DNA of 64,000 nt from Prevotella sp. (GTDB lineage: Bacteria; Bacteroidota; Bacteroidia; Bacteroidales; Bacteroidaceae). The position numbers and the translations under genes are program-made. The stretch is taken from the NCBI GenBank assembly GCA_017627765.1, contig JAGAGD010000019.1:22252-86251 (forward strand), given 5' to 3'. Below, in pieces: positions 1 to 64,000 of this stretch. Under the pieces are notes generated by a model. That model was given only the letters and a program-made list of their open reading frames with translations. It had not been told where the DNA came from and searched no databases. Within the stretch, counting starts at the first letter, position 1. Every line of letters begins with the position of its first letter.

Positions 1-590
1 ATGCAGTCTGCATTATCCATTCCGTCTTTCTCTATAGAATAAACTGTAGGATTAACATTGCCTCGTGAGCGGTCGAAGTCTGTTGCATGAACGTGTATGC
101 AGAGTTTCTTTCCGCTTACCTGCTTGGCATGGATGCCGGCAGGGTATGTCAGCCAGTCGTGGGCGTGTATTATGTCAAATTCTTCTGCTCTTGCCACCAC
201 TCCAGCAATGACAGAATAGTTATTTATTTCTTCGTGAAGGTTTTGGGGATAGCCTCCTGCAAACTCCATGCATCCGATGTCATTTGCACCCATGTATGAG
301 AAATCTGAATAGATATGGTCGCGGTATCTGAAATAATCTTCGGCTTTCATCACTTTGCCTACTCTTTCTTCAACCCACTCTCTGCTTACGTCATGCCATA
401 CAATAGGTACAGCATTCATTGCAACTATGCGAGCTGCAGATTGGTCTTCGTCACCAAAAGGGTGTGGCAGACAAAGCGTAATTTCCATATTGCCTTGTGC
501 GTGTAGTCCTTCAGATATTCCGAAGTTAGCAGTTGCAAGCCCTCCGAACACATGAGGAGGATACTCCCAGCCAAACATCAATACTTTCAT
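1..590 (-). CDS. Glycosyltransferase, glycogen synthase-like (C-terminus cut by window edge)
   Basis: Only the N-terminal 196 residues are in the window; the gene runs off the left edge. The reading frame opens MKVLMFGWEYPPHVFGGLA, which is the N-terminal signature of GT4/GT5-type starch and glycogen synthases, where the GGLA loop contacts the nucleotide sugar. It also contains FDIIHAHDW, the usual end of the first Rossmann half in these enzymes. The likely role is glycogen or alpha-glucan synthesis in the cytoplasm. Its ATG at 590 overlaps the stop of the debranching enzyme gene in an ATGA arrangement, so the two are probably translationally coupled and serve the same polymer. Whether it is a true glycogen synthase cannot be decided without the C-terminal half. 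Confidence 0.85.
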   Translation of the reverse strand, partial: MKVLMFGWEYPPHVFGGLATANFGISEGLHAQGNMEITLCLPHPFGDEDQSAARIVAMNAVPIVWHDVSREWVEERVGKVMKAEDYFRYRDHIYSDFSYMGANDIGCMEFAGGYPQNLHEEINNYSVIAGVVARAEEFDIIHAHDWLTYPAGIHAKQVSGKKLCIHVHATDFDRSRGNVNPTVYSIEKDGMDNADC

Positions 591-2596
591 TGTGCATTCC
601 TCCTTTCTTGTTCCTTTTTGTTTCCGTTGTTTTCCGTATTATCAGGCTGAGTCTCAATGCCGTAGTTTCTCAGTAAGTGCTGAGTCCTTAGCACTTCTGA
701 TACATTCATTGCAAATGAGATTCCGCCACGTCCGTGGAAAGGAGGGTTGCCATCAAACAGTTCGCTTATTGTTCCGAGACAATGGTAGTACATTTCGTCG
801 TCGTAGCCCACCATCTGTCTTTCTATGAAGCTGAGCCTTGAACGCTTATAGAGTTTCAGGCAGGCTTCGAGATAGAAACCACCAAGCCAAGGCCATGCTG
901 TGCCTTGATGGTAAGCCAGGTCACGTTCACTTTGTTTTCCTATATACATAGGATTGTATCCAAAACTTTTTGGAGATAGCGAGCGCAGTCCCTTTGGAGT
1001 GAGTAGTTCACGAGTACAATAGTCTATTACGCTTTTCTTTTGTTCTCGTGTGAGTGGCGAATAGTCGAATGCGCAGGCAAAAATCATGTTTGGGCGGACG
1101 CTCCAGTCTTGTGATGCTCCACCTACATAGTCGAATAGATAGCCATACTTATTGTAGAAAGTTGCAGCAAACGACTGGTTGCATCGCTCGGCACGCTCGC
1201 TAAGTTCTTCAACCTTGCGAATATCGTTCTTTTTCTTAGCAAGTTCAACAGCAAAGAGCAACGCATTATACCAAAGTGCATTAAATTCAACGATATATCC
1301 TGTTCGTGGAACTACAGGTTTGCCGTTTGTCTTAGAATTCATCCATGTGACGGCATTGTTTCTTCCCTCAGTTCTGAGAAGTCCATTAGAATCAAGATAT
1401 AAGTTGGGGTGCATTTCATCTACGATGTAGTCAATTATGTCGAATACCAGTTGTCCATATTTTTCAAGACAAGCTGTAATGCCACATTCATGTGCATATT
1501 GCTGAACTGCCCAAATAGCCCAAAGTAGAACATCGGGTTGTTCCATCTCATATATCTTTACGCTTAATGGCTTTCTTTGCATGAACTCCCTTAGTCCGCG
1601 TTCCGCAGTTTTCATGACCAGCTCAAAGTATGGTTTCTCGCCAATTGATAGCGTAAGTCCTGGCAATGCGATGAAAGTGTCGCGGGCTCGGCACTTGAAC
1701 CAAGGATAGCCTGCCAGCAAGTATCTGTCGTCGTTTGCCTCTCTCTTGTGGAACTGATGTGCTGCATTTATCAGACAGTGTACGAAACTGTCACGTGGAG
1801 CGCGTTCTGAGATTTCCTCTTCTGCAAGTTTCTTCAGTTTGTTTGACTTAATCTCTGAGGTAGATGCTGAAAAGACAATGCTTTCGCCTTTACGAATCGT
1901 CATTTCAAAATAACCAGGAACGTAAAGGTCTTCGCGTGAATCGTATCCGCGTTCTTCTTCTTTGGGATATTCAATATTTCTATACCAGTCGGGGGTGAAT
2001 ATGAACTCGTTTTTCTTAGAGAACTGCATGTAAAGATTAGGATATCCAGGATACATGCAGGTGCTTATTCCATTGTCAACAATCTCATACTGTCTGGAAG
2101 CATAGGGATTCTCATGCGTAAACTCTCTTACGCTTCTGAATGCGAGGAATGGACGGAAGCGAAGAATTGTTTTAGAATGTGCGTCGTCAAGAGTATAGCG
2201 TATCAGTATTCTGTCTTCATAGTGCTGGAATACAACTTCCTTTCTGAGAATGACGCCACCGACACGATAGATAGTAGTAGGTACTTTGTCGCAATTAAAC
2301 TCGCGAATGTATTTATGGCCCATAGGACTAAAGTGTCCGCCTTGATATTTGTGCAGACCGAGATTGAACTCAGCCCCGTGCTGAACAACTGTTACGTCGA
2401 GCGACGAAAGCAACACATGGTTGTCGTCATCTAAAACAGGCACAGGCACAACCAGCAGGCCATGGTATTTTCTTGTGTTGCAGTCGACAACCGTTGAGCA
2501 GGAGTAAGCACCAGAGCGATTAGTGCGTAGCAGTTCGCGTTGTAGCGATTCCTGCAAATTGGTCATCGGAGCTTTATCAAATCTTAGATAACTCAT
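587..2596 (-). CDS. Glycogen debranching enzyme (amylo-alpha-1,6-glucosidase family)
   Basis: This 669-residue cytoplasmic protein has the two-part layout of bacterial glycogen debranching enzymes. The N-terminal domain opens with TNRSGAYSCSTVVDCNTRKYHGLLV, here cited only as the region around residues 25-50 typical of GDE_N. An (alpha/alpha)6-barrel follows, with the motifs GYPWFKCRARDTFIALPG and YHQGTAWPWLGGFY expected of the amylo-1,6-glucosidase catalytic domain. It would hydrolyse alpha-1,6 branch points in glycogen. The length is normal for the Bacteroidetes family. The stop overlaps the start of the glycosyltransferase by four bases, so the two genes form an operon. The ATG at 2596 is followed by a normal N-terminus. 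A hairpin at 2651-2686 separates it from the lipid kinase gene. Confidence 0.93.
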   Translation of the reverse strand: MSYLRFDKAPMTNLQESLQRELLRTNRSGAYSCSTVVDCNTRKYHGLLVVPVPVLDDDNHVLLSSLDVTVVQHGAEFNLGLHKYQGGHFSPMGHKYIREFNCDKVPTTIYRVGGVILRKEVVFQHYEDRILIRYTLDDAHSKTILRFRPFLAFRSVREFTHENPYASRQYEIVDNGISTCMYPGYPNLYMQFSKKNEFIFTPDWYRNIEYPKEEERGYDSREDLYVPGYFEMTIRKGESIVFSASTSEIKSNKLKKLAEEEISERAPRDSFVHCLINAAHQFHKREANDDRYLLAGYPWFKCRARDTFIALPGLTLSIGEKPYFELVMKTAERGLREFMQRKPLSVKIYEMEQPDVLLWAIWAVQQYAHECGITACLEKYGQLVFDIIDYIVDEMHPNLYLDSNGLLRTEGRNNAVTWMNSKTNGKPVVPRTGYIVEFNALWYNALLFAVELAKKKNDIRKVEELSERAERCNQSFAATFYNKYGYLFDYVGGASQDWSVRPNMIFACAFDYSPLTREQKKSVIDYCTRELLTPKGLRSLSPKSFGYNPMYIGKQSERDLAYHQGTAWPWLGGFYLEACLKLYKRSRLSFIERQMVGYDDEMYYHCLGTISELFDGNPPFHGRGGISFAMNVSEVLRTQHLLRNYGIETQPDNTENNGNKKEQERRNAQ

Positions 2597-2650
2597 AGCT
2601 TGATATATATTCTTGTTGCTTCAAAGGTAATAATTTTTTGACATAAAACA

Positions 2651-2686
2651 AAACATCTCTTCGATTTTTTTATCAAAGAGATGTTT
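2651..2686 (-). terminator. Rho-independent terminator after the lipid kinase gene
   Basis: An 11-bp perfect stem (AAACATCTCTT paired with AAGAGATGTTT) is followed on the minus strand by a T-rich run. It sits 35 bp after the stop of the lipid kinase gene and before the debranching enzyme gene. Confidence 0.8.
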
Positions 2687-2720
2687 TTCCTTATAATATA
2701 TAAGTAAAATAAGCCTTGCC

Positions 2721-3650
2721 CTAAGGAATAATGAAGTTGATAACCTCATGATCTACACCTACAGTAAACTGGCCTTTAGGCTGTTTAAGCAGTCTTCCGT
2801 CAATTCCGATTGGTGCCTTGCCGTTACTGATTACTTTAACTTCTTGTGTTCTGAATGGCAGCACATCGCGGTGGTTTAGGATTTTTCCGCAATATAGCAG
2901 ATAGAAGCCTTCAAGCAGTTGTGTAACTTCGGGATGATGAACTACAGAAACATCGAGAAGTCCGTTATAGGGAACAGCATTTGGAGTGAAACCATAACCT
3001 GTTGAATTGCCTATACATACAGTCATCACTTTTCCGCTTATCTCATCGGTATTGATTCGTAGGTGCATTTTATATTCCAGTCGCTGGGCAATCAGTCTGA
3101 GCGATGAGAAAAAGTATGAAATCATTTTGAAACCGCCAAGCAACTGTGCACGGCGCCGCAAATTAGTAACCGATGTAACGAGTCCGATCGTGAGACAGTT
3201 GTGGAAATATCGGCGGCAACGTTCCCCTTCACTGTTTGTATACCTTATGCATCCTAAGTCTATCTTGCGTATTCGGCGTGCATGCAGCATTTTTACTGTC
3301 TTTTCAATATCGCTTTCGTCAATTTCCCAATAATGCGCAAAGTCGTTCTTGATGCCATTAGGAATAACGCCCAATGCAATTTGGTCGCGAACCTCTTTCT
3401 CAACGTGCATCAGACTATTTACGGCATCATTTAGGGCAGAATCGCCACCAATAACAACAATGGTTTGGTAGCCGTTGTTTATCATCATCTTGACAAGTCT
3501 GTCAACGCTTCCAGATGTCTCACTCTGGACATGGTCGTAACTGATGCCTTCGTCTTGCAGGCATTTCTCTATTTTTCGCCAAAGTTTTCGCGGGTTTCTT
3601 TGTCCGCTTCTTGGGCAGAAGATGATGCCCCATTTGTCATTATTTTGCAT
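2721..3650 (-). CDS. Diacylglycerol kinase-family lipid kinase (YegS/DgkB-like)
   Basis: This 309-residue protein has a DAGK catalytic domain in its N-terminal half. IIFCPRSGQRNPRK opens it, VVIGGDSALNDAVNSL stands where the nucleotide-binding GGDGT loop normally is, and GVIPNGIKNDFAHYW replaces the usual P-x-GTxNDFAR segment. The C-terminal half has the GYGFTPNAVPYNGLLDVSVV region typical of the beta-sandwich domain of YegS-like kinases. It probably phosphorylates diacylglycerol or another membrane lipid at the cytoplasmic face. Both nucleotide-loop motifs deviate from consensus (GGDS for GGDG, GIKND for GTGND), so activity or substrate may differ. The gene stands alone, with a terminator downstream. 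Confidence 0.85.
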   Translation of the reverse strand: MQNNDKWGIIFCPRSGQRNPRKLWRKIEKCLQDEGISYDHVQSETSGSVDRLVKMMINNGYQTIVVIGGDSALNDAVNSLMHVEKEVRDQIALGVIPNGIKNDFAHYWEIDESDIEKTVKMLHARRIRKIDLGCIRYTNSEGERCRRYFHNCLTIGLVTSVTNLRRRAQLLGGFKMISYFFSSLRLIAQRLEYKMHLRINTDEISGKVMTVCIGNSTGYGFTPNAVPYNGLLDVSVVHHPEVTQLLEGFYLLYCGKILNHRDVLPFRTQEVKVISNGKAPIGIDGRLLKQPKGQFTVGVDHEVINFIIP

Positions 3651-3754
3651 GATACGTTGGTTTTTAACGTAGTGTTTCTTTATTAAATTGGTTTGTGATA
3701 TGAAGTTCTGAGTTTTCCTTCCTAATAGTTTTTTGTGGAATTAGCTTGAAATGC

Positions 3755-4714
3755 TCAGCCCCCAATCAACTGCATAGTTCTTTCTATTTTCTCATCAGTT
3801 GGCAGCATGGCATCTATCCAGTTAATCTTAAAACCTCTTCGTTCCATACCGCGAAACCATGTCATCTGCCGTTTCGCAAACTGATGTATTGCTATCTCCA
3901 GACGTTCTACCATAGTCTTATAATCAGTTTTTCCAATTATATACTCGGTTAGGAACTTATACTCAAGTCCGTAATATATGAGGTCGTCAGGATTGATACC
4001 ACTATCTAATAGTTGTCTTACCTCGTCAACCATGCCTTCGTCGAGACGTTGGCGCAGACGGGTTGATATTCTTTTTCGTCTTTCTTCTCTGTCAATGTCT
4101 ATACCTATTATAATATAGTTGAGTTTTGGAAATAGTCTTTCCGGCATTGGTGTGTGCAGATTATATTCCTCAATCTCAATAGCGCGGATTGCACGCTGCA
4201 CTGTGTCTACATCGGAGCGGTTGTGCATCTGCGAACCTGTCAGTTTCTTCAGTTCCTTTAGTCGTTCAGTCAGTTCTTCAAGCGATTTGTCTGCCAGTTC
4301 ATTGCGTAGTTGCTCATTCTGAGGCACTGGCGAAAGTTGATAGCCTTTCAGTATAGACTCGATGTAAAGCCCAGTGCCACCACAAACGATAGGCCGCTTG
4401 TTGCGGGATATGATATCCTCGTAAGCATTAATAAAATCTTTTTGATATTCAAAGAGATTATACTTTGTTCCAGGCTCACAAATGTCTATAAGATGGTAGG
4501 CTATTTCCTTTCCCTCTACAATATAATCCTTCAAGTCTTTACCCGTACCAATATCCATACGTCGGTAGACCTGTCGTGAGTCTGCACTGATAATCTCGCC
4601 GTTCAACTTGTAGGCAAGTGCTGTTGCGAAAGTTGTTTTCCCGCATGCAGTAGGTCCCAAAATGGTTATTAGCTTGGTTAAATCTTTCATTTCAGATAGT
4701 TTAATCTTCTGCAT
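3755..4714 (-). CDS. miaA: tRNA dimethylallyltransferase MiaA
   Basis: This 319-residue enzyme transfers a dimethylallyl group to N6 of A37 in tRNAs that read codons starting with U. The P-loop ITILGPTACGKTTFA is near residues 16-30, followed by the substrate-recognition segment SADSRQVYRRMDIGTGK. Further motifs are CGGTGLYIESIL and, near the C-terminus, YGLEYKFLTEYI and QFAKRQMTWFRG. Length and motif order are normal for MiaA. Two in-frame ATGs are possible (4714 and 4690); the second lies nearer the conserved start of the fold and would remove eight residues that carry no motif. The function is near certain; the exact start is not. Confidence 0.96.
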   Translation of the reverse strand: MQKIKLSEMKDLTKLITILGPTACGKTTFATALAYKLNGEIISADSRQVYRRMDIGTGKDLKDYIVEGKEIAYHLIDICEPGTKYNLFEYQKDFINAYEDIISRNKRPIVCGGTGLYIESILKGYQLSPVPQNEQLRNELADKSLEELTERLKELKKLTGSQMHNRSDVDTVQRAIRAIEIEEYNLHTPMPERLFPKLNYIIIGIDIDREERRKRISTRLRQRLDEGMVDEVRQLLDSGINPDDLIYYGLEYKFLTEYIIGKTDYKTMVERLEIAIHQFAKRQMTWFRGMERRGFKINWIDAMLPTDEKIERTMQLIGG

Positions 4715-4838
4715 GCAAAAATAATAAAAATATATGAATTCGTCAGTTTTTGTCTACAAAAAACTTATTTGTGCTAATGATTTAAATAAAAAACAAAGAA
4801 AATGAATGTTGTTTATTAATACATTCGGATAAAAATAT

Positions 4839-4895
4839 AGCATCAACGGTGTATTTCTCAGTAATTTGGAAGGAGAAAAATACACCGTTGATGCT
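4839..4895 (-). terminator. Strong hairpin terminator after rfbD
   Basis: A 17-bp perfect inverted repeat (AGCATCAACGGTGTATT with its complement at 4879-4895) encloses a loop of about 23 nt. On the minus strand it is followed by TATATTTTTAT. It lies 17 bp after the rfbD stop and is the obvious end of the DUF4924-rfbD transcript. Confidence 0.85.
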
Positions 4896-4912
4896 CTGTT
4901 ATATTGTGAAAT

Positions 4913-5767
4913 TTATTTATTCAGTTTTTCAATGCAGATGCGCAGACTGTCTTCCCAGTGTGGAATTTCTATGTCGTAGGCTTGCTTTATTTTAGTTTTG
5001 TCGAGTACTGAATAGTGTGGACGAGTGGCAGGAGTAGGGTAGTCGCTTGTGTGGATTGGGCGCACATGGCAGTTTGTTATACCTGCTGCTTTGTGTATAG
5101 CAATGGTAAAGTCGTACCATGAAGTAATGCCCTCGTCGGTGAAATGATATATTCCTGGCTTGATGCCTTTGTCTAATATTGTCATTATCATGCGTGCCAA
5201 GTCTGCAGCGTAAGTTGGAGTGCCTACTTGGTCGAACACGACTCCGAGTTCGTTCCGTTCTTTGCCGAGTCGCAACATGGTCTTAACAAAGTTGTTTCCA
5301 AATTCAGAATAGAGCCATGCTGTACGCAGAATCATAGTGTTTTTGCACATTTTCAGCGCGTTGAACTCTCCTACGAGTTTTGTTCTGCCATATACGCTAT
5401 TCGGACAAGTGTCTGCTTCCTCTGTATATGGAGTGTGAGCAGTTCCGTCAAAGACATAATCGGTCGAAACATGAATAAGCCAGCCTCCGCGCTTTTCGAT
5501 GGCATCGGCAAGATATGCAGGTGCCTCTGCATTAAGTTTCTGGCAGAGTTCTTCATTGCTTTCAGCCTTATCTACCGCAGTATAGGCAGCACAGTTGATA
5601 ATTCCGTCAATTTCATGCTCGTCAACCATCTGCCTTATTGCATCTGGCGATGTGATGTCGAGTTGCTCAATGTCGGTGTTTACAAACTTTATATCTTTTC
5701 TTTCGTGTTGCAACAGTTGCAGTTCATTGCCTAATTGTCCGTTGCATCCAGTTATTAGAATGTTCAT
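4913..5767 (-). CDS. rfbD: dTDP-4-dehydrorhamnose reductase RfbD
   Basis: This 284-residue short-chain (extended SDR) reductase catalyses the last step of dTDP-L-rhamnose synthesis, using NAD(P)H. The N-terminal MNILITGCNGQLGNELQ contains the Rossmann GxxGQLG loop. STDYVFDG and YGRTKLVGE supply the catalytic Ser/Thr and the YxxxK dyad, and RTAWLYSEFGNNFVKTM is characteristic of RfbD. Its ATG overlaps the DUF4924 stop by four bases, a pairing common in Bacteroidales. The other rhamnose genes (rfbA, B, C) are not in the window. The product feeds surface polysaccharide assembly. Confidence 0.95.
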   Translation of the reverse strand: MNILITGCNGQLGNELQLLQHERKDIKFVNTDIEQLDITSPDAIRQMVDEHEIDGIINCAAYTAVDKAESNEELCQKLNAEAPAYLADAIEKRGGWLIHVSTDYVFDGTAHTPYTEEADTCPNSVYGRTKLVGEFNALKMCKNTMILRTAWLYSEFGNNFVKTMLRLGKERNELGVVFDQVGTPTYAADLARMIMTILDKGIKPGIYHFTDEGITSWYDFTIAIHKAAGITNCHVRPIHTSDYPTPATRPHYSVLDKTKIKQAYDIEIPHWEDSLRICIEKLNK

Positions 5768-6312
5768 TCTTCGTCAAATTTTAGTCCTTCAGTCTTGTCT
5801 TTTATGTAATAGTCGGAAAGCATTCCGATTAGTGTCGTAATCTCTTCAATGGCATGCTGTGTGTCGGGTGAAATCTCTTTCTTCTGAAGTCTCAGCATCA
5901 TTACTCCGTAGAGAGCATTGAAGCATGTTTCAATCTCGTTTTCCTCCTTGCTGCCTTTGCGTCGTAGTTCTACTATAAATGGTAGGACCTTGAAATATTC
6001 AGCATTGTAGAAAGGGAACTTTGTGCTTTGCAGCAGTCGTGCGTGAAGTTCGGCTATGGCTTGCAGAACTATCTCGTTTATCTGCAGATGTCCAGACTCG
6101 CGTTTCCCCTCAGAATTCATCATTCTTACTAGGTTGCCGAACCAGTCTGTCAGTTCTTCCTTTTGCTCGTCGGTATAGTCGAACTGGCTGATATATTCTC
6201 GTCTTATCCTCGTAAGGTTAACGTCGTATGCTCTTATAATGTCCTCAATCTGCCACATATATAGCAGATATTCGGCAATGCTTTTCTTTCTAAGTTGTTG
6301 TGAAATAAACAT
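5764..6312 (-). CDS. DUF4924 family protein
   Basis: This 182-residue, mostly helical, soluble protein of unknown function matches the Bacteroidetes DUF4924 family in length, N-terminal pattern (FISQQLRKKSIAEYLLYMWQIEDIIRAY) and position directly before rfbD. No signal peptide, membrane segment or catalytic motif is visible. Its stop overlaps the rfbD start by four bases, so the proteins are made together, but that alone does not show a role in rhamnose metabolism. The ATG at 6312 is preceded by an A/T-rich leader. Confidence 0.85.
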   Translation of the reverse strand: MFISQQLRKKSIAEYLLYMWQIEDIIRAYDVNLTRIRREYISQFDYTDEQKEELTDWFGNLVRMMNSEGKRESGHLQINEIVLQAIAELHARLLQSTKFPFYNAEYFKVLPFIVELRRKGSKEENEIETCFNALYGVMMLRLQKKEISPDTQHAIEEITTLIGMLSDYYIKDKTEGLKFDEE

Positions 6313-6386
6313 TTTTTTTAGGAGTTAAGGAGTTATATAGTAGGAAACTTTGCTTTATGAAATAAAACCAACAAAATTATTATTTT

Positions 6387-6399
6387 TCAATTATCAATT
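6387..6399 (+). repeat. Short intergenic repeat TCAATTATCAATT, copy 1
   Basis: This 13-nt sequence occurs exactly at 44053-44065 and with one mismatch at 25895-25907, each time in a leader or spacer close to a gene. Here it lies between lysE and the DUF4924 gene, inside a longer CAATT/AATTG-rich stretch. Confidence 0.5.
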
Positions 6400-6416
6400 C
6401 TCAATTGTTAATTCTC

Positions 6417-7085
6417 TTAGTATGGGAATGTGTACAAATTAAATACAGTTCCAATAAGTACTATGAGAGATATAAGAATCACAATGCTTCCTATAACCTT
6501 ATTTATTATTATAATGCCAGAATCCTCAAATTTGTTTCTTATCTTGTCTATAAGCCATGTCAAGCCAAACCACCACAAAAGGGCTCCTGCAATAATGCTG
6601 AGGTAGCCTATAGCCATCTCAAACGGGCGGCCAGGTTTGATGAATGCGAGCTGTGCAAACACTGCCATGAAGATGAGGATGATAAGCGGATTAGAGAGCG
6701 TCAGCAGAAACCCTGTCACGCCATTATGTACCAGTGTTCCCTTTTGAGTTCCGCTGCGGTGCATATTCTCAGTTGGGTTAGAGCGGAATGAGTAGATGCC
6801 GAACAGCAAAAGCATTACACTTCCAAGTATTTGAAGGAAAAACTGATTCTTGCTGTTGCTGACCAAGTCCATAACAAAACTCATTCCCAGTCCAGTAAAC
6901 AAGGCATAGATGATATCGCTTGCAGCAGCACCGACGCCCGTTACAAAACCATACCAACGACCTTTATTCAATGTTCGCTGTACACAGAGTATGCCTACAG
7001 GTCCCATCGGAGCTGAGGCCAAGATGCCTATTAGCATCCCTCTGAAAATCATGTCAAGTATATCAATATGAAATTCGAATGGCAT
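6417..7085 (-). CDS. LysE/RhtB family amino-acid exporter
   Basis: This 222-residue inner-membrane protein has about six hydrophobic segments. The N-terminal pattern GILASAPMGPVGILCVQRTLNKGRWYGFVTGVGAA carries the family hallmark: PxGP in the first segment, then a G-rich second segment. GFLLTLSNPLIILIF is the second conserved half. Members export amino acids such as lysine, homoserine or threonine; the substrate cannot be read from sequence. A TACTTTTG box (minus strand, 7094-7101) just upstream of the start is a fair -7 element. It diverges from the ROK kinase gene. Confidence 0.88.
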   Translation of the reverse strand: MPFEFHIDILDMIFRGMLIGILASAPMGPVGILCVQRTLNKGRWYGFVTGVGAAASDIIYALFTGLGMSFVMDLVSNSKNQFFLQILGSVMLLLFGIYSFRSNPTENMHRSGTQKGTLVHNGVTGFLLTLSNPLIILIFMAVFAQLAFIKPGRPFEMAIGYLSIIAGALLWWFGLTWLIDKIRNKFEDSGIIIINKVIGSIVILISLIVLIGTVFNLYTFPY

Positions 7086-7141
7086 AACGTCTGCAAAAGT
7101 ACAAAAAAAATGCTAAACGAATGAATTATTATTCACAAATG

Positions 7142-7172
7142 TTGTCTGAACAAAAGTTTTTTCCTAACTTTG
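7142..7172 (+). promoter_or_regulatory. Promoter of the ROK kinase gene
   Basis: TTG at 7142-7144 and TAACTTTG at 7165-7172 are separated by 20 bp, matching the Bacteroidetes housekeeping promoter. The start codon is 67 bp downstream of the -7 box. Confidence 0.7.
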
Positions 7173-7238
7173 CGGTGTACAATGTCCGTTATGTAGCATT
7201 GAACTTAAAGGCGTTTAATAAGTTAAAAAACAAATAAA

Positions 7239-8219
7239 ATGAACTTACAGCAGAACTTGAAGCCTTACGTTATAGGCTTAGACTTGGGAGGAACCAATTC
7301 CGTTTTCGGAATCGTAGACAGTCGTGGAGAAATTAAGGCAACTACAGCCATAAAGACGCAGGGCTATAATAACGTTGAAGAATATGTTGATGCTGCCGTC
7401 GCTGCCGTTGACGTCATAATAGAGCAGGTGGGCGGCATTGAGCTGATTAAGGCGATGGGCATCGGCGCACCTAATGGAAACTATTATAATGGAACAATAG
7501 AATTTGCTCCTAATCTTTCTTGGGGACGCGACGGAATCGTGCCTCTTGCAGATATGTTCAGCAAGAAACTCGGCATACCTGTTGCACTTACCAACGACGC
7601 TAATGCAGCTGCGATAGGCGAAATGACTTATGGCGTTGCTCGCGGAATGAAGAATTTCATTATGATTACTCTTGGAACTGGTGTTGGTTCGGGAATTGTT
7701 GTCAACGGACAGCTTGTATATGGCAGTGATGGTTTTGCAGGAGAGTTAGGTCATACCATCATTCGTCGTGAAGGAGGTCGTCCGTGTGGTTGTGGCCGTA
7801 ACGGTTGTCTTGAGTGCTACTGCTCTGCTACAGGTGTGGCTCGCACAGCACGCGAATTGCTCGATACGACTTCAGAACCTTCTTTGCTGCGCGAACTTAA
7901 TCCAGATGAGATTACATCACTCGATGTCTCTATTGCTGCTGGTAAAGGCGATGCACTGGCTAAGCGCATTTATGAATTTACTGGTGAGATACTCGGAGAG
8001 GCATGTGCCGATTTCACAGCCTTTTCTTCGCCAGAGGCATTTATCTTCTTCGGCGGTCTGACTAAGGCTGGAGACTTGCTAATGGACCCAATAAAGAGAG
8101 CATACGACGAGCATGTTCTGAAGATATTCAAGGGTAAGGCACAATTCCTTGTAAGTGGACTCGATGGTTCGAGTGCTGCAGTTCTTGGTGCTTCAGCAAT
8201 CGGCTGGGAAATTCAGTAA
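7239..8219 (+). CDS. ROK family sugar kinase (glucokinase-like)
   Basis: This 326-residue cytoplasmic kinase probably phosphorylates glucose or a related hexose with ATP. The phosphate-binding loop VIGLDLGGTN is at residues 11-20. TNDANAAAIGE near 118-128 holds the catalytic Asp. GELGHTII supplies the zinc-ligand His172, and CGCGRNGCLE (Cys183, 185, 190) is the ROK zinc motif. A second glycine-rich ATP loop (LGTGVGSG) is at 145-152. ROK members also include N-acetylmannosamine and allose kinases, so substrate is inferred only from the close match to Bacteroides glucokinases. It is a single gene with its own promoter and terminator. Confidence 0.93.
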   Translation: MNLQQNLKPYVIGLDLGGTNSVFGIVDSRGEIKATTAIKTQGYNNVEEYVDAAVAAVDVIIEQVGGIELIKAMGIGAPNGNYYNGTIEFAPNLSWGRDGIVPLADMFSKKLGIPVALTNDANAAAIGEMTYGVARGMKNFIMITLGTGVGSGIVVNGQLVYGSDGFAGELGHTIIRREGGRPCGCGRNGCLECYCSATGVARTARELLDTTSEPSLLRELNPDEITSLDVSIAAGKGDALAKRIYEFTGEILGEACADFTAFSSPEAFIFFGGLTKAGDLLMDPIKRAYDEHVLKIFKGKAQFLVSGLDGSSAAVLGASAIGWEIQ

Positions 8220-8237
8220 ATAGAGATCTCACTATAG

Positions 8238-8288
8238 ATTTTGGCATTTTCCATTATAAGTTCATAATGGGAGATGTCAAAATTTTTC
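8238..8288 (+). terminator. Terminator after the ROK kinase gene
   Basis: A 20-bp stem (8238-8257 with 8264-8283) closes a 6-nt loop and is followed by TTTTT. A few of the pairs are G-U, so it folds best as RNA of the plus strand, consistent with a terminator 18 bp after the stop. Confidence 0.75.
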
Positions 8289-8327
8289 ATACTTTTTGAT
8301 TAACAAAAGTGCCTTTATAATTTAAAA

Positions 8328-8697
8328 TTTTTCGACCGAGCTAAACGAAGTTGCAAAATATGCGAGTATTTGGCGGTTTCTTGCAGTTTTTAGTAAATCG
8401 TTCAATATCAAGACATTATACGTTTCGTCTCATAATTCATAAGTGTTAAAAAAGTCAAAGGGCATCTTTCGCAGTGTGAAAGGGCACCTTTGGCAGTGCA
8501 ATATGCCACATATCGCAGTGTCATATGCCACGTTTCGCATCGCGAAAGGACACCTTTCACTTTTTCGTTCATCACGCTCGTTTACAAAGTTTAAGCCGAT
8601 TGATTAACAATTAAACGCTTTTTTACAATAAGCCTCGTGCCAGACGGAAAAACGGCTCCAAATCTTTTTCTAGATTGAAAGTTTTTGTTGACAAAAA
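8328..8697 (-). repeat. Dispersed intergenic element, copy A (reverse orientation)
   Basis: This is one of three copies in the window of an element of about 370 bp; read on the minus strand it aligns end to end with 39055-39427. Conserved blocks in order are TTCAATCTAGAAAAA, a CCGTTTTTCCGT..TGGCACGAG block, TTGTTAATCAATCGGCTTA, an array of 22-bp units, then CGCCAAATACTC.CATATTTTGCAACTTC and GCTCGGTCGAAAAA. It has no clear terminal inverted repeats, no target-site duplication that I can see, and no transposase. It fills the gap between the ROK kinase terminator and the nrdJ promoter region. I do not recognise a named family. Confidence 0.85.
8457..8566. repeat. Five-unit 22-bp tandem array inside copy A
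   Basis: Five consecutive 22-nt units start at 8457, 8479, 8501, 8523 and 8545. Each starts with a 13-nt arm-loop-arm: AAAGG-GCA-TCTTT, AAAGG-GCA-CCTTT, ATATG-CCA-CATAT, ATATG-CCA-CGTTT, AAAGG-ACA-CCTTT. The remaining 9 nt are of the type CGCAGTGTG in units 1-4. Three of five arm pairs are perfect complements with two different sequences, and one more needs a single G-U pair. An alternative fold pairs the end of one unit with the start of the next (CTTTCGC-AGT-GTGAAAG). Confidence 0.85.
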
Positions 8698-9015
8698 TTT
8701 CTGAACTTTTTGTCAAAATTTTTCATAATATTCCTGCTTGTGTTTTGTGTTAGTCAAATGCAAAAGATTTTTACTGCTGTCAGGTGTTTTTTTGAGTTGT
8801 TAAATTATTCTTTGTGTTCTAAATTTTGGAAAAATACCATTTTATGTGAATAAAACAAAAAAATAACTTGAGGAAAAGCATAAACCATTTCTTCTACAAC
8901 CGTACTTATGTTTTTCATTTTCTATAATTTATGCTATTCTCATATTGCTTAAACTTTACCAAAACGGAAAACTTAGCAAGAGATAATTCTTCAAAAGTTT
9001 TCCAAAAAAGATTTC
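8698..9015. other. AT-rich spacer before nrdJ
   Basis: The spacer is AT-rich and has no plausible ORF. I looked for a cobalamin riboswitch, because nrdJ encodes a B12-dependent enzyme, but saw no B12-box-like sequence or recognisable riboswitch core. Confidence 0.5.
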
Positions 9016-9043
9016 TTGTTATCGTAATAAAGTATTATCTTTG
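9016..9043 (+). promoter_or_regulatory. Promoter of the nrdJ operon
   Basis: TATCTTTG at 9036-9043 matches the -7 consensus. TTG at 9016-9018 is a candidate -33 element but the spacing (17 bp) is short. The leader to the nrdJ ATG is about 100 nt. Confidence 0.55.
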
Positions 9044-9153
9044 CACAGAATTTTTGTCATTATTGACTGAGATCTGGAGAAACATTATCAAAAAATATAT
9101 TCCTTAATTTAAATAACTGATAGAAAATTAAAAGAAAAATCAAATAAATACCT

Positions 9154-11733
9154 ATGAATAACAAGACATATTCCTACGAAGAGGCATTTCAGTCCTCGCT
9201 GAAATATTTCGACGGCGACGAGTTGGCTGCACGCGTTTGGGTCAACAAGTATGCTATGAAAGACAGTTTTGGCAACATCTATGAGCAGTCGCCTTCAGAC
9301 ATGCACCATCGTCTGGCAAGTGAGATTGCCCGCATAGAAAATAAGTATCCTAATGCTATGAGCGAGAAAGACGTGTTTGACTTGTTAGACCATTTCCGCT
9401 ACATTGTTCCGGCAGGCAGCCCTATGACAGGCATTGGAAACGACTATCAGATAGCCTCACTCAGCAATTGTTTTGTTATCGGACTTGACGGCAATGCTGA
9501 TTCCTATGGAGCCATTATGAGAATAGACGAGGAACAGGTGCAGCTCATGAAGCGTCGCGGTGGTGTTGGCCACGACCTTTCCCATATTCGTCCTAAAGGT
9601 TCACCTGTCAACAACTCTGCGCTCACATCTACAGGTCTTGTTCCTTTCATGGAGCGTTACAGTAATAGTACGCGCGAAGTTGCACAAGACGGACGTCGTG
9701 GAGCATTGATGCTTTCTGTCAGCATTAAGCATCCTGACTCAGAAGCTTTCATTGATGCAAAGATGACCGAAGGAAAGGTTACTGGTGCAAACGTTTCTGT
9801 TCGCATTGACGATGAGTTCATGCGTGCTGCCGTAAACGATACAAACTATACTCAGCAGTTCCCTGTTGACAGCACCGAACCTGAATACAAGAAAGACATC
9901 AAGGCAAAAGACCTCTGGCAAAAGATTGTACACAATGCATGGAAGAGTGCTGAGCCTGGAATACTTTTCTGGGATACCATAATAAAAGAAAGCATTCCCG
10001 ACTGCTATGCCGACTTAGGTTTCAGAACCATCTCTACTAATCCATGTGGCGAGATTCCACTTTGTCCTTACGACTCTTGCCGTCTGCTCTCTATAAATCT
10101 CTATTCCTATGTAGTCAATCCATTTACAAAGGATGCTTACTTCGACTTCGACTTGTTCCGCCGTCACGTAGCAATGGCTCAGCGCATCATGGACGATATC
10201 GTTGACTTGGAGCTTGAGAAGATTGAGGCAATCATGGCTAAGATTAAGCGCGATCCACAGTCGCAAGAGGTAAAGGGAGCTGAATATCATCTCTGGGAGA
10301 AAATATATGCTAAGAGTGGCAAGGGCCGCCGTACAGGTGTCGGTATCACCGCAGAAGGCGACATGATTGCAGCAATGGGACTTCGCTACGGAACTCAAGA
10401 GGCTACTGATTTCTCTGTTAAGGTGCATCGCACATTGGCTCTTGCTGCCTATGGCTCTTCTGTGGTTATGGCAAAAGAGCGTGGTGCATTCAGCATATTC
10501 GATGCAAAGCGTGAAGAAAACAATCCATTCGTATTGCGCCTGAAGGAAGCCGACCAGCAGTTGTTTGAAGACATGCAGAAATACGGAAGACGTAATATAG
10601 CCTGTCTGACTATTGCCCCGACAGGTACCACTTCGCTTATGACACAGACCACAAGTGGTATTGAACCTGTGTTTATGCCAGTCTATAAACGTCGCAGAAA
10701 AGTAAATCCAAACGATGTAAACGTTCATGTTGACTTTGTTGATGAAGTAGGCGATTCATTCGAGGAATATATTGTTTATCATCCTAAGTTCCTGAAGTGG
10801 ATGCAGGTCAACGGAATTGATTCTGAAAAACGCTATACTCAGGAAGAGATTGACCAACTTGTAGCTAAGTCGCCATATTACAAGGCAACGGCAAACGATG
10901 TAGACTGGCTTATGAAAGTCAAGATGCAGGGTGCTATTCAGAAGTGGGTAGACCATTCTATCAGTGTAACTGTCAATCTGCCTAACGATGTTGACGAAGA
11001 ACTTGTCAATCGCTTGTATATTGAAGCATGGAAGTCTGGTTGCAAAGGTTGCACAATCTATCGTGACGGAAGCCGTGCAGGAGTAATGATTTCTGTATCG
11101 AAGAAAGACAAGAAAGAAGAGAAAGACTCTACAAAGGACAACAACCTTGAACCAAAGCAGGATACACCTTGCAAGCATCCTGCTGTCACAGAGACTCGCC
11201 CAATTGTGCTGGAGTGTGACGTTGTGCGCTTCCAGAACAATAAGGAAAAATGGGTTGCTTTCGTTGGTTTGCTCGACGGGTATCCATACGAAATATTCAC
11301 TGGTCTGCAAGATGACGAAGAAGGAATAGTCTTGCCAAAAACAGTTACAAAGGGTAAGATTATCAAGCAGATTAACGATGACGGTACTAAGCGCTACGAC
11401 TTCCAGTTTGAGAACAAGAGAGGTTATAAAACAACTGTTGAGGGACTTAGCGAGAAGTTCAATCCTGAGTATTGGAACTATGCAAAACTTATTTCAGGTG
11501 TTTTGCGCTACCGTATGCCTATTGAACACGTAATCAAACTCGTAAGTTCGCTGCAGCTGAAGAGCGAGAGCATCAATACATGGAAGATTGGTGTTGAGCG
11601 TGCTTTGAAAAAATATGTTACTGACGGAACAGAAGCAAAGGGACAGAAATGTCCTGTTTGCGGAAACGAGTCGCTCGTTTATCAGGAAGGATGTCTCATC
11701 TGCAAGAGCTGTGGCGCATCTCGTTGCGGATAG
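9154..11733 (+). CDS. nrdJ: Adenosylcobalamin-dependent (class II) ribonucleotide reductase
   Basis: This 859-residue enzyme reduces ribonucleotides to deoxyribonucleotides using a coenzyme-B12 radical, so it works with or without oxygen. SLSNCFVIG carries the first redox Cys (106). NPCGEIPLCPYDSCRL contains the radical-site Cys298 and the NxCxE active-site motif. CLTIAPTGTTS is the phosphate-binding loop. The C-terminus ends in a CPVCG...CKSCGASRCG zinc-ribbon-like tail that regenerates the active-site thiols in class II enzymes. A middle insert (about residues 650-690) is Lys/Glu-rich linker sequence. It begins an apparent operon with folB, an amidase and an MCE protein, with gaps of 29, 27 and 5 bp. 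Confidence 0.95.
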   Translation: MNNKTYSYEEAFQSSLKYFDGDELAARVWVNKYAMKDSFGNIYEQSPSDMHHRLASEIARIENKYPNAMSEKDVFDLLDHFRYIVPAGSPMTGIGNDYQIASLSNCFVIGLDGNADSYGAIMRIDEEQVQLMKRRGGVGHDLSHIRPKGSPVNNSALTSTGLVPFMERYSNSTREVAQDGRRGALMLSVSIKHPDSEAFIDAKMTEGKVTGANVSVRIDDEFMRAAVNDTNYTQQFPVDSTEPEYKKDIKAKDLWQKIVHNAWKSAEPGILFWDTIIKESIPDCYADLGFRTISTNPCGEIPLCPYDSCRLLSINLYSYVVNPFTKDAYFDFDLFRRHVAMAQRIMDDIVDLELEKIEAIMAKIKRDPQSQEVKGAEYHLWEKIYAKSGKGRRTGVGITAEGDMIAAMGLRYGTQEATDFSVKVHRTLALAAYGSSVVMAKERGAFSIFDAKREENNPFVLRLKEADQQLFEDMQKYGRRNIACLTIAPTGTTSLMTQTTSGIEPVFMPVYKRRRKVNPNDVNVHVDFVDEVGDSFEEYIVYHPKFLKWMQVNGIDSEKRYTQEEIDQLVAKSPYYKATANDVDWLMKVKMQGAIQKWVDHSISVTVNLPNDVDEELVNRLYIEAWKSGCKGCTIYRDGSRAGVMISVSKKDKKEEKDSTKDNNLEPKQDTPCKHPAVTETRPIVLECDVVRFQNNKEKWVAFVGLLDGYPYEIFTGLQDDEEGIVLPKTVTKGKIIKQINDDGTKRYDFQFENKRGYKTTVEGLSEKFNPEYWNYAKLISGVLRYRMPIEHVIKLVSSLQLKSESINTWKIGVERALKKYVTDGTEAKGQKCPVCGNESLVYQEGCLICKSCGASRCG

Positions 11734-11762
11734 AAAGAAACATATTTAAGATTAGAAAGACT

Positions 11763-12131
11763 ATGAACGTAGAGCAGAGCATCATTTCATTAACCAATAT
11801 CCGTCTGCATGCCAAGCATGGTGTTCTTGAACAGGAAAAACTGACAGGAGGAGACTATCTTGTCAGTCTGCGAGTAGAAGGAAACTTTGCTAAGGCTGTT
11901 GAAACCGACAATGTTGCCGATACTGTGAATTATGCCCTGCTCTATGAAATAGTTAAAAAGGAAATGGCAATACCTTCAGCACTAATTGAGAATGTGGCAG
12001 GCAGGATAGGGCAGACCATATTACAGAAATTCTGTTGTATAGATAGTGTTGAGGTAAGTGTGACAAAGTGTAATCCTCCTATGGGAGCACACTGCGACGG
12101 TGCAGCCATTACCTTATATATAAAACGGTAG
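11763..12131 (+). CDS. folB: Dihydroneopterin aldolase FolB
   Basis: This 122-residue cytoplasmic enzyme converts 7,8-dihydroneopterin to 6-hydroxymethyl-dihydropterin in folate synthesis. Family features are ISLTNIRLHAKHGVLEQE with the GVL(P)xE loop, VADTVNYALLYEIV, LIENVAGRIG with the conserved Glu-Asn, and VTKCNPPMGAHCDGAAITL at the C-terminus. I start it at the ATG at 11763 rather than an upstream frame extension that overlaps nrdJ, because this start gives the normal family length and begins right at the fold. It lies 29 bp after nrdJ; both enzymes serve DNA precursor supply, though the link may be only positional. Confidence 0.94.
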   Translation: MNVEQSIISLTNIRLHAKHGVLEQEKLTGGDYLVSLRVEGNFAKAVETDNVADTVNYALLYEIVKKEMAIPSALIENVAGRIGQTILQKFCCIDSVEVSVTKCNPPMGAHCDGAAITLYIKR

Positions 12132-12158
12132 AGACGAAACAAAAAACTTATATTATTC

Positions 12159-13430
12159 ATGCAAAAGCGAATATTCACTTTAATAGCCTTTTGTTTCATT
12201 CTTCTGTCAGTTTGTGCAGGAGACAAGTTTACTCTGGTAATTGATGCAGGACATGGCGGACACGACTCTGGTGCCTGCGGGTCAATATACAAGGAGAAAA
12301 ACCTTACGCTGCGACATGCTTTGGCTTTCGGCAGGCTTGTTGAGCGTAACTGCCCTGATGTGAAGGTTATCTATACTCGCACAACCGATAAGTTTCTGGA
12401 ATTGTGGCAGCGTGCTGAGATAGCCAACAAGAACAAGGCAGACTTGTTTATTTCTGTTCATATCAATGCCTTGCCTGCTGGCAGAATTGCACGTGGTTTC
12501 CAGACATATACGCTCGGAAGCGGACACAATACAGGTTCGAAAGGCATTATCAAGAACCTTGAAGTGGCAAAGCGCGAAAACTCGGTTATACTTCTTGAGA
12601 AAGACTACAAGCAGACCTATCATGGCTTTGACCCTAACTCAAGCGAGAGCAACATTATGTTTGAGATTCTGCAAGACAAGAACATGGAGCGCAGCGTTGA
12701 GCTGGCGAAGATGATGCAGAAGAATGTTTGCGCATCAACAGGACGTCAAGATATGGGAGTTCATCAGGACAATCTTGCAGTATTACGCCTAACGTCTATG
12801 CCGGCATGCCTTCTTGAACTTGGTTTTATTTCAACTCCCGATGAAGAGGCATTCATGGGTTCCGACGAGGCACTTGACAGGTATGCACGGGGAATTTACA
12901 ATGCTTTCGTGCAATATAAAAACAAGTATGACCTTGTGGGCAGAAGGGCTCCGATGATTGAAGTTGTAAAAGAGCAGCCTGCTCAGAAAACTAATGCTGA
13001 ACAGCAGGAAAAGGCTAAGCAAGAGAGCCAGAAAGTAAATCATAGACATGCAGAGCAATCCGTAAAGCAGAATGCTGATGCGGCTAAAGAAGGTCAGAAA
13101 CATGCAACTGCACAGCATCAGCCAAAGCAGCAATCAAGCACTAACAGCAAAAACGAACCAGTATTTAAGGTTCAGATTCTGGCAAGTTCAAAACCACTTA
13201 GCTCAAACGCTGATGTGCTGAAAGGACTGGCAGATGTCGATAGTTATAACGAAAATAATTTCTATAAATACACAGTCGGCGCTTCAACTGATTATAACAA
13301 AATAGCACAGTTGCGCAAGTCGTTGACTGAAAAATTTCCACAAGCTTTCATTGTTGCATTCAAGGACGGAAAGAGAATGGACACTAATGAAGCAATAAGA
13401 CAATATAAAGCAAACAAAACAAAGAAGTAA
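12159..13430 (+). CDS. N-acetylmuramoyl-L-alanine amidase (Amidase_3) with SPOR domain
   Basis: This 423-residue exported peptidoglycan hydrolase starts with a signal peptide (MQKRIFTLIAFCFILLSVCAG). The amidase_3 domain follows: FTLVIDAGHGGHDSGA gives the zinc-binding His, DLFISVHINALP the second His, and LLELGFISTPDEE the catalytic-Glu segment. A Gln/Lys/Ala-rich linker (about residues 265-330) leads to a C-terminal SPOR-type domain (VFKVQILASSKPL...FPQAFIVAFKDGKRM), which binds denuded glycan at division sites. It cleaves the amide bond between MurNAc and the stem peptide, probably during cell separation. It is followed after 5 bp by the MCE gene, a pairing common in Bacteroidales. Confidence 0.94.
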   Translation: MQKRIFTLIAFCFILLSVCAGDKFTLVIDAGHGGHDSGACGSIYKEKNLTLRHALAFGRLVERNCPDVKVIYTRTTDKFLELWQRAEIANKNKADLFISVHINALPAGRIARGFQTYTLGSGHNTGSKGIIKNLEVAKRENSVILLEKDYKQTYHGFDPNSSESNIMFEILQDKNMERSVELAKMMQKNVCASTGRQDMGVHQDNLAVLRLTSMPACLLELGFISTPDEEAFMGSDEALDRYARGIYNAFVQYKNKYDLVGRRAPMIEVVKEQPAQKTNAEQQEKAKQESQKVNHRHAEQSVKQNADAAKEGQKHATAQHQPKQQSSTNSKNEPVFKVQILASSKPLSSNADVLKGLADVDSYNENNFYKYTVGASTDYNKIAQLRKSLTEKFPQAFIVAFKDGKRMDTNEAIRQYKANKTKK

Positions 13431-13435
13431 ATATT

Positions 13436-14338
13436 ATGAAAGGAATGAAGAAAGAAATAAGAATAGCACTCGTTGCCATTGCTGGCATCGTGGTTTTATT
13501 CTTCGGAATGAATTTCCTGAAAGGCCTGCAACTATTTGCCAACGACAATACCTATTATATCTCTTTTGACGATATTAGTGGACTTTCACCTTCAAGTCCA
13601 ATCTATGCTAATGGTTTTAAAGTCGGCACAGTTAAGAGTATCAGCTATGATTATAATAAACCTGGCGACATTACGGTTGCTGTTGGACTCGATAAGGCAT
13701 TGAAAGTGCCAAAAGGCAGCCATGCAGAAATTGTTAGCGATCTGCTGGGCAATGTTCAGATAAACCTTGTTTTGGGCAATGCTGTGAGCAGTATGCTGCC
13801 TGTTGGTGGCCACATTGATGGCATGAAGAATGAAGGAACGATGGGAAAGGCTGCCGACATGATACCTCAAGTGCAGCAGTTGCTTCCTAAACTTGACTCT
13901 ATTTTGGCGTCTCTTAATGTTCTTTTCGCCGACCCTGCTATTGCCAGTTCTTTGCATAATGTTGAGCATATTACGTCTGACTTGACTACTACAACAAAAC
14001 AACTCAATACGCTTATGGCAGAGTTGAACAAGAATGTTCCAGTTCTTATGTCAAAAGCCAATGGCGTTCTTGAAAACAGTCAGCAGCTTACAGCTTCTTT
14101 AGCTTCTGTAGATGTGGAAGGGACTATGAAGAAAATTGATAATACTCTTGCTAATATTGAGCAGTTCTCAAATCAGCTTAACGACAATAAGGGCTCGCTT
14201 GGATTATTGATGAACGACAGGTCGCTGTTTGATAATCTTAATGCAACAATGGCACACGCAGACTCTCTAATGCTCGACTTGCGTGCTCATCCTAAGCGTT
14301 ATGTTCACTTCTCTGTCTTTGGCAAAAAAGACAAATAG
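13436..14338 (+). CDS. MlaD/MCE family lipid-transport protein
   Basis: This 300-residue protein has one N-terminal membrane anchor (IRIALVAIAGIVVLFFGMNFLKG) and then one MCE domain, recognisable from YYISFDDISGLSPSSPIYANGFKVGTVKSI. A long C-terminal helical region (about residues 140-280) follows. Such proteins are the periplasmic substrate-binding part of Mla-type ABC systems that move phospholipids between the membranes. The partner ATPase and permease genes (mlaF, mlaE) are not next to it. The gene ends the nrdJ-folB-amidase-MCE operon, and a terminator follows. Confidence 0.9.
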   Translation: MKGMKKEIRIALVAIAGIVVLFFGMNFLKGLQLFANDNTYYISFDDISGLSPSSPIYANGFKVGTVKSISYDYNKPGDITVAVGLDKALKVPKGSHAEIVSDLLGNVQINLVLGNAVSSMLPVGGHIDGMKNEGTMGKAADMIPQVQQLLPKLDSILASLNVLFADPAIASSLHNVEHITSDLTTTTKQLNTLMAELNKNVPVLMSKANGVLENSQQLTASLASVDVEGTMKKIDNTLANIEQFSNQLNDNKGSLGLLMNDRSLFDNLNATMAHADSLMLDLRAHPKRYVHFSVFGKKDK

Positions 14339-14361
14339 GCAAGTCATGTTGTAATCGTAAT

Positions 14362-14440
14362 AAAAAATGGGCCTGGCATAGACTGTAGCCTTGCAATGCA
14401 GACGATATTATGACAGACCCATTTTTCTTTTTCTGTTTTT
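14362..14440 (+). terminator. Terminator after the nrdJ-to-MCE operon
   Basis: AAAAATGGG pairs with CCCATTTTT (14418-14426), with an inner CTG/CAG extension across one mismatch. The long loop is followed by a T-rich tail (TTCTTTTTCTGTTTTTTT). Confidence 0.7.
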
Positions 14441-14805
14441 TTATGCAATCAGGTTAAATCTGTGTTAAGTTAGTTTATCAAGGTTTAATGTTTTGCATGT
14501 ATGATTTAATGTGGTTATTATTCACTAATTGTGTGTTATTTAAAAAATGTCTAAATAACAATTACCTTCTTTCTTTGCTTTTAATGTTGCTTTAGAATTG
14601 TCTATTATTGTGAATCTTACAAACATTTCAATATATTCTACTTCACATTGACGGTCCATTGTGCAGTTATATGCTAACTGTTTGTAAATCAATTACATTG
14701 AAACTCACAAATATTGTTTTCCAAATTGATTAACAAAAAAATCCTAATTCCTTTGTTTATATGGCTTTTCATGGTTTTATTCACAAAATATTGAAATATA
14801 CTTAT
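14441..14805. promoter_or_regulatory. Long AT-rich dnaA upstream region with DnaA-box-like sites
   Basis: This stretch has no plausible gene. TTATTCACA at 14777-14785 matches the relaxed DnaA box TTATNCACA, and TTATTCACT at 14518-14526 differs by one base. Two boxes this far apart can occur by chance in AT-rich DNA. They would fit dnaA autoregulation or, less surely, part of an origin. Confidence 0.35.
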
Positions 14806-14836
14806 TTGTGTATTTCGTAAAAAATGCCGAAATTTG
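14806..14836 (+). promoter_or_regulatory. Probable dnaA promoter
   Basis: TTG at 14806-14808, a 20-bp spacer, and GAAATTTG at 14829-14836 (one mismatch to TAnnTTTG). The dnaA ATG is 32 bp further on. Confidence 0.5.
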
Positions 14837-14867
14837 CACCACGAAATTTATTACAATAATAGATTAA

Positions 14868-16274
14868 ATGTCAATCAATTCACAAGACCTTTGGAAGCAA
14901 TGCCTTTACCTTATTAAAGAGAATGTTTCTGAACAGCAGTACAACACGTGGTTCAAACCACTTGTCTTCGAGAAGTATAATCCTTCTACGAAGACTTTGC
15001 TGTTGATGGTTCCCAGTGCTTTGGTTTATGAATACCTTGAAGAACATTTCTTAGACTTGTTGCGCAAGGTTTTGACACGTATATTCGGACAGAACGTTTC
15101 TCTGACCTATAGAGTTGTTGTAGACAAGAAAAACCATCTGACTCAGGATATTGAATCTGATAATGAAGGTGAAATAATATCTTGTGAACCAAGAACAAAT
15201 GCTAATCAATCGCCCACTGTTCTTGACTCAGCAATACCTGACTTAGACCCACAACTGAATCCACATCAGACTTTTTCTAATTTTATTGAAGGTGATAGTA
15301 ACAAACTGCCACGTTCACTCGGCTTGTCAATAGCAGAACATCCGCAGTCAACGCAGTTTAATCCGATGTTTATTTACGGACCTTCAGGATGTGGAAAGAC
15401 TCATCTTATAAATGCGATTGGAGTAAAGATTAAGCAGTTGTATCCACAAAAACGTGTGCTTTATATCTCTGCCCGCCTCTTTCAAGTGCAGTATACGAAT
15501 GCGATTTTGAAGAAAACAGTCAACGATTTCATAAATTTCTATCAGACTATTGATGTTCTCATCGTTGATGATGTGCAGGAATGGATGACTGCAAAGAGCA
15601 CACAAGATACTTTCTTCCATATCTTCAATCATTTGTTCCGTAATGGTAAGCGTATTATTTTGGCAAGTGACCGTCCGCCAGTTGACTTGAAGGGAATGAA
15701 CGAACGACTGATAACACGCTTCTCTTGTGGTTTGATTGCGGAGTTAGAGCGTCCAAATGTTCAGTTGTGTTCTGATATTCTAAAAAGTCTGGTGCGTCGC
15801 GACGGACTTGATATTCCTGCCGATGTCATTCAGTATATTGCTGAAACAGCAAATGGAAGTGTAAGAGATTTGCAGGGAGTTGTAAGTTCTCTTTTGGCTT
15901 ACTCTGTTGTTTACAATAGCAATGTGGATATGCGCCTTGCAGAAAGAGTTATAAAGCGTGCGGTGAAAGTTGACGATCATCCACTTACTATAGATGATAT
16001 ATTAGACAAAGTATGCAACCACTTCAATGTATCTGCATCTGAAGTGAATAGCAAAAGCCGCAAGCGTGATCTTGTTCTTGCACGCCAAGTTTCGATGTAT
16101 CTAGCGCAAAAGTACACTAAGATGCCTACTTCGAGAATTGGTAAACTGATAGGTGGTCGCGACCATTCAACTGTAATTCATAGTTGTTCGCAGGTGGAGG
16201 AACGACTGAAGATTGACAAGTCGTTTGGAAATGAAATTACAAGTATTGAAAATTCTTTCCGTTTAAAGAAGTAA
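14868..16274 (+). CDS. dnaA: Chromosomal replication initiator protein DnaA
   Basis: This 468-residue AAA+ ATPase opens the chromosomal origin. Domain I covers about residues 1-85 (DLWKQCLYLIKENVSEQQYNTWFKPL), followed by a variable linker. The ATPase core starts with FSNFIEGDSNKLPRSLGLSIAEHP and contains Walker A GPSGCGKTHLINAIG and Walker B VLIVDDVQEW. Domain IV holds the DnaA-box-binding signature GGRDHSTVIHSC. Length and order are normal. It is monocistronic, with a promoter at 14806-14836. DnaN and RecF genes are not adjacent, so the gene need not mark oriC. Confidence 0.97.
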   Translation: MSINSQDLWKQCLYLIKENVSEQQYNTWFKPLVFEKYNPSTKTLLLMVPSALVYEYLEEHFLDLLRKVLTRIFGQNVSLTYRVVVDKKNHLTQDIESDNEGEIISCEPRTNANQSPTVLDSAIPDLDPQLNPHQTFSNFIEGDSNKLPRSLGLSIAEHPQSTQFNPMFIYGPSGCGKTHLINAIGVKIKQLYPQKRVLYISARLFQVQYTNAILKKTVNDFINFYQTIDVLIVDDVQEWMTAKSTQDTFFHIFNHLFRNGKRIILASDRPPVDLKGMNERLITRFSCGLIAELERPNVQLCSDILKSLVRRDGLDIPADVIQYIAETANGSVRDLQGVVSSLLAYSVVYNSNVDMRLAERVIKRAVKVDDHPLTIDDILDKVCNHFNVSASEVNSKSRKRDLVLARQVSMYLAQKYTKMPTSRIGKLIGGRDHSTVIHSCSQVEERLKIDKSFGNEITSIENSFRLKK

Positions 16275-16376
16275 TTTCAGTCTAAACACACAGGAAATCA
16301 TATATTTTTCCATATCACATGATATATTTGTAGCTTGTTTAGGTAAAGTGATATAATATATAAAGGTAATTTTGGG

Positions 16377-16511
16377 TATAAAAATGAATAAGGCAGTGTC
16401 CCACGACACCGCCTTATTCGGTAGATAACTTACTAAATTTAAATTAACTCAAAGTGTCTTTGCTCTCACGAGTTAAACAGAATTTTTGTTATGAAGAATG
16501 TATCTTAAATA
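16377..16511 (-). ncRNA. Candidate small RNA between pnuT and dnaA
   Basis: A clear leftward promoter (16518-16547) should start a transcript near 16511, and a hairpin at 16387-16418 followed by CATTTTTATA should end it near 16377, giving about 135 nt. There is no plausible ORF: no ATG on this strand and only a six-codon GTG frame. A second stem-loop pairs TTAACTC with GAGTTAA (16444-16450 with 16470-16476). Neighbours do not explain it: dnaA ends at 16274 on the other strand and pnuT, which reads the same way, ends upstream at 16698. I do not recognise a known RNA family. Confidence 0.55.
16387..16418 (-). terminator. Terminator hairpin of the candidate small RNA
   Basis: AATAAGGC, one mismatch, GTGTC, loop CCAC, GACAC, GCCTTATT. 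The T-rich tail is on the minus strand; on the plus strand the sequence after it is not T-rich, so it is oriented for leftward transcription, though it may also stop dnaA read-through. Confidence 0.7.
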
Positions 16512-16517
16512 GTGTCG

Positions 16518-16547
16518 CAAAGATACTCTAATTATCTGAACTAACAA
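16518..16547 (-). promoter_or_regulatory. Orphan Bacteroidetes promoter facing left
   Basis: On the minus strand TTTG (TTG at 16547-16545), 19 bp, then TATCTTTG at 16525-16518. It points away from pnuT and towards the 16387 hairpin, with no protein gene between. Confidence 0.7.
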
Positions 16548-16697
16548 AATATTCCATGCTTTAATGCTTTATTTTTAACATAATGTAACTTCTCTATACT
16601 TTATTTTGTGGTAGATTGTAAGTTTTATACCCTTTTTTTAGTGTTTAAAACCGAAAAAAGAGGCTTTTGCTTATATTCTAAAAGTAAAGATAAATGT

Positions 16698-17297
16698 TCA
16701 ATTTGTAACATTACTGATTGCTGCTGCTTTCCATTTCCTATATCCTATTATAGCCACTATGACATAGAAGGCATATAAAGTAGCCTTAAACGGGATATCT
16801 TTGTAGTAGTAGAGCATGCAAGTTACAATGTCAACCACAATCCAGATAATCCACTGTTCTACATATTTTCTTGCCAAAGCCCATATTCCTACAACACTGA
16901 GTGCGGTTGTAAAGCTGTCGGCTATTGGCACTTTTGAGTCGGTATAGGTAGTGAGAATGAAGTAGATGGCTGCCCATATTGCAGCAGTTATTGTCAGCCA
17001 CAAAAGCATTAGGTGGCGCGGAAAATGAGTGATCGGCAGTTGTTTGTTGTCTCGTTTTCCTCCTTTGCGGCCGAATTTCCATGCAAAAAAACCGTAGATG
17101 GTTACTGCTAGATAGTAGAACTCCATTCCGCAGTCAGCATATAGACCTTTCTGATAGTATAGGGCAATGCCGAGACTTTGCATGAGAAAGCCCACTAACC
17201 ATAGCCAGATGCTGGCATGATATTCGAGTATGATGTAGGCAATGCCAAGAGTTGTCGTAACTATGTCGAGCCAGTAATTTGCTAAGAAAGTCTGCAT
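16698..17297 (-). CDS. pnuT: PnuC-family transporter, probably thiamine (PnuT)
   Basis: This 199-residue inner-membrane protein has about seven hydrophobic segments. Family motifs are WLWLVGFLMQSLGIALYYQKGLYADCGMEFYYL and YGFFAWKFG near the middle, and EQWIIWIVVDIVTCMLYYYKDI near the end. PnuC proteins carry vitamins across the inner membrane by facilitated diffusion, mostly nicotinamide riboside. Position behind a TPP riboswitch and a TonB receptor makes thiamine the likely cargo. I start at the ATG at 17297. A longer frame to 17339 would need a TTG lying inside a perfect 14-bp hairpin and adds residues without family character. Confidence 0.9.
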   Translation of the reverse strand: MQTFLANYWLDIVTTTLGIAYIILEYHASIWLWLVGFLMQSLGIALYYQKGLYADCGMEFYYLAVTIYGFFAWKFGRKGGKRDNKQLPITHFPRHLMLLWLTITAAIWAAIYFILTTYTDSKVPIADSFTTALSVVGIWALARKYVEQWIIWIVVDIVTCMLYYYKDIPFKATLYAFYVIVAIIGYRKWKAAAISNVTN

Positions 17298-17326
17298 GGT
17301 TTCAGATTTGTTGTCATTTTTTTTGC

Positions 17327-17370
17327 AATCGAAAGTCAAGAAGGGTTTACTTCCTGCTTGACTTTCGATT
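17327..17370 (-). other. Intercistronic hairpin between thiamine receptor and pnuT
   Basis: AATCGAAAGTCAAG (17327-17340) is a perfect complement of 17357-17370, with a 16-nt loop. It begins 15 nt after the receptor stop and ends 29 nt before the pnuT ATG. On the minus strand it is not followed by a T-run, so it is more likely an RNA-stability or attenuation structure than a plain terminator. Confidence 0.7.
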
Positions 17371-17385
17371 TGTTTTTTGTTTCTA

Positions 17386-19701
17386 TCAGAAGTTTAGCGA
17401 CAGATGTGCTAAGAAGTGTGCGGGAGCCTGTGCAGAGTATACGCTATAAGTCCAGAAACCGAGGTCGTGATTGTTGAAAGCCTGAACCTTGCCATTGTTT
17501 CCACGCTTGAAGTTTAGACCGCAAGCACCGTTCGATTCATACTCCTCACTGAACAAGTTGTAGATTGTTGCACCGATGGTGATGCTCTTGATGCCGCGAA
17601 GTTTGAATGTGTACGACAAGTCCAAGTCGGTTGTGAAGTAGCTGTCAATCATGGCACTCACTTCCTTGTTGTTGTTATCTTCGTCGATGAAGGTCTTGAA
17701 GTTAGAGTTGGTCATGTATTGCTCACCTACGAACTTAGACATGAGCGAAGCCTTAAATCCTTTCCATTCATAGCTGAAGCGGTTGCCGAGAATAAAGTCT
17801 GGAGAGAAAGCAAGATGAGTTTCGCCTACGTTTTCTTTCGACATTTCCCATGTATCAGTGTCAATAATCGTTAGATTCATGTTCTTTGCCCTGTTCTTGC
17901 TCCATGTTGCGTTAATATCCCACTGGAATCCTTCGAAAGGACGGAGGGCAGCTTGCAACTCAATACCCATACGGTAAGAGTCCTTAATGTTGCGAGCCAC
18001 CATTTCTCCATTGCTATCTTGAGCACCAGTCAGCACGAACTGGTTGTCGTAGTCCATAAAATAGAAGTTTACGCCTGCTGAGAATATTGGACTTTCATAT
18101 TTATATCCAATTTCAAGATCGTTTAGTCTTTCTGCTTTAGGTGTAACCTCTTCTGCTTCAGACATCATATCTTCGAAGTCGTTGCGAGTAGGCTCTTTGT
18201 GGGCAATGGCATAAGATGCATAAACTGTGTGGTTGTTAAGGAAGTTATAAGTTAATCCGAACTTAGGATTAAAGAAGTCAAACGACTCGTTAAGATTAAA
18301 CGGACGCTGCTGCTTGTTGTCGTCAAACTCCTGTGACGTTCCCGTCATTTTGTAGTTCACATGGCGATATTGCAGGTCAACATATCCGTTAAGTCCAGAA
18401 AGGAACTCATAGTTAACCTTGCCATAGATGTTTCCATCTATCTTCTTTCCATTGTTGTCATAATATTTATGGTCGGGATTTATGGCGCCAGAGAATTGTC
18501 TTACCCATATCACTTTACCGTAGTGGTCGCCGTCATATTTGTTCCATCCTCCACCAATGTGGGCTGATAGTCCTCTGTGGTTGTCGTAGTTGAGTGAAGC
18601 TACAGCACCATAGAAATCGTTTTCCATCTTCTTTTGGCGAATAAGGTCGCTGTGGCTTCCTAAGTCAGACGAAAGCAGATATTTGTAGAGTTTCTGGTTT
18701 TCCTTATATTGCTCGTAGTATCCGTCGCCGCGAGTGTAGTGCAGTGCAGCATTCAGTTTCCACTGGTTGCTGATAAACTGGTTCCAGAGCAGCTGGTAGT
18801 GCTGCTGGTGGTAGTTGTCGGTCTGGTTGCTGTAGAATGCCGTGTTGCCGTCGGCATCTGTATACATACCGCTCGGATTATATTTCCGCCCTAAAGTCTC
18901 AAGTTGCTCGCGTGTAGCATAGTCCCATGCCATGTATGTTTTTTCGCGTCCGTTGAAGGTGATGAGTTTAACTACAGTCTTGTCGCTGAAATATCCTCCT
19001 TGCAGGAAATACGAGTTCAGACGGGAAGATGCACGGTCAATATATCCGTCGCTGCCAATGTTTGAGAGTCTTCCCTGAAATCCCCAATGGTTGCCCAGTA
19101 AACCCGTAGAGAATCGGAAAGTCTCCTTGTGTGTGCCGTATGAACCAGCAGAGAAGTCAAATCCTGCGTATGGATTGTTGCCAATGTTTTCTGTCTGCAT
19201 ATTGATGGTTGCGCCAAATGCACCAGCGCCGTTGGTTGAAGTTCCTACACCGCGTTGCACCTGCATTGACTGTACGCTTGAAGCAAAGTCACCCATGTTG
19301 ACCCAATATAGCTGCGAGCTCTCTGCATCGTTCATAGGAATGCCGTTTGCTGTGATGTTGATACGTGTAGGGTCTGTACCTCTAACGTGTATTCCTGTAT
19401 ATCCAATTCCTGTTCCTGCATCGCTCGACATGGTAACAGAAGGCATCATGTTGAGCAGTGAGGGAATGTCCTTGCCGTAGTTCACTTCCTTCAGTTCTTT
19501 CTTAGAGAGGTCAGAGTAGGCTACAGGTGTTTTTTTAGAAGCACGAGTAGACACTACCTGCACGTCTTGAAGTTCATAGGTCTTGATGGAGTCCACATCG
19601 TTGTCTGCTGTTTTCTTGGCAACATTCTCGTTGGTGTTGCCAGCACTAGCTGCCACACAGCCAAGCGTTATGACTGCGGTAAGCATAAATTTCTTTTTCA
19701 T
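17386..19701 (-). CDS. TonB-dependent outer-membrane receptor for thiamine
   Basis: This 771-residue outer-membrane receptor begins with a signal peptide (MKKKFMLTAVITLGCVAASAG). The plug domain follows (YELQDVQVVSTRASKKTPVAYSDLSK, VRGTDPTRINITANGIPMND, VQRGVGTSTNGAGAFGATINMQT), and then a 22-strand-type barrel ending in HFLAHLSLNF with the terminal aromatic. The mRNA starts with a TPP riboswitch and the next gene is a PnuC-type transporter. Together these define thiamine or a thiamine phosphate as substrate, as in known Bacteroides operons. I use the ATG at 19701; an upstream frame extension would need TTG and breaks the signal peptide pattern. Confidence 0.92.
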   Translation of the reverse strand: MKKKFMLTAVITLGCVAASAGNTNENVAKKTADNDVDSIKTYELQDVQVVSTRASKKTPVAYSDLSKKELKEVNYGKDIPSLLNMMPSVTMSSDAGTGIGYTGIHVRGTDPTRINITANGIPMNDAESSQLYWVNMGDFASSVQSMQVQRGVGTSTNGAGAFGATINMQTENIGNNPYAGFDFSAGSYGTHKETFRFSTGLLGNHWGFQGRLSNIGSDGYIDRASSRLNSYFLQGGYFSDKTVVKLITFNGREKTYMAWDYATREQLETLGRKYNPSGMYTDADGNTAFYSNQTDNYHQQHYQLLWNQFISNQWKLNAALHYTRGDGYYEQYKENQKLYKYLLSSDLGSHSDLIRQKKMENDFYGAVASLNYDNHRGLSAHIGGGWNKYDGDHYGKVIWVRQFSGAINPDHKYYDNNGKKIDGNIYGKVNYEFLSGLNGYVDLQYRHVNYKMTGTSQEFDDNKQQRPFNLNESFDFFNPKFGLTYNFLNNHTVYASYAIAHKEPTRNDFEDMMSEAEEVTPKAERLNDLEIGYKYESPIFSAGVNFYFMDYDNQFVLTGAQDSNGEMVARNIKDSYRMGIELQAALRPFEGFQWDINATWSKNRAKNMNLTIIDTDTWEMSKENVGETHLAFSPDFILGNRFSYEWKGFKASLMSKFVGEQYMTNSNFKTFIDEDNNNKEVSAMIDSYFTTDLDLSYTFKLRGIKSITIGATIYNLFSEEYESNGACGLNFKRGNNGKVQAFNNHDLGFWTYSVYSAQAPAHFLAHLSLNF

Positions 19702-19757
19702 CTTTACCTTACTTATATTTAAATTAAAATACAAAAAAGGGGGAGAGTAAGTCGGTC

Positions 19758-19832
19758 AGCATCCCTACGCCAGCATTATCTGGGTCAGGTCAGAGGGTTT
19801 AATCTCAGCCCGCAATAGCGAGCACCCCTTAA
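19758..19832 (-). promoter_or_regulatory. TPP riboswitch (thi box)
   Basis: On the minus strand the aptamer reads GGGGTGC, GGGCTGAGA, ACCCTC, GACCTGACCC, GATAATGCTGGCGTAGGGA, in the canonical thi-box order. It lies in the leader of the thiamine receptor, with its 3' end about 57 nt before the ATG. Binding of thiamine pyrophosphate should switch the receptor and PnuT off. Confidence 0.96.
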
Positions 19833-19855
19833 CTTAACAGTTTGCTAAGTCGATG

Positions 19856-19863
19856 CAAAAGTA
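19856..19863 (-). promoter_or_regulatory. -7 box of the thiamine operon promoter
   Basis: TACTTTTG on the minus strand, about 24 nt upstream of the riboswitch. No convincing TTG is found at the matching -33 position. Confidence 0.55.
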
Positions 19864-20068
19864 ATAATAAGTAAGGAAATAAAAAAATATATCATTGGAA
19901 AAGTTTAATAGGTTAGGTCTTTTGAACTATTTGATTTTTAATTTTGTGAATTCTTGAGTTTATTAAGATTATTAAAGTGTATCTTTCCGTAAAACTATTT
20001 AGTAAAATAGCATGAAACTTAAAAAGTCTCTACCTTTTAAAACTTTTGTATTTTTGATATTAACAAAA

Positions 20069-20102
20069 AAATGGTGTGTCAGACAATTCTGACACACCAT
20101 TT
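20069..20102 (-). terminator. Terminator after the 1037-residue secreted protein
   Basis: A 15-bp perfect stem (AAATGGTGTGTCAGA with its complement) and 4-nt loop, then TTTTTGTTA on the minus strand. Confidence 0.85.
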
Positions 20103-20124
20103 CTAAATTATTATTATATTTAGT

Positions 20125-23100
20125 TTATTTTGCCATCATCTTTTTGCCATTGACAATATAGATGTTACCCTTGATGAGGCTGCTTACGCGCTGTCCTTGC
20201 AGGTTGTAAACGTTGCCGTTCTTCAAAGCCTTTTTAAGCTCAATAGCATTGATTCCATTTGGCTCAATAATGAAGTCGCAGATAACAGCTTCGCTGGTAA
20301 GAGAGTTGTATCCCTTGGCAACAGCAATGAGTCGGCAACTTTCTTCTATTGTTATAGTCTTGCTGTTTACAGAATAGTCGAATCCTGGTGCTTCTGGCCA
20401 AACCTCATAGAGATTCCAGTTGTCTTCCATTTCCTCTTGAGTCTGAGCCTTTGTAGAGTACCAGATTGTTATAGCGCGCTCCCCCCAGTCGCTACCTGCT
20501 GTTATTGTTACATCTACTGAACCTGTAAACGTACCTCCGGCAGGAGAGATTGTAGGAGTCTCAAGTGGTTCTTGTGGAATAACAATGAGTTTATAGCTTA
20601 CAGTTTGCGGTTTGTATTCATCATTGCCTTCAAACTCTGCATAGATAGTGCATTCGCCAGATTTTGCAACCATTATGTCTCCATACTTATCTACATAAGC
20701 CATAGTCTCGTCTGATGCAGAATACTTTATAGGAGCAACATTGTGAGGATTGTTAAGCCATACGCCTAATATGTAATCGTCAGTGTATTCAACTGTGAGT
20801 TCTTCCTTCTCGAATGAAAGTTCTGGGTCTTTTCTTATAATATATACAAACTCGGCAACTGCTCCAAATTTGTCGTCAACCTTAGCAATGGCTTTCAGCG
20901 TTGTGTTCTCGCTTATGTTTATAGCCTCGCTATACTCTTGTGCTGTCTCCGAGTTCTTTGGATTCGTTCCGTCGGTTGTGTAAAGAATTGTTGCACCTTC
21001 TTGTGCGGTGAGTTCCACGCTGACAGGATCGTCGTAAGACCCTGCTTCAACCGAAGCCTGTGGTGCTTCTATGCCAGTTTCTTGTTGGCGATAGTTCACA
21101 ACTATGCTCTTCATGGCAAGTGCTACCTGTGTTTCGCTGTCTTGATTCATTTCAATCTTTATTTCTCCTTCTTGTGGTTGTGATTCTGGAACAAATGAGT
21201 ATTCTGTAAATTCTCCAGTCATAGGAACAGAAACCTCGCCGTTGCAGAGATAGTCAACTCCATTTACAGAAACCTTGATAGAGCCGTTGCTCAAGTCGGC
21301 TGATGTCGTTCCTTTTCTTGCGCTGACAATTACCTGAGTGATTTCTCCAGGCAGATCGCTTGTTGTCAATTCAACATGGCTGCATGGGTCTGATGTTCCT
21401 ACACCGAAGGTCTGTCCATAGTTGGCTGTGTATGCCATTTTCTTTGAACCAACAGTCGTTACGGTCCAGTTCACTCCGTTGAGGCTTCTTGTCAGTGTAT
21501 TTGTATCAACAAAGTCTGTACCGAAGTTATAGAAACCTTCTCCGCCGTCTGATTTGCTCTTGTCCCATACATGAGTGTACATTCCTTCTGTATATGTAGC
21601 AGCAGGCTCTACGGTAAGTTTAAGTCTTCCGCCCATTTCAAGATATTCGTCGTTACCATCGAAGTAGAAGTTGATGTTCACCTGGCCTTCTTTAAGAGCA
21701 TGAATTGTTCCGTCAGCATCAACTGTAGCAATTTCCTCGTTTTCAGAACTCCAGTTTAGAGGACCGACATTGAATGGATTGCTAACAGGTACAGGAATGC
21801 CAACATAGCCAACTTGTACGGTTGCTTCATCCTGATAGCCCTCGAAGAAGAGTTGAGGATTCTTCCACATTGTGAAAGTTCGTTCAGCTATGTTGCTATA
21901 GACGTCGTCTTTCACAGCTACGGCGCGGACAAGTGTCGATTTAGTTATAGTTATAGGTGCTGTGTATTCTAATCTTTCTTCAGAAGTTACAGGGTCTTTT
22001 GGAGATTCTGTTCCTGCAGCATCAAGTGTATAGTATATTGTCGCACCTTCTGTTTCTGTAGTGATGGTTATGTCTTCATCAGCAAACATATAGTCACTGT
22101 TATATTCTCCTGTTCTTGCAATTACAGGGTCGGCAGGAGCTTCTGGCTGAGGGTTATCTGAAGTTGGTTTCAGGTAATTGATGTCTAAACGCTTCAAATA
22201 GAGCGTACCTCCTGTTTCTGACGTCTGGAATAGTTCAATAAGAATTTTTCCTTCAGCATTTTCGCCTTCTGGAGCAACAAAAGTATAGTCAGTAGGTTCG
22301 TTGCTAATGTCGGCTTGGTCGCTGCCATTATATAGGTAGGAAACACCACCTACGCTTACTTTCACATGTCCTGAATATTCTGCCTTGTTGAGTCGGGCAT
22401 TGACAGTGATGTCTGTCACTTTGCCGTCAATGTCCTCTGTCCAGAATTCTGCATGAGTAGCATAGTCAGTAGCTCCAGTACCAATGGTTTGTCCGCCGCT
22501 GGCTGTCATTGCAAACTTTTTAGTTCCTTCAGCCTGTGCATACCAGGTAAGTCCATTTATGGTTGTTTGCAGCGGCATTACTTCAGTGAAAGTGCTTCCG
22601 AAGTTGTAGAAACCTTCTCCGCCATTGTTTTTAGTCTTGTTCCATTCGTATGTCCATGTAGCCTCTTCGTAAGAAGGTTCTGCGCTTGCGTCAGGATCGA
22701 AGACAATCACGGCTTTTATCAGATTAATAGCTGCAGCCTTACTGTCGTCGGCTTGGTCGAACACTAATTCAATTTTTCCCGATTTTGCATTGTCAGTTGT
22801 AAACAAGAACTCGGTGTTGTCTTTCGATAGAGATGATGTCTCGTTGCTGTCGTAGAGATATTTCTCTCCACCAACAATAACACTAACAGTAGTAGTGCTT
22901 CCGTCTTTGCATCTTGCAGTAACTGCAACTGACTTAACCACACCTTCTATTCCCTCTGTTGAAATTGTGGCGTGATGTGCAGGATATGCTGCTGAGCCAA
23001 TCTGCTGACCGTTATTTGCAGAATATCCCATATAATAACTGTCTGAAACAAGAGTCCATTCAATTCCGTTGATAGTGGCAGTTTGGGTGGTAACATTCTT

Positions 23101-23238
23101 GTCAGTATTCCAGAATCCTGAACCGCCAGCGTTCTTGTTTAGCGGGTAGTCAAGCGTGTAGGTTTGGTCGTCGGCAAACCCCACAGCGCTTATCGCTAAA
23201 AGCATTAGCGTTAATAAAGCATGTAGTGTTTTCTTCAT
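20125..23238 (-). CDS. Large secreted multidomain protein with triplicated domain and sorting-like C-terminus
   Basis: This 1037-residue protein has a signal peptide (MKKTLHALLTLMLLAISAVGFA) and is built of repeats. A domain of about 135 residues occurs three times (roughly 25-185, 195-360, 555-715), recognisable by GGEGFYNFGxxF, a following NGxxW, GQxxGxG and VSVxGxxYLxNG. Between and after these are chitobiase C-terminal-like modules (ATIYYTLDAAGT, ATILYTTDGTNP) and Ig-like Big_2 modules (NEEIATVDADGTIHAL, DETMAYVDKYGDIMVA). The C-terminus VYNLQGQRVSSLIKGNIYIV with a basic end resembles type IX secretion sorting domains of Prevotella. No catalytic motif was recognised; a surface or secreted binding role is inference. 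Confidence 0.8.
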   Translation of the reverse strand: MKKTLHALLTLMLLAISAVGFADDQTYTLDYPLNKNAGGSGFWNTDKNVTTQTATINGIEWTLVSDSYYMGYSANNGQQIGSAAYPAHHATISTEGIEGVVKSVAVTARCKDGSTTTVSVIVGGEKYLYDSNETSSLSKDNTEFLFTTDNAKSGKIELVFDQADDSKAAAINLIKAVIVFDPDASAEPSYEEATWTYEWNKTKNNGGEGFYNFGSTFTEVMPLQTTINGLTWYAQAEGTKKFAMTASGGQTIGTGATDYATHAEFWTEDIDGKVTDITVNARLNKAEYSGHVKVSVGGVSYLYNGSDQADISNEPTDYTFVAPEGENAEGKILIELFQTSETGGTLYLKRLDINYLKPTSDNPQPEAPADPVIARTGEYNSDYMFADEDITITTETEGATIYYTLDAAGTESPKDPVTSEERLEYTAPITITKSTLVRAVAVKDDVYSNIAERTFTMWKNPQLFFEGYQDEATVQVGYVGIPVPVSNPFNVGPLNWSSENEEIATVDADGTIHALKEGQVNINFYFDGNDEYLEMGGRLKLTVEPAATYTEGMYTHVWDKSKSDGGEGFYNFGTDFVDTNTLTRSLNGVNWTVTTVGSKKMAYTANYGQTFGVGTSDPCSHVELTTSDLPGEITQVIVSARKGTTSADLSNGSIKVSVNGVDYLCNGEVSVPMTGEFTEYSFVPESQPQEGEIKIEMNQDSETQVALAMKSIVVNYRQQETGIEAPQASVEAGSYDDPVSVELTAQEGATILYTTDGTNPKNSETAQEYSEAINISENTTLKAIAKVDDKFGAVAEFVYIIRKDPELSFEKEELTVEYTDDYILGVWLNNPHNVAPIKYSASDETMAYVDKYGDIMVAKSGECTIYAEFEGNDEYKPQTVSYKLIVIPQEPLETPTISPAGGTFTGSVDVTITAGSDWGERAITIWYSTKAQTQEEMEDNWNLYEVWPEAPGFDYSVNSKTITIEESCRLIAVAKGYNSLTSEAVICDFIIEPNGINAIELKKALKNGNVYNLQGQRVSSLIKGNIYIVNGKKMMAK

Positions 23239-23279
23239 AAATTGTAGTTTTTAGTTAATATTCGTATTAAATAGTAATG

Positions 23280-23310
23280 CAAATGTATAAAAAAATAAAC
23301 AAACAGACAA
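23280..23310 (-). promoter_or_regulatory. Promoter of the 1037-residue protein gene
   Basis: On the minus strand TTG (23310-23308), 20 bp, TACATTTG (23287-23280). The ATG is about 42 nt further. On the plus strand TAATTTTG at 23331-23338 is a candidate -7 box for the divergent gene. Confidence 0.65.
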
Positions 23311-23364
23311 TAAAAAATAGTTTTTTTTCTTAATTTTGCAAACACAATATTAAATTACGTTATT

Positions 23365-25533
23365 ATGATGAAGAGAATAATAAAGAAAAACAATCCCGTT
23401 ATTTTTTTATTTGCATTGTTGTTTATATCGGTTCAGAATGTGTTTGCACAAACAAGCACAGATGTTCCTGCCGCCCTTACGAACATTAAGTTGTTTGACA
23501 ATGGCGACGGAACTGTTACGCTTACATGGGACAGGGTCAGCGAGACGGGAAAGAATGGAGGATATGTAAATCCCGATGAAGTTACTTACAATATATATAG
23601 TCGCAATCAGGAATTAATTGTTAGCGGCGTTGAGGATAACACCTATACTTTCACAGGAATAGCGCAGACCGACAATATTTATATGCTGCTCTATAGGCTG
23701 ACTGCCGTAAACTCGAAAGGCGAAGGAGAAATGGCTCGCTCAACGTTTATTCTCTTAGGCCCTTCAATCAGTTTGCCTTACTCAGAGACTGCACCAGAAG
23801 GAAAACCGCAGCAGGAGTGGTGGACAGAACAACATGCTGACGACCCGTTTCAGGGTAGCACTGCTGGCAGCTCTGATGATGATGGGGGCTGTACGGCTTG
23901 GTATTCTAACAAGGCTGGTGAAGATGCAACTTCGTCTTCTGCAAAAATTTCTTTATACGGCGCAGCAAATCCTGTACTATTCTTCAGTTATTTTGCTTTT
24001 CCTGGACAGAATGCTTCATTTGATGTTATAATAAACAAGGCTGGCAGGGAGGACCATGTTGTAGCTACGGTTGATTTTTCTGCTGACAATGGACAGACGG
24101 CTTGGCGCAATATGATAGTTCCGCTTAGTGGAATGAGCGATGCTTCTTATATTGTCTTGCGATTCCATGCTAAGAACAACGACACAAAGGCAATGACTCT
24201 GATGATTGACAATATAAGAATATACGACCAACCACAGAAGGATGTTGCCGTTAGAATGATAGCTCCCAACAAGTGGGTTGCTGGAAACGAAATGAATCTG
24301 CGAATCGGACTCACTAACTATGGTGCACAGAAGGCTGACGACCTGCGTGTGAATGTTTTTGTCAATGGTAACTTGGAGAAAACACTTGACGATGTGGAAT
24401 TGGAAACTGCCGAAGATAGGCTTGTTTCTGTAGGCTATACACCTTCGGTTGCGTTGCCCGAACAGCTTGAAGTTTATGCAGAAGTTGACCTAACAGGCGA
24501 TGAAAACTTGGAAAATAACAATAGTATGGTTTCACATATTGAACTCGGAAAGATTGATTTGCCTGTTGTTAGCGATTTGTCGGCTAATGACAACGAAGGC
24601 AGACCAACGCTGACTTGGACTGCACCTGTACAGCAGACGCAGACGGTTTATGATGGTTTCGAGGACTATGGTGTGTGGAGTATTGACAATCTCGGCGCAT
24701 GGACTCTATACGATGGTGATGGAATGCAGACATTTGGCATACAAGGTGTTGATTTCCCAAACGAAGTCTTGCCTAAAGCCTTTGTTGTAGTCAGTCCGAA
24801 ACAGATGAGTTATGATGAGTTTTATGTAGATATTCCCCCTGCTGACGACCCATTGCTACAGCCTCATAGCGGTGAACAATATCTCATTAGTTTCAACCCT
24901 GATACATATTATGACCCTAAGGCTAAGGCTGACGACTGGCTCATCTCTCCAAGACTCTCTGGCGATTTGCAGACAATAGGTTTCTGGGCTCATAGTTTCG
25001 ACGAGTATTCTCTGGAAACAGTTGAGATTCTCACTTCGTCTACGGGTAAGGAAGTCTCTGATTTTTCTTTGATTAAGACTTGTGCAAATATACCCACAGA
25101 CTGGACTGAATATCAAGTTCAGTTGCCCGAAGGTACTCAGTATTTTGCAATCAGGGTTGTTTCTGCCGACAAGTGGGCATTGTTCCTTGATGATGTCTCG
25201 TTCACTCCTGCTGGTTCTGAAATAAAAGGATATAATGTATATCGCGACAATAGCCAGATTGGTTTTGTGTCGTCCGTAGCTTGTACTTATACCGATGAGG
25301 ATGCAGAAGCTGGCATCCATGATTATGCTGTCAGCGTAGTTTATGAGGAAGGCGAATCTAAATTGTCGAATATTGTTTCTGCTACTACAACAGGAATTGC
25401 AGAGATGATGAATCCTACAAATTGCTTCGATGTCTACACTATTGATGGAATTAAGGTTAGGCCAAGTTCAACAACTCTTGAAGGCTTGTGCAAAGGTGTG
25501 TATATCGTCAATGGACGTAAGGTTGTAAAGTAA
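23365..25533 (+). CDS. Secreted protein with fibronectin-III-like and jelly-roll modules, sorting-like C-terminus
   Basis: This 722-residue exported protein has a signal peptide ending near FISVQNVFAQ. An FN3-like module covers about residues 30-125 (ALTNIKLFDNGDGTVTLTWDRV). A jelly-roll module comes next (about 150-290, with GGCTAWYSNKAGEDATSSS and VVATVDFSADNGQTAWRNMIVPL), followed by a CARDB-like region (ELEVYAEVDLTGDENLENNN). A second jelly-roll of the cleaved-adhesin/choice-of-anchor type (DGFEDYGVWSIDNLGAWTLYDGDG...KADDWLISPRL) and another FN3 complete the fold. The end, FDVYTIDGIKV...GLCKGVYIVNGRKVVK, resembles a type IX sorting signal. It diverges from the 1037-residue protein gene. 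It could be an adhesin or a non-catalytic scaffold; no protease motif was seen. Confidence 0.8.
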   Translation: MMKRIIKKNNPVIFLFALLFISVQNVFAQTSTDVPAALTNIKLFDNGDGTVTLTWDRVSETGKNGGYVNPDEVTYNIYSRNQELIVSGVEDNTYTFTGIAQTDNIYMLLYRLTAVNSKGEGEMARSTFILLGPSISLPYSETAPEGKPQQEWWTEQHADDPFQGSTAGSSDDDGGCTAWYSNKAGEDATSSSAKISLYGAANPVLFFSYFAFPGQNASFDVIINKAGREDHVVATVDFSADNGQTAWRNMIVPLSGMSDASYIVLRFHAKNNDTKAMTLMIDNIRIYDQPQKDVAVRMIAPNKWVAGNEMNLRIGLTNYGAQKADDLRVNVFVNGNLEKTLDDVELETAEDRLVSVGYTPSVALPEQLEVYAEVDLTGDENLENNNSMVSHIELGKIDLPVVSDLSANDNEGRPTLTWTAPVQQTQTVYDGFEDYGVWSIDNLGAWTLYDGDGMQTFGIQGVDFPNEVLPKAFVVVSPKQMSYDEFYVDIPPADDPLLQPHSGEQYLISFNPDTYYDPKAKADDWLISPRLSGDLQTIGFWAHSFDEYSLETVEILTSSTGKEVSDFSLIKTCANIPTDWTEYQVQLPEGTQYFAIRVVSADKWALFLDDVSFTPAGSEIKGYNVYRDNSQIGFVSSVACTYTDEDAEAGIHDYAVSVVYEEGESKLSNIVSATTTGIAEMMNPTNCFDVYTIDGIKVRPSSTTLEGLCKGVYIVNGRKVVK

Positions 25534-25558
25534 TAAGACTTTTAGATTATTAGGATAT

Positions 25559-25617
25559 AAGGTGTGAGGTTATAAGGTGGATTAAGCTTCCATAGTATTA
25601 ACCTCACACCTTATTTT
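25559..25617 (+). terminator. Terminator after the 722-residue secreted protein
   Basis: AAGGTGTGAGGTTA (25559-25572) pairs perfectly with 25599-25612, followed by TTATTTTTAT. Confidence 0.8.
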
Positions 25618-25809
25618 TATGTAAAGACACATGAAGTTATTTCGTTGAATCAATAAGAAAACTTTATAACCCCGTTTTGTCAAAATATTTAATATTTTAA
25701 TCAGCAGGAAATTACTTTAGCTTTTATAGTGTTTAGAGGCCTTATGTTTTTAGACATCTGAAAAATCTACACGCCATAAAAGAATAAAACAAAAACTGAT
25801 AATCTTAAT

Positions 25810-25840
25810 TTGTGCTGTTCATTTTAATATATTACCTTTG
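25810..25840 (+). promoter_or_regulatory. Promoter of the symporter gene
   Basis: TTG at 25810-25812, 20-bp spacer, TACCTTTG at 25833-25840, matching the Bacteroidetes promoter. The leader of about 90 nt carries a one-mismatch copy of TCAATTATCAATT at 25895-25907. Confidence 0.7.
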
Positions 25841-25894
25841 CACATTATTTGAAATTTAGTGCATTGAGTAAGCGCATACTACTTGATGCTGATG

Positions 25895-25907
25895 TTAATT
25901 ATCAATT
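25895..25907 (+). repeat. Short intergenic repeat TCAATTATCAATT, copy 2 (one mismatch)
   Basis: TTAATTATCAATT lies in the symporter leader, 27 bp before the start codon. Confidence 0.4.
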
Positions 25908-25934
25908 TTCGTTTTTCAATTATAAATTAAAAAG

Positions 25935-27374
25935 GTGGGACTAACATTAATTTTATTACTCGTATATTTTGGCTTGTTGCTGATAGTAGGTAGGGCAACG
26001 GCACGAAAAGCAACCAACATTGCGTTTTATCGTGGCGACAGACAGTCTACATGGCAACTTGTTGCATTCGGAATGATAGGTGCTTCGGTTTCGGGAGTTA
26101 CATTTGTTTCGGTTCCTGGAATGGCTATCCATTCTGATATGACCTACTTGCAGACGTGCATGGGTTTTATTCTTGGCTATTTCATTGTTGCCTTTGTGCT
26201 GCTGCCTGTATACTATAAGATGAATCTGACAACCATCTATTCATATTTGGAACATCGTTTTGGCAGCAGTTCTCGACTTACTGGCGCCTGGTTCTTCCTG
26301 ATTTCAAAGATGGTATCAACTGCTGTTAAGTTTTATGTGGTCTGCATCATTGTGCATCAACTCATGTTTACGAATGCTGACGGTTCATTGTATGGCAATG
26401 CCTCGTTCATTATAGTTGCCGTAGTAATGGTTATGCTCGTATGGCTCTATTCCAGACGTGGAGGCATAAAGACACTTGTATGGACTGATACGGTTCAGAC
26501 TACTTGCATACTCGTGGCACTTGTGCTTATAATTTCAAGCGTAATAAATCAACTCGGCATGACGGTAGGAGAGGCTGCAACGGCAGTCGTAAACGACAGC
26601 CATAGCCGTATTTTTGTTTTCGACGATTGGTTAGCAAAGCAGAACTTCTGGAAGCAGTTTATTAGTGGTGCCTTCATTGTGGTGGTTATGACTGGTCTCG
26701 ACCAAGACATGATGCAGAAGAACCTGACCTGCAAATCGCTGCGTGAGGCCCAGAAAGACATGTGCAGCTATGGCTTTGCCTTTCTGCCAGCCAATGCTCT
26801 TTTCCTTGTGCTCGGAGTTTTGCTGATGATGTTAGCAAACAAGCAGGGGCTGGCTGTTCCTGATGCTGGCGACGAACTGCTGCCAATGTTTGCTGCGACA
26901 GGAAAGCTTGGACAGCTGCCAATGGCTTTCTTCGTGTTGGGAATTGTTGCGGCATCGTTCTCTTCGGCAGACTCGGCACTTACAGCACTGACAACATCCT
27001 ACTGCGTTGACATAAGAGGAAAGAGTAATGATGAGAATATGAGGAAGCGTGCACACATCATGATGGCTGTTGTGCTGATTGTAGTAATGCTGCTTTTTCG
27101 TTGGCTCAATTCAACGAGCGTTATAGATGCAATATATATATTAGTGGGATATACTTATGGTCCGCTTTTAGGTCTTTTTGCTTTCGGACTTTTTACCCGC
27201 CGAAGTGTTAACGATCGAATGGTGCCTGCTGTGGCAATAGCCTCGCCAGTTCTTTGCTATCTGATAGACACACTCTCAACAAAATATTTCGGATATAAGT
27301 TTGGCTATGAATTATTGCTGCTCAACGGTATGCTTACCTTCATAGGATTGCTAATATTCAGAAAGGGGAAATAA
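25935..27374 (+). CDS. Sodium:solute symporter (SSS family)
   Basis: This 479-residue inner-membrane protein has about 13 hydrophobic segments in LeuT-like order. Family features are GRATARKATNIAFYRGDRQSTWQLVAFGMIGASVSGVTFVSVPG at the N-terminus, here cited as residues 20-63, the conserved Gly/Ser-rich first helix pair, and FFVLGIVAASFSSADSALTALTTSYCVD, the sodium-site helix with the SSADS pattern. It would take up a solute with Na+; the substrate (sugar, sialic acid, nucleoside or other) cannot be told from the sequence. The start is a GTG at 25935 after an AAAAAGG-type ribosome-binding region. It is a single gene with its own promoter and a shared downstream terminator. Confidence 0.9.
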   Translation: MGLTLILLLVYFGLLLIVGRATARKATNIAFYRGDRQSTWQLVAFGMIGASVSGVTFVSVPGMAIHSDMTYLQTCMGFILGYFIVAFVLLPVYYKMNLTTIYSYLEHRFGSSSRLTGAWFFLISKMVSTAVKFYVVCIIVHQLMFTNADGSLYGNASFIIVAVVMVMLVWLYSRRGGIKTLVWTDTVQTTCILVALVLIISSVINQLGMTVGEAATAVVNDSHSRIFVFDDWLAKQNFWKQFISGAFIVVVMTGLDQDMMQKNLTCKSLREAQKDMCSYGFAFLPANALFLVLGVLLMMLANKQGLAVPDAGDELLPMFAATGKLGQLPMAFFVLGIVAASFSSADSALTALTTSYCVDIRGKSNDENMRKRAHIMMAVVLIVVMLLFRWLNSTSVIDAIYILVGYTYGPLLGLFAFGLFTRRSVNDRMVPAVAIASPVLCYLIDTLSTKYFGYKFGYELLLLNGMLTFIGLLIFRKGK

Positions 27375-27489
27375 TAAATATAGTTTATTGTTGTTGGCAA
27401 TAAACTTAGGTTTCGGCTAAAACTAATTTCAGATATTGGGTTTTGAACGCATTATTTAAAACTATTCAACTCAGAAGATAAGATTACTA

Positions 27490-27525
27490 AAACAAAAAGG
27501 GATGCAGATGCACCCCTTTTTGTTT
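27490..27525. terminator. Bidirectional terminator between symporter and trxB
   Basis: AAACAAAAAGGG pairs with CCCTTTTTGTTT around a 12-nt loop. The A-run on one side and T-run on the other serve both convergent genes. Confidence 0.8.
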
Positions 27526-27542
27526 GCTTATAATATATTCTT

Positions 27543-28484
27543 TTATTGATTCATAAGGAAACGCTCAGCTTCCATTGCGGCCTTACATCCACTTGCTGCT
27601 GCAACAATGGCTTGGCGGTAGGTTGGGTCGGCACAGTCGCCTGCTGCAAATACACCTTCAACGTTAGTGCGAGGACTTGCACCAATAGTCTTGATGTATC
27701 CAGTTTCGTCTAAGTCTAACCACTCTTTAAACACATCAGTGTTTGGTTTATGACCTATTGCAAGGAAGAAACCGTCGATTGGAAGGTCGTAGCGTTCTTC
27801 GTCTGGTTCGCCTTTGCGCTTCACTAAGTGGGCACCTTCAACACCATTTTCGCCGTAAAGTCCGAGTGTGTTATGTTCGAAGAGAATTTCAATATTTTCT
27901 TTTTCCTTTACTCGGCGCTGCATAACCTCTGATGCACGGAGGAAAGGCTTGCGCACGATGATGTATACCTTCTTTGCTAAGCTGGCAAGATAGAGTGCTT
28001 CTTCGCAGGCTGTGTCGCCGCCGCCAACTACAGCTACGGTGCGTTTGCGATAGAAGAATCCGTCGCAGGTAGCACAGGCAGATACACCCTGACCGTTGTA
28101 TTTCTTTTCGTCTTCCAGTCCTAAGTATTTAGCAGATGCGCCAGTAGCGATAATGAGTGAGTCGGCTTCAATCTCTGTGCCTCTGTCTGTGGTGAGAACA
28201 AAAGGACGCTTAGAGAGATCGGCTTTTACAATTTCACCGTCGCGAATGTCGGTGCCGAAGCGTTCTGCTTGTTGGCGAATGTCCATCATCATCTGGTTTC
28301 CGTCAACGCCTTCTGGATAACCAGGAAAGTTTTCTACGATAGTTGTCTGAGTGAGTTGTCCGCCTGTCTGCAATCCGCAGTATTCTACAGGATTGAGGTT
28401 GGCACGCGAAGCATAGATAGCAGCAGTATAACCTGCTGGACCGCTACCTACGATAAGGCAGCGAACATGTTCTCTTTCTCCCAT
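27543..28484 (-). CDS. trxB: Thioredoxin-disulfide reductase TrxB
   Basis: This 313-residue FAD-dependent cytoplasmic enzyme transfers electrons from NADPH to thioredoxin. FAD loop IVGSGPAGYTAAIYA is at residues 11-25, the redox pair C137-A-T-C140 lies in SACATCDGFF, the NADPH loop is VAVVGGGDTACEEAL, and the second FAD segment is GVFAAGDCADPTYRQ. The length is typical of low-molecular-weight reductases. It follows the glutathione peroxidase gene by 30 bp in the same direction. Such peroxidases in bacteria usually take electrons from thioredoxin, so the pair probably works as a peroxide defence unit. Confidence 0.96.
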   Translation of the reverse strand: MGEREHVRCLIVGSGPAGYTAAIYASRANLNPVEYCGLQTGGQLTQTTIVENFPGYPEGVDGNQMMMDIRQQAERFGTDIRDGEIVKADLSKRPFVLTTDRGTEIEADSLIIATGASAKYLGLEDEKKYNGQGVSACATCDGFFYRKRTVAVVGGGDTACEEALYLASLAKKVYIIVRKPFLRASEVMQRRVKEKENIEILFEHNTLGLYGENGVEGAHLVKRKGEPDEERYDLPIDGFFLAIGHKPNTDVFKEWLDLDETGYIKTIGASPRTNVEGVFAAGDCADPTYRQAIVAAASGCKAAMEAERFLMNQ

Positions 28485-28514
28485 GATAGTTGTTGTGTTT
28501 TGTTTGTTATTGTG

Positions 28515-29069
28515 TTAGTCTTTCATGTGATTGATTATTTCTTGCTCAATCACTTCTATTTTCTCTGTAGGTTCAAAGCGTGCAACGACCTGACCTTTCT
28601 TGTTGATAAGGAATTTTGTGAAGTTCCATTTGATATCTGACTTTTCCTTATAGTCAGGGTCTTCTTTAGTCAGCATTTCGTCGAGTATGTGTGCTATAGG
28701 ATGCTCCATGTTCCATCCTGCAAAGCCTTTCTGTTCTTTGAGATACTTGAAAAGAGGTTCTGCATCGTCGCCATTGACCTTAACCTTCTTGAAACGTGGA
28801 AACTCTGTTCCGTATGTCAGTTTGCAAAAAGAGTGGATTGACTCATCGGTGCCTGGAGCCTGCTTGCCAAATTGGTTGCATGGGAAGTCGAGTATTTCGA
28901 ATCCTTCCTTATGATGGCGCTTGTAAAGACCTTCTAGCTCTTCATACTGAGGGGTGAATCCGCACTTTGTAGCAGTATTAACGATGAGTAGAACTTCATT
29001 GGCATATTCCTTGAGCGATACGTCGCCACCTTTTCTGTCTTTGACAGTGAAATCGTAAACGGTTTTCAT
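28515..29069 (-). CDS. Glutathione peroxidase-family (thioredoxin-type) peroxidase
   Basis: This 184-residue thioredoxin-fold peroxidase reduces hydrogen peroxide and lipid peroxides. NTATKCGFTPQYEELEGLY holds the peroxidatic Cys36 in place of selenocysteine, FPCNQFGKQAPGTDESI holds the resolving-Cys region and catalytic Gln, and WNFTKFL the active-site Trp and Asn. No signal peptide is present. It is the first gene of a pair with trxB and has a good promoter. Without glutathione enzymes nearby, thioredoxin is the likelier electron donor. Confidence 0.94.
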   Translation of the reverse strand: MKTVYDFTVKDRKGGDVSLKEYANEVLLIVNTATKCGFTPQYEELEGLYKRHHKEGFEILDFPCNQFGKQAPGTDESIHSFCKLTYGTEFPRFKKVKVNGDDAEPLFKYLKEQKGFAGWNMEHPIAHILDEMLTKEDPDYKEKSDIKWNFTKFLINKKGQVVARFEPTEKIEVIEQEIINHMKD

Positions 29070-29286
29070 TTGTTAAATTGTTATAGGGTTATTTTTTTGT
29101 ATTTAATTATAGTTCCTTGTGTCTTACATACTTCACTTTGAGGCTATAAGGTTTCAGGTCTTGAGAATTTAGGGGAATGGTTTTCATCTGATGTGTTTCC
29201 GCCTAACTTGTTCTTTGCAAACCTAACTTAAAACTTGCAACCTTAGAAGTCGGAAGATTTCCGAAACTTATGTAATTTATCTTTTG

Positions 29287-29316
29287 CAAAGATAATGATT
29301 TTTTTTGAAATGACAA
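29287..29316 (-). promoter_or_regulatory. Promoter of the peroxidase-trxB pair
   Basis: On the minus strand TTG (29316-29314), 19 bp, TATCTTTG (29294-29287). The -7 box sits in a palindrome TTATCTTT-TGC-AAAGATAA (29276-29294) that could be an operator. Confidence 0.65.
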
Positions 29317-29370
29317 TGAAAGGTATCAAATTAATAGGGAAATCCCTATCAAATAATATGAAAAAACTAT

Positions 29371-29401
29371 TTGCGTGGAATTTGGAAATGTTGTACTTTT
29401 G
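29371..29401 (+). promoter_or_regulatory. Promoter of the small lipoprotein gene at 29461
   Basis: TTG at 29371-29373, 20 bp, TACTTTTG at 29394-29401. Transcription should begin near 29409, which excludes any start codon upstream of that point. Confidence 0.7.
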
Positions 29402-29460
29402 CAGTTGTCAAAGTGAAACTCGCATTTAGGAATAAGAATAATAACAAAAATAAAAACACC

Positions 29461-30033
29461 ATGAAAAAGATTTCTAACTTGTTGTTGATGGCAATAGTTG
29501 CCATGACAACGCTAACGATGGTAAGTTGTGGGAGCGACGATGAGTATATAGCTTATTCTCTCGAAGGAACGTGGCGTGGACGCATCGTGCTTTCAGACGA
29601 CTGGAGCGGATTAAACTATGGTTATACAACTACTGATATATGCTTCTTACGCGACCCTTATCGCTATTCTTCAGGACAGGGATATTGGGTAGACTACTAT
29701 AGTCGTGCATCTTGGGACTATGTTGCAAACCATATTGAGTGGACTGTAAGAGGAGGTGTTATAGAGGTTCATTTCATTGAAGATAACACATGGCTCGAAA
29801 TACGTAACTACAGTCTTGACTATGATTATTTCGTTGGTACAATCTATGATCAAGGCAAATGGGCAGATTTCAAACTCTATCACGTTGCATCTCCAAACTG
29901 GGGCAGCTATGACTACTACGGATATGATGACTATTACGACTATTGGGCTAAACCTACAACCTTCTACGGCGAAGACGGTAAGGCTCGTGGTCCGCTGAAG
30001 ATAGAACGTCCGATAAGAGGAACAAGAAAATAG
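29461..30033 (+). CDS. Small surface lipoprotein, function unknown
   Basis: This 190-residue predicted lipoprotein starts at the ATG at 29461, directly after the promoter. The signal MKKISNLLLMAIVAMTTLTMVSCG ends in a lipobox (VSC) near residue 22. The mature part opens EYIAYSLEGTWRGRIVLSDDWSG, a pattern seen in lipocalin-like Bacteroidetes lipoproteins, and is rich in Tyr, Trp and Asp. A striking run of Tyr and Asp (SYDYYGYDDYYDYW) lies near residues 151-164, before a basic tail. No family was recognised with confidence. A strong terminator directly follows, so it is monocistronic. Confidence 0.8.
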   Translation: MKKISNLLLMAIVAMTTLTMVSCGSDDEYIAYSLEGTWRGRIVLSDDWSGLNYGYTTTDICFLRDPYRYSSGQGYWVDYYSRASWDYVANHIEWTVRGGVIEVHFIEDNTWLEIRNYSLDYDYFVGTIYDQGKWADFKLYHVASPNWGSYDYYGYDDYYDYWAKPTTFYGEDGKARGPLKIERPIRGTRK

Positions 30034-30081
30034 ATAAAAAAACGAGGTGCTGGCAAGTTAGTCAGCACCTCGTTTTTTATC
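30033..30081 (+). terminator. Very strong terminator after the small lipoprotein
   Basis: A stem of about 19-20 bp (AGATAAAAAACGAGGTGCTG with its complement) and a 10-nt loop. A and T runs on each side make it usable on both strands. Confidence 0.85.
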
Positions 30082-30199
30082 TATAGCAGTTCTATTGACT
30101 ACTTATAATTTTCTTTTAACTTTAGATTGCATTGATAATGTAATGCACTATAATAATCTTTAATCCATCAACCTTAGTCTTTCATCTTTCATCCTTCAT

Positions 30200-31120
30200 C
30201 TAATTAAGCCCCCATGCATTTGGATGGACTTGGCTTTCTACTTTTTTCTCTATATCATCGGGAAGATTGCAGAAGAAGTCAAGACCTGTAAATTCTTCAA
30301 GACGGTCAATGCTGACAACATATTTTGAAAGAGCATCATTTGTGCGGTTCTCGTTGTTGTGTTCTATTAAGAACGCCATAGCCTTGTAGCCTTGAGAGTT
30401 TTTGCAGAGAACAGCCATGAAGAAATATTTAGGAACAATCAGTCCTTTTGTAGTTGTCATTAGCACTTGATCTTTTTTGTCGATGGTTCCACCTTTACAT
30501 ATATACAGTGTGTCGCGGAATCTGTCTTTATTCCAATAGCGCAGTTGTTGTTCCATCTTCGACCATATGCCTGCATTGAAGGTGTTATATTGTGGATGCA
30601 TGTTCGATAGGTAGAATGTTTGTTCGTTTACGTCGCGTGAACACATTCTGTCTTGCGATGCGCAGATGTGCCCCCTGTCAAAACCGTCACTCTCGTGTTG
30701 CCAAAGTTGGACATTGTAATTTGAAGGTATGTCTGGATCTTCTTGAAAGGGATCGCCTTGCCAAGATGTGTTATACCATTGGTTGCGGCTCCAGTTTATC
30801 ACGTTGTTTCCTGCGTGCATCTGGTAGCAGGTCCAGCGTTGAGCTTTCTTGTCACAATCCCACTCAATGGAGTAGTTTATTCCATAGTCCTCAGTCTTAT
30901 GAACTACAATTAGGTTATTTCCGCTTCCGCTGACATGAGGAAATTCAAGTAGCCGCAGCTCAGGGCGTGTGTTTGGATTTTGATTCTCGTTATTTGTGAT
31001 TACTGGCTTTTCATCGTTGTTGTCGTTATCGTCTCCACAACTGACAAATGTGCAGGCTGTAAAGAACATCAACATGAGGGTAGGTGATAGGTGTAGGTGT
31101 TTTAGAACTTTCATTTTCAT
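30200..31120 (-). CDS. Secreted DNA/RNA non-specific endonuclease (lipoprotein)
   Basis: This 306-residue nuclease of the beta-beta-alpha-metal (NUC1/Serratia) family starts with a lipoprotein signal whose lipobox is FVSCGDD near residue 28. An Asp/Asn-rich linker follows. The catalytic motif DRGHICASQDR supplies the general-base His and LSNMHPQYNTFNAGIW the metal-binding Asn. It would cut DNA and RNA at the cell surface or in the periplasm. It is downstream of rpmE without a clear own promoter, and lies beside two OB-like lipoproteins, a TonB-type barrel and a second nuclease, which suggests extracellular nucleic-acid breakdown. Confidence 0.92.
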   Translation of the reverse strand: MKMKVLKHLHLSPTLMLMFFTACTFVSCGDDNDNNDEKPVITNNENQNPNTRPELRLLEFPHVSGSGNNLIVVHKTEDYGINYSIEWDCDKKAQRWTCYQMHAGNNVINWSRNQWYNTSWQGDPFQEDPDIPSNYNVQLWQHESDGFDRGHICASQDRMCSRDVNEQTFYLSNMHPQYNTFNAGIWSKMEQQLRYWNKDRFRDTLYICKGGTIDKKDQVLMTTTKGLIVPKYFFMAVLCKNSQGYKAMAFLIEHNNENRTNDALSKYVVSIDRLEEFTGLDFFCNLPDDIEKKVESQVHPNAWGLN

Positions 31121-31145
31121 AATGATTGTGTTGGTTTAAATAAAA

Positions 31146-31188
31146 AAGTGCTTAAGAACGCATATGCAACTACGTCCAATAAGCACTT
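31146..31188 (-). terminator. Terminator after rpmE
   Basis: AAGTGCTTA (31146-31154) pairs with TAAGCACTT (31180-31188); a TTTTTTA run follows on the minus strand. It lies between rpmE and the nuclease gene, so nuclease expression may depend on read-through or on a promoter I could not identify. Confidence 0.7.
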
Positions 31189-31250
31189 CTAATTTTTCTT
31201 AAAGCAATAATCAGAAACAGAATGTTGAGACTGTTCCTGTATATATATCT

Positions 31251-31502
31251 TTACTTCTTAATCTTACCGTAACGGTTCATGAAGCGGTCAACACGACCTG
31301 CTGTATCGACAAGCTTGTTCTTTCCTGTGTAGAAAGGATGTGAAGAGCTTGAGATTTCGACTTTTACCACTGGGTAAGTTTCGCCTTCAAATTCTACTGT
31401 CTCTGTTGTTTTTGCTGTAGACTTTGTAAGGAACATATCGCCGTTGGACATATCACGGAATACGACGGGGCGATAGTTTTCTGGATGAATACCTTTTTTC
31501 AT
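31251..31502 (-). CDS. rpmE: 50S ribosomal protein L31 type B
   Basis: This 83-residue ribosomal protein matches type B L31: [41 protein letters not shown] and FMNRYGK are hallmarks. It lacks the CxxC zinc ligands of type A, so it does not need zinc. It has its own promoter (31617-31647) and is functionally unrelated to the nuclease and lipoprotein genes on both sides. Confidence 0.97.
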
Positions 31503-31609
31503 TTTGATTTTTAATATTGAAGTAATTATAAATTATTTGTCATTTTCTTTATGTCTTAAATACATTCATCTACTCAGTTCATGAATATTGAAAGCCTAAG
31601 ACACAATAA

Positions 31610-31643
31610 CAGGCTGCAAAAGTACAAAGAATTTTGCAGCCTG
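31610..31643 (-). terminator. Hairpin overlapping the rpmE promoter
   Basis: CAGGCTGCAAAA (31610-31621) pairs perfectly with 31632-31643. It could end the lipoprotein transcript arriving from 31707, but it also contains the -7 box of rpmE, and no T-run follows. Confidence 0.5.
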
Positions 31644-31647
31644 CCAA
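31617..31647 (-). promoter_or_regulatory. Promoter of rpmE
   Basis: On the minus strand TTG (31647-31645), 20 bp, TACTTTTG (31624-31617). The ATG is about 115 nt downstream. Confidence 0.7.
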
Positions 31648-31706
31648 ATATTTCCATATATTTTTTTGATTAACAAATATTCATTTGTTGTCAATCAAAT
31701 ATTAAA

Positions 31707-33002
31707 TCATGGTTTAGAACCGTAAGACTTACCATTCAACTCTGCATACTTGACGCCGTTGAGTGCGCGTGTGCCATACATTGCTACAAGATTTCCTGTA
31801 AGAAGAACTTGTGAACCGAGTACGCTTGCATTGTCCTTAAGGTTGAGGGCTGAACGAATCTCTCCACGTGGCAGGTTTACAACAATGCACTTGCTTGCAT
31901 CCTTAACGTCGGCTGAATTAGCAATGAGTATGTTGAGGTTTGTTGCACCGCTTGCACCGAAGACAGCAGTAGAGATGTTGTCGCCTGATACATAGCCAAC
32001 AATGTAACCTTTAACCCATGCACCTTCAGCATCACCAGCCTTCAGGGCTGTCAATACGTCGATAGGGTTGTCGTATGTTCCAGTGTTTACGGTCTCTGGC
32101 TCTTTTGAATCTTTGCCGTTGAGAAGAACGATGTAGTTGCCTTGTCCCATTTCTGGTGTATTGCCCTGGTAGAGCAGTAGTTTGCCAACAACTACAACTT
32201 CGTCACCAACTTTGATCTCATCTTGCTCTGTAAACTTCTCATTGCCCAAAGAATAGCCTCTGAATATCTTCAACTCGTTCTTTGTATTGTCTGCATCAGT
32301 AATGTTGTATGTGGCATTGCCATATTGAGTTGTATTGATGTCGTCGATAGATGATATCTTACCTTTTACATATACTTCTTTGTCAAGGTTCTGACCTGCA
32401 TAGATATACTTAAGTGCTGCAACTACATTGAATGGATCTGCTTGTGTGCCGCTACCTTTAGCAGTTCCTTCAACGTCACCACCGCCTTGCTCATTGCCAC
32501 CTTCACTCTTTCCGTTCAGAGAGTATAGGAATGCTTTGTTCTGCTGAGTCTCGTATGTTCCATTATAGTTAGTTATTCTACCACATACTACAACATCATC
32601 GCCTTCGTTGATCAGGTCGCCATTAGTATATTTCTTGTTGCCAAGATAGAGTGCGCGATAGATATAGAACTGCTGGTTGGCTGTTCCGTCTTGAGAAATA
32701 TAGAAAGTAGCGTTACCATACTGAGTAGAGTACTGCTCTCTGATTGAAACGACCTTACCTTTAATGTATATATCCTTATCGCTTTCTTGTCCAGATTCGA
32801 GTTGAGAAGCGTAGGCAATTGCTCCAGCTGCATTGAATGGATTTTCTAATGTTCCATCACCTTCTGGCTCATAAGTTGTTGCAGGGTCGTTGTTGCCTCC
32901 GTTGTTGTTTGGATAGTCATAAGGAGCAGGAACGTCCTCACAACTTGTCATTGTCATGGCTGCTATAGCCATAGCAAAGAATGAATAAATTACTTTTTTC
33001 AT
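31707..33002 (-). CDS. Surface lipoprotein with repeated OB-like modules (C-terminal DUF6359-like)
   Basis: This 431-residue lipoprotein (signal ending in MTMTSCED) has an Asn-rich linker and three similar modules at about residues 48-165, 180-300 and 305-430. Each opens with G-(T/S)-x-x-(N/D)-P, then has a (Y/W)xKGxI(V)S segment, and the first two share TQYGNATxxI and a Vxxx(V/C)GxxxxY strand. This alternation of short strands is OB-fold-like, and the third module resembles DUF6359. OB folds commonly bind nucleic acid or oligosaccharide. Together with the flanking nucleases this suggests a surface nucleic-acid-binding protein, but that is inference. It is 21 bp downstream of the DUF5689 gene. 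Confidence 0.75.
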   Translation of the reverse strand: MKKVIYSFFAMAIAAMTMTSCEDVPAPYDYPNNNGGNNDPATTYEPEGDGTLENPFNAAGAIAYASQLESGQESDKDIYIKGKVVSIREQYSTQYGNATFYISQDGTANQQFYIYRALYLGNKKYTNGDLINEGDDVVVCGRITNYNGTYETQQNKAFLYSLNGKSEGGNEQGGGDVEGTAKGSGTQADPFNVVAALKYIYAGQNLDKEVYVKGKISSIDDINTTQYGNATYNITDADNTKNELKIFRGYSLGNEKFTEQDEIKVGDEVVVVGKLLLYQGNTPEMGQGNYIVLLNGKDSKEPETVNTGTYDNPIDVLTALKAGDAEGAWVKGYIVGYVSGDNISTAVFGASGATNLNILIANSADVKDASKCIVVNLPRGEIRSALNLKDNASVLGSQVLLTGNLVAMYGTRALNGVKYAELNGKSYGSKP

Positions 33003-33023
33003 AATTATTATTTCTTTTTGTTT

Positions 33024-34268
33024 TTATTCTATAGATATTATTTTACTTCCAGCCGTAAATTCAATAGTCTCTTTGTAGAGCACGAGCTTGCCTGCAATGA
33101 CTATCTTCTTGCCCAACTGCAATAAGTCTTTTGTCTCGTCGCTGAATTTATCACCATTGATAGCATAGCCGCGATACACTTCCAGTTGCTTAGTGTCCTT
33201 ACCGTCGTCAGAAATGTAATAGGTAGCATTGCCAAATTGTGTAGAAACCTCATCAATCTGAGAGATGATACCAGCAACATAAACTTCAGCAGCAGGGTCG
33301 TTGTTTCCGCTTTCTACAAGTGCTAACGCACGCTCGACATTCATAGGCGATTCTGCTGTTCCAAGGCCTGTGCCTGGAAGATCGTCAATGTTGAATACCT
33401 CAGCAGGCTTAATGTCGTTGATAGATCGAAGCATAATCTGCCATGTATTGCGATAACGGGTGAATATACCAGTTACGTCAATAGCTTCTTCAGGCATAAT
33501 ATTTCCTGCAAATTGTGCATATACACTTGTGCGCAGAACAAGATTGTTGCTGTTTATTCCCTTAAAAGTTCTGTTTGCAGCATTGCCTGGAATCTCAACA
33601 CTTCCGTCGCGTGGAGCAAATTTGGCTTTCCCGTCAGCTTCTTTGATTACTACGTTCTTGATGGTCATCAGTTTTCCGCAGTTATCTTCAAGATACTTAG
33701 AGTCACTTACTTTGCTCAAGTCAAATTCTACAGGCTCTGCCTTTGATGCGTCAGGAGTACCGATGAGAGTATAATGCTTTTCCCATTCGTAGCGGCTCAG
33801 TCGTCCTATAGATTGCTGACCGTAGCTGCTTGAACTTGGGTTAGTGTTTGTATATACACCTCCAACTTCAGGCATCTGACCGTATCCGCCAATCATAAGT
33901 CCCTTTAGGTCAACGAGAATTTCCTGTCCTACAGGGAGTGTAGTGAACAGGTTAGGTGCTGTTATGCAGATAAGCAATGCTCCTGTTTCGTCTTGGAGAC
34001 TTATTTGTCCGTAAATGTTGCTTTCAATATCGTTACCAGTTACAACACCTTGAATCTGAATGTCATCGTCTATCTTTACCAGTCCGTTACCATTTATTGC
34101 CTGAGTATATTTTTCTTTCAGTTGCTTTATGGTAATAAGATTGGTATATACAGGTTCCTTATTTGGTCCTGTCTTTTCTATTTCTGCATAGTCTTCGCCC
34201 ATACATGAAGCAAAGAGAACGCAAATAAGTGCAAGAATGCTATATTTTAAATCTTTCATATCGTTCAA
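33024..34268 (-). CDS. DUF5689 domain lipoprotein with C-terminal OB-like module
   Basis: This 414-residue predicted lipoprotein (signal ending LFASCMG) has a DUF5689-type region from about residue 40 (TIKQLKEKY, IQIQGVVTGNDIESNIYGQISLQDETGAL), which itself looks like tandem OB folds. From about residue 300 comes a module sharing G-x-x-x-P, VAGIISQIDEVSTQFGNATYYI and IAGKLVLY with the repeats of the next lipoprotein. It sits 6 bp after the outer-membrane barrel gene, as SusD-like partners often do, and probably forms an outer-membrane complex with it. Confidence 0.8.
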   Translation of the reverse strand: MNDMKDLKYSILALICVLFASCMGEDYAEIEKTGPNKEPVYTNLITIKQLKEKYTQAINGNGLVKIDDDIQIQGVVTGNDIESNIYGQISLQDETGALLICITAPNLFTTLPVGQEILVDLKGLMIGGYGQMPEVGGVYTNTNPSSSSYGQQSIGRLSRYEWEKHYTLIGTPDASKAEPVEFDLSKVSDSKYLEDNCGKLMTIKNVVIKEADGKAKFAPRDGSVEIPGNAANRTFKGINSNNLVLRTSVYAQFAGNIMPEEAIDVTGIFTRYRNTWQIMLRSINDIKPAEVFNIDDLPGTGLGTAESPMNVERALALVESGNNDPAAEVYVAGIISQIDEVSTQFGNATYYISDDGKDTKQLEVYRGYAINGDKFSDETKDLLQLGKKIVIAGKLVLYKETIEFTAGSKIISIE

Positions 34269-34274
34269 ATAGTT

Positions 34275-36863
34275 TTAGAATCTGTATATAACATTTAACA
34301 TACCATTAGTACCCCAGATGTATTGCTTAATAGGGTTAGCAGAGAATTTGTAGACACGCTCGCTTGTTGGAACAAGTGTCAGCAAATTGAAAGAGTTGTC
34401 GGCACGTGTCTGTTCGTAACCCCATGTGACGATGTTCTCGTTGTTAAGAATGTTAGTCACCATGAGTTGAACATAGAGGTTGCCATACTTCAGGCGGAAG
34501 TTGCGGCCAATAGAACCGTCGAGCATAAAGCCGCCATGACCTTTAGCCTGTGAAATCGCATCGTAGTTGATGTTTCCTTCATTGTCGTATACATCGCCAA
34601 ACACTTGTTGACGAGCATCAAGATAGTTCTTGTATCGTGTATTAGGTGCGTATGAAAGATAAATTCTGTCATACCAGTTCAGGTTGAGTCGTAGTGACCA
34701 TCCACCTTTATAATAATCTAAGCCAGCGCTTGCAGCAGTAAGCGGTGTGCCGTTCTCGCGCATGTTCTTATTATATACAATGTCGTCGTGATAGTTAGCT
34801 TCAGTTGAATTCAGGTAGCGAACATGAGAGTTGTTGATGTTCTTAGCCTCGCTGATAGTACCGATAAGATTGAACTTCAAAGCCTGTGTTATCTTGAACT
34901 GCAATCCACCCTCAAGTCCGTAGTATGCCTTTTTCATTCCTGTAAAACTTGCATAGGTGAATGCACCTGCGTCGTCGGCATAGAATGCACGCCATTCTGA
35001 TACATTATTAAGATGGCTATAGTAAGCGCTGAAATTAGCATTAAGCCATGTGGTCTTCAGCTGATAACCAATTTCGCTGCTGAAGATACGCTCATTGTGC
35101 AGGTTGTTTACGAAGTCGTTGTTAAGCTCTGGAGCAACAAAAGCCTCAGTTGCCTGTGGTGAGCGATGTTCATATCCTAAACCTATATTGACAATCTGTC
35201 CTCTTCCTAAAGGCATGTCGGCATTGAACTTCATACCTCCGTTTAAGAACTTAGCAGTCTTACCTTTACCGAAAGAGTTTTCTGCAAACAAACCATTGCG
35301 CATGTAGCCCTGACGGCGCATGTCGTTGTAGTTAAGCTTTGCAGAAATAGCATAGTGGAGTTTGCCGAAGTATTCTGAATAGTTGCTCCAAATCTGCGCC
35401 TTGCGTACACGAAGAGCATAGTCGTATGCATATTTATCACCTTCATAAACCAGACGTCCCATGTTGTTAGGGCCTGCTGTGTTCAAGTCATATTGTATAC
35501 GAGGATCTTCAGCTCCATATCTTGCCATAGCATATGAGTTTACGTTATGCATTGAGCCGCCGCCAAGAATGTCGTGCAGAGTGTTGTAGTGACGACCAAC
35601 ATTCTGAGCCAGTTGCAGTCCGTAGTCTAATGTTTTCTTTGAGTCAAGACGTGTATTCATTGTTGAACTGAAAGCCAGTGTTGTGTGGTTGTCGTGCTGT
35701 CTTAACTGGTAGTAGAGAGCATCCATGCCCTGTCTTGCTGCCGACTGGTTGGCTGAATAGAGCGAAGCCCAGTTGATTTGCTGATTAGCTTTGTTGGCTG
35801 TCCAGTAGTCGTATGCAGTTTTCCAGTCTTCAAAAGCATTTGCATTGTTATAGACGTGTCCTGGATTCCACACCTCATAGAAGTTGCTTGGCAGTTTCTT
35901 ATAATAGTCTGGACGTGGATTTTCGGCAGAGTTCTGATAAGTCAGACGTGTTCTGCTATACATTGCATACTTTCCGAAGATGCTTGTTGAAAGTTTCATC
36001 TTCTTGTTTATGTTCCAGTCCCAAGTTGCTATTGCCGATGGAGCAAAATCGTTTACAACTCTTGCATTGCGCTTATGTCCGTTGTGATAACCCCAGTTAG
36101 GATTATAGTGGCGGTTGTTTGTTAGCCAGTAAACCTCGTCAGTAGATGTACCTGCAGCAGCTCTCTCGGTTGGGTTGCCCCATGTTGCGAGTGAGAGAGA
36201 ATGTGTGTTTCCCCACATCTTCTGAACTCCGAAGTAGTAAGACAATGCATTGTAGAATGTACCTTCAACATATCCGCGGTTAGACCATCTGTATGTGGCA
36301 TGAGCAGCAAAAGCCCATCCCTTGTTGTTGAAACCTGAACCATAGGCATACATTGCACGTGCAACATAGTTATTGTTGTTGCCACCGCTGAGAGTCAGGT
36401 TGTGGCCGCTGCGCATGTTGCTCGGACGGAAGTTGTGTAGGTTGGTTCCAGCCATGGCAGTCATTCCGTAGCCGTTGTCTTCAAAAGGTAAAGCATAGCT
36501 GCCGTTGTTAGTAAGACGGTTAAGACCGCCAACCATAGAGTAGCGGAAGTTTCCACTTTCAAGATCGTTCATCTGAACACCATTGATGTAAACATCATTG
36601 TACTTCTGCTGGAAAGCACGATAGCGGAATCTGACAGGACTGAACAAAAAACCGCCAGCCTGCGACGCATATACGTTACTGTTAGAGTTTAAGATGATGA
36701 CGTTTTCAGATGTTGCATCATCTTCTTCCAGCTGTTCCTCAGTGAATGTGAAGGCCGCCTCGTCTATCGAAACGGCTTTTTGCTCATCTGTCTTCGTGTT
36801 CTGAGCCAGAGCCAATGAACCGCAGCAGAGAGCTATCACTGCCAATGTTAGCTTTTTTTGCAT
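34275..36863 (-). CDS. TonB-dependent receptor-like outer-membrane barrel with short plug
   Basis: This 862-residue outer-membrane protein begins with a signal peptide (MQKKLTLAVIALCCGSLALAQ) and an acidic stretch. A plug-like region of only about 110 residues follows (DVYINGVQMNDLESGNFRYSMVGGLNRL, with VYINGVxMND typical of plugs). A long Tyr/Asn/Trp-rich barrel ends in GMLNVIYRF with the terminal Phe. No carboxypeptidase-like N-terminal domain or clear TonB box is evident. It heads the operon with the DUF5689 and OB-like lipoproteins and diverges from the EEP nuclease. It may move nucleic-acid fragments, or another ligand bound by the lipoproteins, across the outer membrane. Confidence 0.82.
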   Translation of the reverse strand: MQKKLTLAVIALCCGSLALAQNTKTDEQKAVSIDEAAFTFTEEQLEEDDATSENVIILNSNSNVYASQAGGFLFSPVRFRYRAFQQKYNDVYINGVQMNDLESGNFRYSMVGGLNRLTNNGSYALPFEDNGYGMTAMAGTNLHNFRPSNMRSGHNLTLSGGNNNNYVARAMYAYGSGFNNKGWAFAAHATYRWSNRGYVEGTFYNALSYYFGVQKMWGNTHSLSLATWGNPTERAAAGTSTDEVYWLTNNRHYNPNWGYHNGHKRNARVVNDFAPSAIATWDWNINKKMKLSTSIFGKYAMYSRTRLTYQNSAENPRPDYYKKLPSNFYEVWNPGHVYNNANAFEDWKTAYDYWTANKANQQINWASLYSANQSAARQGMDALYYQLRQHDNHTTLAFSSTMNTRLDSKKTLDYGLQLAQNVGRHYNTLHDILGGGSMHNVNSYAMARYGAEDPRIQYDLNTAGPNNMGRLVYEGDKYAYDYALRVRKAQIWSNYSEYFGKLHYAISAKLNYNDMRRQGYMRNGLFAENSFGKGKTAKFLNGGMKFNADMPLGRGQIVNIGLGYEHRSPQATEAFVAPELNNDFVNNLHNERIFSSEIGYQLKTTWLNANFSAYYSHLNNVSEWRAFYADDAGAFTYASFTGMKKAYYGLEGGLQFKITQALKFNLIGTISEAKNINNSHVRYLNSTEANYHDDIVYNKNMRENGTPLTAASAGLDYYKGGWSLRLNLNWYDRIYLSYAPNTRYKNYLDARQQVFGDVYDNEGNINYDAISQAKGHGGFMLDGSIGRNFRLKYGNLYVQLMVTNILNNENIVTWGYEQTRADNSFNLLTLVPTSERVYKFSANPIKQYIWGTNGMLNVIYRF

Positions 36864-37025
36864 AATATTATTTTATTGATTATTTTTCTTGTCCGTAAAA
36901 ATAATTTAATTTGCAAAGTAACGAAAAATATTTTAAAAAATAATGCTTTGCGTGTATTTTTTGTGTTAAATATGTGTTTTTGTAAAATAAAATACCGATA
37001 TTTGCAGCAAAAATCAACGAAATAT

Positions 37026-38078
37026 ATGAAAAAACATTGTCTTTTATTAGTATCTCTCTGTCTATTGATTACTATGAATGCATTGGGACAGGGCAGAAAA
37101 CTGGCAGCCTATGGTATAGGTTTCTATAATCTTGAAAACTTGTTTGATACATGTCATGACGAGGGAAAGAACGATTATGAGTACTTGCCTTCAGGTGCAA
37201 ACAAGTGGAATGGTTTTAAATATAAGAACAAACTCGACAACATGTCGCGTGTGCTGGCTGAAATGGGAACCGATGTTATTCCAAATATAGGTTGTGCTGT
37301 TATTGGCGTGTCTGAGGTTGAGAACTCTAAGTGTCTTGACGACCTCGTAGCCCGTGAGCCATTGGCAGCTCGTGGATTCAAGTATGTTCACGTAGAAGGT
37401 CCCGACCGTCGTGGTGTTGACTGTGCAATGCTCTACAATCCAGCCTTGTTTACTGTTGATGATGTTGTACTGCATCCTTATGTTCAGGAACTTGAACAAG
37501 ACTCTGCCTTCTATACTCGCGGTTTCCTCACAGTGTCTGGACGTTTAGCAAATGAGCCTGTTACGGTTATTGTGTGCCACTGGCCAAGCCGCTTTAGTGG
37601 TAGTTTCTATCGTGAATCGGCAGCCCGTCAGGTGAAAGTCATTAAAGACAATCTGCTAAAGGAGAATCCTGATCGCAAGATTTTCGTCATGGGCGACATG
37701 AACGACGACCCGACCAACATCAGCATGGTTCGTTATCTGCAATGCAAGCCAAACATCAATGAGGTGGAAGATGGCGATATGTATAATCCTTGGTATAACG
37801 TGTTGGTTAAGGATGGCACAGGTACGCTGATGTATAATGGTGCATGGAACTTGTTCGACCAGATTGTCATGACTCCTAATGTTCTTGACCGCAATGGAGC
37901 TAAGGACTATTCAAAGTTGACATACTTTAAGAATCAGGTGTTCCGCCGCGACTATCTCTTCCAGACGGAAGGTAAATACAAAGGAAATCCTAAGCGAACC
38001 ACAGCAGGCGGGGTATGGCTAAACGGATATAGCGACCACCTCCCGACAGTAATTTATCTGGTAAAGGAAGTCAGATAA
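37026..38078 (+). CDS. Secreted endonuclease/exonuclease/phosphatase (EEP) family enzyme
   Basis: This 350-residue exported enzyme (signal MKKHCLLLVSLCLLITMNALGQG) has the EEP fold. Its motifs are GFYNLENLFD near the start, IGVSEVEN with the metal-binding Glu, VIVCHWPSR, FVMGDMNDDP with the catalytic Asp-Asn pair, and GYSDHLPTVIYL with the terminal Asp-His. Members cut DNA, RNA or phosphodiesters; DNase-type activity fits the context. I start at the ATG at 37026 because it begins the signal peptide; upstream sequence in the frame is AT-rich leader. It diverges from the barrel gene and ends in a strong terminator. Confidence 0.9.
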   Translation: MKKHCLLLVSLCLLITMNALGQGRKLAAYGIGFYNLENLFDTCHDEGKNDYEYLPSGANKWNGFKYKNKLDNMSRVLAEMGTDVIPNIGCAVIGVSEVENSKCLDDLVAREPLAARGFKYVHVEGPDRRGVDCAMLYNPALFTVDDVVLHPYVQELEQDSAFYTRGFLTVSGRLANEPVTVIVCHWPSRFSGSFYRESAARQVKVIKDNLLKENPDRKIFVMGDMNDDPTNISMVRYLQCKPNINEVEDGDMYNPWYNVLVKDGTGTLMYNGAWNLFDQIVMTPNVLDRNGAKDYSKLTYFKNQVFRRDYLFQTEGKYKGNPKRTTAGGVWLNGYSDHLPTVIYLVKEVR

Positions 38079-38101
38079 TAACGAGAATGTAAGAATTAGT
38101 C

Positions 38102-38179
38102 TAAGGAATAATGATGAGAGTTGTGCTTTGAGTGCAAACCACTTATATGCGCTCGGTAACTCTAATCATTATTCCTTAT
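38102..38179 (+). terminator. Terminator after the EEP nuclease
   Basis: TAAGGAATAATGAT pairs with its complement near 38166-38179, extended by AGAGTT/AACTCT across one mismatch; ATTTTTATG follows. Confidence 0.75.
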
Positions 38180-38253
38180 ATTTTTATGTTATCCTTTGAC
38201 TATTTCAACTCCTTAATTCATTTGTTTCAAAACTCCTCAACTCCTAAGAAAGC

Positions 38254-38829
38254 ATGCAAGTAGAACACCATCCTCTGAAACCATTTCTTCCGTCTTCCAC
38301 TCGCTTATTGATGCTTGGCAGTTTTCCTCCTGCCAGACACCGATGGTCAATGGATTTCTTCTATCCTAATTTCATCAACGACATGTGGCGCATCTTTGGA
38401 ATTTGTTTCCATGATGACAAAATCTATTTTGTAGACGAAGAGAATAAGACTTTCAGAAAATCGCTCATCATAGAACTTCTTGAAGCGAAAGGCATTGGAC
38501 TCTACGATACGGCAACAGAAGTTATAAGGCTGAAGAATACGGCTTCTGATAAAGATTTAGAGGTGGTGCAACCTACTGATATTCACGCACTTTTGCAGCA
38601 AATACCATTGTGTACTTCAATCGTTACAACAGGTCAGAAAGCTACCGAGTTGCTTTGTTCTTTCTTCGGTGTTGAAGTACCAAAGATTGGAAGTTTTGCC
38701 GAAACCACATACGAAGGTAAGGTGATGCATCTCTATCGCATGCCCAGCAGTTCGAGAGCATATCCAATGAAGGTTGAGAAAAAGGCAGAATTCTATAAAC
38801 AGATGTTTATGGCAGAAGGACTAATCTGA
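38254..38829 (+). CDS. Uracil-DNA glycosylase superfamily protein
   Basis: This 191-residue cytoplasmic protein belongs to the UDG superfamily. The catalytic-water loop is LMLGSFPPARHRWSMDFFYPN, TTGQKATELL is a middle motif, and the DNA-intercalation loop is MPSSSRAYPM near residue 168. Such enzymes remove uracil or other damaged bases from DNA. The subfamily is not certain. It has no signal peptide, so it is a repair enzyme rather than part of surface nucleic-acid uptake, despite lying at the end of that locus. Confidence 0.82.
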   Translation: MQVEHHPLKPFLPSSTRLLMLGSFPPARHRWSMDFFYPNFINDMWRIFGICFHDDKIYFVDEENKTFRKSLIIELLEAKGIGLYDTATEVIRLKNTASDKDLEVVQPTDIHALLQQIPLCTSIVTTGQKATELLCSFFGVEVPKIGSFAETTYEGKVMHLYRMPSSSRAYPMKVEKKAEFYKQMFMAEGLI

Positions 38830-38917
38830 TGAAGTCTTTAGACTATGGAGCTTAAAACCGATAAGAAATTCAGGTTGGAATTTTTTTCGTGGTTGTGTTC
38901 CTGCTTTACGAGTTATA

Positions 38918-38968
38918 AACAAAGCTATACTAATGGCTTAAAAATGTATCCATTAGCTTTGTTTTTTT
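38918..38968 (+). terminator. Terminator after the DNA glycosylase gene
   Basis: AACAAAGC pairs with GCTTTGTT, extended by TAATGG/CCATTA past a small bulge, and followed by a run of seven T. Confidence 0.75.
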
Positions 38969-39054
38969 GAAATGTTCAAGTGTTAAAATCCTGCTATGGA
39001 CAAATATCGTGCCAGAAATTTTCAGACACACTGTTTTAACATATATTATATGGA

Positions 39055-39427
39055 TTTTTTTGTCAACCAAAACTTTCAATCTAGAAAAACATTTCGAGCC
39101 GTTTTTCCGTTTGGCACGAGACTGAATGCAAAAATGTGTTTAATTGTTAATCAATCGGCTTAAACTATGTGAACGAGCGTGAGGAACGAAAAAGTGAAAG
39201 GTGTCCTTTCGCGATGCGAAACGTGGCATATGACCATGCAATATGTGGCATATCGCAGTGCCAAAGGTGCCCTTTCGCACTGCGAAAGGATACCTTTGAC
39301 TTTTTTAACAGTTATGAGTTTTGCGATGAAAATCATAAGATGTTGATTACTAACAAATTACTAAAAACAGCGAGAAGTCGCCAAATACTCCCATATTTTG
39401 CAACTTCTTTTTGCTCGGTCGAAAAAA
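39055..39427 (+). repeat. Dispersed intergenic element, copy B (forward orientation)
   Basis: This is the complete forward copy, about 373 bp, between the convergent glycosylase and trmN6 genes. It carries all conserved blocks seen in copy A, in the same order, with scattered substitutions. A frame across it (39169-39453) stays open for 94 codons but shows no protein family and is best regarded as a by-product of the repeat. Confidence 0.85.
39188..39297. repeat. Five-unit 22-bp tandem array inside copy B
   Basis: Units start at 39188, 39210, 39232, 39254 and 39276. Arm-loop-arm cores are AAAGG-TGT-CCTTT, AAACG-TGG-CATAT, ATATG-TGG-CATAT, AAAGG-TGC-CCTTT and AAAGG-ATA-CCTTT: four of five are perfect complements. 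Across the last unit boundary CCTTTCGC-ACT-GCGAAAGG forms a perfect 8-bp stem. Confidence 0.85.
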
Positions 39428-39498
39428 ATCGATTCTCCGAACCATTAAATTGATTAACAAAAAGTTGATTGTTAAAAAAATAAAACTTAAAAAACGTC

Positions 39499-40227
39499 TT
39501 ATTTCTCGTCTAAATAAAAGTCGCGTGTAAGCCCTTTATACCATTCACTTTTTTTGCCTTCATTGTCAAGCAAAGTCTGCTCATATTCTTCGAATTTGCG
39601 TGGCGGTTGTTTAGAGAATGATAGTAGCTGTCGTTTTGCCGCTTTCTTAGCCGTTGTTTTCAGGCTGTACTTCCTGCTCAGAAAAAGTCCATGTAGCGAT
39701 GCTTCAGCCTTAAACACGCCAAGATAATCAGTAGGAATAATCACAGAAAATTCGCCTTTGTCAGTCATAGTCTTCTCAACAGCGGCAAACAGTTCAGCAA
39801 ATGGCAATGTCTCAGCGTGTCGTGCTGCGGAACGCTTGCTGTCAGGGCTTTTCAGAGAGTTTACAAAGAAGGGCGGATTGCATACAATAGAGTCGTATTT
39901 TTTGTTGTTTTCCGCTTCAGACTGAGTAGCAAATCGCTGAATAGAAGTTTGGAAAATGCTGATTCTTTCTGCAAACTCCGACCTTGCCACGTTCTCCATT
40001 GTCTGCTGGAAAGCGTCTTCGTCGATGTCGATTGCCGTAATCTCACTTTCAGGGAAGCGCTGAGCCATCATCAGAGATATCAGCCCAGAGCCGCAACCTA
40101 CGTCAAGAATGCGCTTTCCGCCATTAGCCCAAGCCCCCAACAAAACACCGTCAGTGCCAACCTTCATACCGCATTTGTCGTGATATACGATGAACCTTTT
40201 GAAAGCAAAATAATTGTTTGAAGTCAT
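39499..40227 (-). CDS. trmN6: tRNA1(Val) adenine-37 N6-methyltransferase TrmN6-like
   Basis: This 242-residue SAM-dependent methyltransferase has GTDGVLLGAWANGGKRILDVGCGSGLISLMMA, where VGCGSG is the SAM loop near residue 43, and IVCNPPFF, the NPPF motif of N6-adenine methyltransferases. DKCGMKVGTDGVLLG is typical of the YfiC/TrmN6 group, which methylates A37 of tRNA1(Val). I use the ATG at 40227; a longer frame needs a TTG upstream. It stands alone, convergent with the glycosylase gene, with element copy B in between. Confidence 0.88.
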   Translation of the reverse strand: MTSNNYFAFKRFIVYHDKCGMKVGTDGVLLGAWANGGKRILDVGCGSGLISLMMAQRFPESEITAIDIDEDAFQQTMENVARSEFAERISIFQTSIQRFATQSEAENNKKYDSIVCNPPFFVNSLKSPDSKRSAARHAETLPFAELFAAVEKTMTDKGEFSVIIPTDYLGVFKAEASLHGLFLSRKYSLKTTAKKAAKRQLLSFSKQPPRKFEEYEQTLLDNEGKKSEWYKGLTRDFYLDEK

Positions 40228-40298
40228 TTTCTTAGCCCTATTGTCCTGCAAAATTATAAATTATCTATAAAAAACCGCTTTTTCTGCTCATAAATTTG

Positions 40299-40306
40299 TA
40301 ACTTTG
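40299..40306 (+). promoter_or_regulatory. -7 box of the lon promoter
   Basis: TAACTTTG matches TAnnTTTG and lies 83 bp before the lon ATG. No matching TTG is evident at -33. Confidence 0.5.
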
Positions 40307-40389
40307 CACACTTAAACTGAATTTTTTCTGAGCGATCAATTTGAGAGGAATGCGACGCTCAAAAACAAAATAGTATTTTCTAAAGAACT

Positions 40390-42843
40390 ATGGATAATAA
40401 GAATTCTATACAAATGTTTGCTGACTACGAAGGCGACATTCAGAAACTTTTCGAAATAAAAGTCGACGGCGAAGTGCCCATACTTGCCACCCGCAATATG
40501 GTGCTTTTTCCTGGTGTTATCTCGCCAGTGCTTGTCGGCAGAACCTCAAGCGTAAATCTTATTAAATGGCTGCAAGAACGTACTGATACAACTATTGCAG
40601 TGTTTTGTCAGAAAGAGTCATCGGTAAACGAACCAACATTGAAAGACCTCCATCAGTATGGTGTATATGCTAAAGTGCTGAGAGTGTTCGAAATGCCAGG
40701 TTCGCAGAATCTGACTGCTATAATTCAGGGTTACGGCAGATGTAAACTTAATACTATAAACAAGCTGCGCCCGTTCATTGTTGGAACAACCGAACTTGCG
40801 CCAGAAACCTATGCCGACGAAAACGACCGCGAATTCAGAACTGCATTCGACGACCTCCGCAATCAGGCTGTTGAGTATATCAAGAGCAACGAGGAAATAC
40901 CCGACGAGACACAGTTTGCGCTTACCAATATCACCAACAAGATAGTTGCAGCAAACTTCATCTGCTCAAGCATGCCGTTCTCAATCGACGACAAGTCTGC
41001 ACTGCTCGAAATCAGTTCACAGAAGGAGAGGGTTTTCGAGGCTCTGCGAATACTAAACAAGGAACAGCAGCTCTTGGCTCTGAAGCAGAATATACGCACA
41101 AAGACAAGAGAAATGATTGACGAGCAGCAGCGAGAATATTTCCTTCAACAGCAAATCAAGAATATCAAGGAAGAACTCGGCAACGGCGAGGGCTCGCCAG
41201 AACGTTATGACCTTATTCAGAAGGCTAAGACAAAGAAATGGAATGAAGACGTTGAAAAGATATTCCTGAAGGAACTTGACAGGTTAGACATTTTCCCGCC
41301 ACAAAGCCCAGACTATAGTCAGCAGATAAGTTATTTGCAGACAATGGTCGACCTGCCGTGGAATGAGTTTACAGTTGACGATCTCAACCTGAAAAGGGCT
41401 GAGCGCATTCTCAACCAAGACCACTATGGCATGGAAAAAGTGAAGCAACGCATATTGGAACACATTGCGGTGCTGAGCCTGCGTGGCGATTTGAAGTCGC
41501 CTATCATCTGTCTTTACGGTCCTCCTGGAGTAGGAAAGACAAGTCTCGGAAAGAGCATTGCAAATGCCTTGAAGCGTAAGTATGTAAGAATGTCGCTGGG
41601 CGGTCTGCACGATGAAAGCGAAATCAGAGGTCATCGCCGCACCTATGTTGGAGCCATGCCTGGCAGAATCATTAAGAGCATACAGAAGGCTGGCTCGTCA
41701 AATCCTGTCTTTATACTTGACGAAATAGACAAGGTAACCCAGCATACCATCAACGGCGACCCGTCGTCGGCTATGCTTGAGGTGTTAGACCCAGAGCAGA
41801 ACCATGCTTTCCACGACAACTATCTTGATGTTGACTACGACCTCTCGAAGGTGCTGTTCATTGCTACTGCCAACGATTTGAACACAATCCCACGACCATT
41901 GCTCGACAGAATGGAGATAATTGAGGTGAGTGGATATACTACAGAAGAGAAAATTGAAATAGCAAAGCGCCATCTCATTCCACGCGAACTTAACAATACA
42001 GGACTTGATACATGCAAGGTGAAACCTTCGTTCAAGAAGGCTGCGATTGAGCGTATTATAGAACAATACACAAGAGAGAGTGGAGTAAGACAACTGGAGA
42101 AGCAAATCAACAAGGCTTTCAGAAAGATTGCCTATTTTAAGGCTTTGAATCAGGACATGGATTACGACAAAATAGCTCCAGAGCATCTGAAAGACCTGCT
42201 TGGCAAACCACCTTTCTATCGCGACATATATCAGGGTAATGAATATGCTGGTGTTGTTACAGGTCTGGCTTGGACAAGTGTCGGCGGTGAGATTTTGTTT
42301 ATAGAAACATCGCTGAGCAAAGGCAAAGGTTCTAAACTCACTCTTACTGGTAATCTCGGTGATGTGATGAAGGAGTCAGCAGCCATAGCCCTCGAATATA
42401 TCAAAGCACATATTGACAGACTTGGAGTTGACTATCGCATATTTGAACAGTGGAACATTCACATTCATGTGCCAGAGGGTGCTACACCAAAAGACGGTCC
42501 TTCGGCTGGCATAACGATAGCCACTTCCATTGCTTCGGCTCTGACCCAGCGAAAGGTTCGCAAGAATACAGCCATGACAGGTGAGATAACCCTTCGCGGT
42601 AAGGTGTTGCCTGTAGGAGGAATTAAGGAGAAGATTCTTGCAGCAAAGCGAGCTGGCATAACAGATATACTGCTTTGCAAGGACAACAGAAAAGACATAG
42701 AAGAGATTCCTGAAAAGTATCTGAAGGGTGTTTCGTTCCACTATGTTGAGAACATACAAGATGTGTTGGACTTTGCTCTGACCGACGAGAAAGTGAAAGA
42801 CCCTATTCATTTTGAAATTGAGAATAACGAACAAGAGAAATGA
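40390..42843 (+). CDS. lon: ATP-dependent protease Lon
   Basis: This 817-residue cytoplasmic protease degrades damaged and regulatory proteins. The Lon N-terminal substrate domain begins [19 protein letters not shown]. The AAA+ module has Walker [16 protein letters not shown] and Walker [12 protein letters not shown]. The C-terminal protease domain has [12 protein letters not shown] with catalytic Ser705 and [14 protein letters not shown] with the partner Lys about 43 residues later. Length and order are standard. Its TGA overlaps the tgt ATG, so the two are translated together. A heat-shock promoter was not recognised. Confidence 0.97.
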
Positions 42844-43967
42844 CGTTCAAAGTTGAACATACAGATAATGCTTCTGACGCAAGAGCAGGAGTCATTACAA
42901 CTGCACATGGGCAGATAAAGACCCCTATATTCATGCCTGTAGGAACATGTGGAGCAGTGAAGGGAGTCCACTTCTCTGAGCTGCGTGAACAGGTTAAGGC
43001 ACAAATCATTCTTGGAAACACATACCATCTTTACCTCAGACCTGGTTTAGATATAATTAAGACAGCTGGAGGTCTGCATCGTTTCAACACATGGGACAGG
43101 CCAATACTTACCGACTCTGGCGGTTTTCAGGTGTTTTCACTGACGGGAATAAGAAAGTTGCGTGAGGAGGGATGTGAGTTCCGCTCGCATATTGACGGGT
43201 CAAAGCATATATTCACTCCAGAGAATGTGATGGATACAGAGCGTATCATAGGTGCTGACATAATGATGGCTTTCGATGAATGTCCTCCAGGCAACAGCGA
43301 CTATGACTATGCTAAGAAAAGCCTGAAACTGACTCAGCGATGGCTTGACCGATGTGTGAAGCGATTCAATGAAACCGAACCGCTTTATGGATATGAGCAG
43401 AGTCTGTTTCCTATAGTACAGGGCTGCACATATAAAGACCTCCGACGCGATGCAGCAAAACATGTTGCCGATAAGGGGGCTGATGGCAATGCCATTGGCG
43501 GACTTGCTGTTGGCGAGCCTACAGAGGTAATGTATGAGATGATTGAGGTTGTGAATGAAATCTTGCCTAAAGACAAACCTCGATACCTTATGGGAGTAGG
43601 AACACCGCAAAACATACTGGAGGCAATCGAAAGAGGTGTAGACATGTTTGACTGCGTAATGCCAACACGAAATGGTAGAAATGCAATGCTGTTTACTTAT
43701 AACGGTACGATGAACATGAGAAACAAGAAGTGGGAATATGATTTCTCTCCAATCGACAGTGAAGGCTGCGAACTGGACAGGATTCATACTAAGGCATATC
43801 TTCACCATCTCTTTAAGGCTCAGGAACTGTTGGCAATGCAGATTGCAAGCATTCATAATCTTGCTTTCTACTTGCGGCTTGTTACCGATGCACGACAGCA
43901 TATTGAGCAAGGTGACTTCACTTCATGGAAACGCTCTGTAATAGACAATCTTGGAAGGAGAATCTGA
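42840..43967 (+). CDS. tgt: tRNA-guanine (queuine/preQ1) transglycosylase Tgt
   Basis: This 375-residue enzyme swaps guanine-34 for preQ1 in tRNAs with GUN anticodons, the committed step of queuosine formation. ILTDSGGFQVFSL carries the Asp of the active site, GGLAVGEPTEVMYEM and RYLMGVGTPQNILEAIERGVDMFDCVMPTRNGRN the second catalytic Asp and substrate loop. The zinc site is less visible: residues corresponding to the CxCxxC region read CELDRIHTKAYLHHLF, so some canonical Cys ligands appear replaced. It is coupled to lon by a four-base overlap. Confidence 0.95.
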   Translation: MTFKVEHTDNASDARAGVITTAHGQIKTPIFMPVGTCGAVKGVHFSELREQVKAQIILGNTYHLYLRPGLDIIKTAGGLHRFNTWDRPILTDSGGFQVFSLTGIRKLREEGCEFRSHIDGSKHIFTPENVMDTERIIGADIMMAFDECPPGNSDYDYAKKSLKLTQRWLDRCVKRFNETEPLYGYEQSLFPIVQGCTYKDLRRDAAKHVADKGADGNAIGGLAVGEPTEVMYEMIEVVNEILPKDKPRYLMGVGTPQNILEAIERGVDMFDCVMPTRNGRNAMLFTYNGTMNMRNKKWEYDFSPIDSEGCELDRIHTKAYLHHLFKAQELLAMQIASIHNLAFYLRLVTDARQHIEQGDFTSWKRSVIDNLGRRI

Positions 43968-43984
43968 TTCGTTTTTAGAAAATA

Positions 43985-44016
43985 TAGATTGTCTGTAATC
44001 TGTAGATTGTCTGTAA
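43985..44016 (+). repeat. Short direct repeat before the LptF/G gene
   Basis: TAGATTGTCTGTAA occurs exactly at 43985-43998 and 44003-44016, an 18-bp period in the tgt-lptF spacer. Confidence 0.6.
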
Positions 44017-44052
44017 ACAAGTGCTCCATTCATATACATCAGTCATAAACTG

Positions 44053-44065
44053 TCAATTATCAATT
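44053..44065 (+). repeat. Short intergenic repeat TCAATTATCAATT, copy 3
   Basis: An exact copy of the sequence at 6387-6399, six bases before the ATG of the LptF/G gene, where it occupies the ribosome-binding region. Confidence 0.5.
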
Positions 44066-44071
44066 AGTTAA

Positions 44072-45154
44072 ATGCGTCTTGACTTATATATCATAAAGAA
44101 GTTTATAGGAACATATTTCTTTTCTATTCTTCTGATTATATCGATAGCAATAGTGTTTGATATCAACGAAAACTTGGAAAAGTTTGCGCAGTATCATCCA
44201 CCACTCAAGGCTATCATATTCGATTATTACGCAAACTTTATTCCATATTATACAAATCTTTTCAGTCCTCTCTTCGTTTTCATTGCTGTCATATTTTTTA
44301 CATCGAAGATGGCTTCAAACTCTGAGATTATAGCAATATTAGCGGCTGGAGTTTCGTTTAGGCGACTGATGAGGCCTTATATGATTTCATGCGTAATGAT
44401 TTCGTTAGTCAGTTTCATTCTCGGAGCCTATGTTATTCCGCATGGAACGGTTATCCGTCAGAATTTTGAGACGATATATAAGAACAAGAAACGAAATAAT
44501 GCAGCAGAGAATGTGCAACTGCAAGTGGAGCGGGGTGTTATAGCATATATTCAGCATTACGACAACCTTGCAAAAAGAGGTTATGGCTTCTGTCTTGACA
44601 AGTTTGAGGATAAGAAACTCGTAAGCCACATGACTGCAACAGAAGTTCAATACGATACAATAGCAAATAATAAATATCACTGGAAGGCTTATAACTGGAA
44701 GATAAGAACTCTGAAAGGTTTGAAAGAGAATATAACAAGTGGCTCGGTTATAGATACTGTTCTCCATATTGAGCCAACAGACTTAGTTTATTCTAAAGGA
44801 CAGCAGGAGACACTGACAAGTCCGCAACTGAAAGAATATATACAGAAGCAAAAGGATAGAGGTTCGGGCAATGTAGTACAGTATGAAGTGGAATACCACA
44901 AGCGTATAGCTGCATCGTTGGCATCTTTCATCCTTACAACCATCGGACTCTCCCTTTCTTCTCGTAAGCGAAAAGGTGGTATGGGTATGTATTTAGGTGT
45001 AGGACTGGCATTGAGTTTCACTTATATTATGCTACAGACTGTGTCGGCAACATTCTCAATAAAAGCAAATCTTCCGCCTATTGTTGCTGCCTGGATTCCA
45101 AACATAATTTTTGCTGCTATTGCCTATTTATGCTACCGCAAGGCTCCTAACTGA
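44072..45154 (+). CDS. LptF/LptG family lipopolysaccharide export permease
   Basis: This 360-residue inner-membrane protein of the YjgP/YjgQ family opens MRLDLYIIKKFIGTYFFSILLIISIAIVFDINENLEKF. It has three N-terminal membrane segments, a periplasmic domain (about residues 125-280), and three C-terminal segments that include PPIVAAWIPNIIFAAIAYLCYRKAP. It should form the transmembrane part of the Lpt ABC exporter that pulls lipopolysaccharide from the inner membrane. The other permease half and LptB are elsewhere. It is the third gene in direction after lon-tgt, 104 bp behind, and may have its own expression. Confidence 0.92.
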   Translation: MRLDLYIIKKFIGTYFFSILLIISIAIVFDINENLEKFAQYHPPLKAIIFDYYANFIPYYTNLFSPLFVFIAVIFFTSKMASNSEIIAILAAGVSFRRLMRPYMISCVMISLVSFILGAYVIPHGTVIRQNFETIYKNKKRNNAAENVQLQVERGVIAYIQHYDNLAKRGYGFCLDKFEDKKLVSHMTATEVQYDTIANNKYHWKAYNWKIRTLKGLKENITSGSVIDTVLHIEPTDLVYSKGQQETLTSPQLKEYIQKQKDRGSGNVVQYEVEYHKRIAASLASFILTTIGLSLSSRKRKGGMGMYLGVGLALSFTYIMLQTVSATFSIKANLPPIVAAWIPNIIFAAIAYLCYRKAPN

Positions 45155-45218
45155 TGATTTTTGCTATAGTGACAATGTAAGTTGCAGGTTGATGCCAAAC
45201 ATAAAAACAATGAAATAG

Positions 45219-46469
45219 ATGGAATTTGAACAACTATACTTAACTGATAACATTCTCGATGCACTCGACGATATGCGCTTTACCACGTGTACGCCTATTC
45301 AGGAGAAGTGTATTCCGTTGATTCTCGATGGAAAAGATGTGATAGGTATTGCGCAGACGGGTACTGGAAAGACTGCGGCTTACTTGTTGCCTATTCTTAG
45401 TCTGATTGATGAAGGAGAATTACCTGACGATAAGGTTAACTGTCTGATAATGTGTCCTACTCGTGAGCTTGCACAGCAGATTGACCAAGCGATGGTAGGA
45501 TTCTCATATTATCTTGACAACGTGAACAGTGTTGCCGTATATGGAGGCAATGACGGTTCTCGTTTCTTGACCGAAACCAATGCTTTGAAGATGGGCGCAA
45601 ATGTCGTTATTGCTACACCTGGCAGACTTCTCAGTCACATACAGATGGGCCATGTAGATTTGTCGGATATATCGTTCTTTGTTTTAGATGAAGCTGACAG
45701 AATGCTTGATATGGGATTCAGCGATGATATTCTGAAGATATCAAAGTTGCTTCCAAAGTCGAGACAGACGGTTATGTTCTCCGCCACAATGCCAGAAAAG
45801 ATAGAAATGCTTGCCAAGCAGTTAATGACTGAACCTGATGTTGTGAAAATAGCAGTGAGCAAGCCTGCTGAAAAGATTAGGCAGACAGCATATCTTTGTC
45901 ATGAAAACCAGAAGATAGGTCTGTTGCGACATCTTTTTGAAGAGCAGTCGCTTAAAAGAGTCATAATCTTCTGCGGCTCAAAAATAAAGGTGAAGGAAAT
46001 TAAGAGAATGCTGTCACAAAAGAAAATATCGTGTGCAGAGATGCATTCCGACCTCACTCAGCAGCAGCGGGACGAAACAATGTATGATTTCAAAATTGGC
46101 AAGATAGACATACTCGTAGCCACCGACATTGTTGCGAGAGGTATTGATATAGACGATATCAGTACCGTGATAAATTTCGATGTGCCGCACGATGCCGAAG
46201 ACTATGTGCATCGAATTGGCAGAACTGCTAGGGCAGAACGCTCAGGACTTGCTATCACTCTGATAAGAGGCAAGGAAGTAGGTGCCTTTATGAACATTGA
46301 GAAGTTTCTTAATCGTAGCATAGAAAAACTTGAACTTCCTGAATCGCTCGGCAAAGGACCTGAATATAAAGAGCAGATGCCAAAGAAAGAGAACAGAAAA
46401 AGACGATATGCAAATCATAATAAAAAGAATAATAGAAAACAAGGCAAAAGAAAGGGGGAACGCAAATGA
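45219..46469 (+). CDS. DEAD-box ATP-dependent RNA helicase (RhlE-like)
   Basis: This 416-residue RNA helicase has all core motifs. The Q motif is FTTCTPIQEKCIP, Walker A is AQTGTGKT, followed by PTRELAQQ and TPGR. Motif II is VLDEADRMLDMGF, motif III SAT, and the C-terminal core contains TDIVARGIDI and HRIGRTARA. A basic tail (EKENRKRRYANHNKKNNRKQG area, residues about 390-416) probably binds RNA. It unwinds RNA during ribosome assembly or mRNA decay. Its stop overlaps the ATG of the nucleotidase gene. Confidence 0.95.
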   Translation: MEFEQLYLTDNILDALDDMRFTTCTPIQEKCIPLILDGKDVIGIAQTGTGKTAAYLLPILSLIDEGELPDDKVNCLIMCPTRELAQQIDQAMVGFSYYLDNVNSVAVYGGNDGSRFLTETNALKMGANVVIATPGRLLSHIQMGHVDLSDISFFVLDEADRMLDMGFSDDILKISKLLPKSRQTVMFSATMPEKIEMLAKQLMTEPDVVKIAVSKPAEKIRQTAYLCHENQKIGLLRHLFEEQSLKRVIIFCGSKIKVKEIKRMLSQKKISCAEMHSDLTQQQRDETMYDFKIGKIDILVATDIVARGIDIDDISTVINFDVPHDAEDYVHRIGRTARAERSGLAITLIRGKEVGAFMNIEKFLNRSIEKLELPESLGKGPEYKEQMPKKENRKRRYANHNKKNNRKQGKRKGERK

Positions 46470-48250
46470 CAAGAAATATGTTTAGACCTATTACTATATG
46501 TTTTACATTAGTAGCAATATTATTATTAACTACAACAACAAAGACTATGGCAGAGACGACAACAGCAGACAAGGCTAAGAACAAAGTTAGACTGAGAATA
46601 ATAGAAACAAGCGATGTTCATGGCAGTTTCTTTCCTTTCGACTTCATAACAGGAAAACCGAAACGAGGCTCTTTGGCAAGAGTTATTACCTATGTTGATA
46701 GTTTGAGAACACAATATGGCAGCAATCTATTGCTGTTAGATAATGGCGATATTCTGCAAGGTCAGCCTTCTTGCTATTATTGTAACTATGTCCGTCCTGA
46801 GCTTCCTAATGTTGCAGCTGAGGTTATTAACTATATGGGCTATGATGCTCAGACTATCGGAAACCACGATGTTGAAACAGGACATGCTGTTTATGACAAA
46901 TGGATTAATGAGGTTAAATGCCCTATGCTGGGTGCAAATGTGATTGATAAATCTACGGGCAAGCCTTATCTTCATCCTTATACTATCATTGAACGCGAAG
47001 GAGTGAAAATTGCAGTTATAGGTTTGCTTACTCCTACAATTCCATATTGGCTGAATGAAAGTCTGTGGAGTGGTTTGCGTTTTGACGAAATGGTTTCAAC
47101 GGCTCGTTATTGGGTAAACCATCTGAAAGCAAATGAGAAGCCAGATGTTATAATAGGATTGTTCCATTCTGGTAAGGAAGGCGGTATTGTTACAGACTCT
47201 TGTGAGGAAGATGCTTCGCTGAGAGTTGCACGAGAAGTGCCAGGTTTCGACCTGATTCTTTATGGTCACGACCACACCAAGCATGTGGATACGGTTACAA
47301 ACATAGAAGGAAAGGAAGTGCTTTGCTTAGACCCCTCATGCAATGCGCTCATGGTAAGTGATGCGGAAATAGAGATTACACTTGACAAGAAAAGACGAGT
47401 TGTAGGCAAGACTATTAGCGGTAGTGTTGTTGATATTCAGCATTGTGCTATTGACACAGACTTCGTTGACAATTTTAAGTGGGCTATAGACAGTGTCAAT
47501 GCCTATGTTAATCGTCAGATTGGAGTATTTGAAAATTCTATTTATACTCGCGACTGCTATTTCGGAAATGCAGCATTTACTGATTTTATTCACGATTTGC
47601 AGATGCAGATTACGAGCGCAGACATTTCTTTCAATGCCCCATTGTCTTTCGATACTGCCATAGAAGCAGGCGCTGTTCATGTTCGCGATATGTTCAATCT
47701 CTACAAGTATGAGAATCAGATTTACGTTATGTTGCTGACAGGTGAAGAGGTACGTAAACATCTTGAAATGAGTTATGACTTGTGGGTTAATACTATGACT
47801 TCGCCTGACGACCACATTATGCTGATGAGTGAGAGTGCACGCAATGACCAGCAGCGATATGGATTCAAGAATCTTGCATTCAATTTCGACAGTGCAGCAG
47901 GCATAGACTATATCGTTGACGTAACAAAGCCTGATGGTGAGAAGGTTAAGATTCTTCAGATGAGCAATGGAGAACCATTTGATGAGAAAAAAGTCTACAA
48001 GGTAACCATGAATAGTTATCGTGGCAATGGCGGTGGCGAACTTCTTACTAAGGGTGCTGGCATACCGCATTCTGAATTGAAGAATAGAATAATCTATGAG
48101 AGTGAGCGTGACCAACGACACTATCTTACTCTGGAGATTGAAAAGGCTGGAATACTCAATCCGCAGCCTCACAATAATTGGCGCTTTGTTCCTGAAGAAT
48201 GGACAAAGCCCGCTATTGAACGCGACCGCAAGTTGCTGTTTGGTAAATAG
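46466..48250 (+). CDS. Exported 5'-nucleotidase / cyclic phosphodiesterase family metallophosphatase
   Basis: This 594-residue exported enzyme has a signal region (MTRNMFRPITICFTLVAILLLTTTTKTMA). The metallophosphatase domain follows: IIETSDVHGSFFPFD, LLLDNGDILQGQ, TIGNHDVE, GLFHSG and LYGHDHTK give the two-metal site. The C-terminal half is the 5'-nucleotidase substrate domain (LTGEEVRKHLEMSYDLW; VTMNSYRGNGGGELLTKG). It would dephosphorylate nucleotides or 2',3'-cyclic nucleotides in the periplasm and supply nucleosides and phosphate. The start overlaps the helicase stop by four bases, an odd partnership functionally. Confidence 0.92.
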   Translation: MTRNMFRPITICFTLVAILLLTTTTKTMAETTTADKAKNKVRLRIIETSDVHGSFFPFDFITGKPKRGSLARVITYVDSLRTQYGSNLLLLDNGDILQGQPSCYYCNYVRPELPNVAAEVINYMGYDAQTIGNHDVETGHAVYDKWINEVKCPMLGANVIDKSTGKPYLHPYTIIEREGVKIAVIGLLTPTIPYWLNESLWSGLRFDEMVSTARYWVNHLKANEKPDVIIGLFHSGKEGGIVTDSCEEDASLRVAREVPGFDLILYGHDHTKHVDTVTNIEGKEVLCLDPSCNALMVSDAEIEITLDKKRRVVGKTISGSVVDIQHCAIDTDFVDNFKWAIDSVNAYVNRQIGVFENSIYTRDCYFGNAAFTDFIHDLQMQITSADISFNAPLSFDTAIEAGAVHVRDMFNLYKYENQIYVMLLTGEEVRKHLEMSYDLWVNTMTSPDDHIMLMSESARNDQQRYGFKNLAFNFDSAAGIDYIVDVTKPDGEKVKILQMSNGEPFDEKKVYKVTMNSYRGNGGGELLTKGAGIPHSELKNRIIYESERDQRHYLTLEIEKAGILNPQPHNNWRFVPEEWTKPAIERDRKLLFGK

Positions 48251-48315
48251 ATTGTCGCCAGACTGTCATTTTCGGTTGCAAATGGCATATAGCCAAACTA
48301 CTAATATAAAAGAAA

Positions 48316-49095
48316 ATGAAGAAATATTGGTTTGTTTTCTGCAAAACCGATCTGCTCTTAGAGCGTTTAAGTGATGGAACATATTCTGTTCCGTTTCAGG
48401 AAAAACCTCCAGTAGAGCCTAAAGAGTGGAATACTATTCACAACATTACACCGCTCGGCGACATAGAGGTTAAGACATTTCTGATAGATGCTCCTGTGGT
48501 TGGAATGGAAGGTTACGAGATGCAACCCCTCAGAAAGTCGTATCAGTTGATAAACGAGGCGCTCTATCTGAAGGCAGGCAAGTGTCAGGAGATTCTTTAT
48601 TGGGATATCAATACGAAGTTTTGCGGCGTATGTGGTAGTCCTATGCGTATGGAAACAGATATATCCAAACGCTGCACTGGGTGTGGCAAAGAGATTTGGC
48701 CGCAACTTGCTACGGCTATTATCTGCCTTATCAGCAAAGGTGACGAACTTCTTCTTGTTAGGGCAAACAATTTCCGCCACAATTTCTTTGGACTCGTAGC
48801 TGGATTTGTTGAGACTGGCGAAAGTCTTGAAGAAGCAGTAAGACGAGAGGTTATGGAAGAAACTGGACTGACTATAAAGAATCTGCGATATTTTGGCAGT
48901 CAGCCTTGGCCTTATCCTTGTGGACTAATGATTGGATTTAATGCAGAGTATGTCTCTGGAGAACTCCATCTGCAGCGGTCTGAACTGAAAGAAGGTGGCT
49001 GGTTCCATTACAAGCATCTGCCTCCAATACCTGAGAAACTCTCAATAGCAAGACAGCTTATTGACTCGTTTTTGGCTAACAAGTTGACGAGCTGA
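48316..49095 (+). CDS. nudC: NAD+ diphosphatase NudC
   Basis: This 259-residue Nudix hydrolase has a zinc ribbon (FCGVCGSPM...RCTGCGKEIWPQL) near residues 107-137. The Nudix box GFVETGESLEEAVRREVMEETGL is followed by SQPWPYPCGLMIGF, the NADH-pyrophosphatase signature. It splits NAD(H) to NMN(H) and AMP and can remove NAD caps from RNA. It follows the nucleotidase gene by 65 bp. Confidence 0.94.
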   Translation: MKKYWFVFCKTDLLLERLSDGTYSVPFQEKPPVEPKEWNTIHNITPLGDIEVKTFLIDAPVVGMEGYEMQPLRKSYQLINEALYLKAGKCQEILYWDINTKFCGVCGSPMRMETDISKRCTGCGKEIWPQLATAIICLISKGDELLLVRANNFRHNFFGLVAGFVETGESLEEAVRREVMEETGLTIKNLRYFGSQPWPYPCGLMIGFNAEYVSGELHLQRSELKEGGWFHYKHLPPIPEKLSIARQLIDSFLANKLTS

Positions 49096-49241
49096 TGAGC
49101 AAATTAAGTTTATAGTGTGTACTTATTCTGGATAAAAGAATAAAAAAAATACTCCTATATTTCCTATCTAAGGTAGATTGGAATCAGATATGCGGGAATG
49201 TATGAACTCAACATTCAGAACTTATTAAAAGTAAAAAAACA

Positions 49242-51515
49242 ATGAATAGAATTAATCTACTTTTATCGCTTTTGCTGCCTGCTCTTTTTCTTCAAGCACA
49301 GCAACCTGTTGACTATGTCAATACGCTTGTGGGCAGCGATTCAAAGTATGAACTTTCGGCTGGTAATACTTACCCTGCCGTTGCCATGCCTTGGGGGATG
49401 AACTTCTGGGTGGCTCAGACTGGAAAGATGGGCGACGGATGGCAATATACTTATTCGGCTAATAAGATTCGTGGACTGAAGCAGACTCACCAGCCAAGTC
49501 CTTGGATTAACGACTACGGGCAGTTCTCGCTGATGCCTACTGTTGGCAAGATGGTCTTCGATGAGAATGAGCGTGGAAGTTGGTTCTCGCATAAAGCAGA
49601 AACGGCTACACCTTATTATTATAAGGTATATCTTGCCGACTATGATGTGAGGGCTGAACTTGTTCCAACCTCACGCGCTGCAATTATGCGTTTCACCTAT
49701 CCTAAGACCGACGAGGCTCGAGTTGTTATTGATGCATTCGACAAAGGCTCTGAAATAGAAATCTTTCCTGAGAGGCAAATGGTTGTAGGCTATTCCACTC
49801 GCAATAGCGGTGGTGTGCCAGAAGGTTTCCGAAACTATTTCGTAGTAAAGTTCAGTCATCCGTTTTCTGAAGTTGCTTCGGTTGTTGATGGAAATATTCA
49901 TGTGGGCAGCGGCAAGTCTTCGTGCAATCATGCTGGTGTCATTCTTTCTTTTAAGACAAAGCGTGGGGAGGCGGTTGAAGCCCGTGTCGCCTCTTCTTTT
50001 ATTAGTCCAGAACAAGCACTTCAGAATCTTCGCGAAGTTGAGAACAAGACATTCTGTCAGGTTAAAGATGAAGGTAGAGATGCATGGAATAAAACACTTG
50101 GCAGAATAGAAGTGAGCGACGAAAACATAGACAATCTCCGCACATTTTATTCTTGTCTCTATCGCTCGGTTCTGTTCCCGCGTTCTTTCTATGAAGTTGA
50201 CAGTGAAGGAAATATCCTGCACTATAGCCCTTACGATGGAAAGATTCATTCAGGATATATGTTTACCGACACTGGTTTCTGGGATACTTTCCGAAGTCTT
50301 TTTCCTCTTCTCAATCTTGTTTATCCAGAAATGAGCTCAAAGATGCAGGAAGGCTTGGCCAATGCTTATCGTGAGAGCGGTTTTCTGCCAGAATGGGCTA
50401 GTCCTGGTCATCGCGGTTGCATGGTAGGCAACAATTCTGCGTCAGTCGTAGCTGATGCATGGATGAAAGGTAATACTCCAAAAGACTGTGCCGAAATACT
50501 ATGGCAAGCTGTCGTTCATGGAGCAAACTCGGTTCATCCCGAAGTGTCGTCAACAGGAAGGCTTGGCTATGAATACTATAATCGCCTTGGCTATATCCCG
50601 TATGATGTTGGTATAAACGAGAATGTTGCCCGCACACTTGAATATGCCTACGATGACTGGTGTATCTATCAGTTTGGCAAGAGTCTTGGCAAGAGCAAGA
50701 AAGAGCTCCAGCCGTTCCTTCGCCGTGCCCTTAACTATAGAAACGTATATGACAAGGATATGCGACTAATGCGTGGCAGATTAAAGAATGGACAATTTCA
50801 GTCGCCTTTCAATCCTCTCAAGTGGGGGGATGCTTTCACTGAAGGCAATGCATGGCACTACACATGGTCGGTCTTCCACGATGTCGAGGGACTGATCCGT
50901 CTGATGGGAGGTTGTGAGTCGTTCAATCAGATGTTAGACTCCGTATTCTCCCTTCCTCCACTTTTTGACGATAGCTATTACGGGCAAGTCATACACGAAA
51001 TTCGTGAAATGCAGATTGCCGATATGGGAAACTATGCTCATGGCAATCAACCCATTCAGCATGCAGCATATCTCTATTGTTATTCATCGCAGGCTTGGAA
51101 GACTCAGTATTGGGTACGCGAGATAATGAACCGGCTCTATTGTCCTACGCCCGATGGTTATTGCGGTGATGAAGACAACGGACAGACATCAGCGTGGTAT
51201 GTATTCTCGGCACTTGGTTTCTATCCCGTATGTCCTGCTTCTGACGAATATGTAATTGGTTCGCCTCTCTTCTCTAAAGTGAAAGTCAATCTTGCCAACG
51301 GCAGACATATTACTATCACTTCTTCCGACAACCGTTTACGTTATATTGATAGCATGACCGTTGATGGTGTGCCTTATTCAAGAAACTATCTGAAGCACGA
51401 CAAGTTGCTCGAAGGTGCTGATATTGTGTTCAATATGAGTGAGACACCAAACCGCAATCGCGGACTTGCCGATGAAGACAAACCTTATTCACTTAGTAAT
51501 TTTTTGAGTCATTAA
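49242..51515 (+). CDS. GH92 alpha-mannosidase, exported
   Basis: This 757-residue enzyme has a signal peptide (MNRINLLLSLLLPALFLQAQ). The GH92 N-terminal domain begins VDYVNTLVGSDSKYELSAGNTYPAVAMPWGM. The (alpha/alpha)6 catalytic domain has DTGFWDTFRSLFPLL and ends in GDEDNGQTSAWYVFSALGFYPVCPASDEYVIGSPLF, which holds the catalytic acid and the Ca2+ site region. Family members are calcium-dependent exo-alpha-mannosidases that trim high-mannose N-glycans or fungal mannan. It is the first gene of a run of five hydrolases read in the same direction. Linkage preference cannot be deduced. Confidence 0.95.
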   Translation: MNRINLLLSLLLPALFLQAQQPVDYVNTLVGSDSKYELSAGNTYPAVAMPWGMNFWVAQTGKMGDGWQYTYSANKIRGLKQTHQPSPWINDYGQFSLMPTVGKMVFDENERGSWFSHKAETATPYYYKVYLADYDVRAELVPTSRAAIMRFTYPKTDEARVVIDAFDKGSEIEIFPERQMVVGYSTRNSGGVPEGFRNYFVVKFSHPFSEVASVVDGNIHVGSGKSSCNHAGVILSFKTKRGEAVEARVASSFISPEQALQNLREVENKTFCQVKDEGRDAWNKTLGRIEVSDENIDNLRTFYSCLYRSVLFPRSFYEVDSEGNILHYSPYDGKIHSGYMFTDTGFWDTFRSLFPLLNLVYPEMSSKMQEGLANAYRESGFLPEWASPGHRGCMVGNNSASVVADAWMKGNTPKDCAEILWQAVVHGANSVHPEVSSTGRLGYEYYNRLGYIPYDVGINENVARTLEYAYDDWCIYQFGKSLGKSKKELQPFLRRALNYRNVYDKDMRLMRGRLKNGQFQSPFNPLKWGDAFTEGNAWHYTWSVFHDVEGLIRLMGGCESFNQMLDSVFSLPPLFDDSYYGQVIHEIREMQIADMGNYAHGNQPIQHAAYLYCYSSQAWKTQYWVREIMNRLYCPTPDGYCGDEDNGQTSAWYVFSALGFYPVCPASDEYVIGSPLFSKVKVNLANGRHITITSSDNRLRYIDSMTVDGVPYSRNYLKHDKLLEGADIVFNMSETPNRNRGLADEDKPYSLSNFLSH

Positions 51516-51550
51516 TGCTTTTGGATTTTAATGTGAGGAAACTAAATTCA

Positions 51551-51620
51551 TCTCATAAACTCATAATCTCATAGATTTACAAGATAAAATTCACAAACTA
51601 AAAGAACTCACAAACTAAAA
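51551..51620 (+). repeat. Low-complexity repeats in the GH29 leader
   Basis: TCTCATAA-type repeats are followed by TCACAAACTAAAA at 51591-51603 and again at 51608-51620 (period 17), the second ending at the GH29 ATG. The repeat thus covers the expected ribosome-binding region. No purine-rich Shine-Dalgarno is visible. Confidence 0.55.
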
Positions 51621-53409
51621 ATGAAGTCACTCCCATTCCTTTTTCTGTTGCTCTTATCGTCGGTTCTTCATGCCCAGACTATACATCGAGACAGCCCTCC
51701 CGCGCCTCTGCCTCCATTGCCTGAGCCACGACAGGTAGAGTGGCAGCAGATGGAAACCTACGCCTTTATTCACTTTGGTCCTAACACTTTCGCAGACAGA
51801 GAGTGGGGGTATGGCGATGCTGACCCCAGCATATTTAATCCTCCGCATTTAGACTGTCGCCAGTGGGCAAGAGTTTGCAAGGCAGCAGGCATGAAAGGCA
51901 TCATCCTCACTGCTAAACATCATGATGGATTCTGTCTATGGCAGACCCAGTACACCGACTACAGCATCAGCAAATCGCCTTACAAGCAGGGTAGAGGGGA
52001 TGTTGTTTCCGAACTTGCCGAAGCATGCCGCGAATATGGACTCAAGCTTGGTCTCTATCTCTCGCCGTGGGATAGACATCAGGCTTCCTATGCTACTCCT
52101 CTCTATCGCGAATATTTCCACGCCCAACTCTGCGAACTGCTTACCAACTACGGTGACATATTCGAAGTGTGGTTCGATGGTGCCAATGGCGGTGACGGTT
52201 ACTATGGCGGAGCATGTGAAACAAGAACTATCGACCGCCGCACCTACTACGACTTCCCTCGTGCTTGGCAAACTGTTGATAGTCTTCAGCCTGGTGCTGT
52301 CTGCTTTAGCGATGCTGGACCAGGTTGCCGATGGGTTGGCAATGAGCAGGGATATGCCTCAGCCACCAACTGGTCTTTTGTTCGCAGCAGTGAAGTTTAT
52401 CCTGGCTACGAAGATTACAAGTCTTTGCAGCAGGGACATGCCGATGGCGATCAGTGGGCAGCAGCAGAGTGCAATACGTCAATACGCCCAGGTTGGTTTT
52501 ACCACTCGCGGGATGACGATAGAGTGAAAAGCATTGCTACGCTTGTAGACCTATACTATCGTAGTGTTGGTCGTAATGGCACCTTCCTGCTCAATTTTCC
52601 CGTAGCACCAAGCGGACTCATACATCCCGTTGATTCCCAGCGTGCTGTTGACTTCCATAAGCAGATAACTGCCGAACTCAGCCACAATCTTGCTTCTCGT
52701 GCAAAAGTGTATGCCAGCAATAGTCGAGGAAGATCATACAAAGCAAGTCTTGTCACCGACGGACATTTCGATACCTATTGGGCTACATCTGATGGTATCA
52801 ACACTGGCACCATCACTCTGAAGTTTAGAAAACCAGTTAAGATAAATCGCCTTATGCTGCAAGAGTACATTCCGCTCGGACAGCGTGTCCAGTCCTTTTC
52901 TGTCAGCTATCTCGACCATAGGGGATGGAATGCTATTGATGCAGGTGAAGAAACCACCACAATCGGATATAAGCGCATTCTCCGTTTCCCTATTGTCACC
53001 ACTCGACAGTTGCGCATATCATTCAACAAGAGTCGCGCCCCTCTATGCATAAGCGAAATAGCTGCATTCTTTGCGACAACAGCCGACAGTGTGCCATCTG
53101 ATACCGACTGGATGGAAACAAGAGGCTACGATTACTCTAAGACCATGTCTGCTGATAGAGTTGTCATGGACTTAGGCAACGAGAAGCTCGTAGGGTCGTT
53201 ACACTACAAGCCGTCGTCATACGGCATTATTACTCACTATCAGATTCTTGCAGGCTGCTCTCCTGACAGTTTGACTACTGTTGCTACAGGAGAATTTTCA
53301 AACATCCGCAACAACCCCGTCATGCAAGATGTTTATTTTACGCCCCGTCTCGCTCGCTACGTTGTATTGCGGGATCTCAAAACTCTAATCCCAAATCAAC
53401 CTCTGAAAT

Positions 53410-53432
<23 letters not shown>
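51621..53432 (+). CDS. GH29 alpha-L-fucosidase with C-terminal discoidin-like domain
   Basis: This 603-residue exported fucosidase (signal MKSLPFLFLLLLSSVLHAQ) has a GH29 barrel: ETYAFIHFGPNTFADREWG, GIILTAKHHDGFCLWQT, LGLYLSPWDRH, and EVWFDGANGGDG with the nucleophile Asp. A region at about 355-480 (VTDGHFDTYWATSDG, ITLKFRKPVKINRLMLQEYI) is a discoidin/F5-8 type C-like carbohydrate-binding module. It removes terminal L-fucose from glycans. Codons here look richer in G+C than in the next gene. The last 23 bp overlap the start of the DUF4838 gene. Confidence 0.95.
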
Positions 53433-58822
<5,390 letters not shown>

Positions 58823-58898
58823 AAATATTTTTCTCATTGAGTAAAAAACATGCTCATCAATTTGTCAATTTTTAAACATATAAACTCAAAAACTCAAA

Positions 58899-61229
58899 AT
58901 GAAAAGAATAGTATTATCAGCACTGATATCTGTGATTATCAGCCAAGCATGTGCCCAAAACAGACTGCCATATAAAGATGCGAAGTTGTCAACTGAAGAA
59001 CGCGTTGCCGACTTGATGAGCAGAATGACTGTAAAGGAAAAGATAGGTCAGCTGCGGTGCATACTCGCATGGAACTGCTGGGAGAAGAAAGGAAAGGAGA
59101 TTGTTCCTTCTGAGAGTTTCAAGAAAGAAATAGCCGAAGGACAAATTGGTATGCTCTGGGGAACTTACAGAGCTGACCCATGGACACAAAAGTCGCTGGA
59201 AAACGGACTTACGCCCGAACTTGCGGCAAAGGCAGGAAATGCTCTTCAACGCTATGTGGCAGAGAATACTCGCTTAGGCATCCCTTTGTTTCTTGCAGAG
59301 GAAGCTCCTCATGGACACATGGCTATCGGAACAACCGTTTTTCCTACTGGTCTCGGAATGGCTGCAACATGGAATCCGTCGCTCATAGAGCAGGTGGGAA
59401 GGGTTATTGCAAAGGAAATTAGACTGCAAGGAGGACACATCAGCTATGGTCCTGTGCTCGACTTGGCACGAGATGGCCGCTGGTCGAGAGTTGAAGAGAC
59501 TATGGGTGAAGACCCTGTCCTCACCGCAGAGATAGGAGCAGCGCAGGTGAGAGGTCTCGGCGGCGGCGACTTGTCACAGCCTTACTCAACACTGGCAACG
59601 CTGAAGCATTTCATTGCTTATGGAACAACTGAGGGAGGACAAAATGGAAATCCCACATTCTTGGGAGAAAGAGAATTGTGGGAGAACTTCCTGCCTACGT
59701 TTAAGCGTGTGATTGACGCAGGTGCGTTGTCGGTTATGACTTCATATAACTCTCTTGACGGTATACCCAGCACATGCAATGACTATCTTCTGACGGACGT
59801 TCTGCACAATATGTGGAATTTCAGGGGATTTGTTGTTTCCGACTTGTATAGCATAAACGGAATGTGGCATACTCATCATGTTGCAAATACACTTGACGAA
59901 GCTGGCATAATGGCTCTGAAAGCTGGTGTGGATGCCGACTTGGGAGCACTGGCATACGAAAATCTTGAAGAAGGTCTGAATAATGGCAGTATTTCAATCG
60001 ACGACATCGACCGTGCCTGCCAACGCATATTGCGAATGAAGTTTGAGATGGGATTGTTTGAAAATCCTTATGTTGACCCTAAGAAGTCAAAGAAAGGTGT
60101 CCGTACAGAAGAACATAAGCAGACTGCACTGGATGTGGCAAGGCAATCGGTTACGCTATTGAAAAACGAAAACAACACTTTGCCTTTGTCGAAAACTGTT
60201 AAGGTTGCTGTGGTAGGACCTAATGCCGATAACATCTATAACCAGCTTGGCGACTATACTTCACCGCAAGATGAAGGAAATGTGAAGACTATTCTTGACG
60301 GATTTCGTCAGAAGATAGGAGCAGAAAATGTTGTTTATGCTAAGGGGTGTGCTGTTCGCGATACAACTGAAAGTAACATACAAGAAGCGGTGTCGGCTGC
60401 ATTGCAGTCTGACGTGGTAGTTGCTTGTGTTGGCGGTTCAAGTGCTCGCGATTTCAAGACAAGTTATAAAGACACTGGAGCGGCAATTACTGATTCGAAG
60501 ACGGTTAGCGATATGGACTGTGGAGAGGGCTTCGATAGAGCTACACTCGGACTTCTTGGAATGCAGCAGGAGTTGTTGGAGGCTCTCAGAAAAACAGGAA
60601 AACCTCTTGTTGTGGTCTATATTGAAGGCAGACCGATGGACAAACTCTGGTCTGACGAGAACGCTGATGCTCTCCTAACCGCATATTATCCAGGTCAAGA
60701 AGGAGGCACAGCCATTGCCGATGTTATCTTTGGCGACTATAATCCCGCAGGCAGGTTGCCTGTTTCGGTAGCAGCTAATGTAGGTCAGTTGCCAGTCTAC
60801 TATAACAAGAAAGCACCTTTGGTTCACGACTATGTAGAAATGTCGGCAAAACCTCTATATGCTTTTGGCTACGGATTGAGTTATACTGACTTTGAGTATT
60901 CTAACCTGAAAGTTTCAAAGCATGCTGATGGTTATCTCGTCAGTTGCGATGTGAGAAATGTTGGCAATAGGGATGGCGATGAAGTGGTGCAGCTGTATAT
61001 TCATGATGAAGTGGCATCTACGGTTCAGCCGCTGATGCAGCTAAAGCATTTTGAACGCAGAATGATTAAAAATGGCGATGTTGAACATTTTCAGTTTGTC
61101 TTGACTGCCAACGACTTGAGCATTATAGACAGGAAGATGCAGCGTGTTTTGGAGCCAGGCGACTTTAAAGTTATGATAGGTTCTTCGTCAGACGATATCA
61201 GGCTGGAGCAGATTTTCAGAGTAGAATAG
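58899..61229 (+). CDS. GH3 beta-glucosidase/xylosidase-type hydrolase, exported
   Basis: This 776-residue enzyme has a signal peptide (MKRIVLSALISVIISQACAQ), a GH3 N-terminal barrel with GFVVSDLYSINGMW (nucleophile Asp), and LKHFIAYGTTEGGQNG. The alpha/beta sandwich domain has VAVVGPNADNIYNQLGDYT, and a C-terminal FN3-like domain has DGDEVVQLYIHDEVAS. Members cut beta-linked glucose, xylose or GlcNAc from non-reducing ends; the substrate is open. It closes the hydrolase run, 76 bp after GH2, and is followed by a terminator. Confidence 0.93.
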   Translation: MKRIVLSALISVIISQACAQNRLPYKDAKLSTEERVADLMSRMTVKEKIGQLRCILAWNCWEKKGKEIVPSESFKKEIAEGQIGMLWGTYRADPWTQKSLENGLTPELAAKAGNALQRYVAENTRLGIPLFLAEEAPHGHMAIGTTVFPTGLGMAATWNPSLIEQVGRVIAKEIRLQGGHISYGPVLDLARDGRWSRVEETMGEDPVLTAEIGAAQVRGLGGGDLSQPYSTLATLKHFIAYGTTEGGQNGNPTFLGERELWENFLPTFKRVIDAGALSVMTSYNSLDGIPSTCNDYLLTDVLHNMWNFRGFVVSDLYSINGMWHTHHVANTLDEAGIMALKAGVDADLGALAYENLEEGLNNGSISIDDIDRACQRILRMKFEMGLFENPYVDPKKSKKGVRTEEHKQTALDVARQSVTLLKNENNTLPLSKTVKVAVVGPNADNIYNQLGDYTSPQDEGNVKTILDGFRQKIGAENVVYAKGCAVRDTTESNIQEAVSAALQSDVVVACVGGSSARDFKTSYKDTGAAITDSKTVSDMDCGEGFDRATLGLLGMQQELLEALRKTGKPLVVVYIEGRPMDKLWSDENADALLTAYYPGQEGGTAIADVIFGDYNPAGRLPVSVAANVGQLPVYYNKKAPLVHDYVEMSAKPLYAFGYGLSYTDFEYSNLKVSKHADGYLVSCDVRNVGNRDGDEVVQLYIHDEVASTVQPLMQLKHFERRMIKNGDVEHFQFVLTANDLSIIDRKMQRVLEPGDFKVMIGSSSDDIRLEQIFRVE

Positions 61230-61287
61230 TCAGAAAATTACTTGTAGCTAAGATGGCCTGTGTTATGAAAAGGAAAACAAAGGCAAA

Positions 61288-61337
61288 AAAGAAAAGCGAT
61301 TTATGCTATAATCAATCATGCACAAATCGCTTTTTTC
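61288..61337. terminator. Bidirectional terminator between GH3 and the small lipoprotein
   Basis: GAAAAGCGATTT (61291-61302) pairs with AAATCGCTTTTTTC (61324-61337), with an A-run to the left and T-run to the right. Confidence 0.8.
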
Positions 61338-61343
61338 AGTTTT

Positions 61344-61793
61344 TTAATATCTCTTGAAGTTTATTCTTATTTCTTCGTTTTCAAGAATCAGAGTGCTGTT
61401 GCTGAGTTTCTTTATTGTGAAGTCCTCCTCTGCATGTTTTATTCCGTATGCTTTCATTGTACTTGGGTCTTCTACAGGAACATCCTCCAACTGGCTATTG
61501 TGGCGGTAGGGATCGGTAACGGTTAGCGTTTTCCCCGATTTTTCAAAGCGCAGAAGGAAGGTTGCATTCTTGTGTCCTCTGTCAACGAGTTGCAGCAGTT
61601 TGTTTTGGAAAGCCCAGAAATACAGTTCGTTGTCAAGATTAAGAATGTTTCCGCTTTCAATGCTGTCAATGCTTGCCATCTTCCAGTATCCGTCAAGTTT
61701 TCCATTTGGCGAAGAGTCAATGTCGCAAGATGCAAGACTTGCAAGTGATGCTATTGCCACTGCTATATATAATATTTTGCGTAAGTGTTTCAT
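61344..61793 (-). CDS. Lipocalin-like small lipoprotein, function unknown
   Basis: This 149-residue predicted lipoprotein has a signal ending in ASLASCD (lipobox Cys near 24). The mature part starts LDGYWKMASIDS, followed by an alternating beta-strand pattern, FLLRFEKSGKTLTVTDPYR and a final IRINFKRY. This length and opening GxW resemble lipocalin-like Bacteroidetes lipoproteins, which may bind small hydrophobic ligands, but ligand and role are unknown. It is convergent with the GH3 gene. Confidence 0.8.
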   Translation of the reverse strand: MKHLRKILYIAVAIASLASLASCDIDSSPNGKLDGYWKMASIDSIESGNILNLDNELYFWAFQNKLLQLVDRGHKNATFLLRFEKSGKTLTVTDPYRHNSQLEDVPVEDPSTMKAYGIKHAEEDFTIKKLSNSTLILENEEIRINFKRY

Positions 61794-61987
61794 TTCTGCC
61801 TTATTGTTTTTTATGTCCGTTGTGTTTTTATTTGTCTTAACTTAGTTGCTTTGTTCAAGCTTCTGATGTGTCTTATCTTCTACATTAAAGTTTATATTTT
61901 TATATTTATATTATTGCCTTAATGCCTATTGTCAAAGCACCCTTAAATCTTTAATAACACAGGAGTTGAAGACCATCAGTAATTATG

Positions 61988-63556
61988 TTATTTGAATAAT
62001 AGGCCCCGCTTAGAGAGTGTTATCTGGAAGCCATAGTTATGACCGAGCAGGCTGCCCATGTCAGCGCCGAATGCTCCTCTGATGCTCCATCCGCGAAGTG
62101 GTTTCATGTTCATCTTGTATTCTGCCTCTGCCAGTAAACTTACGTTGTGCTTTATGGAATAGTAAGGATTGTCGTAAGTTCCTAATCCGTCTTGATATGT
62201 AGCAAGCACTCGGTAGTTTAGGTTTTGGAAAAGAATACCAGACAAGCCAAGATGTACTGCAGAGAAACGGTTGTTTTTAATCTTAATCTGCCCGTCGGTA
62301 TTGTAGATTGGCGACATATATAGCGGGTTGCCAATGTTCTGTCCCCAATGCTGCCAGCCTGTGTAAATGTAATGATTGTAGAAATCGTCGCTTCCGCCAA
62401 TATGGTCGTTTATGGTTGGAGTGTGGTCATGGTATATAGGTCCGCTCTGATATTTAGTATAGAGATATTCAAAAACGATGCTCTTTATTGGACTGTCGTA
62501 TTTGAAGTTAAACTCTGCGCCAAGCATCATGTCTTTAATGTCGTAGAACAGATAGCGGCGTTTTTCTTTTTTCTGCCAGTTGTCTCCAATGCCAAAACCG
62601 TCGTAGTCAACGAAAAGCATGGCTGAATGGTCGTCGAAGAACTTTTCGCCATAGACATGGAAATCCCATAAATCTTCATCCCAGTTGAATCTTATGAGCC
62701 ATGAACCCAACTGGTTTCCCTCAACATTCTTGTAGACGGTCTCGTTTATTTCTGCACCTCCAGGAAAGAATGCGTGCCAGAAAGCTGATAAGTCGGTCTT
62801 GTTCTCATAAACCTTAACTGAGCCGTCTGAGCGTGGATGGTATGCCTTTCCTCCGAAAACGGTAGCCATTTCAAGTCCTAATTCTACTGAGAAAGGTTTG
62901 AAACGGTCAACATCGCCAATGCGAAGAAAACCTGCCTTGCTGTGATAGAGCAGATTGTCGGCATATTTTGACTTGCGATTTGTGAAGTCGTGCTGCCAGT
63001 TCTGGTCAGTCATCATACCATAGGAGATGTGTCCTTTCAGTTGTAGCAGACCCTTAGTGAAAGGAATAGTCCAGTAGTCGGGTAGCGAGATGCGTACTTG
63101 AGGAACAGGACGGGCATTGATTCCAAGTGTCTGCGAACCACTGCTCAGTTGGTTATTTTTCAGTGCCATTGGTTCTTCTTTTGCGCCAATCGTAAGCATA
63201 CCTTTCAGCCAACGTGCTTGAACATAGGCTTGCTGAACAACAAAATTACTGGTATAGTTGAACGGAACGGCAACGTCGAGTCCGTAGCCAATTCCCCATT
63301 TTCGCTCATAGTCGACGCTTATTGGTCGTTCTGCGGCAGCCCTGATGTAGCCATTGTTTTTTTCCAGAGAAGAAAGTCCATACTTATTAGCATTAAGCCA
63401 TAGCGGGGTCTTGCCTTTAGAGAACGAACCTTCGATGTCAACACGATACTGGATGCTGTCTTTTAGACGTGAAAAAGTTTCGTTATCGCTTTTCTCTTGG
63501 GCTGCAGTTCCCATGAAAAACGAAGATAAAGCAATGAAAAGTAGTGTTTTTCGCAT
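61988..63556 (-). CDS. Capsule assembly Wzi family outer-membrane protein
   Basis: This 522-residue exported protein has a signal MRKTLLFIALSSFFMGTAAQ. The rest is a beta-barrel-like sequence with motifs of the Wzi family: TPLWLNANKYGLSSLEKNNGYIRAA, LTIGAKEEPMALKNNQLSSGSQTLGINARPVPQVRISLPDYW and IVFEYLYTKYQSGP. It ends in GFQITLSKRGLLF. In Enterobacteria Wzi anchors capsule to the surface as an outer-membrane lectin. A similar surface-polysaccharide role is likely here, but there are no capsule genes nearby. Confidence 0.88.
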   Translation of the reverse strand: MRKTLLFIALSSFFMGTAAQEKSDNETFSRLKDSIQYRVDIEGSFSKGKTPLWLNANKYGLSSLEKNNGYIRAAAERPISVDYERKWGIGYGLDVAVPFNYTSNFVVQQAYVQARWLKGMLTIGAKEEPMALKNNQLSSGSQTLGINARPVPQVRISLPDYWTIPFTKGLLQLKGHISYGMMTDQNWQHDFTNRKSKYADNLLYHSKAGFLRIGDVDRFKPFSVELGLEMATVFGGKAYHPRSDGSVKVYENKTDLSAFWHAFFPGGAEINETVYKNVEGNQLGSWLIRFNWDEDLWDFHVYGEKFFDDHSAMLFVDYDGFGIGDNWQKKEKRRYLFYDIKDMMLGAEFNFKYDSPIKSIVFEYLYTKYQSGPIYHDHTPTINDHIGGSDDFYNHYIYTGWQHWGQNIGNPLYMSPIYNTDGQIKIKNNRFSAVHLGLSGILFQNLNYRVLATYQDGLGTYDNPYYSIKHNVSLLAEAEYKMNMKPLRGWSIRGAFGADMGSLLGHNYGFQITLSKRGLLFK

Positions 63557-63827
63557 AAATACATTATTTATATTCTTTAAGTTTCGGAAATCGCTCGAAG
63601 ATTGAGAGATGCCGAAATTTCTGCTATATTATATAACGACAGAAAGCGGTGATTATTGTATTGTTATGCAAAAATCTGCTAATTGTGGACTTTTCCGCAT
63701 CATTCCAACATACATATTGCTGTCAGCCTGTATATAGCACATGTAGTATTAGTGCCCTTTTTTGAAAATAAACTATCAAACTGAAAGCAAATTTTCTACC
63801 GATTTTTTTGACGAAAAAAGTAAAAAA
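63557..63827. other. AT-rich spacer upstream of the Wzi-like gene
   Basis: This spacer contains no plausible gene. No convincing promoter match for the leftward Wzi-like gene was found. Confidence 0.4.
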
Positions 63828-64000
63828 TCTTGACAAACGGAATTTTAATTCTAGAGAAAGATTTTCCGTTTGGCACGAGGCGAAATGCAAAAATGTGTTT
63901 AATTGTTAATCAATCGGCTTAAACTATGTAAACGAACATAAGGAACGAAAAAGTGAAAGGTGTCCTTTCGCGATGCGAAACGTGGCATATCGCAGTGCGA
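63828..64000 (+). repeat. Dispersed intergenic element, copy C (cut by window edge)
   Basis: The forward copy shares TTCCGTTTGGCACGAG, TTTAATTGTTAATCAATCGG and GAACGAAAAAGTGAAAGG with copy B. Its left part diverges and holds an inverted repeat CAAACGGAA / TTCCGTTTG (63834-63842 with 63864-63872). Array units start at 63947 and 63969; the next begins CGCAGTGCGA, unlike the corresponding unit of copies A and B, so unit order differs. Confidence 0.8.

Follow-up and report, generated by a model that had tools for sequence, protein, structure and literature searches.

The window analyzed here, 64,000 nucleotides spanning bases 22252–86251 of contig C99, comes from a Prevotella sp. assembly of 120 contigs (2.48 Mb; completeness 87.95%) and contains three copies of a dispersed repeat, designated A, B, and C. 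Copy A lies in reverse orientation between a ROK gene and the RNR gene, copy B lies between a gene with no Pfam family and a methyltransferase gene, and copy C is a left half only (Table 1). Copy C is incomplete because base 64000 of the window is the end of contig C99 (86251), a matter of assembly and not of biology. We located the copies with an nhmmer profile made from 38 aligned copies of the same genome, and all three proved to be real and to have common blocks in a fixed order (E from 7.3e-148 to 3.1e-75), as originally predicted; the predicted coordinates were close, but each copy is somewhat longer than had been noted. A 17-b direct repeat that flanks copy A, TATGAAAAATTTTGACA, occurs in the window only at 8275 and 8711, and related motifs border other copies of the same class as copy A, those without inverted ends (judged by eye). 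Elsewhere in the window there are a TPP riboswitch (RF00059; 19745–19839, minus strand, 61.4 bits) and two short 14-b tandem repeats (6375–6416 and 30156–30201; TRF).

Table 1. Positions in the window of copies A, B, and C, their parts, and the neighboring genes
Feature	Position	Strand	Basis or remark
Copy A, whole repeat	8290–8749	-	nhmmer, 38-copy profile, E 7.3e-148
Copy A, neighboring genes	ROK gene 7239–8219; RNR gene 9154–11733		copy A between them
Copy A, central array of 22-b palindromic units, with edges	8449–8564	-	TRF: 8457–8558, 4.6 units
Copy A, left-block dyad TTGTTAATCAATCGGCTTA	8592–8610	-	conserved
Copy A, right block TACTCGCATATTTTGCAACTTC	8347–8368	-	conserved
17-b direct repeat TATGAAAAATTTTGACA flanking copy A, left member	8711–8727	-	
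17-b direct repeat TATGAAAAATTTTGACA flanking copy A, right member	8275–8291	-	
Copy B, whole repeat	39000–39459	+	nhmmer, 38-copy profile, E 3e-139
Copy B, neighboring genes	38254–38829 (+, no Pfam); methyltransferase 39499–40251 (-)		copy B between them
Copy B, left-block dyad TTGTTAATCAATCGGCTTA	39144–39162	+	conserved
Copy B, central array of 22-b palindromic units, with edges	39190–39305	+	TRF: 39253–39297, period 22
Copy B, right block TACTCCCATATTTTGCAACTTC	39386–39407	+	conserved
Copy C, left half only	63759–64000	+	nhmmer, 38-copy profile, E 3.1e-75
Copy C, left terminal inverted-repeat sequence CTATCAAACTGAAAGC	63773–63788	+	compared with ends of complete copies
Copy C, left-block dyad	63903–63921	+	conserved
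Copy C, start of 22-b array, cut at contig end	63949–64000	+	read from sequence

The three copies belong to an abundant chromosomal family, as the original prediction had supposed and as the genome-wide search now confirms. The core TTAATTGTTAATCAATCGGCTTAAACT, with up to three mismatches, occurs at 95 sites in the 2.48-Mb assembly and the right block TACTCNCATATTTTGCAACTTC at 85, compared to none for either reversed control, and thus the repeat is far above chance. With copy B as the query, the best 40 of 164 candidates were 83–100% identical over 283–373 b. Merging the core and right-block words gave 137 places, which comprised 43 with both words, 52 with the left word only, and 42 with the right word only; because many of the single halves sit at contig ends, we take the family to number about 95 copies. 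Moreover, an element word is found within the first 300 b of 49 of the 120 contigs, and therefore the repeat is itself a likely cause of the breaks in the assembly. The intergenic location likewise held beyond the window: all 30 copies with at least 1 kb of sequence on both sides lie between genes according to a hexamer gene model, the remaining copies being mostly at contig ends. A search of a 464-kb sample also revealed a second subfamily, comprising two divergent copies (C86 47385–47619 and C81 8043–8309, minus strand) that are mutually very alike by eye and that have only blocks in common with the main family, namely a TTTGGC.CG word, the GTTGTTAATCAAT block, and the array; further divergent copies may exist, since the subfamily was seen only through this sample.

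The element is built of modules in a set order: a left tail with an inverted end, a left block (..TTTGGCACG..GTTTAATTGTTAATCAATCGGCTTAAAC..), an array, a right block (..TACTCGCATATTTTGCAACTTC..), and a right tail with an inverted end. The 19 complete copies are 518–540 b long (mode 528), start with CTTACAAACTGTAAC or CTTACAATCTGAAAGC, and end with GCTTTCAGATTGAAAG. The array consists of AAAGGTGTCCTTTCGCGATGCG and its variants with a period of 22 (TRF), in four to five 22-b units that each have roughly the form AAAGG-NNN-CCTTT plus a GC-NNN-GC linker. Conservation is block-wise, as predicted, and is greatest in this array: mean pairwise identity among the 38 copies is 0.913 in the array (91%), compared to 52–83% elsewhere (0.826 in the left block, 0.765 in the right block, 0.638 in the left tail, and 0.524 in the right tail). 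The suggestion that such a pattern reflects selection on parts of the element is plausible, but gene conversion or an exchange of units within the array could also keep the arrays alike. Among the 37 distinct arrays, counting only those in which both edges match set words, 34 are 116 b long and three are 94 b long, that is, one unit fewer, and in one of the 116-b arrays (L050) a unit has been replaced.

The symmetry of the units suggests that they can fold as small hairpins, in DNA or in RNA. We measured pairing per position around the GC-NNN-GC centers, which was 0.34–0.52 in the arrays of another genome of the genus, G053, and 0.35–0.65 in the other genus genomes, compared to 0.22–0.30 at control sites in G053. 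This excess is modest, and therefore the predicted hairpins draw mainly on inspection of single arrays.

The original prediction had described copies with neither clear terminal inverted repeats nor clear target duplications. The first part of that description fits copies A and B, which belong to a minority class without inverted ends, but the 19 complete copies do end in imperfect inverted repeats, of which copy C keeps the left one. The outer 16 b of complete copies match inversely at a mean of 11.3 positions, compared to 4.6 with shuffled letters (a mean taken, like the duplication rate below, from 21 rows that include two spurious ones with lengths of 15 and -340), although inverted and direct ends are hard to separate because each end is itself nearly palindromic. 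Of 76 left flanks, 60 carry the outer left sequence; on the other side, the outer right sequence was seen in 38 of 59 flanks, a set that includes a few chance rows. The second part of the description held: a duplication of at least 4 b is found in 5 of the 21 rows (24%), compared to 32% expected in shuffled end pairs.

The copies also appear to carry no transposase, as had been claimed, in that the longest frame of copy B, at 100 aa, matches no Pfam family at E 1. A search of the genome for the Y1 transposase PF01797 likewise gave no match (33 candidates scored, with ~12% of the genome possibly missing from the assembly), while the same search gave matches in 5 of 14 control genomes. The right-end word, with up to two mismatches, is found at 80 places (reversed control, 1), of which we inspected eight that seemed to be away from known copies; two of these eight are element ends, one clear and the other degenerate, and the rest are chance matches, with no insertion sequence (IS) among them.

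The element is not the only repeat found between genes here. A second one, also abundant and rich in hairpins (CAGTCACTTCGTGACAGCTCC), has 50 places in the genome (control, 0; for example L165 and L173); its hairpins are CACGATGCCGTTGCATCGTG and CAGTCACTTCGTGACAGCTCCCCTAACTTAGGGG, and it is often attached to the element's left end through a constant junction, in which ..GAGCAATTACTG is followed directly by CTTACAA. To the right of a number of copies, there are AACTTTAACGGGAACG-like or AACTATGCACTATG-like runs (for example at L048, L060, and L085). Since repeats adjoin at fixed junctions, we consider the intergenic space of this genome to be a mosaic of repeat modules.

The full element was found in no genome but its own. 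Among 299 genomes of the genus, its own included, and considering the best two candidates in each, only its own has the full element, while 17 others match over 22–95 b; in 15 of these the match falls within or beside the array, and in two it falls in the left part. In 149 relatives (best four candidates each), 10 besides its own match, over short stretches only and with no full element. Two loci of other genus genomes, L144 and L145 (genomes G191 and G046), contain an exact copy of 22 b from the left part of copy B (query bases 14–35). The nearest of 397 other genus genomes has an RNR gene only 75% identical, and thus, with nothing close to the species in the sample, the element cannot be called species-specific in any fine sense. 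For the same reason of distance between genomes, or at least of gene order, no empty site could be demonstrated at copy A: no ROK gene was found in the stretch of up to 1.5 kb upstream of RNR in 29 relatives, so that the comparison failed because synteny is absent. We reject an origin from a phage or plasmid, since blastn detected no match to the element in phages or plasmids and a search by exact pattern found no core in viral contigs. A lone 19-base exact match in Moheibacter was taken as chance, in a contig collection that may omit the element's own genome and its near kin.

Based on its anatomy, copy number, narrow occurrence, and intergenic sites, we group the element with the MITE-like, PINSR- or BrickBuilt-like repeats of Bacteroidales. 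Specifically, we think it probable, though well short of certain, that the element is an old non-autonomous, MITE-like dispersed repeat of ~370–540 b with a REP-like array of 22-b hairpins in its middle. Several results weigh against this reading: the rate of target-site duplication does not exceed that of shuffled end pairs, no IS with the element's ends was found in the eight places, copies A and B do without inverted ends, and no empty site has been shown.

In contrast to the full element, the palindrome of its array, AAAGGNNNCCTTT, is common in some other genomes. It occurs at 221 sites in the element's own genome and at 194 in G053 (reversed controls, 3 and 4), and 20 of the 398 genus genomes, its own included, show a strong enrichment, with 36–416 sites in each (controls, 0–12). 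The other 378 genomes have no more than 21 sites, and the reversed control itself reaches 20 in two of them. In G053, the array is common to 40 scored places, and the flanks are not. Furthermore, a second palindrome, YTG N5 CAR N2-4 STTA, stands beside 19 of 49 arrays in four genomes (G053, G078, G065, and G402), compared to 12 of 799 control windows; a stricter form of this companion, derived from the sequence around the arrays as GTAAC..YTGRYNRYCAR..GTTAC with a spacer of 3, has 21 occurrences close to arrays and 7 in the remainder of 381,381 b, and a single one with a spacer of 4. The companion resembles the left dyad of the element and the two may be homologous, a likeness that is only suggestive because the spacer is 4 in the left dyad and 3 in the companion. 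At one locus of G053 (L245, 1431–2337), an array overlaps a predicted gene, which may be either an error of the gene model or an array in a coding end.

We found that the copies are distributed along the chromosome more evenly than chance would give, on the assumption, made in all of the simulations, that breakage of contigs is independent of spacing. The 59 pairs of neighboring copies on the same contig are never closer than 7,136 b and lie 18.7 kb apart on average, with a coefficient of variation (CV) of 0.57. When copies were placed at random (3,000 runs per cut-off, with contigs under 3, 5, 7, or 9 kb discarded), 15–21 of 75–82 pairs fell short of 7,136 b, and no run was without such a pair; because the random placements yield 75–82 pairs compared to 59 observed, we also express this result as a fraction (20–25%) and scaled to the observed number (12–15 per 59). 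In a second test, with contigs of known length and copies at contig ends held fixed, the 15 contigs over 40 kb with at least two copies gave 28 spacings with a minimum of 10.7 kb (0 of 5,000 random placements) and a CV of 0.46 (P 0.001), and omission of the two divergent copies made little difference (CV 0.47, P 0.0024). Neighboring copies are inconsistently oriented along contigs, with 23 pairs in the same and 36 in opposite orientation. Deletion between direct repeats fits the lack of close pairs poorly, because it would remove same-orientation pairs only and pairs of both orientations are missing below 7 kb. Transposition alone does not account for the even spacing either, which is a further point against the MITE-like reading.

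The spacing raises the question of whether the element is instead a chromosome-organizing site, in which the array and the dyad blocks would bind a nucleoid, gyrase, or segregation protein and a minimum spacing would be kept. Such a site would be expected to show the over-dispersion just described, and both the symmetry of the units and the second palindrome beside arrays in other species are consistent with it. However, the inconsistent orientation of neighbors and the enrichment of the AAAGG palindrome in so few genomes of the genus argue against it, as do the arrays of G053, for which the CV of 0.97 is that of random placement and among which close pairs are only weakly depleted (P 0.008; at least 34 arrays on four contigs). 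The site is a candidate to which no protein has been assigned, and we regard this explanation as possible but unlikely. A broader version, to which we give slightly less credence still, holds that the arrays and the companion palindrome are putative binding sites of a new chromosome-organizing system of the genus, which would be amplified in some species and wrapped here in a larger repeat, with the spacing kept, whether actively or through selection, to at least ~7–10 kb.

We considered with similar reserve that the element might be a known repeat, namely PINSR or a direct orthologue of it, carried by a different species of the P. intermedia/nigrescens group. PINSR of P. intermedia, as far as its published description is used here, is a 188-b repeat with 177–184 copies that is intergenic, clade-limited, and described as being without terminal inverted repeats (PMC4755523). 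The genus is the same and the likeness extends to the intergenic sites, the clade restriction, imperfect copies, a copy number of similar order (100–200 per genome), and an overlap with small ORFs judged to be non-coding (PMC4755523). In contrast, the element is 370–540 b long, has a 22-b array, and bears imperfect inverted ends in its complete copies, features that set it apart from PINSR as described. Identity with PINSR is therefore doubtful in our view.

The MITE-like reading finds a structural parallel in BrickBuilt of Porphyromonas gingivalis, which in the account drawn on here consists of a leader, 23-nt repeats, a tail, and small inverted ends, has 19 copies (compared to about 95 of the element), has ends that match IS5-family ISs, and shows promoter activity in E. 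coli (PMC4596501). By that description, BrickBuilt appears to resemble the element in its succession of leader, tandem 22/23-b units, tail, and short inverted ends, and also in being intergenic and species-limited, with a variable number of units, predicted hairpins, and no consistent target duplication (PMC4596501). It appears to differ in that no IS matching the element's ends was found among the eight right-end places, and in that even spacing, a property of the element, is not reported in the parts of the BrickBuilt paper considered here (PMC4596501). The element also shares some properties with REP/BIME sequences and with REPINs and their RAYTs, which are high-copy extragenic palindromes in direct and inverted arrangement, with a tendency of REP/BIME to be 3'-proximal that is shared by the G053 arrays (PMC3733652, PMC2817692, PMC3116915). 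Unlike those systems, however, the element has 22-b units in tandem inside a longer repeat, and no PF01797 transposase was found in the assembly. A class of Y1 transposases, mostly from Bacteroidetes, is described as having atypical flanking structures with copies elsewhere in the genome (PMC6006769). We found no further matching Prevotella repeat family among open-licence papers on palindromic, dispersed, or 22-bp intergenic repeats. Thus, the original statement that the family was not recognized as a named one stands insofar as there is no Rfam match and no matching transposon in the places checked, but PINSR and BrickBuilt, judging from their descriptions, appear to be very close in kind to the element.

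Another alternative, which we consider improbable, is that the element acts at the level of RNA, with hairpin arrays in 3' UTRs that stabilize or terminate messages, as proposed for REPs. The arrays of G053 are compatible with this idea: of 14 arrays between tandem genes, 12 are closer to the stop of the upstream gene than to the start of the downstream one, and divergent gaps hold only 2 of the 21 arrays with both neighbors (25 arrays from 30 loci). In the element's own genome, however, divergent gaps are at or above background. The 30 intergenic copies examined with the hexamer gene model fall in 15 tandem, 10 divergent, and 5 convergent gaps, and the 14 element gaps in the 464-kb sample are 6 tandem, 4 divergent, and 4 convergent, compared to 122, 46, and 42 among all 210 gaps over 50 b. 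Since gene strands around the copies are near background, as expected for inserted DNA and not for a terminator, we rejected a role in transcription termination. Moreover, ordinary terminator-like hairpins are present besides: 27 of the 46 strong hairpins in this sample are in convergent gaps, and three of these 27 are in the element.

Direct searches for RNA features also weigh against an RNA-level function. On either strand, the consensus fold is weak except in the array, and Rfam 15 gave, on the window, the TPP riboswitch away from the element as its sole match. At the three element loci, with a threshold of E 0.5, only the EF0820_EF0821 family touches the element, at 18.1 bits compared to a gathering threshold of 442 (E 0.44). 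We therefore rejected a structured RNA gene; the element has no match to an annotated RNA family in Rfam, nor is it confined to the window, either of which would have spoken against the original prediction. The Bacteroidetes-type promoter motif TANNTTTG has no column in which it is present in more than 3 of 38 copies, and a looser form found in 29 of the 38 at one column was discounted as too degenerate. Finally, that the element encodes a small protein or its relic is very improbable, and we rejected it, since, although the 100-aa frame is open through copy B (39151–39453) and its right-block part (..LLKTARNRQILAYFATSF..) is open in 14 of 34 copies, the latter is stopped in the other 20, including copy A, codon-phase variation is weak, and Pfam gave no family.

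We return to the old MITE-like repeat as the best explanation. The observed part of the mechanism that we propose consists of anatomy, distribution, and spacing: about 95 copies that are intergenic where checked, a modular structure with a mean core identity of 83%, the loss and exchange of array units, and the amplification of similar arrays, without the element's flanks, in other species of the genus. For the remainder, it seems most likely to us that a transposase acted in trans and is now lost or unseen in the assembly, and that the hairpin array has been kept by selection or by gene conversion. The family would have spread through its inverted ends and would now be largely fixed. If selection has kept the array, a protein might read it as a hairpin or cruciform site. 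The even spacing might arise because any copy that inserted close to an existing one would have been lost or disallowed.

A single uncharacterized repeat makes up ~2% of the genome (an estimate based on 95 copies of roughly half a kilobase). The even spacing of its copies offers a way to test whether repeats of this kind are parasites that the chromosome tolerates or components that work in it, and the AAAGGNNNCCTTT hairpin array may be an ingredient common to species-specific repeats of Bacteroidales, PINSR and BrickBuilt among them.
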